A stretch of DNA of 64,000 nucleotides from Mycetocola zhadangensis (GTDB lineage: Bacteria > Actinomycetota > Actinomycetes > Actinomycetales > Microbacteriaceae). Each line of letters starts with the position of its first letter. The stretch's first letter is position 1. The stretch is taken from NCBI RefSeq assembly GCF_003668565.1, contig NZ_RCWJ01000005.1, positions 186,001 to 250,000 on the forward strand, written 5' to 3'. Under the pieces are notes generated by a model. The model searched no databases and was not told the origin of the DNA. It saw nothing but the letters and a program-made list of their open reading frames with translations. The position numbers were made by a program, and so were the translations under genes. Positions 1-64,000 of this stretch are shown here, one piece after another.

Positions 1-37
1 GAAGCGGCACGGTGCCCGATACATCATTCACGGTCAT
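1..37 (-). CDS. N-terminal fragment of a gene running off the left edge
   Basis: Only the first twelve codons lie in the window. On the minus strand an ATG at 37-35 is preceded by AAAGAGG at 47-41, a good ribosome binding site with 3 nt spacing, and opens a frame reading MTVNDVSGTVPL without a stop up to the edge. The gene diverges from the CutC-ROK fusion, so the two may share the regulatory region 38-195. No family can be assigned from twelve residues. A partner in sugar uptake or a regulator would fit beside a ROK kinase, but that is a guess. Confidence 0.5.
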   Translation of the reverse strand, partial: MTVNDVSGTVPL

Positions 38-67
38 CGACCTCTTTCGATCGTCGTCGCTCGCCGG

Positions 68-100
68 AGTTAGTCCAGTATTGCAGGAAGTTAGTCGAGT
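68..100. promoter_or_regulatory. Direct repeat AGTTAGTC, candidate operator
   Basis: AGTTAGTCCAGT (68-79) and AGTTAGTCGAGT (89-100) repeat 21 bp apart, that is on the same face of the helix. They lie in the divergent region between the truncated minus gene and the CutC-ROK gene. TTAGT-type half sites are known for some ROK-family repressors such as Bacillus XylR; linking that to this site is inference. Confidence 0.35.
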
Positions 101-195
101 TATACGTGTAAGAATCTGTTGTTGGTCGATCCCCTCCGGAACCAACCGAAATCGCAACGCGACGAACAGCGTGTGAGAAATGTGAAGGCGGCTTG

Positions 196-1938
196 ATGAC
201 CCAGCGAACCAGCACCAGGCGAGTCCTGACCGAGGTCTGCCTCGACGACCTCGACGGCGCACTCGCCGCGGACCGGGCTGGCGCTGACCGAATCGAGCTG
301 TGTGCGAACCTCGGCGAAGGAGGAACGACGCCGAGCATCGGCCTCATCACGTCGGTACTTCGGTCGGTCGAACGTGTCGGCGTGCAGGTCATCGTCCGCC
401 CCCGTGGCGGCGACTTCGTCTACAGTGACGACGAGATCGCCGTGATGTGTGCGGATCTTTCAGCGATAACGGATGCCACGGCGCACGCACGCACGCCCGT
501 CGGCGTTGTTCTCGGAGCGTTGACCGCGGCAGGCGAGGTGGACGTCCAGGCGATGCAGCGCCTCATTTCCGCAGCGGCTCCGCTCGCCGTCACCTTCCAC
601 AAGGCAATCGACGCAACAACCGACGTTCTCGCCGCGTTCGACACCCTCGGCGGCCTCGGAGTGGAACGTGTACTGACCTCGGGCGGACCCGGATCAGCGC
701 TCGACAATCTCGACACCCTCACTGAGCTGGTGCGCCGGTCGGACGCAGGCCGTGGCCCCGGAGTGCTCGTCGGCGGGTCGGTGCGGCCGGCAAATGTACG
801 CTCCATCGTCGACGCAACAGGCGCACACGAAGTGCACGCACGACTGCAACACCCATCACCGCGCGGCGACGGAACCCTGGGAACCAGTTCGAGCAGCGTC
901 GCCGAATTCCTTGCCGCGCTGGACACCCCGGCCCGTCCAGCCGAAACGGCAGCTGAAACGACAGACGAGCCCGCGGCTGTTGTCCCCACCACCGAGGTGG
1001 TCCTTGCCCTCGACATCGGAGGTACAAACCTCAAAGCCGCCATTGTCGACACGACAGGGCGCAGCATCGCCTTCCGTTCGATCAGCGCCGGGCAGACAGG
1101 CGCCGAGTCGCTCGAACGGATCGTTGCCCTGCTGTATGGGTTACAGACGTCAGCCGAACTCGCCGGGCACTCGGTCGTCGGCGCTGGCGTCGTCACGCCC
1201 GGCATGGTTGACGCGGCGAACGGCGTCGTCCGGTACGCCTCAAGCCTCGACTGGACGAACGTTCCCCTTCGTGCCCTTCTGGCCGACGCCCTCGGGGTCC
1301 CCGTCGAAATTGAACACGACGTGCGATCAAGTGGGCTCGCCGAGAGCCTGTTCGGCGCATCGGCCGGCGTGGAGAACTCGGTTCTCGTCGCGATCGGCAC
1401 CGGCGTGGCCGCGTCGATTCGCAGTGGCGGCCACGCCGTCGTTGGCGCGATCACCACAGCGGGCGAACTCGGCCATATCCCCGTCATCCCCGACGGAGAG
1501 GTGTGCTCGTGTGGGCAGCGCGGGTGCCTCGAGGTCTACCTGTCCGGCGCAGGGTTCGCCAGGCGTTACGCCGCGCTCGGTGGTAAAGACGGGCTGGATG
1601 CCGCAGAGATTGCGGCGCGCCTCGGCTCGGATCCGATTGCCGACCGTGTCTGGACAGAGGGAGTGCACGCATTCGCTCTCGGCCTGTCCTCGCTTACGCT
1701 GCTCGTCGACCCATCGATGATCGTCCTCGGCGGCGGAGTCTCGCGGGCGGGCGACGCCCTGCTCGACCCACTGCGGATTGCGTTAGGTGACCTCTTGGCC
1801 TGGCGCGACGCTCCTGAGATCCGCCTGTCCGAACTGGGCACATCCGGAGGGCGCATCGGCGCCGCCGTCCTGGCGTTCCGCGCCGCTGGACTTTCCGCTG
1901 TCCCCGACACGTGGTCGGTCGCTCATCTTCTCGCCTAG
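196..1938 (+). CDS. CutC / ROK sugar kinase fusion protein
   Basis: 580 residues from ATG 196, chosen over TTG 193 because GAAGG at 185-189 is spaced well. Residues 1-235 are a CutC TIM barrel (LTEVCLDDLDGA near the start, then ELCANLGEGGTTPS and VIVRPRGGDF). A linker rich in Ala, Glu and Pro (about 236-268) joins a ROK domain: phosphate-binding DIGGTNLK at 273, EHDV with the catalytic Asp, and the zinc-binding CSCGQRGC at 437. Both parts look full length and carry their motifs, so this is a real fusion rather than a frameshift. The ROK half should phosphorylate a hexose or amino sugar. CutC is named for copper homeostasis, but fusion to a kinase argues for a carbohydrate-related role in this case. 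Confidence 0.85.
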   Translation: MTQRTSTRRVLTEVCLDDLDGALAADRAGADRIELCANLGEGGTTPSIGLITSVLRSVERVGVQVIVRPRGGDFVYSDDEIAVMCADLSAITDATAHARTPVGVVLGALTAAGEVDVQAMQRLISAAAPLAVTFHKAIDATTDVLAAFDTLGGLGVERVLTSGGPGSALDNLDTLTELVRRSDAGRGPGVLVGGSVRPANVRSIVDATGAHEVHARLQHPSPRGDGTLGTSSSSVAEFLAALDTPARPAETAAETTDEPAAVVPTTEVVLALDIGGTNLKAAIVDTTGRSIAFRSISAGQTGAESLERIVALLYGLQTSAELAGHSVVGAGVVTPGMVDAANGVVRYASSLDWTNVPLRALLADALGVPVEIEHDVRSSGLAESLFGASAGVENSVLVAIGTGVAASIRSGGHAVVGAITTAGELGHIPVIPDGEVCSCGQRGCLEVYLSGAGFARRYAALGGKDGLDAAEIAARLGSDPIADRVWTEGVHAFALGLSSLTLLVDPSMIVLGGGVSRAGDALLDPLRIALGDLLAWRDAPEIRLSELGTSGGRIGAAVLAFRAAGLSAVPDTWSVAHLLA

Positions 1939-1951
1939 TCGGGAATTCCCG

Positions 1952-2440
1952 TCAGGAGCCTGACCCCAGCTGCCTGAGCAGCGCGGCGAGCTGGGCGCAC
2001 TGCTGGTTGGTCAGCAACGACAGCTCCTCGGCCTCGAGTCGAACCAGCGCGATCATGGCGGCGTCCACCCGGGTGGTGCCGTCGGGTGTCAGGCGGGCCA
2101 GGTTGCTCCTGCCGTCCTTCGGATTTGCCTTTCGCACGATGAGGCCGCGTTCGGCGAGGTTCTCCAGACGATTGGTCATGGCGGCCGTGCCGATCATGGT
2201 CGCGCGCGACAACTCCATCGGACTCATCTCGTGCGGCGGTTCGGCACGGCGGAGTGCGGCAAGAACGTCGAACTCCCAGCTGCTGAGCTCTGCCATCCTG
2301 AACGCGTCCGCGCGCAGGTCGTTGAGGCGAAGCGCCACCCGTCGCAGCCGTGACATTACGTCGAGCGGAGTGAAGTCAACGCCGGGGATGCGGTCAGCCC
2401 ACGCATCGACCAGAAGGTCAACTTCGTCGTCGTCGTTCAT
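1952..2440 (-). CDS. MarR family transcriptional regulator
   Basis: 162 residues from ATG 2440 (MNDDDEVDLLVDAW); the open frame continues upstream but those codons look like leader. The winged helix runs from about residue 45 to 125: SSWEFDVLAALRRA, then MSPMELSRATMIGTAAMTNRL as recognition helix, and the wing RKANPKDGRSNLARLT with the usual DxRS signature. It acts as a dimeric DNA-binding repressor that releases DNA when bound by a phenolic or oxidised ligand in well-studied relatives. Its target here is unknown; neither neighbour is an obvious partner. The stop lies 13 nt from the stop of the convergent CutC-ROK gene. Confidence 0.85.
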   Translation of the reverse strand: MNDDDEVDLLVDAWADRIPGVDFTPLDVMSRLRRVALRLNDLRADAFRMAELSSWEFDVLAALRRAEPPHEMSPMELSRATMIGTAAMTNRLENLAERGLIVRKANPKDGRSNLARLTPDGTTRVDAAMIALVRLEAEELSLLTNQQCAQLAALLRQLGSGS

Positions 2441-2499
2441 GACCGACCGACGTGTTCGGCGTTCCACTGGGCGGGGTTCCGGCGAAGGGGCATGCGCTA

Positions 2500-2511
2500 A
2501 GTTTGCAGACT
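2500..2511. promoter_or_regulatory. Candidate MarR operator AGTTTGCAGACT
   Basis: A 12-bp imperfect palindrome (one mismatched pair) about 60 bp upstream of the MarR start codon. Short palindromes of this kind are common autoregulatory MarR sites. The evidence is position and symmetry only. Confidence 0.25.
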
Positions 2512-2573
2512 CCGATGTGATGCACGCAACCCGACGCCGATTTCCTCGGGCGGGGCGCTGGCGCGCGAGCGCG

Positions 2574-3116
2574 TCAGGCCAACGCGCCGTGCACAACCGC
2601 CTCAAAAACGGGTCGTGGATCCGTGAACACCTGACGCGCGATGCGGTGAAGAAGCAGTCCCTCGAAACACGAAGCCATCGCTTCAGCCGCGGCCTCCGGG
2701 TCGCTTGCACCCATCTCGGCCAGTGAGGAAACGACGGCTGCACCCAAGGTCGCTCGCCCACGTGACAGCGCTTCGCGAAGTTCGGGGTTGTGGCTGGCTT
2801 CCATGAACAACACGAGCCTCGCCGTTGTCAGGTCGCGGTTGTCCACCGAGGTCACCTCGAGCAGGGTGCACATGGCATCAACGAACTCGGCTGGCGAGCG
2901 CGGCGTAAACGCGACGGACACCGCCGGCACCTCTCGCTCGACAATCCAGTCGGTGACGCCGGTCAAAAGAGCGGCGCGCGTGCGGAAGTAGTTGGACGCG
3001 GAACCCTTGGGAACGAGCGCCCGCTCGTCAACTCTGGCGTGCGTGAGAGCACGGAGGCCGCCCGTTGCCAGCAGGTCAACCGCGGCGTCCAGGATTCGCT
3101 CTCGAGTCGACGTCAT
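2574..3116 (-). CDS. TetR family transcriptional regulator
   Basis: 180 residues. The N-terminal helix-turn-helix is typical: RERILDAAVDLLATGG, then ALTHARVDERALVPKGSASNYFRTRAALL at residues 22-50. The rest is the variable ligand-binding domain (TetR_C). It diverges from the alpha/beta hydrolase gene with only 54 bp between start codons, so it probably represses that gene and itself through the 22-bp palindrome at 3119-3140. No Shine-Dalgarno precedes ATG 3116; a TATAGT box ends 6 nt before it, so the mRNA is probably leaderless. Confidence 0.88.
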   Translation of the reverse strand: MTSTRERILDAAVDLLATGGLRALTHARVDERALVPKGSASNYFRTRAALLTGVTDWIVEREVPAVSVAFTPRSPAEFVDAMCTLLEVTSVDNRDLTTARLVLFMEASHNPELREALSRGRATLGAAVVSSLAEMGASDPEAAAEAMASCFEGLLLHRIARQVFTDPRPVFEAVVHGALA

Positions 3117-3118
3117 AG

Positions 3119-3164
3119 GTCCACTATAAACGCAGTGGACAGATCACTACGGTCGTAGTACGCT
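3119..3164. promoter_or_regulatory. Divergent leaderless promoters with TetR-type operator
   Basis: GTCCACT (3119-3125) and AGTGGAC (3134-3140) form a palindrome with an 8-nt spacer. For the hydrolase, TGGACA (3136-3141), 17 nt and TACGCT (3159-3164) make a promoter whose start falls at ATG 3171. For tetR, TATAGT on the minus strand (3128-3123) places the start at ATG 3116. The palindrome covers the tetR -10 box and the hydrolase -35 box. A second inverted repeat, ACTAC-N4-GTAGT, lies at 3146-3159. Confidence 0.5.
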
Positions 3165-3170
3165 CGCCTC

Positions 3171-4139
3171 ATGGGCACATTGAGGCCCGACAACGAACCC
3201 GGATCCCAGTCCAGTGCTGGCTCTCCGCACGCCGCCGGGCTATTTCCACACCTTGACGGAGTCACGCACAGCTTTCTCGACGTCGCGGGACTTCGAATGC
3301 ATGTCGCTGAGGCCGGAGCCGGGACGCCACTCCTCCTCCTTCACGGTTTTCCCCAGCACTGGTGGGGATGGCGGCGGGTGATTCCCGCGCTGGCCGAGAA
3401 CTTCCACGTCGTCTGTCCAGACCTGCGAGGGGCCGGCTGGACGGACGCACCTCGCGACGGGTACACCAGCGACCAGCTCGTCGCCGACGTACTCGGCCTG
3501 CTGGATGCGCTGCACATCGAGAGGACTTCGATCCTCGGGTACGACTGGGGCGGGCACATCGGCTTTCGCATCTGCCTCAACCACCCCGAACGCGTGAGCC
3601 GATTCATGTGTCTTGGCACGCCACATCCGTACCCCGAATTCCACGCTCGAGTGCTGCTGTCGATGTGGCGACTGTGGCCGATGTTCGCAACGGCAACACC
3701 GCGACTGGGGCCACGGCTTCTGGGCTCTGGACACCAGCGGCTGCCACGTTCGATGATGACGAGCGACACCACAGACCCATCGGTCTGGTCGGCGGACGAT
3801 CTCGAGCTGTTCCTCGGGCGCATGCGTGAGCCGCAGCGAGCGTTCGCTGGCTCTGCGCTGTACCGAAACTTTCTGATGAAGGAATCCAAGCGAGCGGCGT
3901 CAGGCGCCTACCGCGCCACACGGCTTCGCACGCCGACGCTGTCGCTCTACGGCACGGTGCTCTACGGAAATAACGATCCCAAGCGGGAACATCCCGAGAT
4001 TCTCGGCGGGTACGAGAACTACGCCGAGGATTTCACGCTCGAGCACGTGCCGAATGCGGGCTACTACATTGCCGAGGAACAGCCTCAGGTGGTCATTGAT
4101 CGCGCACGCGAGTTCTTCGCGGCCGGTTCTCCAAGCTGA
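3171..4139 (+). CDS. Epoxide-hydrolase-like alpha/beta hydrolase, catalytic His apparently replaced
   Basis: 322 residues. The fold is clear: HGFPQHWWGWRRVIPAL (oxyanion HGFP at 58-61), DLRGAGWTD, and the nucleophile elbow GYDWGG with Asp125, as in epoxide hydrolases and haloalkane dehalogenases. The usual C-terminal GHF-x-x-x-E-x-P motif reads GYYIAEEQP instead, with Tyr298 where the catalytic His is expected (codon TAC; one transition from CAC). Either another His takes over or the protein is not a normal hydrolase. No Shine-Dalgarno is present; the gene is probably leaderless. Likely regulated by the divergent TetR protein. The substrate is unknown. Confidence 0.8.
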   Translation: MGTLRPDNEPGSQSSAGSPHAAGLFPHLDGVTHSFLDVAGLRMHVAEAGAGTPLLLLHGFPQHWWGWRRVIPALAENFHVVCPDLRGAGWTDAPRDGYTSDQLVADVLGLLDALHIERTSILGYDWGGHIGFRICLNHPERVSRFMCLGTPHPYPEFHARVLLSMWRLWPMFATATPRLGPRLLGSGHQRLPRSMMTSDTTDPSVWSADDLELFLGRMREPQRAFAGSALYRNFLMKESKRAASGAYRATRLRTPTLSLYGTVLYGNNDPKREHPEILGGYENYAEDFTLEHVPNAGYYIAEEQPQVVIDRAREFFAAGSPS

Positions 4140-4153
4140 CGCCAGATCTTATA

Positions 4154-4193
4154 AACGGATGCCATTGCGCCCGCTTGCGGCGCAGCATCCGTT
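4154..4193. repeat. Hairpin with AACGGATGC arms between convergent genes
   Basis: AACGGATGC (4154-4162) pairs with GCATCCGTT (4185-4193); inside, TGCGCC (4166-4171) pairs with GGCGCA (4179-4184), leaving a 3-nt bulge. It lies between the stops of the hydrolase and the IclR gene. No T-run follows it in either direction (the A7 run at 4196-4203 is on the wrong side), so it is not a standard intrinsic terminator. It belongs to the CGGATGC family also seen at 33291 and 41748. Confidence 0.6.
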
Positions 4194-4203
4194 CGCAAAA
4201 AAA

Positions 4204-4980
4204 TCAGAGGTGCGAGAGTCCGGCGCTGATTGACGCCGCCGCGCGGAGAAGAGCTGGGCGATACTCGTCAGAAATGCGTTCGAGGCTCGCCGTCGAGGTC
4301 GAGGTGGACACGTTGATTGCGGCGAGAACTGCACCGGTCGGGCCGCGCAGCGGTGCGGCGATCGAGCGCAGGCCCGGTTCGAGTTCCTGGTCGACGAGGG
4401 CCCAGCCCTGCTCGCGAACCTGGTCGAGCGTGCCGCGAAGTGCTGCCGAGTCGACGACGGTCTTTTCGGTGAGCGCGGGTCGCTCGATCGACGCCAGGTA
4501 GTCGTCAAGCTCGTCCGGGCTGAGACCGGCGAGGAGCACGCGCCCCATCGAGGTGGCGTGTGCAGGAAAGCGGGTGCCGACGGTGATCGACACGGCCATA
4601 ATGCGTCGCGCTGCGGCCCGAGCGATGTAGACGATCTCGCCGTGATCGAGCACCGACGCCGAGGCGGACTCGTTGAGCTGCCGCGACAGGCTCTCCAGCT
4701 GGGGGGTGATGATTTCGGGCAGGCCGAGGCCTGACAGATAGGAGAATCCGAGCTCGAGCACGCGCGGGGTCAGGGCGAACATGCGGCCGTCGGCTCGCAC
4801 GTAACCGAGCTCGCTGAGGGTGAGCAGGAAACGGCGCGCCGTTGCTCGCGTCAACCCGGTGACCTCGGCGATCTCGCTGAGGGTCATGCTGGGTCGCTCA
4901 TGCCCGAACGCGCGGATGACGCTCAGGCCGCGCGCCAGCGATTGCACGTACTGGCCGCTCGGTTCCTGATCTTCGGTCAT
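4204..4980 (-). CDS. pcaR: IclR family regulator of the pca genes (PcaR/PobR-like)
   Basis: 258 residues from ATG 4980; the longer open frame upstream overlaps pcaF and is rejected. The N-terminal winged helix (SLARGLSVIRAF, MTLSEIAEVTGLTRATARRFLLTL, LGYVRADGR) is that of the PcaR/PobR branch, and the IclR effector domain follows (GLRSIAAPLRGPTGAVLAAINVS near the C-terminus). It starts 10 nt after the pcaF stop and is the last gene of pcaIJF, so it is made with the enzymes it probably controls. Relatives respond to beta-ketoadipate or protocatechuate and bind palindromes with a third direct repeat, as found at 7565-7589. Confidence 0.8.
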   Translation of the reverse strand: MTEDQEPSGQYVQSLARGLSVIRAFGHERPSMTLSEIAEVTGLTRATARRFLLTLSELGYVRADGRMFALTPRVLELGFSYLSGLGLPEIITPQLESLSRQLNESASASVLDHGEIVYIARAAARRIMAVSITVGTRFPAHATSMGRVLLAGLSPDELDDYLASIERPALTEKTVVDSAALRGTLDQVREQGWALVDQELEPGLRSIAAPLRGPTGAVLAAINVSTSTSTASLERISDEYRPALLRAAASISAGLSHL

Positions 4981-4990
4981 GCACCCAACG

Positions 4991-6163
4991 CTATCGTTCG
5001 AGCACGACCGCGAGCCCCTGGCCGACTCCGATGCAGATCGCCGCCACACCGACTCCTCCGCCGCGACGCTTGAGCTCGTGTGCGAGGTGGCCGATGATGC
5101 GGCCACCCGATGCGCCAAGCGGGTGCCCGATGGCGACAGCTCCGCCGTGGATGTTGACCTTGGCAGGGTCGAGTTCAGGCCACAGCCGCAGGCAGGCGAG
5201 GCTCTGCGACGCGAAGGCCTCGTTGAGTTCGACCACGTCGACGTCGGCCCAGGTCTTCCCAGCACGGGCGAGGGCCCGGTTGGCCGCCTCAACCGGGGCG
5301 ATGCCGAACGTGTCCGGGTCGTTGCCGCTCACGCCGCGGCCGATGATGCGAGCGAGCGGCTCAGCGTCAAGCGGCGCGTTCTCTCCGCCGAGAATAAGCA
5401 TCGATGCTCCGTCGCTGAGCGGAGAAGAGTTGCCGGCAGTGACCGACCCGTTGTCGCGGAAGGCGGGCTTGAGCGGCGCGAGGGATTCGAGCGAGGTGCC
5501 GTCGCGGATACCCTCATCGCGCGCCATCTCGGCGCCGGGAATCTGCACAATCTCGCCGTCGTAGAAACCATTCGCCCAGGCCGCTGCGGCGTTGTGGTGG
5601 CTGAGCGCCGCGAAAGCGTCCTGCTCTTCACGGCTGATCGAGAACCGTTCGGCCAGCATTTCGGCGGTCTCCCCGAGCGGAACCGTCCACCTGTCCGGCA
5701 TCTGCGGGTTCACCATGCGCCAGCCCAGCGTCGACGAGTGCAGCGTTTCGTGCCCCGCCGGATACGGCCTCGACGGCTTGAGCATCACCCAGGGAGCGCG
5801 ACTCATTGATTCGACGCCACCGGCGATCACGAGGTCGGCGTCACCGGTTTCGATTGCGCGGCTGGCCTGGATCACGCTTTCGACGCTGGATCCGCAGAGT
5901 CGATTCACCGTGGCGCCCGGAATGGATGTCGGCAACCCGGCAAGCAGGACGGCCATGCGGGCAACGTTCCGGTTGTCTTCACCTGCCTGATTCGCGTCAC
6001 CGAGGAGAACCTCGTCGATGCGTGTTGGGTCGAGGTCTTGGTGGCGGGCGACAAGAGCGCCAAGGGTGGAACCCGCGAGGTCATCGGGGCGGATGTCGGC
6101 AAGCCCCTTTCCATAACGGCCGAACGGCGTTCGGACGGCGTCGTAGATAAAGCTGCCGGTCAT
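4991..6163 (-). CDS. pcaF: 3-oxoadipyl-CoA thiolase
   Basis: 390 residues from ATG 6163. A class II thiolase: the nucleophilic Cys90 sits in NRLCGSSVESV, followed by GGVESMSRAPWV, the His motif NIHGGAVAIGHPLGASGGR and the second Cys in AICIGVGQG. It cleaves 3-oxoadipyl-CoA into succinyl-CoA and acetyl-CoA, the last step of the beta-ketoadipate pathway, in the cytoplasm. The start overlaps the pcaJ stop by 4 nt (ATGA), so translation is coupled. The operon context with the CoA-transferase and an IclR regulator favours pcaF over a general fatty-acid thiolase. Confidence 0.9.
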   Translation of the reverse strand: MTGSFIYDAVRTPFGRYGKGLADIRPDDLAGSTLGALVARHQDLDPTRIDEVLLGDANQAGEDNRNVARMAVLLAGLPTSIPGATVNRLCGSSVESVIQASRAIETGDADLVIAGGVESMSRAPWVMLKPSRPYPAGHETLHSSTLGWRMVNPQMPDRWTVPLGETAEMLAERFSISREEQDAFAALSHHNAAAAWANGFYDGEIVQIPGAEMARDEGIRDGTSLESLAPLKPAFRDNGSVTAGNSSPLSDGASMLILGGENAPLDAEPLARIIGRGVSGNDPDTFGIAPVEAANRALARAGKTWADVDVVELNEAFASQSLACLRLWPELDPAKVNIHGGAVAIGHPLGASGGRIIGHLAHELKRRGGGVGVAAICIGVGQGLAVVLER

Positions 6164-6834
6164 GCGTGGCTCCTGTCGGAAGGTGAGAACGTGGTGGCGT
6201 CGACCAGGTCGAGCCCGGTGAGCTCTCGCAGCTCCTCGATGGTGTTGTCGCCAAAAAGCTCGGTCACGCTCAGGCCGGAGGGTGACACGTCGAAGATGGC
6301 GTGGTCCGTGTAGATCCGGGTGACACAGCGCACGCCCGTCAGCGGATAGCTGCACTCCCGCACAAGCTTCGGCTCCCCCGATCGAGCGAAAAGGTCCGTC
6401 ATGACGAAGACCTGTTTTGCTCCGATGGCGAGGTCCATCGCACCGCCAACCGCCGGGATCGAGTCGGCTGCGCCGGTAGACCAATTGGCAAGGTCACCGC
6501 GCTCAGACACCTGGAACGCGCCAAGAACGCAGACATCGAGGTGGCCGCCGCGCATCATGGCGAAGGAGTCCGCATGGTGGAAATACGCGGATCCCGCCTG
6601 CTCGGTCACCGGTTGCTTGCCTGCGTTGATGAGGTCAGGGTCAACTCGTCCGGGTTCAGGCTCCGGTCCCATCCCGAGCATGCCGTTCTCGGTGTGCAGA
6701 ATCACTTCGAGCCCATCCGGAAGGAAGTTTGCAACTCGGGTAGGCGCGCCGATTCCGAGATTCATCACGGCACCCTCGGGGATGTCGCGAGCCACCCGCG
6801 CGGCCAGGGCATCACGGCTGATTCGTGTGGTCAT
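6160..6834 (-). CDS. pcaJ: 3-oxoadipate CoA-transferase subunit B
   Basis: 224 residues. Family I CoA-transferase beta subunit with GIGAPTRVANFLP near the N-terminus and the catalytic glutamate Glu49 in HTENGMLG (the family SENGxxG motif). With PcaI it moves CoA from succinyl-CoA to 3-oxoadipate. It overlaps pcaI by 4 nt upstream and pcaF by 4 nt downstream. Related subunits handle acetoacetate, so substrate assignment rests on linkage with pcaF and the IclR gene. Confidence 0.9.
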   Translation of the reverse strand: MTTRISRDALAARVARDIPEGAVMNLGIGAPTRVANFLPDGLEVILHTENGMLGMGPEPEPGRVDPDLINAGKQPVTEQAGSAYFHHADSFAMMRGGHLDVCVLGAFQVSERGDLANWSTGAADSIPAVGGAMDLAIGAKQVFVMTDLFARSGEPKLVRECSYPLTGVRCVTRIYTDHAIFDVSPSGLSVTELFGDNTIEELRELTGLDLVDATTFSPSDRSHA

Positions 6835-7556
6835 GATGCTGCTCCTTCGGTCGACACAGCTCCGACAAACTCACCCTCGCGAAGCCAGGCACGTTCACCG
6901 ACCGCAACGACATGGTTGACATAGATTCCGGGAGTGACGACCGACTCCGGATCGATGGCGCCCAGCTCGACTATCTCGTCGACCTGCACCACGGTTGTGG
7001 CTGCTGCCGCCGCCATGATCGGCCCGAAGTTACGGGCGGTTTTCCGATACACCAGGTTGCCCCATCGGTCGGCACGCAGCGCGCTGACGAGAGCGACGTC
7101 TGCTGGGAGCGCATACTCGAGCACGTACTGCCTGCCGTTGATCTCCCGCGTCTCTTTGCCTTCGGCGAGCGCCGTTCCGACCCCCGTCGGCGTGAAGAAC
7201 GCTCCGATCCCCGCTCCCGCCGCACGAATGCGCTCGGCGAGATTGCCCTGCGGAACCAGTTCGAGCTCGATTTCACCGGCCCGATAGAGCCCATCAAAGA
7301 CCTGTGAGTCGACCTGCCTCGGGAACGAGCAAATCATTTTGCGTACCCGGCGGGCGGCGAGGAGGGCCGCCAGTCCCGTGTCGCCATTACCGGCGTTGTT
7401 GTTGATGACGGTCAGGTCCTTTGCGCCATGCGCCAGCAGAGCGTCAATCAACTCAACGGGCTGGCCGGCGCGACCGAAGCCGCCGATCATCACGACGGCC
7501 CCGTCGGAAATACCGGAAACCGCCTCGTCGAGACCGCTCACTATCTTCGAAATCAT
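6831..7556 (-). CDS. pcaI: 3-oxoadipate CoA-transferase subunit A
   Basis: 241 residues. Alpha subunit of the family I CoA-transferase: VMIGGFGRAGQPVELIDAL with the glycine-rich GGFG motif at about 25, ending in a segment with VVTPGIYVNHVV. First gene of pcaIJF-pcaR. A TAGTAT box lies about 40 nt upstream and the predicted PcaR operator sits between it and the start codon, where a bound regulator would block transcription. Only a weak GGA precedes ATG 7556. Confidence 0.9.
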   Translation of the reverse strand: MISKIVSGLDEAVSGISDGAVVMIGGFGRAGQPVELIDALLAHGAKDLTVINNNAGNGDTGLAALLAARRVRKMICSFPRQVDSQVFDGLYRAGEIELELVPQGNLAERIRAAGAGIGAFFTPTGVGTALAEGKETREINGRQYVLEYALPADVALVSALRADRWGNLVYRKTARNFGPIMAAAAATTVVQVDEIVELGAIDPESVVTPGIYVNHVVAVGERAWLREGEFVGAVSTEGAAS

Positions 7557-7564
7557 GACAATCC

Positions 7565-7601
7565 GTTCGCAAAGCGAACTTCTGTTCGCACAGCGATACT
7601 A
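7565..7601 (-). promoter_or_regulatory. pcaIJF promoter with triple GTTCGC operator
   Basis: GTTCGC (7565-7570) and GCGAAC (7574-7579) form a palindrome with a 3-nt centre, and a third GTTCGC follows at 7584-7589, spaced 19-20 bp from the first. A palindrome plus one direct repeat is the layout known for PobR/PcaU-type IclR operators in Acinetobacter. TAGTAT on the minus strand (7601-7596) is a plausible -10 box; no convincing -35 box is visible. Confidence 0.55.
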
Positions 7602-7649
7602 GCCTCGACTGGTCGACAAATCCAGAGGCCCCGGGAAACGGACCGGTCG

Positions 7650-7655
7650 TAGACT
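7650..7655 (+). promoter_or_regulatory. -10 box TAGACT of the GAF-ANTAR operon
   Basis: TAGACT ends 6 nt before ATG 7662, the arrangement of actinobacterial leaderless promoters. No clear -35 hexamer is visible upstream. The same hexamer precedes serS (59841-59846) and the riboswitch at 43550. Confidence 0.4.
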
Positions 7656-7661
7656 GGGCGC

Positions 7662-7718
7662 ATGAAATCTATCGCCGCGGGGAAGCGCCGCGCGGCGTGC
7701 GTGACGGTTGGTGAGTAA
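7662..7718 (+). CDS. 18-residue leaderless upstream ORF
   Basis: ATG 7662 opens a frame for MKSIAAGKRRAACVTVGE ending in TAA at 7716-7718, whose last base is the first base of the next ATG (TAATG). The ORF therefore lies exactly between the likely transcription start and the GAF-ANTAR gene and would be translated as a leaderless message, then coupled to the next gene. A CG-rich hairpin (CGCCGCG near 7673 with CGCGGCG near 7690) lies within it. It may be a leader peptide or only a translational entry point; nothing resembles a known family. Confidence 0.4.
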   Translation: MKSIAAGKRRAACVTVGE

Positions 7719-8386
7719 TGAGCGCCGCGCAGACCGAGGCGGACGCCGGCCAGAAACTGGCCGCGCCGTTTCTTGACCTTCTGCCCATCACGGGAGTGGC
7801 GATCTCCGTCCTCGATCGCGACCACAAGGCATCCGTTATTCATGCCAGCGACGACACCGCAGCGCAGCTCGAGGAGACGCAATTCACTCTTGGCGACGGA
7901 CCGCTCTTCGAGTGCTTCGCGACGGCCGGACCGGTGCTTGTGCCATCCGTCAGCGACGACTCGCGATGGCCGCTGTTTCTCTCCCACGCCGATCAGCTGG
8001 CGGTCGGCGCTCTCTTTTTCTTTCCGCTCACCCTTGGCGCCGCGTGCATAGGCACCGTGTTGTGTTATCGGGACTCCCCTGGGCACCTGGAGCGGGAGAC
8101 AGTCGATGTGGGCAGCGGCCTGGCCAGGGCCATCGCCGGCCCCGCTCTTCGACACGCAATTCTGCTCGCCGACGGTGAAGCAGACGCCAAAAACACTCCC
8201 ACTGAGATGCGGCGTGAGGTGCATCAGGCTACGGGCATGATGCTGGTTCAGCTCGATGTCAGCGCAACCGATGCACTTGCCCGGATGCGAGCGTACGCTT
8301 TTGCGCATGGGGTCAGCCTCCGTGAGGTTGCCCGGAGCGTTGTGAGCGGTCACCTCGACTTCTCGACAGAGGGATTGATCACATGA
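7718..8386 (+). CDS. GAF and ANTAR domain regulator
   Basis: 222 residues. A degenerate GAF sensor domain covers about 15-145 (TGVAISVLDRDHKASVIHASD, LGDGPLFECF, LFFFPLTLGAACIGTV). ANTAR follows at about 155-215 (MRREVHQATGMMLVQLDVSATDALARMRAYA), the three-helix RNA-binding module that prevents transcription termination by stabilising a paired-hairpin structure. It would act as a cytoplasmic ligand-sensing antiterminator. It is coupled to a tiny ORF upstream and overlaps the next, related gene by 4 nt. No Shine-Dalgarno is needed if translation is coupled through TAATG. Confidence 0.85.
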   Translation: MSAAQTEADAGQKLAAPFLDLLPITGVAISVLDRDHKASVIHASDDTAAQLEETQFTLGDGPLFECFATAGPVLVPSVSDDSRWPLFLSHADQLAVGALFFFPLTLGAACIGTVLCYRDSPGHLERETVDVGSGLARAIAGPALRHAILLADGEADAKNTPTEMRREVHQATGMMLVQLDVSATDALARMRAYAFAHGVSLREVARSVVSGHLDFSTEGLIT

Positions 8387-9168
8387 GCAATGGAGACATC
8401 GTGGACACGAAATCTCGAGAAGAAAAGATCAATGCGGCATTTGTTTCGATGACTGACGCGTTGATGAGCGAATACGACATCGTCGACCTTCTGTCCACGT
8501 TGCTGAATGCCTGCATCGACGTTCTGGACATGGATGCGGGAGGGATCCTGTTGGTAGACGCAACGGGAGAACTCGAATTGGTGGCATCGACGAGCGAGGA
8601 AGCGGAGATTGTCGAGACGATCATCGTGGCCGCCGGCGAGGGACCCTGCATCGAGTGTTACGACAAGGCGGAACACGTGAGTGTCCCCGACATCGAGCGC
8701 GTTGCCGAGAAATGGCCGAAATTCTACGCCTCTGCCAAACAGCAGGGATTCCTCTCGACATACGCCGTTCCAATGCGGCTTCGGGATGAAGTAATGGGTG
8801 TCATGAACATCCTGAGCGCACAGCCCGTCGAAATCTCCGAGGGAGACGGGAAGATCGCGCAGGCGCTCGCGGACCTCGCCGTGCTGGGCGTTCTGCACGA
8901 GCGCAACTTCCGTACGCCTGTTGCGGTGACCGAACAACTGCATTTGGCGCTCGACACCCGAATACTGATCGAGCAGGCCAAGGGGGTACTTGCCCAACGT
9001 GAGCACCTGACGATGACCGAAGCATTCGACGCGCTCCGGCATTATGCGCGTGTAAACGGGCTGACTCTTCGCCACGTCGCCGAGGCAACGGTGCACCGCA
9101 CCCTGGCCACGGAGGATCTCATTTCCGACCGCAGCGCTGCGGCACCGGTGCCGCGGTCGATCTCCTAG
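8383..9168 (+). CDS. GAF and ANTAR domain regulator, second copy
   Basis: 261 residues. The GAF domain covers about 20-175 (MTDALMSEYDIVDLLSTLL, MDAGGILLVDATGELELVAST, GEGPCIECY) and is better conserved than in the first copy. ANTAR follows at about 185-245 (IEQAKGVLAQREHLTMTEAFDALRHYARVNGLTLRHVAE). The start overlaps the preceding stop by 4 nt, so the two are made together, and ANTAR proteins dimerise, so a heterodimer is possible. The pair lies between the pcaIJF and quinate operons, but nothing in the sequence ties them to either. Confidence 0.88.
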   Translation: MSNGDIVDTKSREEKINAAFVSMTDALMSEYDIVDLLSTLLNACIDVLDMDAGGILLVDATGELELVASTSEEAEIVETIIVAAGEGPCIECYDKAEHVSVPDIERVAEKWPKFYASAKQQGFLSTYAVPMRLRDEVMGVMNILSAQPVEISEGDGKIAQALADLAVLGVLHERNFRTPVAVTEQLHLALDTRILIEQAKGVLAQREHLTMTEAFDALRHYARVNGLTLRHVAEATVHRTLATEDLISDRSAAAPVPRSIS

Positions 9169-9317
9169 CTTTTCTGCGGCTGGTCCGGATCCGCCGGCTC
9201 GGGATTGCCCTTGTCGAAGAGGGCACCAGACTGCGCGCTGTTGCCGTCCGAACCGGCGGGGCGAGCGCACCGGCACCACCTCCCGGAAGGCTCCAAAGCC
9301 CTCACAGTCACCCGGGA

Positions 9318-9992
9318 CTAGGACGAACCCGGGTTGCCGTCCTGCGCGGTCAGGGTCGCGACGACCATGTCACCGATCAGACGGCGGTGTGAGTCCTGAA
9401 GCGCTGGATTGAGCAGGTCCCGGTCAAAAATGGCAGCGAACGTGTGGCGATTTGCGACGTGGAAGCACGCAAAGGCGCTGATGATCATATGCACGTCGAG
9501 TGCGTCGATGTCACTCCGGAAAACACCTTCGCGCACTCCCCTCTCGATCACTCCCTCGAGGACCGTGATGGCCGTCACGTTCTCACGCAGGATGGTTGGT
9601 GACTGCCGAAGGTGCTCAGCACGGTGAATGTTCTCGATGCTGACCAGCTGGATGAATTCCTGATGCGTCGTGTGGTGATCGTATGTCGCTTCGGCCAGCT
9701 TTCGCAGCGCTTCACACGGCGACAGTTCCTCGATGCGCACTCCCCGCTCGACATCGCGGATCTGCGCATACACGCGCTCGAGAACGCTGAGGTAGAGACG
9801 TTCCTTCGAGGTGAAGTAGTAGTAGATCATCCGTTTGGTTGTTCGAGTTCGCGCGGCGATCTCGTCAACGCGGGCTCCCGCATAACCGTTCGCAGCGAAC
9901 TCGGCCGTCGCAACATCCAGGATGTCTTCCATCGTTCGAACGGCGCGGGCGGTCGAACCGCTGTCCTGGACCTCGCGCAACTCCCCAACCAT
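9318..9992 (-). CDS. TetR family regulator at the end of the quinate operon
   Basis: 224 residues from ATG 9992, which has AAGGGAG with 5 nt spacing; a GTG at 10007 overlapping the qsuD stop is the alternative. The HTH is at about 25-65 (EDILDVATAEFAANGYAGARVDEIAARTRTTKRMIYYYFTSKE), followed by a C-terminal domain of about 150 residues of the type seen in regulators of aromatic catabolism. Being the fourth gene of qsuB-dabb-qsuD it is probably autoregulated and controls that operon, alongside the divergent IclR proteins. In C. glutamicum the corresponding regulator QsuR is of the LysR type, so control differs here. Confidence 0.85.
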   Translation of the reverse strand: MVGELREVQDSGSTARAVRTMEDILDVATAEFAANGYAGARVDEIAARTRTTKRMIYYYFTSKERLYLSVLERVYAQIRDVERGVRIEELSPCEALRKLAEATYDHHTTHQEFIQLVSIENIHRAEHLRQSPTILRENVTAITVLEGVIERGVREGVFRSDIDALDVHMIISAFACFHVANRHTFAAIFDRDLLNPALQDSHRRLIGDMVVATLTAQDGNPGSS

Positions 9993-10003
9993 GGTCGCTC
10001 CCT

Positions 10004-10915
10004 TCACTCTTGTGAGGCCCGGACGGAGGACTCTTCCGATAGAACGAGGGAGCGAAAATGCTCCTCCATCCTTTCCCGATCAGGTTCTTCGCCGGTGATG
10101 ATCTGAAGGCTAGCGTAGGCCTGACCGACGGCCATGCGTCCGCCATCAAGCACTGGATGGCCTGCATTCCTCGCCAGGCGAATGAGCTCAGTTTCCAAAG
10201 GCCTGTAGACCACGTCCGACACCCATGCGTCCGCGCGAAGCAGCTCGACATCGAACGCGAGCCCCGGGTGGTGCTTCATTCCCATCGGGGTTGCGTGAAC
10301 CACTCCGCTGGCGTTGGCGATCATTTCCGTCAGCTCGTCGCGCCCGACGATCGCGATGGTCGACCCTGAAAAGTGCTGGCCCATGCGCCGAGCGAGATCC
10401 GCCGCTCGAGCCGGGTCCACATCGAACAGGTCGAGCCGACCAACACCAGACGACAGGAGTGCGTAGGCGGTTGCGGCCCCGGCACCACCACAACCAATCT
10501 GAACGACGCGGTCGAATGACACTCCGGATAGACCGGCGATCAATCCATCCCGAAAACCCATCCAGTCGGTGTTGTACCCGACCAGGCCCTCGTCCTCGAA
10601 CACCACAAGGTTGACCGCCCCCAGGTGTTCCGCACGCGGGTCCAACCTGTCGACCACATCGAGTACCACCTGTTTGCACGGGTGGGTGATATTCATTGCG
10701 GAGAAGCCCGTACGGCGAGCGTCGGCCAGGAGTTCTCCAACGTCCTCTGCCTGTTTGCCGAGGTCGATGAGATCGATAATCCGATATTCATAGTCGAGAC
10801 CGAGCGCCGCCGCCTCGACCTCGTGCAGCAGCGGAGTGAAGGATTGTGTGATGCCGGCACCGATCAGTCCGACAAGATAGCGACGTTCGGGTCCGGCGCT
10901 CTCAAAGCGAGTCAT
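10004..10915 (-). CDS. qsuD: Quinate/shikimate dehydrogenase, NAD-type
   Basis: 303 residues of the AroE/YdiB family. The substrate pocket shows Ser25-x-Thr27 (GITQSFTP); biosynthetic AroE has Ser-x-Ser, while Thr is the residue of quinate-accepting enzymes such as that of C. glutamicum. Catalytic Lys81 (NITHPCK) and Asp117 (NTDW) are present. The Rossmann motif GCGGAGAATAYA is followed by LFDVDPARA: an Asp ends strand 2 instead of the basic NRT patch, pointing to NAD rather than NADP. This suits catabolic oxidation of quinate to dehydroquinate and shikimate to dehydroshikimate. It overlaps the Dabb gene by 4 nt. Confidence 0.9.
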   Translation of the reverse strand: MTRFESAGPERRYLVGLIGAGITQSFTPLLHEVEAAALGLDYEYRIIDLIDLGKQAEDVGELLADARRTGFSAMNITHPCKQVVLDVVDRLDPRAEHLGAVNLVVFEDEGLVGYNTDWMGFRDGLIAGLSGVSFDRVVQIGCGGAGAATAYALLSSGVGRLDLFDVDPARAADLARRMGQHFSGSTIAIVGRDELTEMIANASGVVHATPMGMKHHPGLAFDVELLRADAWVSDVVYRPLETELIRLARNAGHPVLDGGRMAVGQAYASLQIITGEEPDRERMEEHFRSLVLSEESSVRASQE

Positions 10916-11214
10916 TCGACATCCGGAATCTCAAAATCGACAGTGGCGAGCGAGACCTTCACTGGAGCGGAAATCCTCAGCACTTCGGCATGTGCCGGGT
11001 GCCGGTTGTAGAGCGCGAGTCCGTCGAGGTCATCGAAGTCGGCGACGATGGCGAGCTCGTGCGCGTGTTCACCACCGAGCACATCAACTCCGACGCTCAT
11101 GCGTTTGAGACTGGGGATCTGCGCGGGCAGCGCACGCAGAAGCGACATCCAGTGTTCACGCTGGTCGACGGTGAACTCGGGCACGAATCGAAAAACGGCG
11201 ACATGTCGAATCAC
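10912..11214 (-). CDS. Dabb (stress-responsive A/B barrel) domain protein
   Basis: 100 residues, a single Dabb domain of the ferredoxin-like dimeric alpha/beta barrel superfamily: it starts IRHVAVFRFVPE and carries HAHELAIVADFDDLDGLALY before the conserved YNRHPAH. GTG start at 11214 overlaps the qsuB stop by 4 nt, and its own stop overlaps the qsuD start by 4 nt, so it is tightly embedded between two quinate enzymes. Some Dabb proteins are cyclases or dehydratases acting on polyketides, others have no known function. A role in handling a reactive quinate intermediate is inference from position. Confidence 0.8.
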   Translation of the reverse strand: MIRHVAVFRFVPEFTVDQREHWMSLLRALPAQIPSLKRMSVGVDVLGGEHAHELAIVADFDDLDGLALYNRHPAHAEVLRISAPVKVSLATVDFEIPDVE

Positions 11215-13055
11215 GCCGGCACCTCCCGCGTCGCGCGTCTCTGCTGGTACTGAGCGGCGAGCCGCACCGGCGCGTTGAGCGCCCCGTAGCCCTCATAGCC
11301 ATCGCGGCGTTCAACAACTTCGAGGAAGACAGTGCCGATCGGATGCGTGTAGAAGTGAAGAAACTCCCCTGTCTCGTCACGGTCATACATGACATTCAAT
11401 TTCTTCAACTCGTTGAGCAGTTCTGGATGAACGTCATACCTTGCCTCAATGTCGTCGTAGTAGTTGGCGGGAATGTCGAGGGGATGGAAGCCACGCTCTC
11501 GCGCCTCTCGCGCCAGCGCCAGGACGTCAGATGACGCGAAAGCGATGTGCTGGGGAAGAATCGCGTCTTCGTTCGCACCGGAAGGGACGAGGTTGAGCGC
11601 GATTCGAACAACACCGTCCGCCGCCCGGAGCACCTGGCTCCGTACGAGGCCCACCGGGGCGGCCACCTCCATCGAGGGTTGAGAGCGCAAGTCCAGCACG
11701 GAGTGGAAGAAGAGCACACCAGCGTCGAAGTGCTGCCAGGGCTGGGCGAGGTTGATGTGGTCAACCCTCTCGATGAGCCCGGTGCCTCTGTTGCTTGGTT
11801 CCCCGAACTCTCGCACCCACCTCGGCGCTGTCTCTCCTTCCCTCCCGAAGAAGACCTCGGACCCATCTGGCGCCCGAACGCCCACCAGAGGTTCATCGCC
11901 CGGGCCTTCCGGTCGGTGTATCTCCGTTGCGAACAAGTCAATGGCCCGCTGGAACGCCGTGGCCGGATTGCGAACAGACAGCCCGATTCCTGCGACCGTT
12001 GGGGGCGGTTGGTTCGGCTCGGGTCGACCGAGCACCACTCGCGCTGCCCCCTGCGACCAGAGCTCGACGCTCTTGGAGCGGTGGCGTCCGTGCGAGGAGA
12101 AGCCGAGTTGCTCGAGCAACAGTCGCATGTCATCGATCGCGCCTGTCCGCAGCTCCACATAATTGATGTCTGCGGGCGGCTCGACGGCGGGCAGTGGGCG
12201 GGCTGACATCTGCTCCGTGCGCCCTCCGGACGACCCGCCCAACCAGGTCAGCGTTTCATCCTCGAGCAAACGGAGCGAGCGCCGTGCGTCTATGGCCGTC
12301 GCGCGTGGATCCGACTGCCGGAACGTGTCGTTGAAGATTTCGAGCGAGACCGGTCCGTCATAGCCCGTCCTCACCAGATGGCCCATGAATGCGGCGAGAT
12401 CGAACCCACCCTCCCCCGGAAAGAGGCGGTGATGACGACTCCACGACAACACATCCATCGACAGAATCGGAGCGTCAGCTAATTGAACGAAAAAGATCTT
12501 CGCTGCCGGGATGGTCTCGATGGCCTGCGGGTCGTGGCCTTTTGACAGGATATGGAAACTGTCCAGGCACACTCCGATGCGCGGGTGATCCGCCAGACGC
12601 ACGATTCGAGCGGCCTGTTCATAGTCGTCGACAAATTTTCCCCACGCGAGGGCCTCGTAGGCCACGCGAACGCCGAAGCGCTCAGCAAGCACCCCGAGCT
12701 CGCGCAGCTGCGCAGCCGCGAGCTGCTCGTCCCCACTTCGTGCGGTGGCCACGTTGCTGCACAACAGCATGGTCTCGATGCCGAGGCGATTCATCAGTGA
12801 GAATTTCGCTGCCGCGCGTCGCAGATTCTGCTCGAGAAGGTCGGGGCCTACCCCTTCAAAGTCCCGGAACGGCTGGTACAGGTCGAGCGACAGCCCAAGC
12901 TCCTGTGCGCGGGCCCGAATTTCCTCTGGCGATTTCGGCGACGCAATCAGATCGGGTTCAAAGATCTCCACCCCATCGAACCCTGCCTCTTTCGCCGCGA
13001 CGAGCTTCTGGTCGAGCGTGCCCATCAGGCACACCGTGGCGATCGATGTTCGCAT
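11211..13055 (-). CDS. qsuB: 3-dehydroshikimate dehydratase with HPPD-like C-terminal domain
   Basis: 614 residues from ATG 13055 with GGAGG 4 nt upstream. Residues 1-280 are a xylose-isomerase-like TIM barrel that dehydrates 3-dehydroshikimate to protocatechuate. Glu134 (YEALAW), Asp165 (CLDSFH), Gln191 (FVQLAD) and Glu239 (SLEIFND) fall at the metal-ligand positions I recall for P. putida QuiC1. Residues about 310-600 are two vicinal-oxygen-chelate modules resembling hydroxyphenylpyruvate dioxygenase (VDHINLAQP, LHFYTHPIGTVFLEVVER). The same two-domain architecture occurs in C. glutamicum QsuB. First gene of the qsuB-dabb-qsuD-tetR operon. Confidence 0.93.
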   Translation of the reverse strand: MRTSIATVCLMGTLDQKLVAAKEAGFDGVEIFEPDLIASPKSPEEIRARAQELGLSLDLYQPFRDFEGVGPDLLEQNLRRAAAKFSLMNRLGIETMLLCSNVATARSGDEQLAAAQLRELGVLAERFGVRVAYEALAWGKFVDDYEQAARIVRLADHPRIGVCLDSFHILSKGHDPQAIETIPAAKIFFVQLADAPILSMDVLSWSRHHRLFPGEGGFDLAAFMGHLVRTGYDGPVSLEIFNDTFRQSDPRATAIDARRSLRLLEDETLTWLGGSSGGRTEQMSARPLPAVEPPADINYVELRTGAIDDMRLLLEQLGFSSHGRHRSKSVELWSQGAARVVLGRPEPNQPPPTVAGIGLSVRNPATAFQRAIDLFATEIHRPEGPGDEPLVGVRAPDGSEVFFGREGETAPRWVREFGEPSNRGTGLIERVDHINLAQPWQHFDAGVLFFHSVLDLRSQPSMEVAAPVGLVRSQVLRAADGVVRIALNLVPSGANEDAILPQHIAFASSDVLALAREARERGFHPLDIPANYYDDIEARYDVHPELLNELKKLNVMYDRDETGEFLHFYTHPIGTVFLEVVERRDGYEGYGALNAPVRLAAQYQQRRATREVPA

Positions 13056-13110
13056 GTTCCCTCCAGCAGCACCGACGCTGGTGCCCGAGCGATTCTCAAA
13101 AGTTGTTGCA

Positions 13111-13138
13111 GAAGAACGAACTAACCAGTACGTTCTTC
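13111..13138. promoter_or_regulatory. 28-bp palindrome between qsuB and iclR
   Basis: GAAGAACG (13111-13118) and CGTTCTTC (13131-13138) are perfect arms. Within the 12-nt centre, ACT and AGT are also symmetric, so the palindrome spans nearly 28 bp. It sits 56 bp upstream of qsuB and 49 bp upstream of iclR, between two divergent start codons, and is the best operator candidate for one of the IclR proteins next to it. Confidence 0.6.
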
Positions 13139-13186
13139 CCAAGCAGGTGGTCAACGACGATCTAACCCGCTCAAAGGAGATGTTCG

Positions 13187-13945
13187 ATGATGAGTTTCGC
13201 CGAGTGGAACAAGCCAGTGGGCCCGACAAGCGACTCGGCGTCGGTGCTCGAACGCATCGTCGCAATTCTCGGCGCCGTGAAGGAATCGGATGTGCCGCTG
13301 TCGATCACAGCCCTGGCAGCCCGAACCGGAATGCCCAAGTCTTCTGTGTCCCGCCTCGTCGGCGAACTGGTCGAGCAGCGTTATCTTCAACGCACAGACG
13401 ATGGCATTGGGCTGGGATTCCGACTGTTCGAACTGGGCGTCCGCGCGAGCCTCCCGCGCCGACTTCTCACGGCGGCTGGGCCCGTGATTCGAGAGCTCGT
13501 CGAGCTCACAGGAGAGCGGGTCGGGCTTTGGGTGCATCAGGGCACCCACATGATCTCCATCGCAACGGTGGCTGGTCGACTACCGATGCTGCCAGCCAGG
13601 GCCGGTATGCGCTCTCCAGCACTGACAACCGCCAGCGGGAAGGCCTACCTTGCGTTCTGCTCTGACCCAGGCGTTGTGAACCAGGCAACTGCACCTCTTG
13701 TTCATGCCGCAGCGGACCAGTTTCGGGACGAACTGACTCAAGTGCGAGCGACGGTGGTGGCAACGGACCGTGGGGTCGCCTATCCGGGAATCCTCGCTGT
13801 CGCGACGCCAGTGATGTCTTCTGACCGCGTCGTGCTCGGCGCCATCTCCATCGCGGGCCCGAGCGGGGCGATGGACCCTGAACACGTGGGACCACTGGTT
13901 CGCGCTGCAGGCATCGCCCTAACCCGCCGGCTCACCGCCGCATAG
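13187..13945 (+). CDS. IclR family regulator, first of a tandem pair
   Basis: 252 residues from ATG 13187 with AAAGGAG at 13173-13179; a second ATG at 13190 is possible. The winged helix lies at about 15-75 (SVLERIVAILGAV, LSITALAARTGMPKSSVSRLVGELVEQRYLQR), the effector domain at 90-250 (GERVGLWVHQGTHMISIATVAGRLPMLPARAG, VATPVMSSDRVVLGAISIAGP). It diverges from qsuB across the 28-bp palindrome and probably senses a quinate-pathway metabolite. Clearly paralogous to the next gene, 6 nt downstream. Confidence 0.87.
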   Translation: MMSFAEWNKPVGPTSDSASVLERIVAILGAVKESDVPLSITALAARTGMPKSSVSRLVGELVEQRYLQRTDDGIGLGFRLFELGVRASLPRRLLTAAGPVIRELVELTGERVGLWVHQGTHMISIATVAGRLPMLPARAGMRSPALTTASGKAYLAFCSDPGVVNQATAPLVHAAADQFRDELTQVRATVVATDRGVAYPGILAVATPVMSSDRVVLGAISIAGPSGAMDPEHVGPLVRAAGIALTRRLTAA

Positions 13946-13951
13946 ACGGAA

Positions 13952-14707
13952 ATGCGAAACGCAGACTGGACAACATCCGTAAGCGTTCTCGACCGCGTCA
14001 CGGCGATCTTCGAGGCATTCGACGAGCACGGCGAAGGTCTTGGCGTTTCGGAACTTGCCCGGCGGGCGAACCTTCCGAAGTCAACGGTGTCCAGGATCGC
14101 GGCCGACCTGGTTGGCCAGCGCTTTCTCGATCGAGACGACGGAAAGCTCTACCTGGGTATCCGTTTGTTCGAGCTCGGTCTCACGGTGAGTAAACCGCGA
14201 AAGCTCCGGGAAGCCGCCCTCCCATTGATGAACGAACTCCGAATGGCAACAGGCCGAAGCGTCCAGCTCGCCGTTCTTGAGCAGACGGACGTGGTCCTCG
14301 TTGCGGTCATCCGCGGGAAACGAGCCCTCACAACGTTAGGACCGGTCGGCTCGCGCCGCCCTGCTCATTCCACGGCAGCAGGGAAGGCGCTTCTCGCGTT
14401 CTCCGCTCGGGAGGTTGTCGAAGATGTAGTTCACGGAGGACTCGAGCGGCTCACGGCCAATACCATCTGCGAGCCGGCGAAGCTGGCCGGAGAGCTGACC
14501 ACCATCCGAAAAACCCGAATAGCGATCGAGCGGGAAGAGTGCGCCAGCGACCTCGTCAGTGTGGCAAGCCCGGTTTTGGGCTACGGCACCACTCCTGTCG
14601 CCGCTATCGCCGTTGCCGGGTGCGCGGACGAAATGAATATTGACCACCTGGCTCCCACCGTTCGAGCGGCAGCTGTTGCTCTGAGCCATCGGATCGGCAA
14701 CGGCTGA
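13952..14707 (+). CDS. IclR family regulator, second of a tandem pair
   Basis: 251 residues, starting 6 nt after the first iclR gene. Same domain order: winged helix at about 10-70 (SVLDRVTAIFEAFDEHG, LGVSELARRANLPKSTVSRIAADLVGQRFL), effector domain 85-248 (GRSVQLAVLEQTDVVLVAVIRG, ASDLVSVASPVLGYGTTPVAAIAVAG). The similarity to its neighbour along the whole length indicates a tandem duplication. One paralogue may serve the qsu operon and the other the TRAP cluster that follows. A perfect 16-bp hairpin ends the transcription unit. Confidence 0.87.
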   Translation: MRNADWTTSVSVLDRVTAIFEAFDEHGEGLGVSELARRANLPKSTVSRIAADLVGQRFLDRDDGKLYLGIRLFELGLTVSKPRKLREAALPLMNELRMATGRSVQLAVLEQTDVVLVAVIRGKRALTTLGPVGSRRPAHSTAAGKALLAFSAREVVEDVVHGGLERLTANTICEPAKLAGELTTIRKTRIAIEREECASDLVSVASPVLGYGTTPVAAIAVAGCADEMNIDHLAPTVRAAAVALSHRIGNG

Positions 14708-14722
14708 ATCGGCCGACGACGA

Positions 14723-14758
14723 GAACGGGGTGGCTGCGGTATCGCAGCCACCCCGTTC
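14723..14758. terminator. Hairpin between convergent iclR and TRAP genes
   Basis: GAACGGGGTGGCTGCG (14723-14738), loop GTAT, and the exact complement at 14743-14758: a perfect 16-bp stem between converging genes. No T-run follows, but position and stability suggest a bidirectional terminator. Confidence 0.65.
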
Positions 14759-14772
14759 GATTGACCGACAGA

Positions 14773-15831
14773 CTATTCGGCCATTTCGCGGATTGCTTTG
14801 TAGGCCTCGAGAGTTTCCCCCGAGAAGTACCCTTCGAAGTATTTCTCGGCGTCGCTGATGAAGGCGTCCATGTCGATGTCTTCGGTTTCGACGACTGTGA
14901 AGTTGTTGTTTGCCCGGTATTCGTCAAGAATTTCTTCGGTTGCCTCGTCGACGCATTCGCGGTTCTCTGGACGGATCTCGTGGATGGTTTCTTCGAGCAA
15001 GGTGGCCTGCTCGTCGCTCATCTTCTCGTAGGTCTTATCGCTGACGAGAATCCAGTGGATGCCCACGTTGTGGTTGTTGAGAACAGCAACGTTGAGCACC
15101 TCGTCGTAACTTGACGAGCGGGTTGCGACGATCGGGTTTTCCTGACCGACGGCGATACCCTGCTGCAGAGCCGTGTACAGCTCTTCAACCGCGACAGAAA
15201 CAGGGTTCGTGACGCCCAACGCTTCAGCGTTCGCGAGGAAGGCTGGCGAGTTGGGGAAGCGAATCGGCACGCCCTCGAGGTCCTCGGGGCTGCGAACCTC
15301 GACATCCTTCGTCGTGAATGTGCGGTTGCCGAAGAACCAACCATCAACAATGCTGACGCCTGTCGCTTCCTGGAACGACGAGAACAAATCCTCAGAGCCG
15401 TCGTCCGTCCACTTGAAGGCATGGTCCACGTCGTCGAACGCGTATGCAGCATCGACGACACCGATCGGCTCAAATGTGGAACTGAGTGCTGATGCACCTT
15501 GCAGGTCGATGTCGATGTCTCCGGCCTGAACCAGGGGGAACCGATCCGCGTCGGGGCCCAGTTGGCTCGCTGGGTACAACTCGACGGTGATTCCGACATC
15601 TGCGTCTTCGAGCCGCTCTTTGAGCAGCTCGACGCCGCAGTAGTAGTTCGGCGTCTGCTCGTTCTGACTGGTCGCGACGGTGATGGTGACGGGGTCGTTC
15701 GCCGATTCGCTTGAGTCGGCGGTGCTTTCGGGGCTGCCTCCACCGGAACAACCGGTGACAGCGAGCGTCGTGACTGCGAGCACGGACGCGGCCATCAGGC
15801 CCCGACGCGTCGATCGGGCTGCTGTGCCCAT
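14773..15831 (-). CDS. TRAP transporter solute-binding lipoprotein (DctP family)
   Basis: 352 residues. The N-terminal RRGLMAASVLAVTTLAVTGC is a lipoprotein signal with lipobox VTGC, so the mature protein is anchored on the outer face of the membrane. Then a Ser/Asp-rich linker and the DctP fold (ITVATSQNEQTPNYYCGVELLKE, VPIRFPNSPAFLANAEALGV) including the conserved Arg that binds substrate carboxylate. Good ribosome site GAGGAGA. It lies four genes away from its membrane subunits at 19238-21099. It should deliver an organic acid; quinate, shikimate or a relative is inferred from context. Confidence 0.9.
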   Translation of the reverse strand: MGTAARSTRRGLMAASVLAVTTLAVTGCSGGGSPESTADSSESANDPVTITVATSQNEQTPNYYCGVELLKERLEDADVGITVELYPASQLGPDADRFPLVQAGDIDIDLQGASALSSTFEPIGVVDAAYAFDDVDHAFKWTDDGSEDLFSSFQEATGVSIVDGWFFGNRTFTTKDVEVRSPEDLEGVPIRFPNSPAFLANAEALGVTNPVSVAVEELYTALQQGIAVGQENPIVATRSSSYDEVLNVAVLNNHNVGIHWILVSDKTYEKMSDEQATLLEETIHEIRPENRECVDEATEEILDEYRANNNFTVVETEDIDMDAFISDAEKYFEGYFSGETLEAYKAIREMAE

Positions 15832-16154
15832 GTGACTCTCCTCTTTTCAGCGCACTTCTTCGTGCATTGGATGTTATTCAGTCGGTGGCCGGCGCAGCGA
15901 CATCGAGTCGACGAGCGCCTCGCGTGGTGCGGAAACATCGTCAACCACACTGTCAATGAAGCGGCCCTGTGGCAATGCTGACTCTCGTCTCGCCTGACGC
16001 TTTCGTAAAGTGACGTCCCGGCGAGTGGAACAGCCGCGGCAAACCCTGATTTGGCGCCGCACCTCGCGCCGTTGAATGGAACGTTCCTCGGGCGCCTGTG
16101 TCGATTCGCCTACGCTGGGCGCGACCGACTTTGAGCCAGGACACGGGAGCGTTC
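15832..16154. other. Divergent intergenic region of about 320 bp
   Basis: It holds the promoters of the TRAP binding-protein gene (minus) and the Gfo/Idh/MocA gene (plus). The only clear element is a perfect 10-bp palindrome, GGAACGTTCC, at 16078-16087, about 70 bp upstream of the dehydrogenase, a candidate operator for a neighbouring IclR protein. No ORF with coding character was found. Confidence 0.4.
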
Positions 16155-17237
16155 ATGACCCCAAATACACCCTCGGTGATTCGCATCGGCGTGATCGGGG
16201 CCGGGTTTATGGGCCGTCAGCACGTTGAGTTCATTCGTATGGTGGGTGGGGCCGAGTTGTCAGCCATCGCCGACCCGGTCATCCGTGGCGAGGCGTTCGG
16301 GTGCCCTACGTATCCGGATGCCCGTGACATGCTCGATGCCGAAGATCTCGACGCCGTCGTCATCGCTAACCCGAACGCCCTTCATGTGGACACTGCCATC
16401 GACTGCCTCTCGGCCGGGGTCGCTGTGCTTCTGGAAAAGCCGGTGGCTGCTACCTATGCCGAATCATTGCGGCTCGTCGACGCGGTTAGCCAGTTCGACG
16501 GGCGACTCCTCGTCGGACACCATCGGCGGCATCATCCGGCGGTCACGCGAGCCAAAGAGGCTGTGCAGAATGGCGAGATCGGGCAGCTCGTCGGCGTTAG
16601 CGGGATGTGGTCTGCACGAAAGGAGGACAGATACTTCACGGATATCCCCTGGCACACGCAACGAGGCGCGGGAGTCATGCTCATCAACCTGGTGCACGAC
16701 CTCGATCTGCTGCGCCACCTGTGCGGCGAAGTCGCCGAGGTTCAGGCAATCGTGAGCTCGCAGACTCGTGGCATGGAGGTCGAGGACACGGTGGCGGTCA
16801 ACCTTCGGTTTGAGAGCGGAGTCGTCGGAAGTTTTCTCGCCTCGGATGCGGGGGTGTCCCCCTGGGGGTGGGACCAGTCCACCGAAGACAACGTTGAGTT
16901 TCCATACCTGCCAGACGGCGTTGCTTATTCACTGGTTGGCACCGGCGGCGCTCTCTCGGTGCCGAATCTCGCGAAGTACTCGTACTCTTCCTCCGTGGAC
17001 GCCGACTGGCATTCTCCGTTGTCGCGCACATACCTGCCCGTGGCGCCGCAGGTGTCGTTCCACGCACAACTCGCGCATTTTCTGGACGTCGTTCGAGGAG
17101 CTTCGCCCCTTGTTTCGGTGGAGGATGCGTCACGGACCCTCGCTTTAGTCGAAGCCGCGGCGCTTGCTGCCGCCCGCCGCGGCACTGTCAACGTCGCGCA
17201 ATTCCGTGCAGAGGCAATGGCTCAGGCACGGCTGTGA
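16155..17237 (+). CDS. Gfo/Idh/MocA family NAD(P)-dependent dehydrogenase
   Basis: 360 residues from ATG 16155 with GGGAG 5 nt upstream; the frame opens earlier but without a ribosome site. The N-terminal Rossmann fold reads IRIGVIGAGFMGRQH, followed by the family motif LLEKPVAATYAE with its catalytic Lys at about 99, and a C-terminal beta-sheet domain (GMEVEDTVAVNLRFESGVVGSF). Members oxidise a hydroxyl of a cyclitol, sugar or sugar acid. Within the TRAP cluster it probably oxidises the imported compound or an intermediate; which one cannot be read from sequence. Confidence 0.88.
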   Translation: MTPNTPSVIRIGVIGAGFMGRQHVEFIRMVGGAELSAIADPVIRGEAFGCPTYPDARDMLDAEDLDAVVIANPNALHVDTAIDCLSAGVAVLLEKPVAATYAESLRLVDAVSQFDGRLLVGHHRRHHPAVTRAKEAVQNGEIGQLVGVSGMWSARKEDRYFTDIPWHTQRGAGVMLINLVHDLDLLRHLCGEVAEVQAIVSSQTRGMEVEDTVAVNLRFESGVVGSFLASDAGVSPWGWDQSTEDNVEFPYLPDGVAYSLVGTGGALSVPNLAKYSYSSSVDADWHSPLSRTYLPVAPQVSFHAQLAHFLDVVRGASPLVSVEDASRTLALVEAAALAAARRGTVNVAQFRAEAMAQARL

Positions 17238-17258
17238 TTTCATGACGACGAGGTTGTG

Positions 17259-18626
17259 GTGACGACGACGGTTCGCGAGACCGAAGCGGTCGTGGTCGGC
17301 GGCGGGCTCGCTGGCATTACCGCCGCCCACCGCCTCGCTGCACGAGGTGTCCGCGTGGTGCTGCTGGAGAAGCGCGACAAGCTTGGGGGCAGTTCGGCGA
17401 TGAGCGGTGGCTGGTTTGCCCTGTCAGACACGCCCATCCAGCATCGTGCGAACGTGGAGGACTCAGCCGGATCGTTCCTCAGAGATATGGTCGAGACAGG
17501 CGGCGGGTATGCAGATGTTGCCCTGCTTCAGCGCCTGGTAGAACGCCAGAGCGATGTCATCGCGACCATCGACAGGGCGTCCGCGTGGACGGACGAACTC
17601 AAAGTAAGCTGGGGGATGTCGGTTCCCCGCGCACATTTGATCCGGATCCGGGACCTGCTCGGTTTTCTGGAACGAGAAGCTGCTTCCGCCGGCGCTTCGA
17701 TCCTCACGGCGCACCCGGCCGAGAGCATGATGTGGGACGGAGCGCGCGTGACCGGGGTCCGCTCGCAAGCCGGCGACATCGCCGCCAGTCTCGGTGTCGT
17801 TCTCACCAGCGGAGGATTTTCGCGCTCCCGCGATCTGCTCGACCTCTTCGTTCCGCACCAGGCGGCAGCCATGCCTTACGGCGGAGCTGGCAACACGGGC
17901 GACGGACTACGAATGGCCATGGTGCTTGGCGCAGGTCTGGCAGATGTTGGACACGTCGCGGGAACCTATGGCCAGCATGCAGACACCCGAGATGACGAAC
18001 ATGAGTTGCTCACAGCCAACTACCTCGGAGCGATACTCATCAACGCGAACGGTGACCGCTTCAGTGATGAGTCGGCGTCGTACAAAATCCTGGGTTCAGC
18101 AGTGCTCGACCAACCGCAGGGGATGGCCCATCAGGTTTTCGATTCGGTCGTTCGCGGCCGATCGAAGCCGGGTGTTCCCTTGTCAGATATGGAACGGATC
18201 GACGAGTTGGGGCATCTCGTTCAGGCGCCGAGTCTGGGCGCGCTCGAGGCGAAACTCGGGATCCCCAGGGGCCGGCTCGAACGCACGGTCGATGTGTACA
18301 ACAGTGTCGTTGCGGGGATCCGGGCCGACCAGTTCCACCGGAACGGATTGGTTGCCGGAGTGGGTGATCTTGTCCCGGTTCGGGTGCCGCCGTTCTACGC
18401 GTATTCTGCCGTGCCCGCGATGACGTCAACGTACGGCGGACTCAAAGTGGCAGCAGACACGTCGGTGCAGCGAATGGATGGCACACGCATCGACCGGTTG
18501 TTCGCAGCCGGAGAGGTCACCGGCGGGTTTCACGGAGCGTCATACATGACGGGAACCGCGCTGACCAAAGCCCTCGCGTTCGGCATCGAGGCGGCCGACA
18601 CAATTGCAGCCCTGAAGAGGCCGTAG
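17259..18626 (+). CDS. FAD-dependent oxidoreductase (fumarate reductase / ketosteroid dehydrogenase flavoprotein family)
   Basis: 455 residues. GTG 17259 is preferred because GAGG at 17250-17253 is spaced 5 nt; GTG 17256 is possible. FAD_binding_2 architecture: dinucleotide motif VVGGGLAGITAAHRLAARG, then LEKRDKLGGSSAMSGG, and the C-terminal FAD motif LFAAGEVTGGFHGASYMTG. Relatives catalyse desaturation or reduction of C-C bonds next to a carbonyl or carboxylate (fumarate reductase, 3-ketosteroid delta-1-dehydrogenase, tricarballylate dehydrogenase). No signal peptide or haem motif, so it is cytoplasmic. It begins 21 nt after the Gfo/Idh gene, an evident operon. Confidence 0.85.
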   Translation: MTTTVRETEAVVVGGGLAGITAAHRLAARGVRVVLLEKRDKLGGSSAMSGGWFALSDTPIQHRANVEDSAGSFLRDMVETGGGYADVALLQRLVERQSDVIATIDRASAWTDELKVSWGMSVPRAHLIRIRDLLGFLEREAASAGASILTAHPAESMMWDGARVTGVRSQAGDIAASLGVVLTSGGFSRSRDLLDLFVPHQAAAMPYGGAGNTGDGLRMAMVLGAGLADVGHVAGTYGQHADTRDDEHELLTANYLGAILINANGDRFSDESASYKILGSAVLDQPQGMAHQVFDSVVRGRSKPGVPLSDMERIDELGHLVQAPSLGALEAKLGIPRGRLERTVDVYNSVVAGIRADQFHRNGLVAGVGDLVPVRVPPFYAYSAVPAMTSTYGGLKVAADTSVQRMDGTRIDRLFAAGEVTGGFHGASYMTGTALTKALAFGIEAADTIAALKRP

Positions 18627-18630
18627 CCCG

Positions 18631-18688
18631 CGGAGCGCGGCTCCGGTCGACGAGGGCGACCCGCTGTCAGTGCTGTCATCGGGTCGCC
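18631..18688 (+). terminator. Two hairpins after the flavoprotein gene
   Basis: CGGAGC-gcg-GCTCCG (18631-18645) is followed by GGCGACCCG (18655-18663) paired with CGGGTCGCC (18680-18688) across a 16-nt loop. They lie between convergent genes and may end transcription from both sides. No T-run. Confidence 0.4.
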
Positions 18689-18696
18689 GTGCGTCT

Positions 18697-19146
18697 CTAG
18701 GCCGTTGCCACAGTCGTCAACCGGTCGGCGGCTCGAATGGCGAGCTCATACCCGAACACACCGGCACCGGCGATCACCGCGCGCGCAGCGGTAGAGGTGA
18801 GGGAGTGCCGATGGGCCTCGTCGCGGGCGTGGATGTTCGTGATGTGGATTTCGACGATCGGTGTATTGAGTATGAGCAATGCATCCAGCACGGGTACGGA
18901 GCCGAAGCTGAATCCGGCGGGATTGATCACCACTGCCGCCTTCTCGCGATACGCATCGTGGAGCCATTCGACCATCTGGTGCTCCGCATTTGTTTGCTGG
19001 AAGAAGAGATCGAACCCCAGCTCCCCCGACACTCGGGTGCAATCGGCTCGGACATCCGCCAGGGACGCACTTCCGTACAACTCAGGCTGTCTCTGACCAA
19101 GCATGTTCAGGTTGGGTCCGTTCAGAACGAAAAGCTTCCTCGTCAT
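18697..19146 (-). CDS. aroQ: Type II 3-dehydroquinate dehydratase, with altered substrate pocket
   Basis: 149 residues from ATG 19146 with AAAGGAA upstream. The numbering coincides with M. tuberculosis dehydroquinase: Asn12, Arg19, Tyr24, Asn75, Asp88, His101 and Arg108 are all present, so the catalytic centre is intact. Two residues that contact the substrate ring hydroxyls are not: position 81, normally His in a THTS context, is Phe (AGFSFGS), and position 112, normally Arg, is His (RDEAHRHS). In the catabolic route this enzyme should convert dehydroquinate to dehydroshikimate (QsuC role), but the two changes allow for a different cyclic substrate. It is separated by 91 nt from dctM upstream. 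Confidence 0.85.
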   Translation of the reverse strand: MTRKLFVLNGPNLNMLGQRQPELYGSASLADVRADCTRVSGELGFDLFFQQTNAEHQMVEWLHDAYREKAAVVINPAGFSFGSVPVLDALLILNTPIVEIHITNIHARDEAHRHSLTSTAARAVIAGAGVFGYELAIRAADRLTTVATA

Positions 19147-19237
19147 CGGTGGTTCCTTTCCGCGGGTGCAGGAGCCCACGCTCTGTCGTAGCGGCGGCCT
19201 CTAGCGCGCCATGAAGGTGAGAAATGGCATCCGCTCA

Positions 19238-20518
19238 TCACAACAAACCGAGCCAGGTCGGGACGATCGTGACGATCCAAGGGAACACTGTCAACAGCAG
19301 GAGCACGACTCCCAGCGGAATGAGGAAGGGGAGGATGCCCCGGAAGAGCTCTCCCATGGGTCTGCGCGTGATCGAGCCAACGACGAAGAGAACAGCTCCC
19401 ACCGGCGGTGTCAGCGAGCCGATCATGAGGTTCAGGATCATGATGACGCCGAGGTGAACGGGATCGATGCCGTACTCAGCGGCGATCGGCATCAGGATCG
19501 GCACGAGCACCAGGATGACCGGGGGCGCCTCGAGGAAGATGCCGAGGAGGATGAGGAGCACGTTCAGGATCAGGAGGAACACTATGGGGTTCTCGGTCAA
19601 CGATGTGAGCCACTCGCCCAGGTTTCGAGACACTTGTTCTCGCGCCAGCACCTGACCCATGAGGTTCGATGCCCCGAGGATCAGGAGGATTCCGCCGGAG
19701 ATGACGACGGTTTCTTTGGCGGCTCGCCAGAACACGCGCAACGTGAGGGTGCGATAGAAGAGCCCGAGCACGAGCATGTACGCGGCAGCGATGCCCGCAC
19801 TCTCGGTCGGCGTGAACATGCCGCTGAAGATGCCGCCCAGAATGATTACGGGAAGGAATGCCGGACCGAGCACCCGCACGACCGACTTACGCAGCTCTGC
19901 TCCGTCGAATGGTCGACTCACCGCGACTTTGGGGTGCATCCGCACCCAGATGAAGACGTAGAGAGCGAGCCCGAGGGCCATGAGTCCGGCGGGCAAAATC
20001 GAGCCGGCGAACAATGCACCCGTTGAGATGGACGCGGTCGCTGCGAAGAGAACCGCTGGGATGCTTGGCGGCATGACGGTGCTCAGCAGCGAGCCGGATG
20101 CTGTCAGCCCAGCCGAGAATCCGTAGGGGTAGCCCGCTTTGAGCATCTGGGGTATCTGCACCTTGCTCGTCGACGCTGCGTCTGCGAGGGCTGAACCGCT
20201 GATCCAGGAGAACCCGACAGCTGTGCCCAGGTTGACGTACGCGAGGTTGCCGGGCAGCCGCGGGAGCAGGGCTTTCGCGAAGTCGTACAGCCGGGTTGCG
20301 ATGCCGAGGTGGTTCGCGACCGTACCGACGAAGATGAACAGCGGGACCGCAAGCAACGGGAAGCTGTTGATGCCGTTGACGATGGCGGAGATCCCGTAAC
20401 CGGGCGAGAGGCCCTGGCTATAAAAATACAGAAGGCTTGGGGCGATCATCGCGAATGCGACGGGCACCCGAAGCAGGAGCAAAATGACAAGCAGGAGAAT
20501 GTACAGCCAGAGGTCCAT
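19238..20518 (-). CDS. dctM: TRAP transporter large permease (DctM)
   Basis: 426 residues, start ATG 20518 two nt after the dctQ stop. About twelve hydrophobic segments from the first residue on (MDLWLYILLLVILLLLRVPVAFAMIAP), with the conserved SGSALADAAS segment near residue 110 and PPSIPAVLFAA, typical DctM signatures. It forms the Na+-coupled translocation channel with DctQ. Together with the binding protein at 14773 it makes a complete tripartite transporter for a carboxylate. Confidence 0.92.
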   Translation of the reverse strand: MDLWLYILLLVILLLLRVPVAFAMIAPSLLYFYSQGLSPGYGISAIVNGINSFPLLAVPLFIFVGTVANHLGIATRLYDFAKALLPRLPGNLAYVNLGTAVGFSWISGSALADAASTSKVQIPQMLKAGYPYGFSAGLTASGSLLSTVMPPSIPAVLFAATASISTGALFAGSILPAGLMALGLALYVFIWVRMHPKVAVSRPFDGAELRKSVVRVLGPAFLPVIILGGIFSGMFTPTESAGIAAAYMLVLGLFYRTLTLRVFWRAAKETVVISGGILLILGASNLMGQVLAREQVSRNLGEWLTSLTENPIVFLLILNVLLILLGIFLEAPPVILVLVPILMPIAAEYGIDPVHLGVIMILNLMIGSLTPPVGAVLFVVGSITRRPMGELFRGILPFLIPLGVVLLLLTVFPWIVTIVPTWLGLL

Positions 20519-20520
20519 CG

Positions 20521-21099
20521 TCAGCCGTCCATCTCTGAGATGTCGAGCTTGCGCTCGGGGCGGTTGGCGTAGGGGATTTTCCACGCAGACTGAATCGCTG
20601 CCGAGAGAAAGCCGATGAGCGCAAAGACGTAGAGCAGGCCCAGCGGCACGTGTATCGCTGCGCTCGCCCGAGCCCACTCGCTGTCGATCTTCACGTAGGC
20701 CTCGTACGCGAGCGCCAGACACGTGACCACCATGATCAGAGCGGAGATAATCCGCAGCGCTACAAACAGCTTGCGGCCGGCGAGAACCCCGTCGAACACT
20801 TCGATGACGATGTGGCCGTTACGACCCACGAGGTATCCAGTGGTGATGAACGTCAGAGCGACCATCGACATGAGCGCGAGCTCACCAGCGCCGACCCAAC
20901 CGACGGCAGGGAAGTAGCGGCTGAGCACCTGGTACATCACGCCAATGAAGATGAGTGTGAACAGGACGACTCCGATGGCGATTTCGACCGCCGACAGTGC
21001 GCGGATGAATTTCGACTCCGGCGCTCCCTGTTCAGACGGCGGTGTGCCGAGCGGCTCAGCGGGTTGGTTCTCTGACCCGTCTGGCGTGTTCTCGGTCAC
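20521..21099 (-). CDS. dctQ: TRAP transporter small permease (DctQ)
   Basis: 192 residues, GTG 21099 with GGAGGTG 6 nt upstream. After a cytosolic N-terminal extension of about 38 residues rich in Glu and Pro come four membrane helices of the DctQ family (AIGVVLFTLIFIGVMYQVL, GAGELALMSMVALTFITTGYLVG followed by NGHIVIEVF). It partners DctM. The 233 nt upstream, before the pcaL stop, hold no gene; transcription of dctQM therefore probably starts there or continues from the pca genes. Confidence 0.9.
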   Translation of the reverse strand: MTENTPDGSENQPAEPLGTPPSEQGAPESKFIRALSAVEIAIGVVLFTLIFIGVMYQVLSRYFPAVGWVGAGELALMSMVALTFITTGYLVGRNGHIVIEVFDGVLAGRKLFVALRIISALIMVVTCLALAYEAYVKIDSEWARASAAIHVPLGLLYVFALIGFLSAAIQSAWKIPYANRPERKLDISEMDG

Positions 21100-21332
21100 A
21101 GTTTCACCTCCAGCGGGAGGAGCGTCGAGCTCGATCGCTCAGCGCCCCCCTCGTTGCTCGCCGGGAAATCACGGTGCATCGTCAACCTCTCTGTTGGTTC
21201 GGGCCTTGGCGTGCGCACCCGTTCGATCACTCTCTGAGCGTGGCCCTCCGACCGGCACCGCCGAAAACTTGTCTCGCCGAATGGGACACATCGCCCGACG
21301 GTGCGCGGCGACCTGTGGCTGATGACCACTGC

Positions 21333-22523
21333 CTATTTCTCCGGCGCCTGGTTGTCGTCTGTCGTGTCAGCGAACACCTCGCGCATGATTGCGAGTGCGG
21401 CGTTCGCCGCGGGGAGCCCGGCATAGAGCGCCGTGTGGAAAATCACCTCGGCGATCTCGTCACGGTGCAGCCCGTTGCGAAGCGCTGCTCGCACATGCAT
21501 TCTGATCTCGGCGTGATGGCCGCTCGTGACGAGTGAGGCGAGAGTCGCGATGCTGCGCTCCCGGCGCGAGAGTTGCGGGCGTGCCCACACCTCACCCCAG
21601 GCGTATCGAGTGATGAAGTCCTGAAACGGAGCGGTTTCCGGTGTAATACCTGCGAGAGCAGCATCGACGTGGTCATCGCCGAGCACGGCGCGACGCACGG
21701 CCATGCCCGTCTCGGATGGAGATGCTGCTGTCGGTACGTCGATGGCGTCGAGGAGCAGCGAGGCCGCGACTTGGGGCTTCTCCAACGGCGCAAGATGGGC
21801 GGCATCGGTGATTTCGGCGAACCGGGCCCGGGGCAAGGCGTCGGCCAGCGCCTTCATTGAGGCGGTCGTCGCGACGCCGTCATGTTCTCCGCTCACAATG
21901 AGCCCGGGAGTCCGGATTTCGCCGAGTGACGCCGTCCGATCAAACCGGCCCAGGGCATCCGTACATAAAGCATACGATTCGTCATCGACGTCGAGGAGCG
22001 TTCCAAGCGCCTTGGCGCCGGGACCTGTGGGGTGATTCTCTAGGTAACCGGGCGCGTACCACCGCGCAGCAGCGCCGCCGACGAGTGATGCCGTTCCTGA
22101 GCTGCGAACCTGGCTTGCGCGTTCGGCCCAGCCCTGGGTATCACCGATACGCGCTCCGCTGCAGAAGGCTGCGAAGCTCTTGAGCCGTTCGGGATGCGCC
22201 GCGGCGAGCTCGATGGCGATGGTGCCGCCGAGGGAAAGTCCAGCGACGTGGAACCGGGCGACGTCGATCTCGTCGACAACATGGAGCGTCGCTTCGGCGA
22301 GTTCGCTGATGCTGAACGGCTCCTGCGTGGCCGGGCTGGCCCCATGGCCGGGAAGGTCGACGCGCAGGACGCGCAAAGCCGGGTAGCTCTGCACGAGCTC
22401 GGCGACCACCTCGTCCCAGACGGCCGTCGTTGTGCCGAGCGAGGGCAACAGCACGAGCAGCGGTCCGGTGGCGTCCCCTTCAGGAGCCTCGCTGATCGAG
22501 CCCAGGAGTCGGGGAACAGTCAT
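21333..22523 (-). CDS. pcaL: Fused 3-oxoadipate enol-lactonase / 4-carboxymuconolactone decarboxylase
   Basis: 396 residues from ATG 22523; codons upstream of that belong to pcaB. Residues 1-260 are the PcaD alpha/beta hydrolase with nucleophile Ser in GLSLGG, acid Asp in SGEHDG and catalytic His in DAAHLAPLE. Residues about 270-390 are the PcaC decarboxylase (GDDHVDAALAGI, TSGHHAEIRMHVRAALRNGLHRDE). The fusion (PcaL) is common in actinobacteria. It decarboxylates 4-carboxymuconolactone and hydrolyses the enol lactone to 3-oxoadipate. TGATG overlaps the pcaB stop, so translation is coupled. Confidence 0.93.
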   Translation of the reverse strand: MTVPRLLGSISEAPEGDATGPLLVLLPSLGTTTAVWDEVVAELVQSYPALRVLRVDLPGHGASPATQEPFSISELAEATLHVVDEIDVARFHVAGLSLGGTIAIELAAAHPERLKSFAAFCSGARIGDTQGWAERASQVRSSGTASLVGGAAARWYAPGYLENHPTGPGAKALGTLLDVDDESYALCTDALGRFDRTASLGEIRTPGLIVSGEHDGVATTASMKALADALPRARFAEITDAAHLAPLEKPQVAASLLLDAIDVPTAASPSETGMAVRRAVLGDDHVDAALAGITPETAPFQDFITRYAWGEVWARPQLSRRERSIATLASLVTSGHHAEIRMHVRAALRNGLHRDEIAEVIFHTALYAGLPAANAALAIMREVFADTTDDNQAPEK

Positions 22524-23719
22524 CACAGCTCTTTCTGTGCGGGAGTGCGGAATCGGTGGATGGCGGATTCGACGATCCGATCGGATGCTGCGAGGGTTGC
22601 CTCGGGATCGCGCTGAAGGTCTGGGCTGAGCGAGCGGTTCTCCTGAATGGCGGGTCGTTCGAATCGGAGTGTGCCGAGCACCCCTGCGACGGCATCGGCG
22701 CTCTCGAGCGCGATTCGCAGAAGGTCCCGGAACGCGGCCCATTCCGCGTGCCATTCTCCGGTTGGCCGTGCGTCGTGCGAAACGGCAGCCGAGTGAACGG
22801 TTCCAATCAGGCCTGCCGCTCGTAATCCGTTCGCGGTGAGGAGCACAGCGTCGACCGGGTTGCGCTTGTGCGGCATCGCCGAAGACCCGCCGGTCGTCCC
22901 GAGCGACACCTCGGCGATCTCGGTCCGTGCAAGAAAGGCGATGTCCCGCCCGATGCGCCCGAGCGTCGCGGCGACAAGGGCTGCGGTCGAAGCGATGCGG
23001 AGCACGGCGCTGCGTTCGGCGTGCCAGGAGCGCTCCGGATCGTGGAGATCAAGCGCAGCGGCGAGCGCAGCGCGCAACCGATCCGTGGCCTGTGGCGAAC
23101 CCACATCGCGGTCGAAGTCCTCGCCGGTGCCGACGGCGCCGCCGAGCTGAACCGCGAAGCGATCGGCGTCGATGGCGTCGATCGCCGCTGTCACTCCGTC
23201 CAACCAACCGGCGACTGTCGCACCAACCGTGCTTTGAGCGGCATGTTGGCCGAGGGTGCGCGCGATCGACAGGGTGTCCTTTTCTGCATTCGCCAGAGCC
23301 ACAAGACTGTCCCCGGCCCCGAGCAGGTGCTCGCGCGCCTTGCTGAGCACGCGTCGCGCCACCAGCATGAGCGCTGTGTCGAGAATGTCCTGGCTCGTCG
23401 CACCAGCGTGAACGTGAACACCAGACCCAGGGATGGCGGCCTCCGCCTGGGACCGAAGTTGAGAAACGAGGGGGATGACGGGCACTCCGCCAGCCCGCGT
23501 TCCGGCAATCAGATCGTTACGATCAAGCGCATCGGCCCGCAACGAGGCGGCAACCGCATCGAGGTTTTCACCACGCACTTGGGCCCTCGCCAGCACGAGC
23601 GCCCGCTCTACATCCACGAGGGCAATAAGCACAGCGTCATCGGACGTCGCCGACGCAGACGACGCGAGTGGTTCGAGCAGCCCCCAGTCGGTCGCGCCGG
23701 CGTTCTGGCTCTCAGCCAT
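22523..23719 (-). CDS. pcaB: 3-carboxy-cis,cis-muconate cycloisomerase
   Basis: 398 residues from ATG 23719. Fumarase/aspartase superfamily: HAGATSQDILDTA, LGQHAAQSTVGATVAGW and the signature GSSAMPHKRNPVDA with the mobile active-site loop. It cyclises 3-carboxymuconate to 4-carboxymuconolactone. Start overlaps the pcaG stop by 8 nt, stop overlaps pcaL by 1 nt. It is somewhat shorter than the usual 440-450 residues, the missing part being at the C-terminus, as in other actinobacterial forms. Confidence 0.92.
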   Translation of the reverse strand: MAESQNAGATDWGLLEPLASSASATSDDAVLIALVDVERALVLARAQVRGENLDAVAASLRADALDRNDLIAGTRAGGVPVIPLVSQLRSQAEAAIPGSGVHVHAGATSQDILDTALMLVARRVLSKAREHLLGAGDSLVALANAEKDTLSIARTLGQHAAQSTVGATVAGWLDGVTAAIDAIDADRFAVQLGGAVGTGEDFDRDVGSPQATDRLRAALAAALDLHDPERSWHAERSAVLRIASTAALVAATLGRIGRDIAFLARTEIAEVSLGTTGGSSAMPHKRNPVDAVLLTANGLRAAGLIGTVHSAAVSHDARPTGEWHAEWAAFRDLLRIALESADAVAGVLGTLRFERPAIQENRSLSPDLQRDPEATLAASDRIVESAIHRFRTPAQKEL

Positions 23720-24287
23720 AAATCTCCGCGTCGAAATCGAGGAAGACGGTTTCGCCCTCTCCCTGCAGTCGTATATCGAAACGGTAGCTGTTCTGCGCGT
23801 CCGGCGCAGCAATCAATGTGGGCCGGCGAAGCGGATCGACGGTGGCCAGGAATGGATCACCCTCGTTGCGTTCGACCTCGTCCCCAAAGTAGGCGCGAGT
23901 GAACAGGTGATGGGTCAGTCCCCGAGCGAAAACCGTCACGAGAATATACGGCGCCGCATCCGCGCGGGTCGACCCGGGCTTGATCGTTGAAAACTCGAAC
24001 TCGCCTGCCCGATTGACCGCTGAACGCCCGAACCCGGTGACGGTATGCCCATTCCGGTCGAGACTGCCGCGTTCGGCGATCACGCGGCCGGCTGAGTCGG
24101 CGTGCCAGATTTCGATGATGGCATCCGGAATGGCGTCACCGGCCCCGTCATACACGGTTCCGTGCAAGCGAATCGATTCCGGATGCCACGGGGCAGCCAC
24201 CTGCGGACCACCCGGAAACGGCAGCGCGTAACCAAAAAACGGACCGACCGTCTGAGACGGTGTCTGTCCAAGGGGTGCATCAGGCAT
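23712..24287 (-). CDS. pcaG: Protocatechuate 3,4-dioxygenase alpha subunit
   Basis: 191 residues from ATG 24287, overlapping pcaH by 8 nt. Intradiol dioxygenase fold: TPSQTVGPFFGYAL, IPDAIIEIWHADSAGR, FSTIKPGS and the C-terminal barrel strands to FDAEIYG. The alpha subunit lacks the iron-ligand set, as expected, and assembles with PcaH. It contributes to ring cleavage of protocatechuate to 3-carboxy-cis,cis-muconate. Confidence 0.93.
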   Translation of the reverse strand: MPDAPLGQTPSQTVGPFFGYALPFPGGPQVAAPWHPESIRLHGTVYDGAGDAIPDAIIEIWHADSAGRVIAERGSLDRNGHTVTGFGRSAVNRAGEFEFSTIKPGSTRADAAPYILVTVFARGLTHHLFTRAYFGDEVERNEGDPFLATVDPLRRPTLIAAPDAQNSYRFDIRLQGEGETVFLDFDAEIYG

Positions 24288-25068
24288 GGTCTGAATCCTC
24301 CGGTTCCATCCAGGTGGATCGAGGGCCTGTGAGAACCACGTCCCAGCGGTAGCCGAGCGCCCATTCGGGCTCACTGACGTCGTGGTCGTATTGCGCGACC
24401 AGGCGCTGGCGCGCGGCCGGGTCGACGATGGACTGGTAGATCGGGTCGAGCCCGAAGAGCGGGTCACCGGGAAAGTACATCTGCGTGACGAGGCGCTGGG
24501 TAAAAGCCGAGCCGAAAAAGGAGAAGTGGATGTGCGCCGGTCGCCACGCGTTGCGGTGATTCTTCCAGGGGTACGCCCCGGGCTTGATCGTGGTGAGCCG
24601 GTACTCGCCGTTGTCACCGGTGATCAGGCGCCCCACGCCGGTGAAGTTCGGATCGAGCGGAGCCGGATGCTGGTCACGCTTGTGCACATACCGCCCTGAC
24701 GCGTTCGCCTGCCAAATTTCGACAAGCTGATTCCGCACGGGCCGCCCCTCGCCGTCCAGCACGCGACCGGTCACAATAATGCGCTCGCCGAGCGGTTCAC
24801 CCGAGTGCTGAATGGTGAGGTCGTTCTCCTCAGCAGCCACATCCGTATGGCCGAATGCGGGTGAAACGAGTTCGATTTCCTCGGGATCCGCCCGCACAAG
24901 TTCGTGGGTAGGGTGCCGCAGCATTGTGCTCCGATACGGCGCGAAATTCCGCGGCGGATGTGCCGAGAGCGGCCGGCCCGCTGCTTCCGCTCGAGCGGAA
25001 TGCTCCGCGTGGATCGCGGCAATCTCCTCAGAGATCGTCTCCTGGTTCTCGGCTGTCGAATTCGGCAT
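24280..25068 (-). CDS. pcaH: Protocatechuate 3,4-dioxygenase beta subunit
   Basis: 262 residues. Iron-binding subunit: Tyr ligand in GRYVHKRDQH, second Tyr in KPGAYPWKNH and the two His ligands in RPAHIHFSFFG, with VEIWQANASGR before. Together with PcaG it cleaves protocatechuate between the hydroxylated carbons using O2 and Fe(III). First gene of pcaHGBL, all overlapping by 1 to 8 nt. A partial palindrome, GTTCACGAAC, lies 100 bp upstream and resembles the operator before pcaI. Confidence 0.95.
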   Translation of the reverse strand: MPNSTAENQETISEEIAAIHAEHSARAEAAGRPLSAHPPRNFAPYRSTMLRHPTHELVRADPEEIELVSPAFGHTDVAAEENDLTIQHSGEPLGERIIVTGRVLDGEGRPVRNQLVEIWQANASGRYVHKRDQHPAPLDPNFTGVGRLITGDNGEYRLTTIKPGAYPWKNHRNAWRPAHIHFSFFGSAFTQRLVTQMYFPGDPLFGLDPIYQSIVDPAARQRLVAQYDHDVSEPEWALGYRWDVVLTGPRSTWMEPEDSDHA

Positions 25069-25167
25069 GACGTCCTTTCTCAGTTCCGGAGGCCGGCATG
25101 GTACTCAACAACACTGCCCCGCCTGTGCCAGCAACAAGTCCGGCGTCCCACTCAGCGGTACGGCCCG

Positions 25168-25207
25168 GTTCACGAACTTTCGCCCCGAGCTCGATGAGCG
25201 AGCTCGG
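25168..25207. promoter_or_regulatory. Candidate operator region upstream of pcaH
   Basis: GTTCACGAAC (25168-25177), a near palindrome followed by TTTCGC, is reminiscent of the GTTCGC operator at 7565. Eight bases on is a perfect inverted repeat CCGAGCTCG-N5-CGAGCTCGG (25185-25207). The function of either is unproven; the second could also be a terminator for neither gene's transcript. Confidence 0.35.
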
Positions 25208-25318
25208 ACAGCCGCGTAGACGCCAATTTCGAGGGGCGGATGCCACGTGGTGACGCAACCAGATCCTTACTGTTTTCGCTCTTCTTGTCTGCAACTCCCG
25301 ATCTCTGTGTATTGTTTG

Positions 25319-25346
25319 TCGATAGATCCACACCGATAATCGATAG
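25319..25346 (+). promoter_or_regulatory. TCGATAG direct repeats before the DUF2975 gene
   Basis: TCGATAG occurs at 25319-25325 and 25340-25346, 21 bp apart, with a further CGATA at 25334-25338. The second copy lies just before the ribosome site AGGAG (25345-25349). The spacing suits a dimeric regulator, most simply the HTH protein encoded by the second gene of this operon. Confidence 0.4.
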
Positions 25347-25353
25347 GAGCACC

Positions 25354-25830
25354 ATGGACCGCACGGCGATCCTCACCCTGAAAGCGCTCATCGTCGCTTT
25401 GATCGCGCTACTGCTCATCTGCCAGGTGTTCGTAATTCCCGACGTCGCGCAGCAAATGCGTGAGCGGTCGCCGCAGCTCGACTACCTCCAGTTGCCCGGG
25501 ATTCTTATCTCGGTGGGGTTCCTGTTCTGTGTGCAGGTCGCGCTTCTCTGTGTCTGGCACCTGCTCTCCCTGGTGCGGGCATCCAGCATCTTCAGCGAGG
25601 ATTCGTTCACCTTTGTCGACGTCATCCTCGGCGCTGTCGTCGTTGCGACCCTCCTCATCGTCGGCTCGTTCATCACTCTCGCCGTTGCTGGTGCAACCTC
25701 ACCGACCGTGATCATCCTGTGCTGCCTCGGCATCGCCCTCGGTTCGGGGTTCGCGTTACTGATCGTTGTGATGCGAGGGCTGCTGCGCAAGGCCTCCCAG
25801 CTCGAACAAGACATGGCTGAGGTGGTCTGA
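25354..25830 (+). CDS. DUF2975 membrane protein
   Basis: 158 residues from ATG 25354 with AGGAG. Four predicted membrane helices: about 8-28, 45-72, 88-110 and 115-138, with SSIFSEDSF between the second and third, as usual in DUF2975. No enzymatic motif. In many bacteria DUF2975 is encoded directly before a small YozG-like HTH regulator, as here (stop and next ATG touch), so the pair is likely to be a membrane sensor with its regulator; this is known only as co-occurrence. Confidence 0.85.
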   Translation: MDRTAILTLKALIVALIALLLICQVFVIPDVAQQMRERSPQLDYLQLPGILISVGFLFCVQVALLCVWHLLSLVRASSIFSEDSFTFVDVILGAVVVATLLIVGSFITLAVAGATSPTVIILCCLGIALGSGFALLIVVMRGLLRKASQLEQDMAEVV

Positions 25831-26079
25831 ATGCCCATCGTGATCAACCTCGACGTCGAGCTCGCGAAGAAGAAGATGTCCGTCACCGACTTCGCTGCCG
25901 CGATCGACATCACCCCGGCGAACGTCTCCGTGCTCAAGAACGGGCGGGCGAAAGCGGTGCGATTCTCCACCCTGGACGCGATCTGCCGCGTGCTCGAGTG
26001 CCAACCCGGCGATATCTTCATGTGGGTACCCGACGATGAGGACAGTACCAATGTCGATACGAAGGTTTCGCGCGCATGA
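25831..26079 (+). CDS. Small XRE/YozG-like helix-turn-helix regulator
   Basis: 82 residues forming one compact HTH domain: LDVELAKKKMSVTDFAAAID, then the turn ITPANVSVLKNGRAKAVRFSTLDAICRVLECQPGDIF, the classical signature of this family. A short acidic tail follows. It starts on the base after the DUF2975 stop and overlaps the giant membrane gene by 4 nt, so all three are one unit. It probably binds the TCGATAG repeats upstream of the operon. Confidence 0.88.
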   Translation: MPIVINLDVELAKKKMSVTDFAAAIDITPANVSVLKNGRAKAVRFSTLDAICRVLECQPGDIFMWVPDDEDSTNVDTKVSRA

Positions 26080-29000
26080 CCACGCTGCGGGTGGCACGCC
26101 CGTGGAGCAGCGACGCGATCAAGCGCCTCCTCGACAGCACCTCGTGCCCCGCCTGCGAGGTCGACGCGCTGGTCGATCGGCGCTGCCACAACTGTGGTGC
26201 CGAACTGAGCGACGCCGTGGCCACCGAACTTTGGACAGCTTCGAGAACCGCCGCGGATGCGCTCAAGGCGCGCCAGCAGATACTCGACAGCATTCCCCGT
26301 GTCTCGGCGGCCACCGCCCCGAGCCTGGCACCCCAACCACCAACTGACCGGCTGATGCCCGACGACGTTGCGCCTCACCCCGGCGCTGCCACAACGGTTG
26401 ACCCCAGATCGAGCGCAACCGTGCAGTCCGTGCTGGCCGTCGCCGGTGCCGGGTTGTTCGCAGTCTCCGCGATCGTCTTCACGTTCTTCAACCCCGACCT
26501 CACCGACCGCGTAGCGCGAAGTGTGGTCGTTGGCTTGATCACGCTTCTTTTCCTCGGCGGAGCCTGGCTGCTGTCTCGCCGCAAACTGCAGTTCTCAGCG
26601 GAGGCCGTTGGCGGTCTCGGAATGGTTTTCGTCGCTCTCGACATCTACGCGTTCTCCGAACTCGCGCCGAGCGGCATCAGCGCGTGGGTCTTTGCCGCAG
26701 CCGGAACGCTGGTCAGCGGGACCGTCATGGTCATCGCGGCGACGCGCGCGCGAATTCGCAGCTGGCTTTGGATCTCGCTCGCCGCCATCACCGTCGTTCC
26801 CGCGATGGTGGGATACGCGGGTGGAACAACGCTGGCCGCCGCCCTCGGCCACCTCGGCGTGGCCTTCGTCGCACTCATCGTGTTGGGGCGGATACCCGGC
26901 CTGGCACGGCGATTCGAGAGCGATCTGCAGTCGGAGCGGATGACCATTGCGACCCTCCAAATCGTCGCAACCGCGGTGGCGCTTGCCCAGGTCTGGTTCA
27001 TCGATTCCCGGGCAACCGCCGAGTACTGGGTGACGATCACCGCTGTGCTGGTCGCCGTGGCAGTGCTCGCCGCCCTGGCCTCACGACAGCTCGCCAGACG
27101 CTTCTGGAGCACCGTGGCCGGAGCAGCCGGGGTGGCGGCAGCCGTCAGCGCCCCTTTCGCCCTGGACCTCGGGGCGTACGGAACGAGCGAGTGGTACCAG
27201 GCGGTGCTACCCGCCGCGGGAGCTGCCGCACTGCTCATTCTCGATGCGGTTGTCTCGAGAGCGCGCACGATCGAGCGGCGTGCATTCTTACGGGGTGCGT
27301 TTGTCATTGCCGGCATGAGCGTGCTGTCACCGGTCCTTCTCGCTGTGCTGATCGGAGCCGAGACTGTACTCAGCGCCCTCAGCGGATTGGACCAAAGCAC
27401 ACGCGGCCTCGTGGCTCCGAGCGGGGTTCTCGCCGTCGTATTTGGGTTGAGCGCCATGTCAGCAGGGCTCGGAGCATTCTCGCTCATCACTGCGCGCCGA
27501 GAATCCGCCTCCTCGAAGGCGGCAGGCACAACCGGCTCAATCGCGATCTGGCTGGGTGCCCTAGCCGGCCTGACCTTCGCCTGCCTGCCCTCGTTCCCAC
27601 TGTGGTTGCGCATCGCAATCGCGCTTGGCCTGGCCGTTGCGACGAGTGCTGCACTGGTTTCTGTTCCGCGAATCCGGGACGCCTCTCTGGCGATGCACCT
27701 CCCCCTCGTGATTGGCAGCCATTTCGCCGTACTGCTTGCCATCGTCTGCTCATTGAGCGACGACGGTGTCACTATTTGGGCCGGCATAGCGATCGTCGCA
27801 ACCATTGCGGCCATCGCCCGAACCGTGACCAAACGCGCGCGTTTTCTCCACGTCGGCGCTGGCTACGCATACGCCCTCTTCATCTTCGGAACAGCGCTCG
27901 ACCAGTTGGGCGTCGGCGTCATCCCGATGCTGTGCCTCGTGACGTCACTGGCCTCGATCGGCGCCATCGTGGCCACCTTCCTCCGATGGGTTGCGCCGTC
28001 GGCGTGGTACGCCATTCTCGTCGTGACTTCCGTGCCATTCCTGGTCGGCGTCCTGCAGGTGGTCTTCGAACGCAGCGGCTGGACGGCCCTGTCGACGGCC
28101 CTCATCTTTGCGCTCGCCCTGACCCTGCTTGTCGCACGTCGTTCTGGCCTTGGCATCGTGCTCCGCACCATCGCTGCTTGCCTGCTCGTGCCGTCACTCG
28201 CCGTCGTCGTTGTGTGCCTCGGCGCACAGGTCCTCCTCGGCAGCGCCTCTCCTGTGACGCTGCCTGTCATCGCGGCCCTTGTCGCTCTCGTCCTGCCAAG
28301 CACGGGTCTGATCAGCTCGCTTCTGGAGAAGCGCGGTATCAGTTCCCGGGACGCGACTGCCGCCCGCGGTGCAATCGAAGCCTCGACCCTGCTGACTGGC
28401 GCGATCGCGGTCGCGCTTGCGCTCGTCCGTGACGCCGCCGGTTTGCCGACGACCTTCATGGTGCTGATCATCATCGGCCTCGGCGCCGCGGCGACATCCC
28501 TCTGGGGCAAACGCCGCTATGGCTGGTGGGTCGCTGGCGCCTCCTTCACCGGCGCGCTCTGGTCGCTGTTGGCGCTCGCCGACATCACCGTGCTCGAGCC
28601 ATATCTCCTCCCGCCGAGCCTGGCGGCCGCGACGATTGGCTTGATCCTCACCGCACGAGGCCACACCGCCATGCCGCTGTACGCGACAGGAATCGTGATG
28701 GCGGTCGCACCGACCCTTGTCGCTTTGACGGTATCCGGAACGCCCGTCACCGCACTTGCTCCGTGGCGCGGGTACGGGCTCGTTGCCGCCTCCTGGCTCC
28801 TGCTCGGGCTCGGCAACCTCCTCGGGCGCGGTGCCACTGCGCGCGCCGGGTTGTTGCGAACACTCCGAGTACCGACCCTGTTTGTCGCGATTGCCACCGG
28901 AGCGGCCGGCGCGATCCAGGGCATCCGATTCGGCCTCGATGCCGACCCAATCGTGACCGGGAGTGTGCCGCTGGTCGTCATTTGCTTCGGAATCGGCGTC

Positions 29001-29801
29001 GCGGGTGCCTTGCCGGCAGCCGCCGCAGCACGCGCCATCCGCTCGGCCGTGCTTGAGGCCTCGAGTTTGGACGGCAACCGCTGGCTCTATGCACCCGCTG
29101 CGGCCTACGTTGCGGTCGCCACGTGGGCTTCGATCGAGCGCGACTGGTTCACGATTTGGGCGATGTGGTCACTGATGATCGCCTACCTCACGTTTGTCGT
29201 TCTTATCGCATGGCGGCTTCGCACTCGCTGGACCAGCCTGCCTCCTGTGTGGTTTGTCTTCGCGATCGCGTTTGTCACATCGATTGTGGCGTGGAGCCCG
29301 CGAGATCTCCGGGTTGAGTGGTTCTCGTTGCCTTTGGGCCTCTTCCTGCTCGCAGCAGGTGCCGTTGTGCTGCGAGCAGGACACCTCAATCCGGAAAGCG
29401 ACCGCTGGCGCGGCGGTACCGTCGAGAGTTGGCCCGCAGGGTGGAACGGGTCGTGGGCGCTCCTGGCGCCAGGCCTTGTGACGATGCTGCTGGCGTCGAT
29501 CGTCGCGACATTCACCGACCCGCTGACCTGGCGAGCCATTCTCGTGATCGTGATTGCGCTCATTGCTATCCTCGTCGGCTCGAGCCTCAAACTCGCGGCG
29601 CCGTTCCTGATCGGTATCATCGTGCTTCCCATCGAGAACGTGTTCGTGTTCCTGGTGCAGATCGGTCGGGGAATCGAGTCGATGCCGTGGTGGATAACCC
29701 TCGCTGTAGTCGGCGCTGTGTTGCTCATCATCGCCGTCACCTATGAGCGCCGGGCCGGAGAAGAGAACAGCATCGCTGATCGACTGCGCGACCTGCGCTA
29801 A
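26076..29801 (+). CDS. 1241-residue zinc-ribbon polytopic membrane protein (SCO7613-like)
   Basis: The first 60 residues hold a zinc ribbon, CPAC (about 24-27) and CHNCG (about 42-46). A hydrophilic linker follows to about 105. The rest is almost continuously hydrophobic, with some thirty or more predicted helices, many in pairs with Arg-rich cytosolic turns (RRFESDLQSER, RARFLHVG). The C-terminus ends in YERRAGEENSIADRLRDLR. It resembles the actinobacterial SCO7613 group of unknown function. A frame-shifted open frame of 582 codons inside it (26684-28432) is a shadow produced by GC-rich codon use. Possible roles: envelope or lipid handling; not determinable. Confidence 0.8.
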   Translation: MTTLRVARPWSSDAIKRLLDSTSCPACEVDALVDRRCHNCGAELSDAVATELWTASRTAADALKARQQILDSIPRVSAATAPSLAPQPPTDRLMPDDVAPHPGAATTVDPRSSATVQSVLAVAGAGLFAVSAIVFTFFNPDLTDRVARSVVVGLITLLFLGGAWLLSRRKLQFSAEAVGGLGMVFVALDIYAFSELAPSGISAWVFAAAGTLVSGTVMVIAATRARIRSWLWISLAAITVVPAMVGYAGGTTLAAALGHLGVAFVALIVLGRIPGLARRFESDLQSERMTIATLQIVATAVALAQVWFIDSRATAEYWVTITAVLVAVAVLAALASRQLARRFWSTVAGAAGVAAAVSAPFALDLGAYGTSEWYQAVLPAAGAAALLILDAVVSRARTIERRAFLRGAFVIAGMSVLSPVLLAVLIGAETVLSALSGLDQSTRGLVAPSGVLAVVFGLSAMSAGLGAFSLITARRESASSKAAGTTGSIAIWLGALAGLTFACLPSFPLWLRIAIALGLAVATSAALVSVPRIRDASLAMHLPLVIGSHFAVLLAIVCSLSDDGVTIWAGIAIVATIAAIARTVTKRARFLHVGAGYAYALFIFGTALDQLGVGVIPMLCLVTSLASIGAIVATFLRWVAPSAWYAILVVTSVPFLVGVLQVVFERSGWTALSTALIFALALTLLVARRSGLGIVLRTIAACLLVPSLAVVVVCLGAQVLLGSASPVTLPVIAALVALVLPSTGLISSLLEKRGISSRDATAARGAIEASTLLTGAIAVALALVRDAAGLPTTFMVLIIIGLGAAATSLWGKRRYGWWVAGASFTGALWSLLALADITVLEPYLLPPSLAAATIGLILTARGHTAMPLYATGIVMAVAPTLVALTVSGTPVTALAPWRGYGLVAASWLLLGLGNLLGRGATARAGLLRTLRVPTLFVAIATGAAGAIQGIRFGLDADPIVTGSVPLVVICFGIGVAGALPAAAAARAIRSAVLEASSLDGNRWLYAPAAAYVAVATWASIERDWFTIWAMWSLMIAYLTFVVLIAWRLRTRWTSLPPVWFVFAIAFVTSIVAWSPRDLRVEWFSLPLGLFLLAAGAVVLRAGHLNPESDRWRGGTVESWPAGWNGSWALLAPGLVTMLLASIVATFTDPLTWRAILVIVIALIAILVGSSLKLAAPFLIGIIVLPIENVFVFLVQIGRGIESMPWWITLAVVGAVLLIIAVTYERRAGEENSIADRLRDLR

Positions 29802-29870
29802 GTCAGAGCTTCGATGGGCCCGAAATAGGAGAACCGATGTCGGCTTCCAGCCCGGAAAACGGGGCACCTG

Positions 29871-30536
29871 GTGACTGAAGCCAGCGAGCCCCTTCAGACC
29901 AGCGAAGAGAACCCCTTCGAGGTGTCGAGCACACGACTGCGATGGTGGGGCGCTTTGCGCGTCGTCGGCACACTCGCGTTCGTAGGAGCGGTCCTTGTCG
30001 GAGCGGTCACCTTCGTTCAGCCCGATCGTGACGAGGCCTTCGGCTGGGTGACCGTTGTTATCGGCAACTGGGTACCCTCGCCGTTGACTGCCGAGGTCGT
30101 GTTGCTCGTAGCTGGCACAGGTGCCTTTCTGACCGCCATGCTCTTCGTTCCCTGCCCGCCGGAACGGCCGTGGCGCGAGCTTCGCATCTTTATCGCGGTT
30201 GTGCTGGCGGGAGCCGTTCCCTTGAGCCTCTTCGTCGTTGCGGATGGCTCGAACTACTCGGTGCTGCCAGAGCAGAGCGAAGGCGGGTGTCGGATCGTGG
30301 TGCGGGAATATTCATTTTTCCTCCTTGGGGAAGGAAGCGTCGGTATTGTCCAACCGGGGTCAGTGACCGTGGACTGGTTACGCGGCTATCTCGGTGACGA
30401 CGGATACGCGCCATTTTCCCGCGACACTTACACCCTCGATTGGCACGGCAAAACCGCTGCACTCAGTGTTTTCGGGTCTCCCAACGGCGACGCAGCATGG
30501 TTTGCCGAACAACCGTCGATCACTTGTATCCGATAA
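29871..30536 (+). CDS. Membrane protein of unknown function
   Basis: 221 residues. Three predicted helices: about 28-48, 70-92 and 104-122, then an extracytoplasmic domain of about 95 residues with two cysteines (GGCRIVVRE and the C-terminal SITCIR) that could form a disulphide. GTG start with only a weak ribosome site. It follows the giant membrane gene by 69 nt in the same direction and probably belongs to that operon. I recognise no family. Confidence 0.7.
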   Translation: MTEASEPLQTSEENPFEVSSTRLRWWGALRVVGTLAFVGAVLVGAVTFVQPDRDEAFGWVTVVIGNWVPSPLTAEVVLLVAGTGAFLTAMLFVPCPPERPWRELRIFIAVVLAGAVPLSLFVVADGSNYSVLPEQSEGGCRIVVREYSFFLLGEGSVGIVQPGSVTVDWLRGYLGDDGYAPFSRDTYTLDWHGKTAALSVFGSPNGDAAWFAEQPSITCIR

Positions 30537-30646
30537 TCACGATGACATAGGCCGGTGCCGAGGCGGCGTCAACGGAGAGCTGGACCCTCTCCCGGTGCGG
30601 GCCTAGCGGCAGCGTGGTTCAGCGAGTTCGTGCGCTCACCGCCAAC

Positions 30647-30691
30647 AAAAAAGTCCCGGAGAGACAGCCGTGATCGGCGTCTTTCCGGGAC
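30647..30691 (-). terminator. Intrinsic terminator of tRNA-Arg
   Basis: On the minus strand GTCCCGGA (30691-30684) pairs with TCCGGGAC (30660-30653), with a smaller GCCG/CGGC stem inside, followed by a run of six T. It lies 6 nt past the 3' end of the tRNA. Confidence 0.8.
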
Positions 30692-30697
30692 AAAACG

Positions 30698-30770
30698 TGC
30701 GCCCGAAGGGATTCGAACCCCCAACCTTCTGATCCGTAGTCAGATGCTCTATCCGTTGAGCTACGGGCGC
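30698..30770 (-). tRNA. tRNA-Arg (ACG)
   Basis: A 73-nt cloverleaf: acceptor GCGCCCG/CGGGCGC with discriminator A, anticodon stem TCTGA/TCAGA enclosing the loop CTACGGA with anticodon ACG, and T-arm GGTTCGAATCC. CCA is not encoded. It reads CGU codons (and CGC/CGA if A34 is deaminated). Confidence 0.95.
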
Positions 30771-30889
30771 ATGGGCTTGGCCTCGAGAAACAATGTTCCC
30801 CCGCAGGCCGTATTAGAGACTACATGACCGGACGGCTCCACGCCAATCGAGGCGATTACCGAGTACCCGTGGACGCCGCTTCACGGTTG

Positions 30890-30955
30890 TAGTTGACGAT
30901 TGTCAATGTTATAGTTGACGTTTATCAACGTCATAGTGAACGTTTATCAACGATC
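30890..30955. promoter_or_regulatory. Three tandem 22-bp MarR-type operators
   Basis: Three direct repeats of exactly 22 bp (30890-30911, 30912-30933, 30934-30955), each starting TAGT and each internally palindromic: TTGACGATTGTCAA in the first, TTGACGTTTATCAA in the second, TGAACGTTTATCAA in the third. The period of two helical turns places all three sites on one face. They lie just before the MFS exporter and MarR genes. TATAGT at 30910 with TTGTAG at 30888 is a possible promoter within the array. Confidence 0.7.
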
Positions 30956-30978
30956 TAGAACGCAATTTCAGGAATCAC

Positions 30979-32772
30979 ATGCCTCGACTCTCACGGCCCA
31001 CGAAGCCGAAAAAATCCAAACCAACGGTCTCCCCCGACGGCACCATGACGCAGCGCCAGGTTCTCGAATCCCTTTCGGGACTCCTCCTCGGCATGTTCGT
31101 GTCGATCCTTGCCGGAACCGTCGTCGCCACCTCGCTTCCGCTCATCATCTCCGAGCTTGAGGGCGACCAGTCGGCGTACACCTGGGTCGTGACATCTACG
31201 CTTCTCGCCACCACAGTGTCCACTCCGCTGTGGGGAAAGTTTGCTGACCTCTTCAACCGCAAGCTGCTCATCCAACTCTCCCTTGGACTCTTTGTTGTCG
31301 GCTCAGCCGCAGCGGGGTTCTCCCAGGACACCAACACGCTCATCCTGTTCCGCGTCTTCCAGGGCATCGGCGGTGGCGGCCTCGCTGCACTGAGCCAGAT
31401 CATCATGGCTGACATCATCAGCCCGCGTGACCGCGGCAAGTACGCCGGACTCTTCGGCGGCGTGATGGCCGTCGGAACCGTCGGCGGCCCACTCCTCGGT
31501 GGACTCGTCACCGACGCATTCGGCTGGCGCTGGAACTTCTTCATCGCACTTCCGATCGCGATCATCGCCATCATCCTGCTGCAGTCGACGCTGCACCTGC
31601 CGAAGCAGCCCAAGCGCAAGGTTCACATCGACTACCTCGGCGCCATCCTCATCGCCGCTGGCGTCTCGCTCCTGCTGATCTGGGTGTCGCTCGCCGGCTC
31701 GCAGTACGAATGGGTATCCACCCAGAGCTTCGTCATGGTCGGCGGATCCATCCTCCTTCTGGCCGCAGCGATCTTCGTCGAGATCAAGTCGCCCGAGCCG
31801 ATCATCCCCCTCGGCATGTTCAAGAACCGCACATTCACACTCGCCGTCATTGCGAGCATCGCGGTCGGTGTCTCGATGTTCGGCACCTCGGTCTTCCTTG
31901 CGCAGTACATGCAGCTCGCTCGCGGCGCCAGCCCGACCGAGTCCGGTCTCCTCACCATCCCGATGATGGCGGGCCTGCTGATCTCGTCGACGGTCTTCGG
32001 TGGCATGATCAGCCGCCGCGGAAAGTGGAAGGCCATCATGGTCACCGGTGCCCTCCTCACGGTCATCGGCTCCGTGCTGCTCGGCACCCTGCAGTACGAC
32101 ACCGCGTTCGTCCTGGTCGGCATTTACATGGCCGTCCTCGGCGCCGGCCTCGGCATGCTCATGCAGAACCTCGTACTCGTTGTTCAGAACTCCATCGAGG
32201 TGAAGAACCTCGGAGTCGCAACAAGCGCCGTGACCTTCTTCCGCAGCCTTGGCGGCACCATCGGCGTCTCAGTGCTCGGCTCAATCCTCGGTACCGTTGT
32301 CGCACAGAGCATCAAGGAAAACATCGCGGCGCTCGAACCCGCTGACCAGGCCCTCGCAGGCAAATACCTCGGCAGCGGCACCATCCCGCAGATCTCGCAG
32401 CTGCCCGATGTGCTCAAGACCGTCGTCGAGAGTGCATACGGATCCGGTGTCGGTTTCGTCTTCCTCTGCGCCGTGCCGCTGACCCTCGTCACCCTCGTCG
32501 CCGTCATCTTCATACCGAACGCTCAGCTCGGCACCCTCAACGCCGTTCAGCTCAAAAAGCAGCCAAAAACCGGCGCGATGGCCGTGGTGAATAGGGCGCG
32601 CGAGCGCGACGATGCCAATGACACGCTCATCGACGTCTCGACCGCGAGCGTTGCGCTGCCGGCTGTCGGCCTCGCACACCCGACCGGTTCCATCCCGGCA
32701 GTGTCGACGACCCAGACGGCGGACACGACCGACACCTCCAACAGCTCTGAGGCTGGGACACTGAGAAGGTGA
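30979..32772 (+). CDS. MFS drug exporter, DHA2 family (14 helices)
   Basis: 597 residues from ATG 30979 with AGGAA. A basic N-terminus (PTKPKKSKP) precedes fourteen predicted helices. Signature motifs: TSTLLATTVSTPLWGKFADLFNRK (motif A), and GGPLLGGLVTDAFGWRWNFF (motif C of drug/H+ antiporters). The last 90 residues are a hydrophilic tail rich in Ser and Thr. It exports a lipophilic or cationic compound using the proton gradient. The marR gene overlaps its stop by 4 nt, and the three operators upstream indicate induction by the exported compound. Confidence 0.92.
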   Translation: MPRLSRPTKPKKSKPTVSPDGTMTQRQVLESLSGLLLGMFVSILAGTVVATSLPLIISELEGDQSAYTWVVTSTLLATTVSTPLWGKFADLFNRKLLIQLSLGLFVVGSAAAGFSQDTNTLILFRVFQGIGGGGLAALSQIIMADIISPRDRGKYAGLFGGVMAVGTVGGPLLGGLVTDAFGWRWNFFIALPIAIIAIILLQSTLHLPKQPKRKVHIDYLGAILIAAGVSLLLIWVSLAGSQYEWVSTQSFVMVGGSILLLAAAIFVEIKSPEPIIPLGMFKNRTFTLAVIASIAVGVSMFGTSVFLAQYMQLARGASPTESGLLTIPMMAGLLISSTVFGGMISRRGKWKAIMVTGALLTVIGSVLLGTLQYDTAFVLVGIYMAVLGAGLGMLMQNLVLVVQNSIEVKNLGVATSAVTFFRSLGGTIGVSVLGSILGTVVAQSIKENIAALEPADQALAGKYLGSGTIPQISQLPDVLKTVVESAYGSGVGFVFLCAVPLTLVTLVAVIFIPNAQLGTLNAVQLKKQPKTGAMAVVNRARERDDANDTLIDVSTASVALPAVGLAHPTGSIPAVSTTQTADTTDTSNSSEAGTLRR

Positions 32773-33275
32773 CTCACACTCCGGCAGAGCCAGCGCCTGA
32801 CCTCGACAGGCACGCAGCGGCCATCGCGAACGTCGAGACCAGCATGGGTGCGATGTCCCGCAAGATCCATTTCATCCTGAAAGAAGCGGCCGCAGCCATC
32901 GACCCGTCGCTTCCGCCGGCAGGCTTCCGGCTCCTTCGGCTGATCGAACGGTGCGGATCCATCCAGGCGAGCGTCGCGGCGGACTCGCTCGCCGTCGACC
33001 GCAGCGTGATCAGCAGGCAGATCCGCCAGCTCGAAGAGCTCGGCCTGGTCGAAACCCGTACAGACCCGTCTGACGGCAGGGCCCGATTCCTCGTGCTGAC
33101 CGAAGAAGGCACTCGCCGCATGCGATCCGTGAACCCGACCAGCCGAACGATCATGCACCCGTTGCTCAAGGACTGGGAAGTTGAGGAACTCGAGGCGTTC
33201 GCCGCGCAAATTGACCGCCTCAACGAGGCACTCGAGAGCGGCCTCGGCAGTTTCGTCACCCAGGAAAACAGCTAA
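32769..33275 (+). CDS. MarR family repressor of the exporter operon
   Basis: 168 residues; GTG 32769 overlaps the exporter stop (GTGA). The winged helix is at about 45-115: LRLIERCGSIQASVAADSLAVDRSVISRQIRQLEELGLVETRTDPSDGRARFLVLTEEG, with the family DxRS-type wing as DGRARF. Position and overlap make it the natural ligand of the three 22-bp operators at 30890-30955, so it would repress both the exporter and itself. Confidence 0.9.
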   Translation: MTHTPAEPAPDLDRHAAAIANVETSMGAMSRKIHFILKEAAAAIDPSLPPAGFRLLRLIERCGSIQASVAADSLAVDRSVISRQIRQLEELGLVETRTDPSDGRARFLVLTEEGTRRMRSVNPTSRTIMHPLLKDWEVEELEAFAAQIDRLNEALESGLGSFVTQENS

Positions 33276-33290
33276 CCTTTCGCACCATTC

Positions 33291-33336
33291 AAAATCGGAT
33301 GCTGTCCCGCTCGCTGGCGGGACAGCATCCGATTTT
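33291..33336. terminator. Bidirectional terminator of the CGGATGC family
   Basis: Left arm from 33291 to 33310 (ending CGGATGCTGTCCCGC), 6-nt loop TCGCTG, right arm 33317-33336; the 20-bp stem is perfect, with A4 at one foot and T-run at the other, so it terminates in both directions between marR and the ABC permease. Its 36-nt core is identical to that at 41748-41791. Confidence 0.88.
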
Positions 33337-33350
33337 TTGATTCATACGTC

Positions 33351-34160
33351 CTATTTCACGCTGCCGCTGACGAGCCCGGCGACGAGCCAGCGCTGCAGGA
33401 ACACGGCAGCCGCGAACACCGGAATCACGCCGATGAGGGACGCCGCCGCGATTTTGCCGAAGTCCTGGATGCGTTCGCCGAGCATCAGCGAGAGCACGAC
33501 GGGTACTGTCTGAGACTCGGGGCCCTGGGTGAGGAAGGTGGCGAGAACGAACTCGTTGTAGTTGAGCACGGCCACGATCACTCCGACCGCGACGAGGCCA
33601 GGCGTCAGCAACGGCACCACAACGCTCACGAGCACTCGGAACGCGCCGGCTCCATCAAGCTGGGCGGCCTCATCGAGTTCGACGGGAAGCTTCTTGACGA
33701 ATCCCTCGAGCAGCCACACCGCAACGGCAGTGTTGGCGAGCGCGTACACGATCGTCAGCCCGGTCAGCGTGTTGTTGAGCTCGAGCACGCGAAGCAGCGC
33801 GAAGAGCGGAACAACCGCGACGATCGGCGGCAGCAGCCACGGGCTGAGGATCGTGTTCGCGAGAGTTTTGCCCCCTGTGCGGTATCGGACCATTGCCCAG
33901 GCCGCGGGGAGCGCAATGACAAGCGTGAGGACGGCGCCGCCTAGCGAGGCGATGACCGAGTTGAGGATGCCACGCGGCAGCCGGGACGCGGCGGCATCCA
34001 CCCAGTTGTTCCATTCCGGCGAACTCGGCCACAGAATGCCGGAGGAGATTTCGCCCTGTTTCATGAACGACACCGAGAGCAGGTACATTAGCGGCACCAG
34101 CGTCAGCACCAGGGCAGCGCCGACGGTGAGGTTCGCCAGTCGGCTCGACCGTTTAGTCAT
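33351..34160 (-). CDS. Carbohydrate ABC transporter permease (MalG type)
   Basis: 269 residues from ATG 34160 with GGAGG upstream; it overlaps the stop of the partner permease by 8 nt. Six predicted helices and the EAA loop ELDEAAQLDGAGAFRVLVSVVVPLL near residue 180, which contacts the ATPase. CUT1 family. The operon has no ATPase gene; actinobacterial CUT1 importers often share one MsiK-type ATPase encoded elsewhere. Confidence 0.9.
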   Translation of the reverse strand: MTKRSSRLANLTVGAALVLTLVPLMYLLSVSFMKQGEISSGILWPSSPEWNNWVDAAASRLPRGILNSVIASLGGAVLTLVIALPAAWAMVRYRTGGKTLANTILSPWLLPPIVAVVPLFALLRVLELNNTLTGLTIVYALANTAVAVWLLEGFVKKLPVELDEAAQLDGAGAFRVLVSVVVPLLTPGLVAVGVIVAVLNYNEFVLATFLTQGPESQTVPVVLSLMLGERIQDFGKIAAASLIGVIPVFAAAVFLQRWLVAGLVSGSVK

Positions 34161-35115
34161 TGTGAAGCCTCCTGGTGAGCGCAACGATCGGCAGCGTGAC
34201 GACGGTCACAACGATGGCGAGCAGCACGGTAATCGTTCCGGCGCGGCCAAGGTCGAACTGTTGCAGCGCGGCCTGATAGATGAGGTATGCCGGAACCGTT
34301 GTGGACTGCCCTGGTCCGCCGGCCGTCATGATGTAGACCAGGTCGAAAACCTTGAAGGCCAGGACGATGCGGATGAGAAAGGCCGCGGCGATCGTGCCTG
34401 CAACCGCTGGGAGGGTTATCTGGGTGAAGAGACGGAATCCGCCTGCGCCGTCGAGCGCCGCGGCCTCGGTCACCTCGGGATCTTGACCGAGAAGCGCAGC
34501 GAAAACCAGAAGCGCGATGAGGGGTGACCATTCCCAGACGTCAGCGATAGCTACGCCCACCAGGGCGAACGTCGGTGAGGCCAGAACGGAGACGGGGTCT
34601 CCGGAGTACCCGAAAAAGGTCAGAACCGTGTTGAACAGGCCGCCGGACGGGTTGAAGATCAGTTTCCAGAGGATGCCGACAACGACGGGCGGTGTGATCA
34701 TCGGCAACAGCAGCAGGGTGCGGATCAGAGCGCCGGAGCGCGCACTGCGGAACAGTGCAACAGCGGTCGCGACCCCGAGCACGACACTGGCCGCCGAGAC
34801 CAGGAGTGCGTAAATGGTGTTGCGAACGAGGGAAGCAACGACATCCTCGTCGCCGAGGGCCGCCTCGAAGTTCGCCGTACCCACCCACTCCTGGAACGGG
34901 CGACCGAGGCTCGACTCAGACAACGCCGTCAGCACGATGAAGATCAGTGGGTAAAGACCGAGTACGACGAGCGAGAGAATACTCGGAGCGATGAACAGCC
35001 GATGTGCTGTGGAGTCGCGGGTCCGCCGCTGCTGACGGGGCGCCGGACCACCAGTACCCGGGGGCGTCGGAAGACGACCCCGGGTACTGGTTCCCTCGCT
35101 GGTGCTAAGAGCCAA
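34153..35115 (-). CDS. Carbohydrate ABC transporter permease (MalF type)
   Basis: About 320 residues. The start is uncertain: TTG 35115 (after GGGAAG) overlaps the binding-protein stop by 11 nt and is my choice; the open frame extends further into that gene. After a basic, Pro/Gly-rich N-terminus of about 40 residues come six helices (LFIAPSILSLVVLGLYPLIFIVL) and the EAA loop VTEAAALDGAGGFRLFTQITLP. It forms the channel with the MalG-type subunit. Substrate: probably a sugar or sugar-like compound, undetermined. Confidence 0.85.
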   Translation of the reverse strand: MALSTSEGTSTRGRLPTPPGTGGPAPRQQRRTRDSTAHRLFIAPSILSLVVLGLYPLIFIVLTALSESSLGRPFQEWVGTANFEAALGDEDVVASLVRNTIYALLVSAASVVLGVATAVALFRSARSGALIRTLLLLPMITPPVVVGILWKLIFNPSGGLFNTVLTFFGYSGDPVSVLASPTFALVGVAIADVWEWSPLIALLVFAALLGQDPEVTEAAALDGAGGFRLFTQITLPAVAGTIAAAFLIRIVLAFKVFDLVYIMTAGGPGQSTTVPAYLIYQAALQQFDLGRAGTITVLLAIVVTVVTLPIVALTRRLHND

Positions 35116-36451
35116 GGATTTCTTCCCATTCGTCCTGAACGCGGTCGAGGGCTTCCTGCGCCGTTCCGCCCTCGCCAGCGATGAGCTTGGCGAGCTCATC
35201 AGTCAGGATCTGCGCCAGTTCGGTCGCGTGCTCACCGGTTGGCCACGCAAGAGCGCCCTCGAGCGTCGCCCGGTTCACTCCCTGCAGCTCGGGGTACTCG
35301 GTTCCGTAGCTGTCACTCTCGAGCGACGAGATGCGGTTCGGATCGATGCCTGTCGGAGGCGTCGCCGTGAGCAGCGCCTCGTTGACCTCGGATGACGCCG
35401 CCCACTCGATGAAGGTCTTGGCGAGTTCGGTCTTCTCCGTGTTTGCGGCAACAACCCAGCTGAAACCGGCCACCAGCGACGCGCGGCTTTCGGTGTTGTC
35501 GCCACCCGTTGGCAAGAACGAGACGCCCCACTTGTCGATGACCTCGGATCCGCTCTCCGGGTCCTGCGACCGGACGCCGAGGTCGGTCCAGTTTTCGATG
35601 AAGCCGACCTTGCCGGCAAACCAGGCGCTGTTCCCAGCGCCGAAGTCGGTCTCCGCCGGCGTCGGCAGAGCGTAATCGTTGATGTCAACGAGCGACTGCG
35701 CCGCGGCGACGGCTTCAGCTGAGTTGATAACCGGCTGCCCGTTGTCGTCGAGGAACTCGCCGCCGAATCCGGCGAGTCGGTTGGCGAAGCTCGCACCGAG
35801 GATGAGCGGCGACTTCTGGCCGAAGATCGCGGCGCCGTAGACGCCGTCGCCTTTCTCGTTCTCGGTGATCGTCTTGGACTGCTCGAGGTATTCATCCCAC
35901 GTGGCTGGCGGTGCGGTGAAGCCGTTCCGCTCAAGAATTTCCTTGTTGTAGAACAGAACGTGGGTGTCACCGTCGAAAGGAACGCCGTACCGTTTGCCGT
36001 CGACCTCGCTGTACGGTTCGTAAATCGACGGGATGAAGTCTTCAGTGTCGAGCGCTTCCTCGGAGTCGATCCACTCGGAGAGGTCCTGAATCGCACCGTC
36101 AGCTGCGAGGTCACCGAGCGAGACGTACCAGGGGGCAGCCACGTCGATGGTGTTCGCGCCTGATTGCTGGTCGAGTGCGAGCTTCGACCCGATCTCGTCG
36201 TAAGGCACGATCACCGGGTTGATCTTCGCGCCGGTCTCTTTTTCGAACTCCGTGGACAACCATTCCGATGCGCCCTCGTGCGACGAAATCAGCAGGACGG
36301 TGAGTTCTTCGCCACTGAAGTCGCCGTCGGCGTTGCTGTCACCGCCGCCGGACGCGGAGCAGCCAGCGAGAACGAAAATAGCGGATGCTGTGAGACCGGC
36401 TGCGGCGAAAAGTGCGGGTGGCCGGTGTGCCCGGCGGCGTGAAAATGACAT
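35105..36451 (-). CDS. Extracellular solute-binding lipoprotein (CUT1)
   Basis: 448 residues from ATG 36451 with GGAG 6 nt upstream. Signal peptide with a basic start (SRRRAHRPPALF) and lipobox LAGC, then a Ser/Gly/Asp linker and a bacterial extracellular solute-binding fold (SBP_bac_1): SEWLSTEFEKETGAKINPVI, FLPTGGDNTESRASLVAGFSWV. It presents substrate to the two permeases encoded downstream. It diverges from the LLM monooxygenase gene with 251 nt between starts, which leaves room for two promoters; co-regulation is possible but not shown. Confidence 0.9.
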   Translation of the reverse strand: MSFSRRRAHRPPALFAAAGLTASAIFVLAGCSASGGGDSNADGDFSGEELTVLLISSHEGASEWLSTEFEKETGAKINPVIVPYDEIGSKLALDQQSGANTIDVAAPWYVSLGDLAADGAIQDLSEWIDSEEALDTEDFIPSIYEPYSEVDGKRYGVPFDGDTHVLFYNKEILERNGFTAPPATWDEYLEQSKTITENEKGDGVYGAAIFGQKSPLILGASFANRLAGFGGEFLDDNGQPVINSAEAVAAAQSLVDINDYALPTPAETDFGAGNSAWFAGKVGFIENWTDLGVRSQDPESGSEVIDKWGVSFLPTGGDNTESRASLVAGFSWVVAANTEKTELAKTFIEWAASSEVNEALLTATPPTGIDPNRISSLESDSYGTEYPELQGVNRATLEGALAWPTGEHATELAQILTDELAKLIAGEGGTAQEALDRVQDEWEEILGS

Positions 36452-36702
36452 GTCGAACTCCTGGGGAATGGGTGCAGGCGCTTCAGGGTGGGTGCTAGCC
36501 GAATGTACGGACGACGACGCCCGCCCGATAGTCGAGACGTAAGAATCCGACACGTTTCGTCATGTTTCTTCGCCGCAATCCGGAACATTTCCTTAGGTTT
36601 CGCTCGCCCTATCTCGCTCGCGGTCGCGCTGATAGCTTTCGAAGTCCGGCGAGCGGAATCCAGGCATCCGTTCGCGTCGCTTCCCACTCATCGGACGGTC
36701 AC

Positions 36703-38139
36703 ATGCCTTCACGCATCATTCTCAACGCCTTCGACATGAGCTGTGTCACCCATCAGGCGCCCGGCTTGTGGCGGCACCCGGACAATGACGCTGACCGGTA
36801 TAACGAACTGGCCTACTGGACCGATCTCGCGCAGACTCTCGAGCGCGGAAAGTTTGACGCCATCTTCCTCGCCGATGTGGTCGGACTCTACGACGTGTAC
36901 CGCCACTCAGCGGCACCGGCCCTCACGGACGCCGCGCAGGTCCCCGTCGGCGACCCGCTGTTCCAGATTCCCGCGATGGCAGCGGTGACGTCGAAGCTCG
37001 GTTTCGGCGTAACCGTCGCGCTGACATACGAACTGCCTTACGCGCTGGCCCGCAAGTTCTCCACCCTCGACCACTTCACTCACGGCCGGATCGGCTGGAA
37101 CGTCGTCACGTCGTACCTCAACAGCGCCGCGAAAAACCTCGGACTGAGCCAGCAGATCGCCCATGACGAGCGTTACAACCTCGCCGACGAGTTCCTCGAC
37201 GTCACCTACAAGCTTTGGGAGGGATCGTGGGAAGACGGTGCAGTCGAGCGCAACCGCGAGACCGGCACTTTCACCAACCCGGCCAGGGTGCACCCGATCA
37301 ACCATCACGGGAAATACTTCGACGTCCCAGGCATCCACCTTTCCGAGCCTTCGCCGCAGCGCACGCCGGTCATCTTCCAGGCAGGCGCATCACCCAAAGG
37401 CAGGGACTTCGCCGCTAAGCACGGTGAGGCGGTCTTCATCAACGGGCTGACACCCGAGCTGACCCGCAAGGCGACCGACGACATCCGGGACCGGGCAGAA
37501 CGATTGGGGCGACCTCGCGAATCGGTGAAGATTCTCACCCTCGCGACGGTCATCACCGCAGAGACCGACGAAGCAGCTCAAGCGAAATATCGCGAATACC
37601 AGGAGTACGTCAGCCTGGAGGGTGCTCTCACCCTCTTCGCCGGGTGGACGGGCATCGACCTCTCCGAGTACGACCCGGACGAACCCCTCAAGTACATCGA
37701 AACCGACGCGGGACGCTCAGCGCTGGCACTGTTCACCACTGCAGACCCTAATAAGGACTGGACCATCCGCGACATCGCGGAGCACGTTGGGATCGGCGGG
37801 ATCGGAGCCGTTATCGTCGGATCGCCAACCACGGTCTCCGACGAGCTGGAGCGCTGGGTGGACGTTGCCGGCATCGACGGCTTCAACCTCGCATACGTGA
37901 TCACGCCAGGGACGTTCGAGGATGTCGTCGACCTGGTGGTGCCCGAGCTGCAAAAGCGCGGCCGGGTCTGGGCCGACTACCCGGATGGCACCCTCCGGGA
38001 ACGGCTCAACGGCTCCAATTCGCCGTTCGTCCCCGAGTACCACCCGGCGCACCAATACCGCGGCGCGTATGCGTCCTCCGAATCCGCCGAGGACAACACA
38101 GCACCGTCGCGCTTTTCCGACACGTTCCAGAACGCCTGA
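36703..38139 (+). CDS. LLM-class FMNH2-dependent monooxygenase (NtaA/DszA family)
   Basis: 478 residues from ATG 36703; the frame opens earlier but without ribosome site. Luciferase-like TIM barrel: WRHPDNDADRYNELAYWTDLAQTLERGKFDAIFLAD at the N-terminus, FSTLDHFTHGRIGWNVVTSY, and QAGASPKGRDFAAKHGEAVF, all hallmarks of the NtaA/SnaA/DszA branch. These enzymes use reduced flavin to oxidise sulfones, aminopolycarboxylates or similar compounds. No flavin reductase is encoded nearby. First gene of a four-gene unit with two further flavoenzymes; substrate unknown. Confidence 0.9.
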   Translation: MPSRIILNAFDMSCVTHQAPGLWRHPDNDADRYNELAYWTDLAQTLERGKFDAIFLADVVGLYDVYRHSAAPALTDAAQVPVGDPLFQIPAMAAVTSKLGFGVTVALTYELPYALARKFSTLDHFTHGRIGWNVVTSYLNSAAKNLGLSQQIAHDERYNLADEFLDVTYKLWEGSWEDGAVERNRETGTFTNPARVHPINHHGKYFDVPGIHLSEPSPQRTPVIFQAGASPKGRDFAAKHGEAVFINGLTPELTRKATDDIRDRAERLGRPRESVKILTLATVITAETDEAAQAKYREYQEYVSLEGALTLFAGWTGIDLSEYDPDEPLKYIETDAGRSALALFTTADPNKDWTIRDIAEHVGIGGIGAVIVGSPTTVSDELERWVDVAGIDGFNLAYVITPGTFEDVVDLVVPELQKRGRVWADYPDGTLRERLNGSNSPFVPEYHPAHQYRGAYASSESAEDNTAPSRFSDTFQNA

Positions 38140-38166
38140 ACAGGCGCCGAGACCGAAGGACTTCCC

Positions 38167-39396
38167 ATGGCAGAAATCACCGCAGCGCACCAGGAGCGCA
38201 TTCATTGGTCGGGCGCAGCGTCTCAGGCAGAACTCGACTCGTGGCAGACGATCGCCGAGGGAGTCGCGCGCGAGCTGGCCGTCGACGTTCTCGAACGTGA
38301 CCGGGCGAATGAAGACCCGCACCGCGAGTTGCAGTTGCTTCGCGACTCCGGCCTGGTCAATCTTTTGGACCCTGTCGAGTTCGGTGGCGGCGGAGCGCAC
38401 TGGGAGACGGCGTTCCTCGTCATTCGCACACTGGCGCGGGTCGACGCGTCGGTAGCGCAAGTCCTGGCCTACCACTTCATCAACAAGAGCAACATCAGCT
38501 TCCTCCTCCCCCGCGCCGAGCAGGCGGAGTGGTATCGCGCCACCATCGATGGGAAGTGGTTCTGGGGCGACAGCGTCAACCCGGTCGACCCCAACCTCGA
38601 GTTGACGGTCAACGCGGATGGCTGGCGACTCAACGGGGTGAAACACTTCTCGACAGGAGCGTCCGTCGGAGACCGAATCCTCATCTCGGCAGCTGTCACC
38701 GGTGGGACCCGCGATGGCCAGCTGGTGCTCTTCGTCGTGAACGCGGACGCGGCCGGCGTCGAGCCGCTTGGCGACTGGGACGCCCTCGGCCAGCGACTCT
38801 CGGCCAGCGGCTCGGTTCGGTACACCGACGTGCGCGTCACTGAATCAGATCTGCTCGGTGAACTCACCGACCAGCCCTTTGCGAATCTCATCACTCCGGG
38901 CATTCAGCTGGCGTTCGCGAATCTCTATCTCGGGATCGCGCAGGGCGCACTCGAGCAGGCGCGCGACCTCACTCGCGCCAGGAGGAACGCCTGGTTCCTC
39001 TCATCGGCTGACCTGTATCGGAATGATCCGTTTGTGCTCCGCGTGTTCGGGGAGTTCGTCGCTCGCGTCGATGCCGTCGAAGCACTGGCCGACCGGGCAG
39101 CGCGCCGGTTCGACTCGGTGGTGGCGCTCGGTGACAAGTTGACTTTCGAGTCTCGTGGCGCGATCGAGGTCGAGATCGCGAAGGTCAAGATCGTGTCGAG
39201 TGAGGTCGGAGTCGAAGTGACCAACCGGGTATTCGAAGCCACCGGGTCAAGCTCGGCGAAGTCGAGCGTCGGACTTGACCTGTTCTGGCGCAACATCCGC
39301 ACCCACTCGCTACACGACCCCGTCGACTACAAAAAGCTCGAGGTCGGCGCTCATTTTCTCAACGGCGAATTCCAGCCGATCTCGCTTTACACCTAG
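38167..39396 (+). CDS. Acyl-CoA-dehydrogenase-fold flavin monooxygenase (DszC/SfnB-like), first copy
   Basis: 409 residues, start 27 nt after the LLM gene. Acyl-CoA dehydrogenase fold: helical N-domain (LQLLRDSGLVNLLDPVEFGGGGAHWET), middle beta domain (WFWGDSVNPVDPNLELTVNADGWRLNGVKHFSTGA), and C-terminal helices ending with DLFWRNIRTHSLHDPVDYK, the typical group-D monooxygenase ending. The HDP-type C-terminal motif and absence of the acyl-CoA dehydrogenase catalytic Glu context favour a flavin-dependent monooxygenase of the DszC/SfnB type over beta-oxidation. Confidence 0.82.
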   Translation: MAEITAAHQERIHWSGAASQAELDSWQTIAEGVARELAVDVLERDRANEDPHRELQLLRDSGLVNLLDPVEFGGGGAHWETAFLVIRTLARVDASVAQVLAYHFINKSNISFLLPRAEQAEWYRATIDGKWFWGDSVNPVDPNLELTVNADGWRLNGVKHFSTGASVGDRILISAAVTGGTRDGQLVLFVVNADAAGVEPLGDWDALGQRLSASGSVRYTDVRVTESDLLGELTDQPFANLITPGIQLAFANLYLGIAQGALEQARDLTRARRNAWFLSSADLYRNDPFVLRVFGEFVARVDAVEALADRAARRFDSVVALGDKLTFESRGAIEVEIAKVKIVSSEVGVEVTNRVFEATGSSSAKSSVGLDLFWRNIRTHSLHDPVDYKKLEVGAHFLNGEFQPISLYT

Positions 39397-39405
39397 GAGC
39401 CCGGT

Positions 39406-40665
39406 ATGCCAATGACGACAGAGGTGCGAAGCACCTCCAGACTCGACTCGGTCCTCAAGCGACTGCGGCCGATCTTTGAGAACATCGCCGCCGGCGCCGT
39501 GCGGCGGGAACAGGACCACACGCTCCCACACGCGGAGGTCCGTCAACTGGTGGACGCGGGCTTCGCGGCCCTGCGCGTGCCGACGGAATACGGTGGAGCC
39601 GGACTCAGCATTCCTGAGCTCGCCGAGGTGCTGGTCGAACTTGCGGCAGCCGACTCCAACCTCCCCCAGATCTTTCGAGGCCACATCGCGTTCGTCGAGG
39701 ACCGGCTCACCGCACCAGTCGGCCACGACCGTGACCGCTGGCTGCGGCGCTTTGCGGCGGGAGAAATCGTTGGCAACGCCTGGAGCGAAGTTGGTCAGGG
39801 TGCCCTCGGTGTCTCACAAACCACGCTCGACCACAACGCGAGCGGCTGGACAGTCAACGGACGCAAGTTCTACACGACCGGGAGCATCTACGCCGACTGG
39901 ATTGACGTGACCGCCCGCCGATCGGACGGGATCGACGGAACCGCCCTGGTGCGAGCTTCCCAGCCGGGAGTCGTCGTCTCCGACGACTGGGATGGGTTCG
40001 GCCAGCAGCTCACCGGCACCGGAACCACAACGTTCACGCAGGCGACGGTCGACGGCGAGAACGTGTTCGCCTTCGCCGATCGATTCCGGTACCAGACGGC
40101 TCTCTACCAGCTCGTTCTTCTTGCCGTTCACGCCGGTATCGCACGGGCGGCCGAACGAGACACGGCACGCGACGTGCACAATCGGCAGCGTGTGTACAGC
40201 CATGGATCAGCATCCCTCGTTCGAGAGGACCCGCAGATTCAAGCCATAGTTGGTGAGATCTCATCAGTGGCCTTCGTCGCCCACGCGACAGTGCAGCGGG
40301 TCGCAGACGCGATCCAGCGCGCCTATGAAACCTCAGCCCAGCGGGGCTCAGCTGACGATGACGCCGCAAACATCGCGGCGGAAATCGCCTCAGCTCAGGG
40401 GCAGGTGGTGTTGTCGACCCTTGTGCCCGAGGCCACAACGCGGGTTTTTGACACCCTCGGAGCGTCCGCAGTCAGCCGCGCGAAGGGACTCGACAGGCAT
40501 TGGCGAAACGCCAGGACCGTCGCCTCCCACAACCCGTGGATCTACAAGGCCAAGATCGTTGGGGACTGGACTATCAACCAAACGCCGCCACCCTTTATCT
40601 GGGAGATCGGCGTGCGCGCACCCCTCACCGACGCCTCAGTATCCACTCAAGGAGCACCACAGTGA
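39406..40665 (+). CDS. Acyl-CoA-dehydrogenase-fold flavin monooxygenase, second copy
   Basis: 419 residues, 9 nt after the previous gene, and built the same way: VRQLVDAGFAALRVPTEYGGAGLSIPELAEVLVELAAADSNLPQ, IVGNAWSEVGQ, GWTVNGRKFYTTGSIYADW, and C-terminal LDRHWRNARTVASHNPWIYK. The two copies are clearly divergent paralogues; two such enzymes with one LLM monooxygenase suggests stepwise oxidation of one substrate. Its stop overlaps the aldo/keto reductase GTG by 4 nt. Confidence 0.82.
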   Translation: MPMTTEVRSTSRLDSVLKRLRPIFENIAAGAVRREQDHTLPHAEVRQLVDAGFAALRVPTEYGGAGLSIPELAEVLVELAAADSNLPQIFRGHIAFVEDRLTAPVGHDRDRWLRRFAAGEIVGNAWSEVGQGALGVSQTTLDHNASGWTVNGRKFYTTGSIYADWIDVTARRSDGIDGTALVRASQPGVVVSDDWDGFGQQLTGTGTTTFTQATVDGENVFAFADRFRYQTALYQLVLLAVHAGIARAAERDTARDVHNRQRVYSHGSASLVREDPQIQAIVGEISSVAFVAHATVQRVADAIQRAYETSAQRGSADDDAANIAAEIASAQGQVVLSTLVPEATTRVFDTLGASAVSRAKGLDRHWRNARTVASHNPWIYKAKIVGDWTINQTPPPFIWEIGVRAPLTDASVSTQGAPQ

Positions 40666-41729
40666 CCGACGACATCCGTTTCGACACCTCAGTTCCCGAC
40701 ATCCACGCCCCCTACCGCGCGGCGAACGACAGATATACCCACCTCGGCTACCGCCGTGTCGGTGACAGCGGATTGCTTCTGCCACCAATTTCGCTCGGGC
40801 TCTGGTACAACTTCGGCGACAACCGCCCCTTCGACGGGCAGCGCGAAATCCTGCGCCACGCCTTCGACCGCGGCGTCACCCATTTCGACCTGGCGAACAA
40901 CTACGGACCGCCGAACGGCAGCGCCGAAGAAAACTTCGGCCGCATGCTCTCGCGAGACTTTGCGCCATACCGCAGTGAGCTCATCGTGTCGACTAAGGCC
41001 GGCTGGCCGCACTGGCCAGGCCCGTACGGCAACTTCGGGTCACGCAAGTACCTCCTGAACAGCCTCGACGAGTCGCTCGAACGCCTCCGCACCGATTACG
41101 TCGACATCTTCTACTCGCACCGGGTCGACCCGAACACACCACTCGAGGAAACGATCGGGGCCCTCGACACGGCTGTGCGCTCGGGCAAGGCACTGTACGC
41201 GGGCATCTCCTCCTACTCGGCAGAGCGCACCGAACGAGCGATCGCCATCGCGCGCGAGCTGGGCACCCCTCTCGTGATTCACCAGCCGTCGTACTCGCTC
41301 GTGAACCGCTGGGTCGAGGATGGCCTGCTCGACACTCTTCACGCCGGAGGCCTGGGCTCGATCGCCTTCACTCCCCTGGCCCAGGGCCTTTTGACCGGCA
41401 AGTTTCTCGACGATCCGAGCGCGTCGCACGCGACTCCCCGTGGTTCGTTCAACGAGAGCTTCCTGTCGGACGACAACCTCGCCCGCCTGCGCGGCCTGAA
41501 CGACATCGCGGCATCGCGCGATCAGACCCTCGCCCAGTTGGCAATCGCCTGGGTGCTTCGACCCGGCGGCGCGACGAGCGCACTGATCGGCGTCTCGCGC
41601 ATCGAGCAGCTCGACGAGAACCTGGCGGCCCTCGACAACACCTCGTTTACCGACGACGAGCTCACTCGCATCGACGAGTTCGCTGGGGACGCCGGTGTGA
41701 ATATCTGGGCCCAGTCGAGCGACCTGTAG
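40662..41729 (+). CDS. Aldo/keto reductase (YghZ / glyceraldehyde-phosphate reductase type)
   Basis: 355 residues from GTG 40662 with AAGGAG at 40649-40654. The catalytic tetrad is visible: Asp in THFDLANNYG, Tyr in the same segment, Lys in VSTKAGW and His in FYSHRVDPN. The loop GWPHWPGPYGNFGSRKYLLNSLDESLERL is that of the YghZ/KCAB branch, which also includes potassium-channel beta subunits. NADPH-dependent carbonyl reduction in the cytoplasm; in this operon it may reduce an aldehyde released by the monooxygenases. A strong terminator follows. Confidence 0.9.
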   Translation: MTDDIRFDTSVPDIHAPYRAANDRYTHLGYRRVGDSGLLLPPISLGLWYNFGDNRPFDGQREILRHAFDRGVTHFDLANNYGPPNGSAEENFGRMLSRDFAPYRSELIVSTKAGWPHWPGPYGNFGSRKYLLNSLDESLERLRTDYVDIFYSHRVDPNTPLEETIGALDTAVRSGKALYAGISSYSAERTERAIAIARELGTPLVIHQPSYSLVNRWVEDGLLDTLHAGGLGSIAFTPLAQGLLTGKFLDDPSASHATPRGSFNESFLSDDNLARLRGLNDIAASRDQTLAQLAIAWVLRPGGATSALIGVSRIEQLDENLAALDNTSFTDDELTRIDEFAGDAGVNIWAQSSDL

Positions 41730-41747
41730 TTCCGTCGGTGGATTTCG

Positions 41748-41791
41748 AAAACGGATGCTGTCCCGCTCGCTGGCGGGACAGCATCCGTTTT
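41748..41791. terminator. Bidirectional terminator of the CGGATGC family
   Basis: Left arm 41748-41766 (AAAACGGATGCTGTCCCGC), loop TCGCTG, right arm 41773-41791: a perfect 19-bp stem followed by T-run on the plus strand and, through the A-run at its left foot, on the minus strand. It separates the aldo/keto reductase from the convergent YjbR gene. The core is identical to 33297-33332. Confidence 0.88.
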
Positions 41792-41802
41792 TTGAATGGA
41801 AA

Positions 41803-42189
41803 CTATCGAAGGCCGCGCAGCTCGAGCGCGGCAATCTGACGCTTGAGGGCGACCTGCCTGTATGACTCGTCAATGAGTTCGGCCACGAAGACCCAGTCGG
41901 TTTCGGGGTGTTCGAGGTCGAGTCCGAGCCAGCCGCCCGGACCGAAGTACGGTGGCACGAAGAAAAGGTTGTTTTCGAGCAGCGCTGGACGCTCGTCCGG
42001 GTCTGGCTTGAACACCATCGTGTGCGGGCGGTCCATCGACGAGCCCATCACCACGAACAGCTTCGCGCCCGCACGGAAAGTTGGCCGGCCCCACGCCATC
42101 TTCTCGGCGAACTCGGGATACTCGGCGCAAATGCCGCGCACCCGGTCGACGATCGGGTCGTCTGCCTCGAACAGCAGCGGGTGCTCCAT
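41803..42189 (-). CDS. MmcQ/YjbR family protein
   Basis: 128 residues. The segment EYPEFAEKMAWGRPTFRAGAKLFVVMG with the conserved WGRPTF, then KPDPDERPALLEN and DWVFVAELIDESYRQVA, is characteristic of the YjbR/CyaY-like fold (DUF419). The function of the family is unknown; a DNA-binding role has been suggested from its structure. It shares the minus strand with a small zinc-ribbon gene 9 nt upstream, so the two form an operon. Confidence 0.82.
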   Translation of the reverse strand: MEHPLLFEADDPIVDRVRGICAEYPEFAEKMAWGRPTFRAGAKLFVVMGSSMDRPHTMVFKPDPDERPALLENNLFFVPPYFGPGGWLGLDLEHPETDWVFVAELIDESYRQVALKRQIAALELRGLR

Positions 42190-42198
42190 GGCGAGATA

Positions 42199-42450
42199 CT
42201 ACTCGCCGACACGCTTCGTGTCAGGAGTCGGGCAGTAGAGCTGGGTGCGTTCACCGCTGCGGTCGACGATGTGATCGCTCATCAGCGAACCGCAGATCGG
42301 GCACGCCGATGAGGTCGCGGGAGGCAAGGGGTCCTCGTTGTACGGGCCGAGCGGCGGCGGACCGATATACGGCCGCAACGAGTTGTTGAGCCAGTTGGTG
42401 AAGCCGCCGGACTCGGCGATGGTCGGCCTCTTCTTTTTACTTCGTGCCAT
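42199..42450 (-). CDS. Small CxxC zinc-ribbon-like protein
   Basis: 83 residues, starting with a basic stretch ARSKKKRP and ending with a single CPIC knuckle (about 54-57) and a second Cys in LYCP about 19 residues later; with only three cysteines plus His in MSDHIVD a zinc site is possible. No Shine-Dalgarno; TACACT on the minus strand ends 7 nt before ATG 42450, so it is likely leaderless. Similar short proteins are annotated as hypothetical in Microbacteriaceae. It is divergent to the OhrR-like gene. Confidence 0.7.
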   Translation of the reverse strand: MARSKKKRPTIAESGGFTNWLNNSLRPYIGPPPLGPYNEDPLPPATSSACPICGSLMSDHIVDRSGERTQLYCPTPDTKRVGE

Positions 42451-42498
42451 AACTATTAGTGTACGTTGTTGATCAGCCACCCCTCCGGAAGGAGCCCG

Positions 42499-42954
42499 AT
42501 GACCCCGTCACCCGAGGCACGCGACCCCGATGTGCTCGCACTCGAGAACCAGGTCTGTTTTGCCCTCGCCGTCGCGAGCCGCAGTGTGCTGTCGCTCTAC
42601 CGCCCGGTACTCGAGCCGCTTGGACTCACTCACCCGCAATACCTGGTGATGCTGGCGCTTTGGGAGCAGAGCCCTCGCTCGGTCAAGGACCTCGGACGCG
42701 CCCTTCAACTCGAACCGGCCACGCTGTCACCCCTGCTCAAGCGACTCGAGGCCGCCGGCCTGGTGCGGCGCGAACGGTCGACGGTTGACGAACGAGTTCT
42801 GGACATCACGTTGACGCCTGCCGGGCGGCAGCTCCGTGACCGGGCCGAGGCCATCCCGGCCACGATTATTTCTGAGCTGGGGATGTCGATCGAGGAGCTC
42901 GACACCCTGCGCGGCACGCTGCACCGGGTGATCGGCGCGGCGACCCGCGCCTGA
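42499..42954 (+). CDS. MarR family regulator, OhrR-like
   Basis: 151 residues from ATG 42499 with GAAGGAG. The N-terminal ENQVCFALAVASRSVLSLYRPVLEPLGLTHPQYLVML carries the conserved peroxide-sensing Cys20 and the tyrosine that supports it, as in OhrR. Winged helix: SVKDLGRALQLEPATLSPLLKRLEAAGLVRRERSTVDERVLDITLTPAG. It would be inactivated by organic hydroperoxides. The usual target, an Ohr thiol peroxidase, is not in the window; the next gene is a DUF4287 protein. Confidence 0.88.
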   Translation: MTPSPEARDPDVLALENQVCFALAVASRSVLSLYRPVLEPLGLTHPQYLVMLALWEQSPRSVKDLGRALQLEPATLSPLLKRLEAAGLVRRERSTVDERVLDITLTPAGRQLRDRAEAIPATIISELGMSIEELDTLRGTLHRVIGAATRA

Positions 42955-42994
42955 GCCTCGATCGCGAGCCCGGCCCCGAGTACCCTTTCGGGGT

Positions 42995-43528
42995 ATGGAC
43001 GCAGAAACCCAGAAAAGGATCGACGGCCTCCCGGCCAGCACGGGCAAGTCACTGACCGAGTGGTTCACTGTTCTCGACGCCGCCCAGCTTCAGAAGCACG
43101 GTGAGATGATGGCGCTGCTCAAAGGTGAGCACGGCGTTTCGCACGGCTTCGCCAACTTCATCGCGTTGATGTATCGAAACCAGGGCGCACCGGAGGGCGA
43201 TGACCTGATCGAAAAACAGTACGCGACGAAGCCATCGCTTCGACCGATCTACGACGCGATCGTTCACGCGGTTGGTGAGTTCGGCACCGACGTGCAGCTC
43301 GCTCCGAAATCGGCGACGGTCTCGCTTCGCCGGTCGAAACAGTTCGCGCTGATCAGCCCAACCACGAAGACGCGGGTTGACGTCGGCATCAACCTTCGGG
43401 GCACGCCAGGCGGCGAGCGCCTCAAAGCAACGGGGGGAATGTGCACACACTCCGTGGGAGTCGCGAGCGTCGATGAGGTCGACGACGAACTGCTGAGCTG
43501 GTTGAGGGAAGCGTACGACCTGGCCTGA
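42995..43528 (+). CDS. DUF4287 / DUF5655 domain protein
   Basis: 177 residues. DUF4287 at about 5-60 (GKSLTEWFTVLDAAQLQKHGEMMALLKGEHGVSHGFANFIAL) and DUF5655 at 75-175 (KPSLRPIYDAIVHAVGEFGTDVQLAPKSATVSLRRSKQFALI), a pairing seen in many actinobacterial proteins without assigned function. TACCCT (42981-42986) ends 8 nt before ATG, and there is no Shine-Dalgarno, so a leaderless start is likely. Its stop lies only 20 nt from the -10 box of the riboswitch transcript. Confidence 0.85.
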   Translation: MDAETQKRIDGLPASTGKSLTEWFTVLDAAQLQKHGEMMALLKGEHGVSHGFANFIALMYRNQGAPEGDDLIEKQYATKPSLRPIYDAIVHAVGEFGTDVQLAPKSATVSLRRSKQFALISPTTKTRVDVGINLRGTPGGERLKATGGMCTHSVGVASVDEVDDELLSWLREAYDLA

Positions 43529-43549
43529 GCGGTCGCGGGAGGGCTGAGG

Positions 43550-43702
43550 TAGACTGGCCGGTAGCGAAGGGGAGTAGTTCCCACCGCCGCTTTCACTCCA
43601 GAAACGGCGACGCGGTCTGTCGACACACTGGTCCCCGGACCCGGCAGCCCACCCGCATTGAGCGGGCGAGCGAGACCTTCGGCCACATCTCACGATGGCC
43701 GG
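43550..43702 (+). promoter_or_regulatory. yybP-ykoY (manganese) riboswitch with promoter
   Basis: TAGACT at 43550-43555 is a -10 box. The transcript starts with CGAAGG (43565-43570) followed by GGGGAGTAG, the conserved loop of the yybP-ykoY family; on the far side GAGCGAGACC leads into CCTTCG (43676-43681), the exact complement closing the P1 stem. A CCCGC/GCGGG hairpin lies within. Just downstream GGCCA-N10-TGGCC (43681-43700) shares its first base with P1 and may compete with it, as expected for an expression platform. The gene controlled encodes a VIT1-type metal transporter, consistent with Mn2+ sensing. Confidence 0.75.
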
Positions 43703-43750
43703 AGTTTCTGCACCCCCGATTCGCCGGTCACCCGATACAGGAGCAGCTCA

Positions 43751-44842
43751 GTGACCGAACTCCGCGACGAACCAACCGCATCCGAAATCAAACGCTGGCG
43801 ACAGTACCTCGCCGACGAACGGGCGGAAGCGTCTGTCTATGGCGAACTCGCCAGCAGACGTTCCGGTGAAGAGAGAGCCATCCTCCTCGGCCTGGTCGAG
43901 GCAGAGCGTCGCCACGAGGCGCACTGGATCGAACTGCTCGGCGACCATGCCAACGACCCCACCCGCACAGCGCTGCGCACGCGGCTACTCGGCTTCTTCG
44001 CGAAGCGCTTCGGCTCCGTCTTTGTCCTCGCGCTGATGCAGCGCACCGAATCCCGCTCACCCTATGAGGCCGACGTCGACGCTACTGACGCGATGGCTGC
44101 CGATGAGCGGCTGCACACCGAGATCGTGCGCGGGCTGGCGGCCCGCGGCCGCAACAACATGTCAGGCACCTTCCGCGCAGCGGTGTTCGGCGCGAACGAC
44201 GGCCTCGTCTCGAACCTCGCGCTCGTGCTCGGTATGAGCGCGACAGGAGTGGGCACTGGCGTCGTCCTGGCCGCCGGTGTTGCTGGCCTGCTCGCCGGTG
44301 CACTCTCGATGGCTGCCGGTGAATTCGTTTCAGTGCGGTCACAGCGAGAGTTGCTCGACTCGACAACACCTGACCCGACGGCGCGGCAGGTTCTCCCCAA
44401 CCTCGATGTGAACGCGAACGAGCTTCAGTACGTTTACCGCGTGCGCGGAATGGCGCCGCAGCAGGCCGCCGAGCACGCGCACGAGGTGCTCAACAACCTC
44501 GACTGCGTGCACGTTGGGCTCGACACGGGCAGCATGTCCGCGCAACGCGACGAGGGCGACTCGATCGGCTCCGCTCGGGGCGCCGCTCTCTCGAGTTTCC
44601 TCTTCTTCGCATCAGGCGCCATCGTTCCTGTGATTCCTTACCTGTTCGGCATGAGTGGGATCGCCGCGGTCGCCGTGGCATCCGTTCTCGTCGGAATCGC
44701 CCTGCTGCTGACGGGCACCGTCGTCGGCGTGCTGTCGGGGGCGTCACCACTCAAACGAGCGCTGCGACAACTCGCCATCGGTTACGGTGCCGCGGCGATC
44801 ACCTACCTGCTCGGCCTGCTGTTCGGAACAACGGTGAGCTGA
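43751..44842 (+). CDS. VIT1/CCC1 family metal transporter with ferritin-like domain
   Basis: 363 residues from GTG 43751 with AGGAG 7 nt upstream. Residues 1-145 are a rubrerythrin/ferritin-like helical bundle with paired acidic/His motifs (LVEAERRHEAHW, DERLHTEIV). Residues 150-363 are the VIT1/CCC1 membrane domain: FRAAVFGANDGLVSNLALVLGMSATG, AGALSMAAGEFVSVRSQRELL, and C-terminal helices. Relatives carry Fe2+ or Mn2+ out of the cytosol. The manganese-type riboswitch in its leader argues that it is a Mn2+ exporter induced by excess metal. Confidence 0.9.
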   Translation: MTELRDEPTASEIKRWRQYLADERAEASVYGELASRRSGEERAILLGLVEAERRHEAHWIELLGDHANDPTRTALRTRLLGFFAKRFGSVFVLALMQRTESRSPYEADVDATDAMAADERLHTEIVRGLAARGRNNMSGTFRAAVFGANDGLVSNLALVLGMSATGVGTGVVLAAGVAGLLAGALSMAAGEFVSVRSQRELLDSTTPDPTARQVLPNLDVNANELQYVYRVRGMAPQQAAEHAHEVLNNLDCVHVGLDTGSMSAQRDEGDSIGSARGAALSSFLFFASGAIVPVIPYLFGMSGIAAVAVASVLVGIALLLTGTVVGVLSGASPLKRALRQLAIGYGAAAITYLLGLLFGTTVS

Positions 44843-44850
44843 ATCGGGGG

Positions 44851-45618
44851 CTAGGAGCGCCCGCGGCCCCGGTTGCGGCCCTTGCCGAGTTTCTTGGGCG
44901 CACGGCCCTGCCGCGGCGTGAACGGCTTCGCCTTGGGCTTCTGCTGCGGTTTGCGCTCCTTGGGTGGCGCCTTCTCGGGCTCTTCCTGCGGGGCGCGCGA
45001 ACTGCGGGCGGTCCTCCCCCGCACGACGCCGACGAAGTCATCGATGTCTGGCGTGGTCTCGTCGGCGAGCCAGGCCAAGCCAATGCGGGTCTCGGCAACG
45101 TCGATGACCGGCCGCGCGATGACATCCTTACGGCCGTACAGGCGCGCGACCGATTGAGGCACGATGACGATTCCCACTCCGGCGGCAACGAGCTCGATGG
45201 CATCTTCCACAGAGCGCATCTCAGGCAACGGGCGCCGGGTTCCGTTCTGCACCTCTACCGCGACATCACGCCACTCCGGCAGCTCGTCAGGGTCCTGAAG
45301 CAGGTGCTCCCCAGCGAGATCGGCCACCGTAACGGACTCGGCGAGTGAGAGATCGTGGTCCTTCGGCAGCACAACGACCGGCACCTCGCTGTACAGCGGG
45401 ATCAGGCTCAGGTCGGTGTCATCAACCGGCAGGCGAACAAAACTGACATCGGCCTTGCGGTCGTGCAGCACACCAACCGCGTCGGCCTCAGCCGTCGGCG
45501 CGAACGCCAGCGGCAGATCCTTGCGACGCTCCTGCCAGGCTTTGGACCACTTCGCCAGCGTCACCCCTGGAACAAACGCGATGGTGAACGACGGTCCTGG
45601 CGTCGGGTCGGCATCCAT
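44851..45618 (-). CDS. LysR substrate-binding domain without HTH, with basic tail
   Basis: 255 residues. Residues 10-200 are a LysR effector domain: FTIAFVPGVTLAKWSKAWQ, DVSFVRLPVDDTDLSLIPLYSEVPVVVLPKDH, SVEDAIELVAAGVGIVIVPQSVARL. There is no N-terminal winged helix. Residues 205-255 are instead a Lys/Arg/Pro/Gln-rich tail ending in GRGRS, likely to bind nucleic acid. Good ribosome site GAGGAA before ATG 45618. It diverges from DUF5997, a pairing I believe recurs in actinobacteria. Function unknown; it may bind an aromatic or amino-acid ligand. Confidence 0.85.
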   Translation of the reverse strand: MDADPTPGPSFTIAFVPGVTLAKWSKAWQERRKDLPLAFAPTAEADAVGVLHDRKADVSFVRLPVDDTDLSLIPLYSEVPVVVLPKDHDLSLAESVTVADLAGEHLLQDPDELPEWRDVAVEVQNGTRRPLPEMRSVEDAIELVAAGVGIVIVPQSVARLYGRKDVIARPVIDVAETRIGLAWLADETTPDIDDFVGVVRGRTARSSRAPQEEPEKAPPKERKPQQKPKAKPFTPRQGRAPKKLGKGRNRGRGRS

Positions 45619-45726
45619 CGTTCCTCTTCGTTCTCCGCAGTTATTGGCATGCGGCGGTCTGTTCAGGGTATTACGGATGCTGCCTCCCGCGCGTCACAGC
45701 GCCACTTGCCGGTTAAGCTTGGGGAC

Positions 45727-46143
45727 ATGGCAACGAACAAGACCCCTCAAACGATGAAGCCGGAGACGGCAGCCAAGAAGCTGGGCGTCTACCTGCCGGC
45801 AACTCCCGAAGAATTCCGTACCAACCCGGTCACCCGTGAGCAGCTCAACGAACTGCTTGCATCGCCACCCGAGTGGCTCGTCGACCTGCGCAAGAACGGA
45901 CCGCACCCGCGCACCGAGGTTGCCCGCAAGCTCGGTGTTTCCGTTTCGGGCCTCGCCCGCGCAGAGATGAACGACGCAGCCCTCACGACGGCCGAGATCA
46001 CCGCCCTGCTCGAAGCGCCGCCGGCGTGGCTCGTCACCGAACGCGCCACCCAGGCAGAGGTGCGAGCAGAGAACACGCGCATCAACGAGCGCAACGCTGG
46101 CCAGCGTGTCCTCGACGAAGAGAAGGCTCGCAAGCAGAAGTAG
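45727..46143 (+). CDS. DUF5997 family protein
   Basis: 138 residues. MKPETAAKKLGVYLPATPEEFRTNPVTREQLNELLASPPEWLVDLRKNGPHPRTEVARKLGVSVSGLARAE is the conserved body; a second, weaker repeat of the same shape (LTTAEITALLEAPPAWLVTER) follows, and a charged C-terminal helix. The segment EVARKLGVSVSGLARA looks like an HTH, so DNA binding is possible and could complement the neighbouring LysR effector domain that lacks one. TAAGCT (45714-45719) ends 7 nt before ATG: probably leaderless. Confidence 0.8.
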   Translation: MATNKTPQTMKPETAAKKLGVYLPATPEEFRTNPVTREQLNELLASPPEWLVDLRKNGPHPRTEVARKLGVSVSGLARAEMNDAALTTAEITALLEAPPAWLVTERATQAEVRAENTRINERNAGQRVLDEEKARKQK

Positions 46144-46151
46144 CGGCAGCT

Positions 46152-46190
46152 CGACGAACGGCCCGGGATTTCATCCCGGGCCGTTCGTCG
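46152..46190. terminator. Perfect 18-bp hairpin between DUF5997 and AraC genes
   Basis: CGACGAACGGCCCGGGAT (46152-46169), 3-nt loop TTC, and the exact complement 46173-46190. It is almost certainly a bidirectional terminator. The stop codon of the araC gene (46171-46173) falls in the loop, so one arm encodes the last residues of the protein. Confidence 0.8.
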
Positions 46191-47208
46191 TTCCCGTGGC
46201 CGGCAACGCGTCTGTGTCGATAGCGGTCACGCCCCCCTCGCTCGCAACTTTCATTTGCTGCGCCGAATCCCGGTATTGCGTCGGTGACATGCCGGTCTGC
46301 CGAAGAAAGGCGCGCCTCATCCTGGCGATGTTTCCGAAACCGGTGGATGCCGCTAGTTCCGTCAGTTCCCTCGCTCCCACGCCTTCGTCCAAACGCATCG
46401 CCGCCCATCGAATGCGAATGCGGCGCAGTTCGTCGGCGACAGAGTTGTTCGCCGATGCGAAGATGCGTTGAAGATGGCGTGATGAGATTCCGGTCGCCGT
46501 GGCAACGTCAGCAGTCGTGAGGTCCGGGTTGCTGTAGTTGGCCGCGATGAATGTCAGGGCTCTCGCGATTGAGAGCTCGGGTTGCGCCGTCCGCTGCTGG
46601 CCTTCGGAGCTCGTTATCAGTCCAGCCAACAGGGACAGAGTCGCCTGCTGTGACGTGATTCCTTCCGGTGATGAGGGAACAGGAAAGTCGGATGCCAGCG
46701 CTCGAAGGAAGGAGGAGACCGCTTCAGTGAACGATGTGGCCGGAAATCGCCGCGGACCCAACTCTGATTCAGGCAGGCCTCGCGCTCGAAACATCCCCCT
46801 CCGCACGACGACGAGGATCATGGCGGCACTCTCTGGAATGTGGAGCTGGTGCGGTGTGACCCCGGAAGCAAACGCCGATGCGCCAGCGCCGAGCGGAATG
46901 GTACGGCCGTTCTGGGTCAGGGTGGCTGCTCCGTCGCGGACAAGGTAGAACGCGCCACCCACACGCACAGCCGCCACGTGGGCTGGCGTCCGGTCGATTT
47001 CCGCGCGGGAATGCTCCAGCCGAAAGACGGTCAGGTTTTCGAAGATGACGAAGCTGGCGCGGAGCCGAAAGTCAGGCGGGTTGGCCGTCGTGCGGGCGTA
47101 CCAGGACAGCATGTCCATCCCCGCCAGACCGGACAGGTCCGCGCTTGCCGGTCGCCGCGGTGTGAAGATGCGGTCGGCCGCCCTGTCGCCTTCGGTGCTC
47201 GCGTCCAT
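46171..47208 (-). CDS. AraC family transcriptional regulator
   Basis: 345 residues from ATG 47208; the frame is open further upstream and no start has a strong ribosome site, so the N-terminus is uncertain. Residues about 40-190 form the AraC-binding-like cupin (VRVGGAFYLVRDGAATLTQNGRTIPL). The DNA-binding part is at 235-325: DLTTADVATATGISSRHLQRIFASANNSVADELRRIRIRWAAMRLDE, then ELAASTGFGNIARMRRAFLRQTGMSPTQYR, the two HTHs of the family. It diverges from an MFS exporter and probably controls it. Confidence 0.85.
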   Translation of the reverse strand: MDASTEGDRAADRIFTPRRPASADLSGLAGMDMLSWYARTTANPPDFRLRASFVIFENLTVFRLEHSRAEIDRTPAHVAAVRVGGAFYLVRDGAATLTQNGRTIPLGAGASAFASGVTPHQLHIPESAAMILVVVRRGMFRARGLPESELGPRRFPATSFTEAVSSFLRALASDFPVPSSPEGITSQQATLSLLAGLITSSEGQQRTAQPELSIARALTFIAANYSNPDLTTADVATATGISSRHLQRIFASANNSVADELRRIRIRWAAMRLDEGVGARELTELAASTGFGNIARMRRAFLRQTGMSPTQYRDSAQQMKVASEGGVTAIDTDALPATGTTNGPG

Positions 47209-47216
47209 GCGGCCAG

Positions 47217-47313
47217 TATGTTGCGCAACCGGAAGAGGCACAAGACCCGCCATCGACGAGTGCATTTCGCGCCAACCGGGCGTACGCGGGTGTTCACCGC
47301 AATATGTTGAGCA
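47217..47313. promoter_or_regulatory. Direct repeats TATGTTGMGCA, candidate AraC sites
   Basis: TATGTTGCGCA (47217-47227) and TATGTTGAGCA (47303-47313) repeat in the same orientation 86 bp apart between the divergent araC and MFS genes. The first overlaps the palindrome GTTGCGCAAC. Widely spaced direct half sites suit AraC-type looping or activation. Confidence 0.4.
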
Positions 47314-47356
47314 CGACTCCTTCATCTGGGAAGGGCGACGCTGGGGGGCTCCTCAC

Positions 47357-49012
47357 ATGGCACAACAGACGCAGAGTTCACGCGATATCGCACCGGTGAG
47401 GACGACTTCCTGGTTGCCGCTGATCGTCGTGGTGCTCACCCAGATTCAAGCATCATTCGCCGTCAACGCCCTGACCGTCTCAATGGCCGGCATCACGAGC
47501 GATCTCGATATGCCCGCGACAAGTATTGGAACCGCCATCACCACCGGCACATTTGCCATGGCTGCATTCATTCTTCTCGGAGCGAAGATCGGCGCACGCT
47601 ACGGATCGAAGCGTGTGTTCCAGGTCGCGGTCGTCATTCACGCGTTGTCCATGACGGCAATCGCATTTAGCGTGAGCCCCGTCATGCTTTTCGTCGCCCA
47701 GGCCGCGTCCGGGGCGGTGATCGCTCTCATCGCCCCTGCCCTGGTTGTCTTTATCTCGACGAACTATGCCGGTGACCAGCAGGCGAAGGCAATCGGCTAT
47801 CTGGCAGCCGCGATTCCGGCTGCCGGTGTTTTGGCACTGCTCATCGCCGGGAGTTTCGCCTCGACCATTGGCTGGCGATACTCGTTTGCCCTCATCGCGG
47901 CGCTTGGGCTGGTGAACCTCCTGCTGAGCTTCAAGTTCAAAGCGGTGCCACCGCACAGGGACCTTGTTATCGACGTCACCGGCGCGCTCATCGCCGCTGC
48001 CGCGATTATCTTGCTGAGCTTTGGCTTCTCAGGGCTGACGTCCTGGGGCGTATTTCTTGCTACGGAGAATGCCCCTTTCAACATTCTCGGCATCTCTCCG
48101 GCGCCGGTGCTGATTCTCTTGGGAATCATCATTGGGCAGGTCTTCTTCGTCTGGCTTCGAGCTCGCAAGACCGCCGGGAAGCCACAGATATTTGACCTCG
48201 ACGTCCTCAAGTCGAGTTCCGAAAAGGCCACGACGTTTTGTATGGCGGCGATGCTTTTTATCGGCACCGCTGCCAACTTCTTGATTCCGCTCTACATTCA
48301 GGTTGTGCAGGGTCGCTCCAGCTTCGAAACATCGCTGTCGATAATTCCATACACGATTTCGATCTTCGTAGCCAACACCGTCGTAGCGTCCTTCTACAAG
48401 AAGTTCCCGCCACGGGTCATCGCACGTGCCGGGTTCATCGTTGTTGCACTTGCTCTTGTCATTGTTGCTTTCACCGTTCGCAATGACTGGGGTCAGTTCT
48501 TCGTCGTCCTCGGCCTCATCCTTCTCGGTCTCGGCCAGGGAGCAATTGTTGCTCTCGTGTTCAACACGCTGCTCTCGTCGGCGCCGAAACGGCTCGCGGG
48601 AGATGTCGGCGCATGGCGGGGGCTCGTGCACAACATCTCAGGCAGTGTCGGAATTGCGGTTATGACCGTGTTCGCCGTCGGCATGCTGAGTGCCTTTATC
48701 TCGGCCGGTCTCGCCGACCACCCGTCGCTCCCCCCGGAGTTGCAGTCGCAGTTCCCCCTCGACAGCGTGAACTTTGTCACCAATGAGAACTTGCATGACG
48801 TTCTGGCCAGCACTACTGACGCAACCGAGGCCCAGCTGGACGAAGCAGTAGCCGTCAACGCACTCGCTCGACTTCAGGCGCTCAAGGTGTCGCTTCTCGT
48901 ACTTGCCGGTATCGCGCTGCTGGCCGTTGTGCCAGCGGGTCGAATGCCGCGACAGATGGGGATCGGGGACGGCGACGTCAGGACGGCCGACCCCCGGGTC
49001 GCGGCCGATTAG
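47357..49012 (+). CDS. MFS transporter, DHA2-like (14 helices)
   Basis: 551 residues from ATG 47357, with a G-run ribosome site; the earlier frame opening overlaps the araC gene. Fourteen predicted helices. Motifs: ITTGTFAMAAFILLGAKIGARYGSKRVFQ (motif A) and AAAIPAAGVLALLIAGSFASTIGWRYSF (motif C). A soluble loop at about 455-510 (LADHPSLPPELQSQF, NENLHDVLA) is unusual in length. Predicted proton-driven exporter, probably under control of the divergent AraC protein. It leads a run of five plus-strand genes with short gaps. Confidence 0.88.
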   Translation: MAQQTQSSRDIAPVRTTSWLPLIVVVLTQIQASFAVNALTVSMAGITSDLDMPATSIGTAITTGTFAMAAFILLGAKIGARYGSKRVFQVAVVIHALSMTAIAFSVSPVMLFVAQAASGAVIALIAPALVVFISTNYAGDQQAKAIGYLAAAIPAAGVLALLIAGSFASTIGWRYSFALIAALGLVNLLLSFKFKAVPPHRDLVIDVTGALIAAAAIILLSFGFSGLTSWGVFLATENAPFNILGISPAPVLILLGIIIGQVFFVWLRARKTAGKPQIFDLDVLKSSSEKATTFCMAAMLFIGTAANFLIPLYIQVVQGRSSFETSLSIIPYTISIFVANTVVASFYKKFPPRVIARAGFIVVALALVIVAFTVRNDWGQFFVVLGLILLGLGQGAIVALVFNTLLSSAPKRLAGDVGAWRGLVHNISGSVGIAVMTVFAVGMLSAFISAGLADHPSLPPELQSQFPLDSVNFVTNENLHDVLASTTDATEAQLDEAVAVNALARLQALKVSLLVLAGIALLAVVPAGRMPRQMGIGDGDVRTADPRVAAD

Positions 49013-49027
49013 CCGGGTGGCGTATCG

Positions 49028-50584
49028 ATGACCCCGATTGCGCTCACGCTTGTCGTCCTCCTGCTGGCGATCGTCATCTTCGTCTGGAATCGCGTCCCGG
49101 TCGGAGTGGTGGCGATCGGAGTTGCTCTCGCCCTCTACGTGACAGGGGTGAATTCTTTCGAGCAGACCATCGCGGGATTCGGGGATCCCGTCATCATCTT
49201 CATCGCTGCCCTCTTCGTGGTCGGCGAGGGTCTCGATGCGAGCGGATTGACCACCTGGGCCGGCCAGCAACTCACCCGACGTGCCGGTACCAACCGACGC
49301 ACCATCGTCATGCTCGTTTCACTCCTCGTTGCTGTGCTCACCGCGCTCATCAGCGTCAACGGTGCCGTCGCGGCTTTGATCCCAATGGTCGTGGTGCTCG
49401 CGTTGCGCATCAAACAGCCGCCATCGCAGTTGCTGATTCCGCTCGCCTTCGCTGCCCACGCCGGCTCGTTGCTCCTCCTGTCCGGCACCCCGGTGAATTT
49501 ACTGATCTCGGAGGTCGCTCAAGACGCCACCGGTCGGCCAATTGGCTACGCGGAATTCGCCCTCGCGGGCCTTCCGGCGTTACTCGGAACGCTCCTCGTT
49601 CTGGTATTCCTCGGGCCCAAGCTCCTGCCGAATCACGCCACACAGGCTGCAGGTCGCGACCTCAGTGCCCACGCGGAGACACTCGCCGCCCACTACGCCT
49701 TGAAACCAGGGGAACCGGCGCTCAATCGCGAAACGGGCCTCACAGAGGTCGTGATTCCCCCGCGGTCGGGCTTCATCGGTGAAACCGTATTTCCCGGCAT
49801 GATCACCGAGAGCGGAACACTCATCGTCGTCGCTGTGCAGCGTTCTGGAGAGGACCTGGGCCGTACAGTGCTCGCACCGGGGGACATCCTGCTGTTGCGC
49901 GGCACGTGGGAGGCACTGAGCGCAAACACGGCGGACGCCAATGTCGTTGTTGTTGATGACCCCGACGCCATTCGCCGTCAGTCCGTCGCCTTGAGCGGGC
50001 GGTCATGGGCAGCCTTGAGCGTTCTCGCCGGGATGGTCCTCTTGCTGGCCACAGGATGGGTTCCCCCGTCGATCGCCGCGCTGGTCGCGGCGTGCGCGAT
50101 GGTCCTACTCCGCGTCGTCACGGTTGCCCAGGCGCACCGATCCATCTCCTGGACCACACTGATTCTCGTCGCCGGGATGATTCCGCTTTCGACAGCCATT
50201 CAAAGCAGCGGCACGGCAGACCTCATCGCGAACGGTCTCGTCGACCTGCTCGGTGAGGCGAGCCCGTACCTGCTCCTCGCCGGAATCAGCGTCGTCACCG
50301 TAATCCTCGGACAACTCATCAGCAACATGGCCACCGCTCTGATCGTCGCACCCATTGCTGTGGCCATCGCCGTCGAAACCGGCATCTCCCCTGTGCCCCT
50401 CCTCATGGCCGTCACCGTATCGGCCGCTGCATCGTTCCTCACCCCGGTGGCCACGCCAGCGAACACGATGGTGATGGGCCCAGGCGGCTACCGCTTCGGC
50501 GACTACTGGAAGCTCGGCCTCCCCCTCATCGGAGTCTTCCTGCTCGTCGCCATCCTTGTCGTCCCTGTGATCTGGCCCTTCTGA
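49028..50584 (+). CDS. DASS/SLC13-family permease with RCK_C domain
   Basis: 518 residues, 15 nt after the MFS gene. Two halves of about five or six helices flank a soluble RCK_C (TrkA-C) domain at about 235-305 (EVVIPPRSGFIGETVFPGMITESGTLIVVAVQRSGEDLG, LAPGDILLLRG). The second half has the conserved SNMATALIVAPIAVAIA and VATPANTMVMGPGGY substrate and sodium loops. Members carry dicarboxylates, sulfate or other anions with Na+. Unlike many relatives it has a single RCK_C domain. The link with an aminopeptidase downstream is not explained. Confidence 0.87.
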   Translation: MTPIALTLVVLLLAIVIFVWNRVPVGVVAIGVALALYVTGVNSFEQTIAGFGDPVIIFIAALFVVGEGLDASGLTTWAGQQLTRRAGTNRRTIVMLVSLLVAVLTALISVNGAVAALIPMVVVLALRIKQPPSQLLIPLAFAAHAGSLLLLSGTPVNLLISEVAQDATGRPIGYAEFALAGLPALLGTLLVLVFLGPKLLPNHATQAAGRDLSAHAETLAAHYALKPGEPALNRETGLTEVVIPPRSGFIGETVFPGMITESGTLIVVAVQRSGEDLGRTVLAPGDILLLRGTWEALSANTADANVVVVDDPDAIRRQSVALSGRSWAALSVLAGMVLLLATGWVPPSIAALVAACAMVLLRVVTVAQAHRSISWTTLILVAGMIPLSTAIQSSGTADLIANGLVDLLGEASPYLLLAGISVVTVILGQLISNMATALIVAPIAVAIAVETGISPVPLLMAVTVSAAASFLTPVATPANTMVMGPGGYRFGDYWKLGLPLIGVFLLVAILVVPVIWPF

Positions 50585-50607
50585 ACACCGCAGAAATGGA
50601 GAACCAT

Positions 50608-52122
50608 ATGCCCCACAACACACACCGTCTTATTCCAGCCGATTTCACACCTCTCCCTTCGCTCAACGCGGCAGCGCATATCAGCGTGGTCGCCGAGCCA
50701 TCGGCACATGCCGAGGTCGTCGGCTATCTCGTTGCCCCAGACGCGAAAATACCTGAAGAGGTCAACCTCGATTGGGCGACATTTCGCACGAACGGATTCG
50801 AGGGCCGCGTAGGCCAGACGCTGGTGCTGCCGCGGGCTGGAGGGCCAGACCTCGTCGCGGTTGGCGTCGGCACGGACGACGAACGCACCCTTGACGTCCT
50901 TCGTGACACCGTCGCCGCTTTCGTTCGCGCAGCGAGCCGTTCCGCCCACCTTGCTTTGCGGCTCAACGTGAACTATCCGCTCGATCCGATCGCCATCGGA
51001 CGCGCGGTGGCCGAGGCAGCTCTGCTTGCGCGTTACCGCTACACCGCGCTCAAAAGAGACCCCAGACACACGCCACTCGCGACCGTCGAAATCATCACTC
51101 CACACAACACCGACGCCATCTCATCGGGCATCTTGACCGGCGTGCATTTCGCTCGAGCCGCCTCCATCGCTCGCGATCTTGCCAACACGCCAGCTGGTCA
51201 TCTCACCGCTACCGTGTTCGCACAGCTCGCCGAAGCGAAAAGCCGGGACTTCGGACTCGACGTTACGGTCGCCGATAAGCAAAAGCTCATTGAACTCGGT
51301 TGCGGCGGCATCCTGGGAGTCAACGCCGGCAGCGTCGAAGAGCCACGCATGATCATCCTCCACTACACACCGGCAGGGCGCCAGTCACCCGAAGCGCACG
51401 TCGCCCTGGTTGGTAAAGGCATCATGTTCGACTCTGGCGGCATATCGCTGAAGCCGTCAGACCCGATGCACCTCCTGATGAAGATGGACATGGGTGGCGC
51501 CGCGGCGATATTCGGCGCCATGGCCGTGCTGCGGGACCTCGATTGCGCTGTAGAAGTGACGGCATACCTGATGTGCACAGACAACATGCCCTCCGGCTCG
51601 GCGATGACGCTCGGTGACGTTCTGACAGCGAGGAACGGCACAACGATCGAAGTGAAGAATACGGATGCCGAGGGCCGGCTGGTCATGTGTGATGCGCTGG
51701 TACTCGCGACAGAGTTGCACCCGGATGCGATCGTCGACATCGCGACGCTCACTGGCGCTTCGTTGATGGCTCTCGGGCAGCTCACCGCTCCAGCGTTCGG
51801 AAACAGTCAGCCACTGGTGGATCGTGTTCTGGCTTCGGCCGCAGCGACCGGCGAACAGGCCTGGCAACTCCCTCTAGAGAGGAAGTACCGAAAACAACTC
51901 GACTCGGAGATCGCCGATATCGCCAACCTCGGCGGCAAATACGCTGGTGCAACAACAGCGGCGCTGTTCCTGTCGGAGTTTGTCGGTGATACCCCGTGGG
52001 CGCACCTGGACATCGCTGGAACGATGCAGTCGGACGCCGACGATTCGTGGCGATCGCAGGGAGCCACTGGTTACGGCGCCCGGCTCCTCGTCGACTTCCT
52101 CACGACCTACTCGCTGAGCTGA
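50608..52122 (+). CDS. pepA: Leucyl aminopeptidase (M17)
   Basis: 504 residues from ATG 50608, chosen because GGAG lies 6 nt upstream; ATG 50596 has none. N-terminal M17 domain to about 170, then the catalytic domain with metal-binding and active-site residues in LVGKGIMFDSGGISLKPSD and NTDAEGRLVMCDALVLA. Hexameric, two-metal exopeptidase releasing N-terminal residues from peptides. In E. coli the homologue also binds DNA; nothing here supports or excludes that. Confidence 0.93.
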   Translation: MPHNTHRLIPADFTPLPSLNAAAHISVVAEPSAHAEVVGYLVAPDAKIPEEVNLDWATFRTNGFEGRVGQTLVLPRAGGPDLVAVGVGTDDERTLDVLRDTVAAFVRAASRSAHLALRLNVNYPLDPIAIGRAVAEAALLARYRYTALKRDPRHTPLATVEIITPHNTDAISSGILTGVHFARAASIARDLANTPAGHLTATVFAQLAEAKSRDFGLDVTVADKQKLIELGCGGILGVNAGSVEEPRMIILHYTPAGRQSPEAHVALVGKGIMFDSGGISLKPSDPMHLLMKMDMGGAAAIFGAMAVLRDLDCAVEVTAYLMCTDNMPSGSAMTLGDVLTARNGTTIEVKNTDAEGRLVMCDALVLATELHPDAIVDIATLTGASLMALGQLTAPAFGNSQPLVDRVLASAAATGEQAWQLPLERKYRKQLDSEIADIANLGGKYAGATTAALFLSEFVGDTPWAHLDIAGTMQSDADDSWRSQGATGYGARLLVDFLTTYSLS

Positions 52123-52123
52123 C

Positions 52124-53209
52124 ATGTCCGATTCCCGGCCGATCGCACGCAGCTCGACTGCGGGAGGACTGTTCGCGGGCGGACCGTTCCGCTTCGGCTT
52201 CATCGCCACACTCGGCGTGCTGTTGGCGTTGCTTTTGGGCGCGGCAATCGTGTCGCTCAGCACGGCTCTCACCCTCATCTTCGTGGCGTTCTTCATCTGC
52301 CTCGGGCTCTACCCCACCGTGCTCTGGCTTGAGCGGCGCCACTTCTCCCGAGGCGGAGCCGTCCTCGCGGTGGTCGCGGTTTTCCTCCTCGTCGTCGTAC
52401 TGCTCACCTGGCTCGTTGTTCCCATCGTTGTCGGGCAGATCTCGCTGCTGTTCTCTTACCTGCCGCAGGGGTTCGATCGCATCGAGGACCAGCAGTGGTT
52501 TCTCAACGCCAACGATGCGTTCGGCGGCGCACTCGTTCCATTCGTGGCCTGGCTGAGTGAGGGAGTGAGCGATCCGGGGGTGTGGCTGGCCATTGGTGGC
52601 GGTGCCCTGAAGTTCGGTGCCGGTGTTCTCAACGGCACTTTCGGCGCCATCTTCGTCATCGCGCTCACCATCTACTTCGTTATTGGGCTCGAATCGATCA
52701 AATCTGCCCTGTATACGCTGGTGCCCCTGTCCCGGCGTCCCGGTGTCGCTGACATCTCCGAGACGATCATGCAATCGGTGGGTAAGTATCTCGGCGGGAT
52801 GGTGGTGCTCGCGTCACTCAACGCGATCGTCACCTTTGTTCTCCTCACGGTCGCTGGCGTGCAATTCGCTCCGGTGCTGGCCGCGCTTGCATTCCCGATC
52901 ACACTGATTCCGCTCGTCGGCAGTGTGATCAATCTGGGCATCGTGACCGTCGTCTCCCTCTTCACGTCTCCCACGGCAGCGCTCGTCGTCGGGGTCACCA
53001 TGCTCGTCTACGTTCAGATCGAGGCGTACGTGTTGACCCCTCGCATCGTTGGGAAGGCAATCAGCATTCCCGGCTCGCTCGTGCTGATCGGCGCGATGAT
53101 CGGGGGGACACTTTTGGGATTGCTAGGTGCGCTGATCGCGTGCCCCACGACAGCATCCGTTCTTCTGATCATCAAAAAGGTGGTCGTTCCCCGACAGCGT
53201 GCGCGATGA
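52124..53209 (+). CDS. AI-2E family transporter (DUF20)
   Basis: 361 residues; ATG lies 1 nt after the aminopeptidase stop. Eight predicted helices with the typical soluble insertion at about 95-160 (LPQGFDRIEDQQWFLNANDAF). Signature VLAALAFPITLIPLVGSVINLGIVTVVSLFTSPTAALVVGVTMLVYVQIEAYVLTPRIVGKAISI near the C-terminus, including the PxIxG element. The family name comes from E. coli TqsA, but most members have unknown substrates, some being Na+/H+ antiporters. Confidence 0.88.
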   Translation: MSDSRPIARSSTAGGLFAGGPFRFGFIATLGVLLALLLGAAIVSLSTALTLIFVAFFICLGLYPTVLWLERRHFSRGGAVLAVVAVFLLVVVLLTWLVVPIVVGQISLLFSYLPQGFDRIEDQQWFLNANDAFGGALVPFVAWLSEGVSDPGVWLAIGGGALKFGAGVLNGTFGAIFVIALTIYFVIGLESIKSALYTLVPLSRRPGVADISETIMQSVGKYLGGMVVLASLNAIVTFVLLTVAGVQFAPVLAALAFPITLIPLVGSVINLGIVTVVSLFTSPTAALVVGVTMLVYVQIEAYVLTPRIVGKAISIPGSLVLIGAMIGGTLLGLLGALIACPTTASVLLIIKKVVVPRQRAR

Positions 53210-53228
53210 CCGGCAGCGGAAACGCCTA

Positions 53229-53906
53229 ATGAACAGCGTTACTGACCTCCTCGAAATCACCGGACTGGCGCTAGTGATCACGTTGAGCCCGGTTCCGGTG
53301 ACCGGACAACTTCTGCTTGTTCTCAACAATCGCAAGCAGTGGACCTCGGCGGCGTTCGCGACCGGGTGGGCAATCGCACTCCTCATCGTGTGCGGCCTCG
53401 CAGCGACAGGTGCTGCGCTGCTACTGCCGCGGATCTTTGACGTCGACTGGCGTGAGCTCGCACCGATCACCCTGCTCGTGGGGATCGGGCTGGTCGTCGG
53501 CGGTGTCGTCCTGTGGCGTCGCCCGGCGAACGCCACTGATGCAGCGCCCTCACGGATCAGCCGCATCTTCACCGGGCTCGGCCCGGCCCAAGGCCTCTTC
53601 ATCGGGTTTGGTTACGGCGCGCTGAGACCGAAGAACTTCCTCACGGCGATCGCCGCCGGACTGCTCATTGGCGCAAACAGCTCGTTATGGGGTGGCGTAG
53701 CGCTCGTGCTCTACTTTACGATTCTCGCTTCCGCGAGCCTGGCCGCACCCGTGCTCGTTTACGTTCTCGGCGGAAACCGAACGCGGGATGGCATGCACCG
53801 ACTGCAGCAGTTCCTGACGCGGCACGGTAACCGCATCACCGGGGCGGCTCTTGCGGTGATCGGCCTTATTGTTGGAGGGTTCGGTCTGCTTCGACTGGTG
53901 GCATAG
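53229..53906 (+). CDS. GAP/Sap family membrane protein (LysE superfamily)
   Basis: 225 residues from ATG 53229; a GTG at 53199 overlapping the previous gene is the alternative, and neither has a strong ribosome site. Six predicted helices. ITGLALVITLSPVPVTGQLLLVL and GYGALRPKNFLTAIAAGLL are the PxPV and RPKN motifs of the GAP family (named after a glycopeptidolipid-addressing protein of mycobacteria). Likely lipid or small-molecule export. Its last 41 nt overlap the 3' end of the convergent dedA gene. Confidence 0.82.
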   Translation: MNSVTDLLEITGLALVITLSPVPVTGQLLLVLNNRKQWTSAAFATGWAIALLIVCGLAATGAALLLPRIFDVDWRELAPITLLVGIGLVVGGVVLWRRPANATDAAPSRISRIFTGLGPAQGLFIGFGYGALRPKNFLTAIAAGLLIGANSSLWGGVALVLYFTILASASLAAPVLVYVLGGNRTRDGMHRLQQFLTRHGNRITGAALAVIGLIVGGFGLLRLVA

Positions 53907-54603
53907 GCTCGTTCTCCGCGAGGGCACGGCGGCGGGCGCGCTGGCGCTGAACGGTGCGCACAACCCACCAGAGGACGAGTACTGCAACGCCGGCGACGAC
54001 GAGGTACTTCAGAATGTCCGCATACTGGAGGACGACGCTCCAGTTCTCACCGAGAATGAACCCGGCGACAACGAAGATGCTGTTCCAACTGAGCGACCCG
54101 AGCGCGGTGAGCGCTCCGAAGATCACGAGGTTCATCTTCTCGATACCGGCCGGGATGGAAATCAGGCTGCGGAAGATGGGCAACATTCGCCCGAAGAAAA
54201 CAGCCTTCTTGCCGTGCCTGCCGAACCAGTCGACGGTTCGGACGATGTCGTCGGGGTCGACGAAGGGAATTCGCGCGGCCAGCCACACGGTGCGGTCGTG
54301 ACCCAGCCAGCGCCCGAGCCCATAAAGCAGGAAAGCTCCGAGGATGGATCCGAGGGTCGTCCACGCGATGGCCTCAACAATGCTGAAGGACCCCTGGCTC
54401 GCGGTGAAACCGGCAAGCGGAAGAATCACCTCACTGGGGATCGGCGGGAACACATTCTCCAGGAAGACGATGAGTCCGGCACCGACAGGGCCGAGCGTTT
54501 CCATGAGCGAAATGGCCCACTGAGCGACTCCGTCGGCGAAGCCAGCTGACGACGAGTCAGTTGCGGCGGCGAGAAGGTGCCCGGCGCGGTCGATCGAGTA
54601 CAT
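53866..54603 (-). CDS. DedA family membrane protein
   Basis: 245 residues from ATG 54603 with GGAGAG. The SNARE-associated/DedA domain is at 40-190: VGAGLIVFLENVFPPIPSEVILPLAGF with the Glu and PxP re-entrant loop, FGRMLPIFRSLISIPAGIEKMN with the essential Arg residues. DedA proteins are undecaprenyl-phosphate or phospholipid translocases. The C-terminus is a basic then acidic tail. It converges on and overlaps the GAP gene. Confidence 0.9.
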   Translation of the reverse strand: MYSIDRAGHLLAAATDSSSAGFADGVAQWAISLMETLGPVGAGLIVFLENVFPPIPSEVILPLAGFTASQGSFSIVEAIAWTTLGSILGAFLLYGLGRWLGHDRTVWLAARIPFVDPDDIVRTVDWFGRHGKKAVFFGRMLPIFRSLISIPAGIEKMNLVIFGALTALGSLSWNSIFVVAGFILGENWSVVLQYADILKYLVVAGVAVLVLWWVVRTVQRQRARRRALAENEPMPPVEADRTLQQ

Positions 54604-54718
54604 GTGAACTCTCCACAGTGGTTGGGACTGCGGCAACGACTGCGTCGACGATGCCTCAAGGTCCGCTCAGTCTTGCACACGAAGGTGAGAGCATTCCTGA
54701 GCAGGCCAAGCGGGACGC

Positions 54719-54747
54719 AAAAACCCCCACTCGATGAGTGAGGGTTT
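54719..54747 (-). terminator. Intrinsic terminator of tRNA-Ser (GCU)
   Basis: On the minus strand AAACCC-x-CACTC pairs with GAGTG-x-GGGTTT around a 3-nt loop and runs into five T. It lies 5 nt beyond the tRNA 3' end. Confidence 0.85.
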
Positions 54748-54752
54748 GTCTG

Positions 54753-54841
54753 CGGAGACGGCGGGATTTGAACCCGCGGTCCCCTTACGAGGACTCCACC
54801 TTAGCAGGGTGGTGCACTAGGCCGAACTATGCGACGTCTCC
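54753..54841 (-). tRNA. tRNA-Ser (GCT)
   Basis: 89 nt with a long variable arm, as in class II tRNAs. Acceptor GGAGACG/CGTCTCC, anticodon stem CCACC/GGTGG with loop CTGCTAA and anticodon GCT; discriminator G, the serine identity base. CCA is not encoded. Reads AGC/AGU. Confidence 0.96.
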
Positions 54842-54930
54842 ATGTGCGCACCAACTGGCGGGCGCACGAGCTTAATCATAACGGGTGATCTGCCGTGTTC
54901 CGAATCGCCGGCAAAAACGGCCCTGCGGAT

Positions 54931-56211
54931 CTAACGGTTAGCCACCGAACAGGTCTGTTCGAGAGCCGTCTGGCCGGCAAGCCCCTCGATCACGTTGGAG
55001 GTCGGTGTCGGCGCTGGTGTCGCACTGGCGCCAGGGGCGGACGGCTCGGTCACCGGCGGTTCGGGTGCAGGGGCGTCGGCGACCGGCGGCTCAACCGGCG
55101 CGTTCGGGTCGGCTTCGACACCGTTGCGGTCGACAGTCGAGTCGGGGGCGAACGACCGGTCGGCCGCGATTGCGTCCGTGAGCTGCTTCGCCAGAGCCTT
55201 GTTCGGAATCACCTTGTTGGAGTTGTCCGGATCTGTGCCAACCGGATACTGCACGAGCGCAAGCTTGTCCAGGTCGATCGTCTGGAGCGTGCGAGCCATC
55301 GCAACCATCCGCGTCACGTTGGTGAGCGAGGTCGACAGTTTGACGTGCTTGGCCGCAACCTGAGCCAGCCCATACAGCTTGGTGATGTCGGTCAGGGTGT
55401 CATTGCTCTTGATGGTCCTGATCAGCGACGATATGTACTGCTGCTGGGATGCGATGCGTGACAGGTCGCTTCCGTCACCGACACCGTGGCGGGTTCGGAG
55501 AAAAGCAAGGGCAGTCGCGCCCGAGATGGTCGTCGTTCCTGCTGGCAGGTCGAGCCCCGAATATCTGTCACGCACACGTTCGGTGAGGCAAACAGGAACT
55601 CCCCCGACGGCGTTGGTCATCTGCACAACGGCGTCGAATGACATCAATGCCGCGTATTCGATATTGAGCCCGGTCAGTTCTGAGACCGTGGCGACGACGC
55701 ACGAAAGCCCGCCGCGCTCGTAGGCCGCGTTGAGCGGCTGCGCCGAAACTGCGCGTTCCGTTTTCTCGGTTTCCGGATCAACACACTTGGGCTGAGCGAT
55801 GACGAGGTCACGCGGAAAACTGACCACCACCGCTGACGTGTGATCCTCCGAAACGTGAAGGAGCATATTCACATCGTTGAGGGTGATGTCGCGTTTTCCA
55901 TACGCGTTCTTGTCCTGGTTCTCGTCGTTGTCGGCTCCGACGACGAGCATGTTGAAACCGCCTTCGAACGCGTCGATGTTCGGCACCGCCGGGAGGGGTG
56001 TTGCTGGATCGTCGGGCGGGGCGATGTCAACGGCGTTGGAGGAGACGTTCGAGGCCAGGTCGTAGACGACCCACGCGGCAACCGATGCCCCGCTGACCAG
56101 AACAACAGCGAGCGCGATGGCGAGCGTCTTCATCAGTGTTGCCACGGCACCACGACGAGGCTGCTGGCCGTGCTTCATCAACGGCGCCCGACTGGTCTTC
56201 CTGGCGTTCAC
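54931..56211 (-). CDS. LytR-CpsA-Psr (LCP) family cell-wall ligase
   Basis: 426 residues. Cytosolic basic N-terminus, one membrane helix at about 27-50 (LMKTLAIALAVVLVSGASVAAWVV), then the LCP domain at 85-260: NMLVVGAD, RDITLNDVNMLLHVSEDHTSAVVVSFPRDLVI with the polyprenyl-phosphate-binding Arg/Asp, and RTRHGVGDGSDLSRIASQQQYI. A Pro/Ala-rich tail of about 80 residues ends GQTALEQTCSVANR. LCP enzymes attach glycopolymers such as teichoic-acid-like chains or arabinogalactan to peptidoglycan. Paralogue of the next gene, 55 nt upstream. Confidence 0.92.
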   Translation of the reverse strand: MNARKTSRAPLMKHGQQPRRGAVATLMKTLAIALAVVLVSGASVAAWVVYDLASNVSSNAVDIAPPDDPATPLPAVPNIDAFEGGFNMLVVGADNDENQDKNAYGKRDITLNDVNMLLHVSEDHTSAVVVSFPRDLVIAQPKCVDPETEKTERAVSAQPLNAAYERGGLSCVVATVSELTGLNIEYAALMSFDAVVQMTNAVGGVPVCLTERVRDRYSGLDLPAGTTTISGATALAFLRTRHGVGDGSDLSRIASQQQYISSLIRTIKSNDTLTDITKLYGLAQVAAKHVKLSTSLTNVTRMVAMARTLQTIDLDKLALVQYPVGTDPDNSNKVIPNKALAKQLTDAIAADRSFAPDSTVDRNGVEADPNAPVEPPVADAPAPEPPVTEPSAPGASATPAPTPTSNVIEGLAGQTALEQTCSVANR

Positions 56212-56266
56212 AGGTCAACTCTAAACTGCGTGCGCCCTCTTGCCGCCGCAATGAGAGCCGGTCAGG

Positions 56267-57559
56267 CTAGTCATTGCCCTTCGAGCAGGTGTAGTCGCCA
56301 GCCGTCTGACCCTGCACCGTCTTGGGAAGCTCGACGACCTCTGGTGTTGTCGGCGTTGCCGGGGCAGCCGGTGTCGAGGCGTCAGGAGCCGGAGCTTCCG
56401 TCACGGGCGCCTCTGGCGCTACAGGTGCTTCCGCAACGGGAGCGTTCGGATCAATAACAGATCCGGCACCGGTGTCACCGGTGAGAGTAATCGGCTGGTC
56501 GGCCACCAACGCGTCGACAAGTTGCTTGGCTGGCGTCTTGAGCGGCAGTACTCCGCTTTGGCCGCCACTCTGCCCAGCCGCGTTCGGATACTGCACGAAC
56601 ACGACCTGCTCGAGTGGAATGTTCTTGAGCGCCATCGCGATCGACACCATGGTGTTGATGTTCGACAGGCTGTTCGACAGCGTCATGTTGCTTGACGCAG
56701 CCTTGGCAATACCGAAGAGCTTGCCCGGGTCGGTCAGCGTTTCGCTGCTCTTCAGCTGGCGCACCAGGGAGGACAGGAACACCTGCTGGTTGCTGATTCG
56801 ACCGAGGTCCGATCCGTCACCGACTCCGTGTCTGGTGCGGAGGAACTGCAGCGCAGCCATGCCCTGCAACGTGTGCGTTCCGGCGTCGAGATAGGTCTGC
56901 GTGTAGTCGTCCTCGATCGGTTCGGCGACACAGACATCGACGCCACCGACGGCGTTCGACAGCTCGATCACACCGTTGAACTGCACCTCAGCTGCGAACG
57001 GAATGCTCAGGCCGGTGAGCTTCTCAACGGTGAGCACCGTGCACGCGAGTCCGCCGTACGACAGCGTTGTGTTGATCTTCTGCGACGTCATCGCGCTGTA
57101 CGTACCGCCGCCCTCTTTCGGGCAGGACGGAATCGGAACAAAGAGGTCGCGCGGAAAACTGATCACCGTTGCGGCGCTGTGGTCCTCCGAGATGTGCATG
57201 AGCATCGTCACATCGTTGAGGTTGCCTGTTTCCTTCTTCGCGTCGCCGAACACACCGTCCTGGCCAGCGCGACTGTCGCTTCCCACCAAAAGCAGGTTCA
57301 CGCCGCCCTCGATGGCGTCGATGTTCGGAATCGAGACGCCGGGCGTCTCGTTCGCTAGAGTGACGGATGGCTGCACGTCTTTCGCGATATCCCAGAACGC
57401 ATACGCCGAAACGGCGGTGCCACTCACGAGCAGGACGGCGAGCGCACCAGCGAGAAAGCGCGCGATCGTCTTGAACGGGTGCGACTTTTTGAGCCTGCCG
57501 TGCCGTGCGATCGTCGAGACCTGCTGAGATCGCCTGGAACGGCGGGAAGGCTCACTCAC
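56267..57559 (-). CDS. LytR-CpsA-Psr (LCP) family cell-wall ligase, second copy
   Basis: 430 residues from GTG 57559, which has AAGGAG; the frame continues upstream into the tRNA-Ser gene and that part is not coding. Membrane helix at about 36-58 (FLAGALAVLLVSGTAVSAYAF), LCP domain at 85-270 (NLLLVGSDSRAGQDGV, NLNDVTMLMHISEDHSAATVISFPRDLFV, RTRHGVGDGSDLGRISNQQVFL). The Pro/Ala-rich tail ends GQTAGDYTCSKGND, matching the paralogue's last residues. Its start is 31 nt from the 3' end of the tRNA-Ser gene, with which it may be co-transcribed. Confidence 0.92.
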   Translation of the reverse strand: MSEPSRRSRRSQQVSTIARHGRLKKSHPFKTIARFLAGALAVLLVSGTAVSAYAFWDIAKDVQPSVTLANETPGVSIPNIDAIEGGVNLLLVGSDSRAGQDGVFGDAKKETGNLNDVTMLMHISEDHSAATVISFPRDLFVPIPSCPKEGGGTYSAMTSQKINTTLSYGGLACTVLTVEKLTGLSIPFAAEVQFNGVIELSNAVGGVDVCVAEPIEDDYTQTYLDAGTHTLQGMAALQFLRTRHGVGDGSDLGRISNQQVFLSSLVRQLKSSETLTDPGKLFGIAKAASSNMTLSNSLSNINTMVSIAMALKNIPLEQVVFVQYPNAAGQSGGQSGVLPLKTPAKQLVDALVADQPITLTGDTGAGSVIDPNAPVAEAPVAPEAPVTEAPAPDASTPAAPATPTTPEVVELPKTVQGQTAGDYTCSKGND

Positions 57560-57589
57560 TCGACGTTCTCCTTGGGTCGGTTTGTGCTC

Positions 57590-57677
57590 TGGCGGAGGGC
57601 GTGGGATTCGAACCCACGAGACATTTCTGCCCACCAGTTTTCAAGACTGGCTCCATCGGCCGCTCGGACAGCCCTCC
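57590..57677 (-). tRNA. tRNA-Ser (TGA)
   Basis: 85-nt class II tRNA plus encoded CCA (57592-57590). Acceptor GGAGGGC/GCCCTCC, anticodon stem CCAGT/ACTGG, loop CTTGAAA with anticodon TGA, variable arm GGGCAGAAATGTCTC, discriminator G. Reads UCA/UCG/UCU. No terminator is visible before the LCP gene downstream. Confidence 0.96.
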
Positions 57678-57773
57678 ATGTCGCGCTGTAGATACAGCAC
57701 GCAACGCTCGATTCTAGCGGATCAGGGCATGTACATAGTTCCAGCAGTTTCTGGACAGGCCCTGAGCGAGTGT

Positions 57774-58574
57774 CTAGAGCGAGGTGAGAATAGCGACGAG
57801 CCCGTCCTCGGTGATTGACCCAGTGACTTCGTTCGCCGCGTCTTTCACTTCATCGGGTGCCTGGCCCATGGCGACAGCACGCCCTTCCGCACCGGCCCAC
57901 TCAAACATTTCGATGTCGTTGCGGCCGTCGCCGACCGCGACGATCCGCGAGCGGGGAACATCGAGCCACTCGCGCACGCGCTCGAGAGCCGTCGACTTGT
58001 TGACACCCAGCGGAGCGATGTCGAGCCACGCGGTCCAGCCGATGGCGTAGGCGACCTGGTGCAGGCCCATTCCTTCGACGATCTTGAGGAACTCGAGTTC
58101 GTCATGACCGGGAGACACCACAACCACGCGGGTGACCGGTTCGCTCAGCAGGCCCTCGAACTCGACCTCCTCGGCGTTCTCCAGGTTCCAGTCCGTCATG
58201 CCGGCCGTGTACCTGCGGTACCCACTCGGGTACTCGACCATGTACCGACCGTCGGCGAGGTGCGACCTGATCGTCCGGAGCACGTCGCTCGGGTCGAAGG
58301 TCTCAATGAGGTGCCGACGGTATCCGCCTGGCGCTTCAGCGTCGCGCTTCATGACGAGAGCACCGTTGGCGCACACGACATACTCCGGGTCGATTCCCAA
58401 CTCCTCGACAACGGGCAGCGTGGTCTCCCAGCTGCGCCCTGTTGCGAGCATCAGCCGGTGCCCGCGTTCCGTCGCCTTCCGCGCAGCCGTGATAACAGCA
58501 TCCGACATCGATCCATCCTCGTGAAGGAGGGTGCCGTCGACATCGAGAGCGACGAGAAGACCGGCTTCGCTCAC
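57774..58574 (-). CDS. HAD superfamily phosphatase (Cof type)
   Basis: 266 residues; GTG 58574 overlaps the serS stop by 4 nt. HAD motif I is [14 protein letters not shown] with nucleophile Asp at 10 and acid Asp at 12, motif II is in [10 protein letters not shown], and motif IV is [15 protein letters not shown]. The C2B cap between about 85 and 190 is that of the Cof/YbiV group, which dephosphorylates sugar phosphates and cofactors such as FMN or PLP. Partnered with serS only by position, a common pairing in actinobacteria. Confidence 0.9.
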
Positions 58575-59833
58575 AGCGGCCGAATCACGTCGATGCCGCC
58601 GAGGTACGGTCGCAGCGCCTCCGGCACAACGACGGAGCCGTCGGCCTGCTGGTGCGTTTCGAGCAGCGCGACGAGCCAGCGGGTCGTTGCGAGGGTGCCG
58701 TTGAGCGTGGCGACCGGGCTGGTCTTTCCGTTCTCACCGCGGTAGCGGGTGTTCAGCCGGCGGGCCTGGTAGGTCGTGCAGTTCGAGGTCGAGGTGAGTT
58801 CGCGGAATGCATCCTGGGTAGGCACCCACGCTTCGACGTCGTACTTGCGTGCGGCGCTCGAGCCGAGGTCGCCCGCTGCCGTGTCGATAACCCGGTAGCT
58901 CAGGCCGAGGGCCTGCAGCATGCCTTCCTGCCAGCCGAGCAGCCGGAGGTGTTCGGCCTCGGCCTCTTCCGGCGTGGTGTAGACAAACATCTCGAGCTTG
59001 TTGAACTGGTGCACACGAATGATGCCGCGGGTGTCGCGACCGTACGAACCGGCCTCGCGGCGGTAACACGTCGACCAGCCGGCGTACCGAATCGGCGCGT
59101 CGGCCACGTCGATGATTTCGTCGGCGTGGTACCCGGCGAGCGCCACCTCGCTCGTGCCCGTGAGGTACAGGTCGTCTGCGGGCAGGTAGTAGATCTCGTC
59201 GGCGTGCGCGCCAAGGAACCCGGTGCCTGCCATGATCTCGGGCTTCACGAGTGTTGGCGTGATGAGCGGGATGAACCCCTCGGTCAGCGCGCGGTCGAGG
59301 GCCATGTTCATCAGCGCCAGCTCGAGGCGGGCGCCGATGCCGCGCAGGTAGTAGAACCGGGCGCCTGACACCTTGGTGCCGCGCTGCATGTCGATGGCGC
59401 CGAGCAACTCGCCGAGCTCAAGGTGGTCCCTCGGCTCGAAGTCGAACGTGGGCTTCTCGCCGACCTCACGCAGGGTCACGAAGTCATCTTCGCCACCGGC
59501 CGGGACGCCGTCGATAATCGGGTTCTGAATCGCGCCGACGATCTCGGAAAAGCGAGTCTCGGCATCCGTCACCTGCTGCTGGGCCTGCTTGACCCGGTCG
59601 GACAGTCCCTTGACCTGGGCGACAAGCGTGGCCTTCTCGTCCTTGGGCGCCTGCGCGACCTTCTTGCCGAACGCGTTCTGCTCGGCCCGCAGTTCCTCGA
59701 AGGTGGTGATCGCCGTTCGGCGCTCACGGTCGGCGTCGAGCGCCTGGTCGACGAGGTCGACGGGAGATCGTCTCGCCTCCTGCGAACGCCTGAGAAGGTC
59801 GGGATTTTCGCGGAGGAGCACTGGATCAATCAC
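58571..59833 (-). CDS. serS: Seryl-tRNA synthetase
   Basis: 420 residues from GTG 59833 ([17 protein letters not shown]). Residues 1-105 form the tRNA-binding coiled-coil arm, then the class II catalytic domain: motif 1 region around [40 protein letters not shown], motif 2 [30 protein letters not shown] and motif 3 [20 protein letters not shown]. It charges all tRNA-Ser species, two of which are encoded within 5 kb. TAGACT ends 7 nt before the GTG and there is no Shine-Dalgarno, so a leaderless start is likely. Confidence 0.97.
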
Positions 59834-59870
59834 GCCAGCAAGTCTAGCCGCGCGAGGTAGCGTTGAAGAT
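59834..59870. promoter_or_regulatory. 37-bp divergent leaderless promoter of serS and the dgk-like gene
   Basis: TAGACT on the minus strand (59846-59841) ends 7 nt before serS GTG 59833. On the plus strand TAGCGT (59858-59863) ends 7 nt before ATG 59871. Neither gene has a Shine-Dalgarno, and neither box has a convincing -35 partner. Confidence 0.5.
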
Positions 59871-60842
59871 ATGACCAGCACACCGACCCGCCGAGCCGCT
59901 GTGGTCTACAACCCCACCAAGGGTCGCATCGACGAGTTGCGCCGCCTGATCGACGCCGGTGCGGCCGCTGCGGGCTGGGGCGAATCACTCTGGTTCGAGA
60001 CGAGCGTCGAGGATCCGGGCCACGGCGTGACACGCGAGGCGATCGCCGCCGGCGTCGACATGGTCTTCGCGGCCGGGGGTGACGGCACGGTGCGCAGCGT
60101 CGCTGAGGGCCTGCGCGATTCACACGTGCCGCTCGCGCTGCTCCCCCGTGGCACCGGAAATCTCCTCGCCCGCAACCTTGGTCTGCCGATTTCGAACACA
60201 GCGGATGCCATCAACATCGCTTTCAACGGAACCACCCGTTTCATAGACCTCGGCATCGCGACCCTCAGCCGCGTCGACGGCAGCATCGAAGAGCACGGCT
60301 TCCTCGTGATGGCCGGCATGGGCATCGACGCAGACATCATGGCGAACACCAATGACGCGTTGAAGAAGTCGTTCGGCTGGCTGGCGTACGTCGATGCCGG
60401 GCTGCGGGCGCTGCCTGACGCGAAGCCGTTCCGTATCCGCTACCAGCTCGAGAACAAGCCGGTGCACAGCGCCCACGTTTCGACTGTGTTGTTTGGCAAC
60501 TGCGGCACCCTCACCGGCGGGCTCGAGATGATGCCGGATGCCGTGATCGACGATGGGATGCTGGACGTTGCCGTTCTGCAGACGTCGAGTGCCCTCGGCT
60601 GGCTCGACATCTGGCGGCGGCTGCGGTTCGAGAACGGGCCGCTGCGCCGCTCGAGCATCGGCCGCCGCATCATTTCGGCGACCTCGGGTTCCGCGTCAAC
60701 GATCACCTACCTGCGCAGCGCCGGCATCACGGTCTCGCTTGAGAAGCCACGGGCGGTTGAGCTCGACGGTGATGGGTTTGGCATCATCGCGGGGGTGCGG
60801 TTTGCGACCGACCCGGGTGCCCTCGCCGTGCGGGTTCGGTAG
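59871..60842 (+). CDS. Diacylglycerol kinase family lipid kinase
   Basis: 323 residues from ATG 59871. DAGK catalytic domain: [17 protein letters not shown], then [13 protein letters not shown] (ATP loop) and [16 protein letters not shown] at about 90-105; the C-terminal beta-sandwich contains [31 protein letters not shown] with the structural metal motif. Members phosphorylate diacylglycerol or related lipids at the inner membrane face. Closest in character to the YegS/DgkB group. Its stop codon lies inside the first unit of a minisatellite. Confidence 0.9.
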
Positions 60843-60937
60843 CCGCCCGACTGCGGACGCCACGCGGGTGCGGGAGCCGCCCGAGTTCGGTAGCCGCGCG
60901 GCTGCGGTAGCCACGCGGCGCGATAGCCAAGCCACGC
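60838..60937. repeat. 17-bp minisatellite, about six units
   Basis: Degenerate tandem units beginning GGTAGCCGCCCGACTGC, GGACGCCACGCGGGTGC, GGGAGCCGCCCGAGTTC, GGTAGCCGCGCGGCTGC, then GGTAGCCACGCGGCGC and GATAGCCAAGCCACGC. The first unit contains the stop codon of the preceding kinase gene (60840-60842). Confidence 0.7.
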
Positions 60938-60960
60938 TTAGTCGCAAGTAGTCGGCCACA

Positions 60961-61516
60961 CCACGCAACACCCCAACAACCATTCCCGACCAAGAGAAAA
61001 AGCACGACCACAGCCACGACCGCTGGTAGAAGCCCGCCCTGTCGCAAATGGTCGGCCTCACCGGCACCACCACCCCACACCTCGCCCCGCCTAGTCACAA
61101 ACGGTCGAGCCCACGGATTTCAACTCTTGTGCCTGGTCACAAACGGTCGAAGCCATGGGTTTCGACCCTTGCTCGGTCAACAACGGTCGCTCTTTTCCAG
61201 AAACTTGAGCCACTTGCGACCACGCAACACCCCAACAACCATTCCCGACCAAGCCGAGAAGCACGCCCACAGCCACGACCGCTGGCAGAAGCCCGCTCAG
61301 TCGCAAATGGTCGGCCTCACCGGCACCACCACCCCACACCTCGCCCCGCCTAGTCACAAACGGTCGAGCCCACGGGCTTCAACCCTTGTGCCTGGTCACA
61401 AACGGTCGAAGCCATGGGTTTCGACCCTTGCTCGGTCGACAACGGTCGCTCATTTCCACAAAGTCCAGCCGCTTGCGACCACGCAACACCCCAACAACCA
61501 TTCCCGACCAAGCCGA
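60961..61516. repeat. 259-bp tandem repeat, two full units and a partial third
   Basis: Landmark CCACGCAACACCCCAACAAC recurs at 60961, 61220 and 61479, exactly 259 bp apart; units 1 and 2 are nearly identical and the third stops at 61516. Each full unit contains four copies of a 14-mer, consensus GTCRCAAAYGGTCG (61041, 61094, 61136, 61176; again 61300, 61353, 61395, 61435); a degenerate copy precedes the array at 60941. No frame in it has coding character, despite several long ORFs. With the minisatellite it fills the 813 bp between the kinase gene and the DUF559 gene. Confidence 0.85.
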
Positions 61517-61655
61517 CGACCAAGGTGCCGTTTGCCGACTCGGACGCGCTCGGCGCAGCCGTACGAAACCCCCCACCCATGGCGAATCCGAGGCCACTCT
61601 CCACAACCTCAGGGAAACGCAGCCGCAGTGCTCGACAAACCGGCATGCTCGAGCC

Positions 61656-62567
61656 GTGAACTTCCGCAAACCCTTGCCGGCGCAACTGCCACCCGCGTTC
61701 TCCGTCGCTGACGCATACACCCGCGGTTTCACCCGCGGGCAGTTGCGTAACAGCGCACTCACCGCTCCCTTTCACGGCACCCGAGTCGCGGCGGCAACAC
61801 CGCTCTCCCTCGAACTGGCCTGCCGCGCCGTCGCTACCCGAATGCCACCCGGCACAGCCTTCAGCCACCGCACCGCCGCGCGCTTACACGGGATGCCCCT
61901 CCCATTGTTCGCCGATACCCTTCTCGACGTCACCGTCCCGGCACCCCGACGGGCTCCTCGGCCCGCCGGTGTCCGCGGGCACAGCGCGCTCCTTCACCCG
62001 ACCGACACCGTGGCAATCGCCAACGGCACCCTCACGGTCACCTCGGTCGAACGCACCTGTTGTGACCTCGCCGGCGTGCTTGCGCTGCCTGATCTCGTCG
62101 CCGCCGTCGACTCGCTGCTGTGGCACGAAGAGCCGCAGACCACGGTCACCAAACTTGCCGACGCCATCGAACGCTATCCGGCCCGCGCCGGCCGGCCCGC
62201 GCTGCGCCGCGCACTAGCGCTCAGCTCCGACCACTCCCGGTCGCGGCCCGAGTCACTCGTGCGTGTCGACCTCGCACTGAGCAGCCTGCCAACACCCGTC
62301 GCGAACTTCGAGGTGTACCTCCGCACCGCGCGCAGAACCGTGTACCTCGACCTCGCTTACCCCGAGTACAAACTCGAGCTGGAGTATCACGGCGACCAGC
62401 ACCGCACCGATCGTCGGCAGTGGCGCAGCGACATCCGTCGCACCAACGACGTCGGAGACGAGGGCTGGCAGGCCCTGCAGTTCACCGGCGACGACCTACC
62501 CGACCTGCCCAACCTGAGACGCCGGGTCGAACGCCGCCTTCGAATGCTGGGCTGGACCGGTCAGTAA
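61656..62567 (+). CDS. AbiEi-like / DUF559 predicted nuclease
   Basis: 303 residues from GTG 61656; the frame continues upstream through the repeats, which I regard as non-coding. The N-terminal part (FSVADAYTRGFTRGQLRN, then FHGTRVA, and FSHRTAARLHGMPLP) resembles type IV AbiEi antitoxin-like winged-helix proteins. The C-terminus is a restriction-endonuclease-like DUF559 module: VYLDLAYPEYKLELEYHGDQH with Asp232 and Glu241/Glu243, then RRQWRSDIRRTNDVGDEGW. The catalytic residues are present. No cognate toxin or methylase lies next to it. It sits directly after the 259-bp repeats. Confidence 0.75.
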   Translation: MNFRKPLPAQLPPAFSVADAYTRGFTRGQLRNSALTAPFHGTRVAAATPLSLELACRAVATRMPPGTAFSHRTAARLHGMPLPLFADTLLDVTVPAPRRAPRPAGVRGHSALLHPTDTVAIANGTLTVTSVERTCCDLAGVLALPDLVAAVDSLLWHEEPQTTVTKLADAIERYPARAGRPALRRALALSSDHSRSRPESLVRVDLALSSLPTPVANFEVYLRTARRTVYLDLAYPEYKLELEYHGDQHRTDRRQWRSDIRRTNDVGDEGWQALQFTGDDLPDLPNLRRRVERRLRMLGWTGQ

Positions 62568-62612
62568 CAATCGAGCGGATGCCACGTGGCAGCGCCCGCA
62601 GAGATCCTCCGG

Positions 62613-63998
<1,386 letters not shown>

Positions 63999-64000
63999 GA

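Follow-up and report, generated by a model that had tools for sequence, protein, structure and literature searches.

The cutC-ROK fusion gene and its protein

The window, i.e., the whole 64,000-nucleotide stretch of Mycetocola zhadangensis DNA (G000:C5:186001-250000), begins inside a divergent regulator gene, which is followed by a single gene joining a CutC domain to a ROK sugar-kinase domain. The features are:

1..37, minus strand: 5' end of a ROK-family transcriptional regulator gene of 395 aa (G000:C5:184850-186037), the rest of which is outside the window
70..125, plus strand: promoter/operator-like block common to the operon promoters of relatives, recognised by invariant intergenic columns; putative function
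185..191, plus strand: ribosome-binding site AAGGCGG; a similar leader precedes the first transporter gene in relatives
196..1938, plus strand: CutC-ROK fusion gene, 580 aa, an uninterrupted single open reading frame (Pfam, full-length relatives)
226..840, plus strand: CutC domain (TIM barrel) with every conserved pocket residue kept (Pfam, model with mean pLDDT 97.1, alignments)
892..993, plus strand: linker rich in Ala, Thr and Glu, weakly conserved and of varying length between the conserved domains (alignment)
1003..1875, plus strand: ROK sugar-kinase domain (Pfam) with the alignment-read motifs DIGGT, HDVR, GTG, GELGH and CxCGQxGCLE

An earlier note had placed this gene at exactly these coordinates and had described two intact domains with a clear linker, a description that Pfam bears out by recovering a complete CutC (PF03932, residues 11-215, E 7e-59, 199.2 bits for a cut-off of 23.3) and a complete ROK domain (PF00480, residues 270-560, E 4e-56, above the cut-off) on either side of a linker at about residues 233-266. 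As start codon, the ATG at 196, with AAGGCGG at 185-191, is preferable to the TTG at 193. The closest solved chains by sequence are human and Shigella CutC for the first half, and glucokinases and ManNAc kinases for the ROK half. The latter carries the ATP motif and CxCGxxGCxE in the alignment, and scores under the cut-off of all the NCBIfam models among the matches listed. No further Pfam family, hence no helix-turn-helix (HTH), was detected in the fusion protein at E 0.01; the reading of the ROK half as a regulator was ruled out because no HTH was found.

The model of the CutC half superimposes on human CutC with a Z of 35.0 and an rmsd of 1.5 over 230 residues (Z 28-35 for the solved CutC chains). 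The fold falls among the phosphosugar barrels, TrpF included; among the matches listed, the nearest after CutC are MJ1099 (Z 21.4) and TrpF (Z 17.7). The substrate of TrpF is, as we take it, a glycosylamine, and its presence among the fold relatives of the model is counted in favour of a possible glycosylamine substrate for CutC. None of the best 50 structure matches listed is one that we recall as a glycosylamine hydrolase, which carries no evidential weight. Across 55 CutC sequences, the charged residues that are invariant or nearly so comprise two Glu, three Arg, a His, an Asp and a late His, and a Cys is conserved as well. The CutC of the window and those of its relatives, fused or unfused, have them all, save that the first ones are not covered by the gene calls of L033 and L041, which probably begin too far downstream. 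In strand 6, Thr-Ser is replaced by Ser-Ser in L039-L041 and by Thr-Ala in L036, L037 and L043, and the Gly-rich turn after strand 7 is retained. These conserved residues look like those of an enzyme. A Schiff-base aldolase is ruled out, because none of the Lys positions is invariant or nearly so in the 55 sequences.

Spread of the fusion and the operon of its relatives

The fusion is genuine and no sequencing artefact: it is found at full length in 11 of the 199 genomes of the same family, the window's own included, over six genera (G000, G149, G115, G043, G167, G110, G192, G007, G090, G153 and G185). The earlier note had held that a fusion unique to this strain would speak against it, and the family survey disposes of that objection. 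The ten other fusions are 57-71% identical to that of the window, and three genomes (G069, G143 and G178) carry CutC and ROK as separate adjoining genes, in the same order as in the fusion. Searching the whole order (347 genomes, E 1e-90) added four matches to that of the window itself, and each of the four concerned the ROK half. In the trees of both halves, the 11 fusions form one group as opposed to the unfused pairs (support 100/99). The CutC tree places the single CutC of L046 (G134) within the fused group; since it is nested among fusions, this suggests one later separation of the fused gene, i.e., an apparent fission. Today this CutC is a gene of its own, with an M81 gene and a Dpp-type importer in its vicinity. 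More generally, PF03932 is present in 54 of the 199 family genomes; in a sample of 296 genomes from the phylum it occurs in 36, of which six belong to the own family.

Around the fusions and the adjoining CutC and ROK genes, neighbourhoods were fetched, genes were called and clustered, and representatives were annotated, which leaves part of the genes in fused loci without annotation. ORF calling truncated genes in high-GC loci (the asparaginase of L033, the fusions of L033 and L041), and partner counts are therefore based on tblastn. The fullest gene order consists of a divergent ROK regulator, then an ABC ATPase, a family-3 binding protein and two permeases, i.e., an importer of the amino-acid type, followed by asparaginase II (PF06089), CutC-ROK and glucosamine-6-phosphate deaminase. 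For 7 of the 11 fusions, and for the three unfused pairs of the family, the gene immediately upstream on that strand is asparaginase II. Beyond the window, the ten other fused loci contain asparaginase II (seven) or an M81 gene (three), GlcNAc-Asn being the putative substrate of either. The three are L039-L041 (the g7 fusions), from which asparaginase II is absent and where the M81/MlrC gene comes after the deaminase. Of the 11 fusions, 7 have the deaminase nearby, and that of L034 exceeds the NCBIfam cut-off for glucosamine-6-phosphate deaminase (392.5 vs 326); in L042, the next gene encodes an amidohydrolase that shares 36% identity with an annotated NagA. In another family of the order, L270 and L271 show an unfused AsnII-CutC-ROK arrangement. 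L272 has AsnII-ROK with no CutC in the operon, the CutC of that genome lying on another contig with no tested partner near it except unspecific ABC ATPases; as the genome does have a CutC, we consider this case compatible and count it in favour. L273, also unfused and from the order, reads ROK-CutC-M81. Metal genes are absent among the annotated partner genes of fused loci. From its gene content, the operon of the relatives reads as a putative system for GlcNAc-asparagine breakdown.

The window locus keeps only a part of this arrangement. Its regulator is 75% identical to that of the relatives' operon, the L034 copy of which combines ROK and a winged HTH. When 10 of the 11 fused loci are compared (L035, nearly identical to L034, was left out), 21 of the 24 invariant intergenic columns fall in the block at 70..125; sigma-70 and terminator scans found nothing. 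Directly ahead of the fusion are the regulator, the promoter-like block and a leader containing the ribosome-binding site. The relatives' importer genes have no match in the window or in the preceding 16 kb, from which asparaginase II and M81 are absent too. The best matches in the own genome, both on other contigs, are 39% identical for the binding protein and 45% for the asparaginase, while the copies in the relatives' operons reach 68-99% and 67-97% identity with the nearest query. Within the genus, G149 has retained importer and asparaginase; an internal deletion of the operon would most simply account for the loss. With only the regulator, the promoter-like block and the fusion retained, the fusion would therefore draw on other sources of glycosylamine or GlcNAc. 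The window genome has three glucosamine-isomerase-family genes elsewhere. The missing genes and their distant best matches could also mean that the fusion is decaying in this strain and no longer has a role, a situation compatible with the other readings, and G002 and G086 give no CutC match, so that CutC is missing from two of four genomes sampled in this genus. The open reading frame is nevertheless intact, the conserved residues are kept and the regulator and promoter-like block are conserved, and we regard decay as improbable.

Partners of CutC in the family and in other phyla

Partners on the CutC strand were counted by tblastn (E 1e-10) for all 56 CutC loci of the family. Asparaginase II occurs within 90 bp of CutC in 10 loci and M81 accompanies CutC in 16 (15 within 2 kb, one at 5.7 kb); the two are mutually exclusive, no locus of the 56 having both. 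A deaminase is found without either in three loci within 36 bp and in two at 2.3 kb. Fifteen CutC genes lie in the ilvC/serA region, and the remaining 10 loci comprise seven without any tested partner, the window (fusion only), L046 (a ROK gene 1 kb away, a Dpp-type gene and an opposite-strand M81) and L118 (a NagA-like gene 4 kb away). Thus, 22 of the 56 loci have no amino-sugar partner, namely the 15 of ilvC/serA and the seven. Six ROK loci without CutC (L047-L052), a small control, contain neither asparaginase II nor M81.

The ilvC/serA loci are L083, L084, L086, L087, L090, L092-L094, L098, L100, L101, L103 and L108-L110; two small open reading frames without Pfam match (c10, c11) recur in several, and in L093, L094 and L098 sugar-type ABC genes, annotated only for L093, lie just upstream of CutC. 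In two distant groups, an alpha-L-fucosidase is found directly beside CutC (PF01120 in L095 and L188, by similarity in L088 and L089), fitting a core-fucosylated glycoasparagine.

The phylum sample includes 30 CutC-bearing genomes from outside the family, and 20 loci were fetched from 19 of them. M81 lies beside CutC in two of these 20 (L251, L259), and the other 18 have no tested partner within 2.5 kb; farther matches are a glycosylasparaginase-like fragment at about 7 kb (L247), PTS pieces at about 3 kb (L254) and MurQ at about 6.6 kb (L263).

In other phyla, the CutC half was found by tblastn in 67 plasmid records, of which 12 loci, picked for annotation and spread, were opened. Amino-sugar genes surround CutC in nine of the 12. 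In three Hymenobacter loci, a glycosylasparaginase gene overlaps CutC, and the other positive loci offer a ROK or BadF-type kinase, NagA, SIS, MurQ, GH20 or M81; the Parabacteroides, Enterococcus and Cetobacterium loci (three of the 12) have no sugar genes around CutC. The Hymenobacter enzyme matches a solved glycosylasparaginase at 4e-111 vs 3e-35 for isoaspartyl peptidase. Named genomes were then scanned with four Bacteroidota CutC queries, and the best 80 of 592 confirmed relatives were examined. In 38 of these best 80 of 592 loci, CutC is immediately preceded on its strand by a glycosylasparaginase-type gene, a figure that overstates the pairing rate because three of the four query rows are themselves glycosylasparaginase-adjacent, and in which related genomes are not independent. 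Among these best 80 of 592, the 38 pairs come from Bacteroidota, from Xanthomonadaceae and relatives, and from one Gemmatimonadetes MAG; the 42 loci without direct adjacency include six with less than 1.2 kb of upstream sequence, and in L145 and L202 the gene is about 1.5 kb upstream and on the other strand, respectively. An HDT motif, which we take to be a mark of glycosylasparaginases, is present in 38 of the 40 glycosylasparaginase-type matches of the best 80 of 592 loci, the other two being contig-end fragments.

Several Bacteroidales neighbours deserve mention on their own. A protein of about 880 aa with a transglutaminase core stands beside CutC in the three loci tested (L157:8737-11376, L160:8706-11381 and L178:8938-11604), and more CutC neighbours of similar length occur in Bacteroidales. 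Eukaryotic PNGase has the same transglutaminase core, and the protein is a peptide:N-glycanase candidate worth testing. In a Rikenellaceae MAG, an 804-aa open reading frame (L146:3160-5574) has a C-terminal CutC and first 560 residues without Pfam match, possibly another fusion or a mis-set start.

Other neighbours in Bacteroidales are a CusA/CzcA-type RND pump (L176:3568-6657) and a cation-efflux protein (L182:8704-9606). They would suit the traditional view, reflected in the family's name, that CutC is a copper protein and its fusion to a kinase incidental, as would the increased copper sensitivity after knock-down of worm and human CUTC stated in a passage of PMC11083455. However, the copper sensitivity of E. 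coli cutC is attributed, in a passage of PMC6538781, entirely to the loss of the sRNA MicL (with related passages in PMC8216713), and a passage of PMC11083455 describes human CUTC as binding Cu weakly and being an unlikely chaperone. The passages on CutC in these three sources give no reaction for it. Its conserved residues, moreover, look enzymatic, and we consider the copper view very unlikely.

A candidate role in glycosylasparagine breakdown

We propose that the fusion is a bifunctional enzyme of glycosylasparagine (GlcNAc-Asn) catabolism, its substrates and CutC reaction being read from the observed partner swaps, fusion clade, operon, conserved residues and promoter-like block. We put this proposal forward tentatively, a little short of an even balance; the glycosylasparagine pathway itself is more certain than the CutC reaction and in our opinion quite probable. 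In relatives, the amino-acid-type ABC importer would take up GlcNAc-Asn; asparaginase II (or M81, or glycosylasparaginase in other phyla) would cleave the amide to give Asp and 1-amino-GlcNAc; the CutC barrel would convert the latter to GlcNAc and ammonia; the ROK half would phosphorylate GlcNAc to GlcNAc-6-P; and NagA and NagB would lead from there to fructose-6-P. The operon genes (importer, amidase, CutC, kinase, deaminase) follow the order of these steps, and CutC is the only operon protein left without a step. Three unrelated amidohydrolase families pair with CutC, and we therefore infer that their product is the common factor. We know of no M81 enzyme that cleaves GlcNAc-Asn, and of no accepted reaction for CutC.

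In passages of PMC6960285 on lactobacilli, the 1-amino-GlcNAc produced by AsnA2 is called "not metabolizable" and is taken to decay non-enzymatically, a process said to be favoured by the drop in cytosolic pH of these bacteria, and the ROK kinase SugK is required in the pathway. A bacterium with a neutral cytosol would gain from an enzyme for this step.

The 22 family loci and the 18 Actinomycetota loci without partner, the three of 12 plasmid loci devoid of sugar genes and the metal-efflux neighbours count against our reading. Part of the evidence could also be accommodated by the same pathway with another reaction, CutC being an anomerase, epimerase or similar enzyme acting on GlcNAc, GlcN or their 6-phosphate before or after the kinase. 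In L111 and L113, the arrangement is PTS-NagB-CutC, which would supply a sugar phosphate and no free sugar, and fits a phosphorylated substrate better than free 1-amino-GlcNAc; the structural neighbours are mostly sugar-phosphate barrels, and a Gly-rich turn is kept in CutC after strand 7; and CutC also adjoins NagA/SIS or a BadF-type kinase where no asparaginase is present. The phosphosugar-barrel fold and the PTS-deaminase-CutC loci thus leave room for a 6-phosphorylated substrate or other reaction. Such a reaction would, however, leave the frequent amidohydrolase partner from three unrelated families unexplained, and we find it rather unlikely. The same genes might otherwise serve another amide-linked sugar, such as fructose-asparagine, a muropeptide or another glycopeptide: Dpp-type peptide importers occur with M81 and CutC, and MurQ lies near CutC in two alphaproteobacterial loci. 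Against this, the glucosamine-6-phosphate deaminase, the NagA-like gene and the true glycosylasparaginase indicate GlcNAc-Asn, fructose-asparagine being disfavoured because of the deaminase; we hold such substrates to be quite improbable.

Hydrolysis of 1-amino-GlcNAc remains our preferred reaction. The earlier note had suggested a carbohydrate role for CutC alongside the kinase, a direction upheld by the fusion, the unfused sisters and the neighbourhoods in several phyla; the chemistry that it had proposed (isomerase, epimerase or lyase, acting on what the kinase uses or makes) is not the best fit, because CutC is most commonly partnered by an amidohydrolase, which would set a glycosylamine free. 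The fusion, the unfused sisters and the swaps among three unrelated amidohydrolase families give CutC one concrete candidate substrate. Among the matches listed in the open-licence PMC literature, no title or abstract opening states a sugar role for CutC or a link to ROK, MlrC, muropeptides or glycosylasparaginase. If true, our reading would make CutC fill a catabolic step now regarded as spontaneous, and would raise the question of a role for human CUTC with glycosylamines from N-glycoprotein turnover. The wider claim, i.e., that CutC from bacteria to humans is a glycosylamine hydrolase freeing GlcNAc and that the CutC-paired M81/MlrC "peptidases" are a third kind of glycosylasparaginase, is possible but doubtful.

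The nearest known system is the alf-2 cluster of Lactobacillus casei for fucosyl-GlcNAc-Asn catabolism, which, in passages of PMC6960285, has in common with the relatives' operon an importer, a ROK kinase and a dedicated regulator. The alf-2 amidase releases 1-amino-GlcNAc and Asp (PMC6960285), and its counterpart in the relatives' operon is putative. According to the gene list stated in PMC6960285, alf-2 alone has an MFS permease, the Ntn-type AsnA2, a fucosidase and an aspartate decarboxylase, and lacks CutC, whereas the relatives' operon has an ABC importer, asparaginase II or M81, and a kinase-fused CutC. The window locus differs further from alf-2 in having no dedicated importer. In sequence, fold and conserved residues, the CutC half resembles the rest of its family (PF03932; solved for human, Shigella, Bacillus anthracis and Streptococcus), but it is fused to a kinase here, and lies in an amino-sugar operon in relatives. 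The ROK half shares with the ROK sugar kinases (glucokinase, ManNAc and GlcNAc kinases) what we take to be the ATP and zinc-type motifs and the catalytic Asp, with His-Asp where classical ROK kinases presumably have Asn-Asp. Finally, mammalian GNE (UDP-GlcNAc 2-epimerase/ManNAc kinase), the kinase half of which is among the sequence matches of the fusion's ROK half, likewise carries a sugar enzyme N-terminal to a ROK kinase, its N-terminal half being, as we take it, unrelated to CutC.
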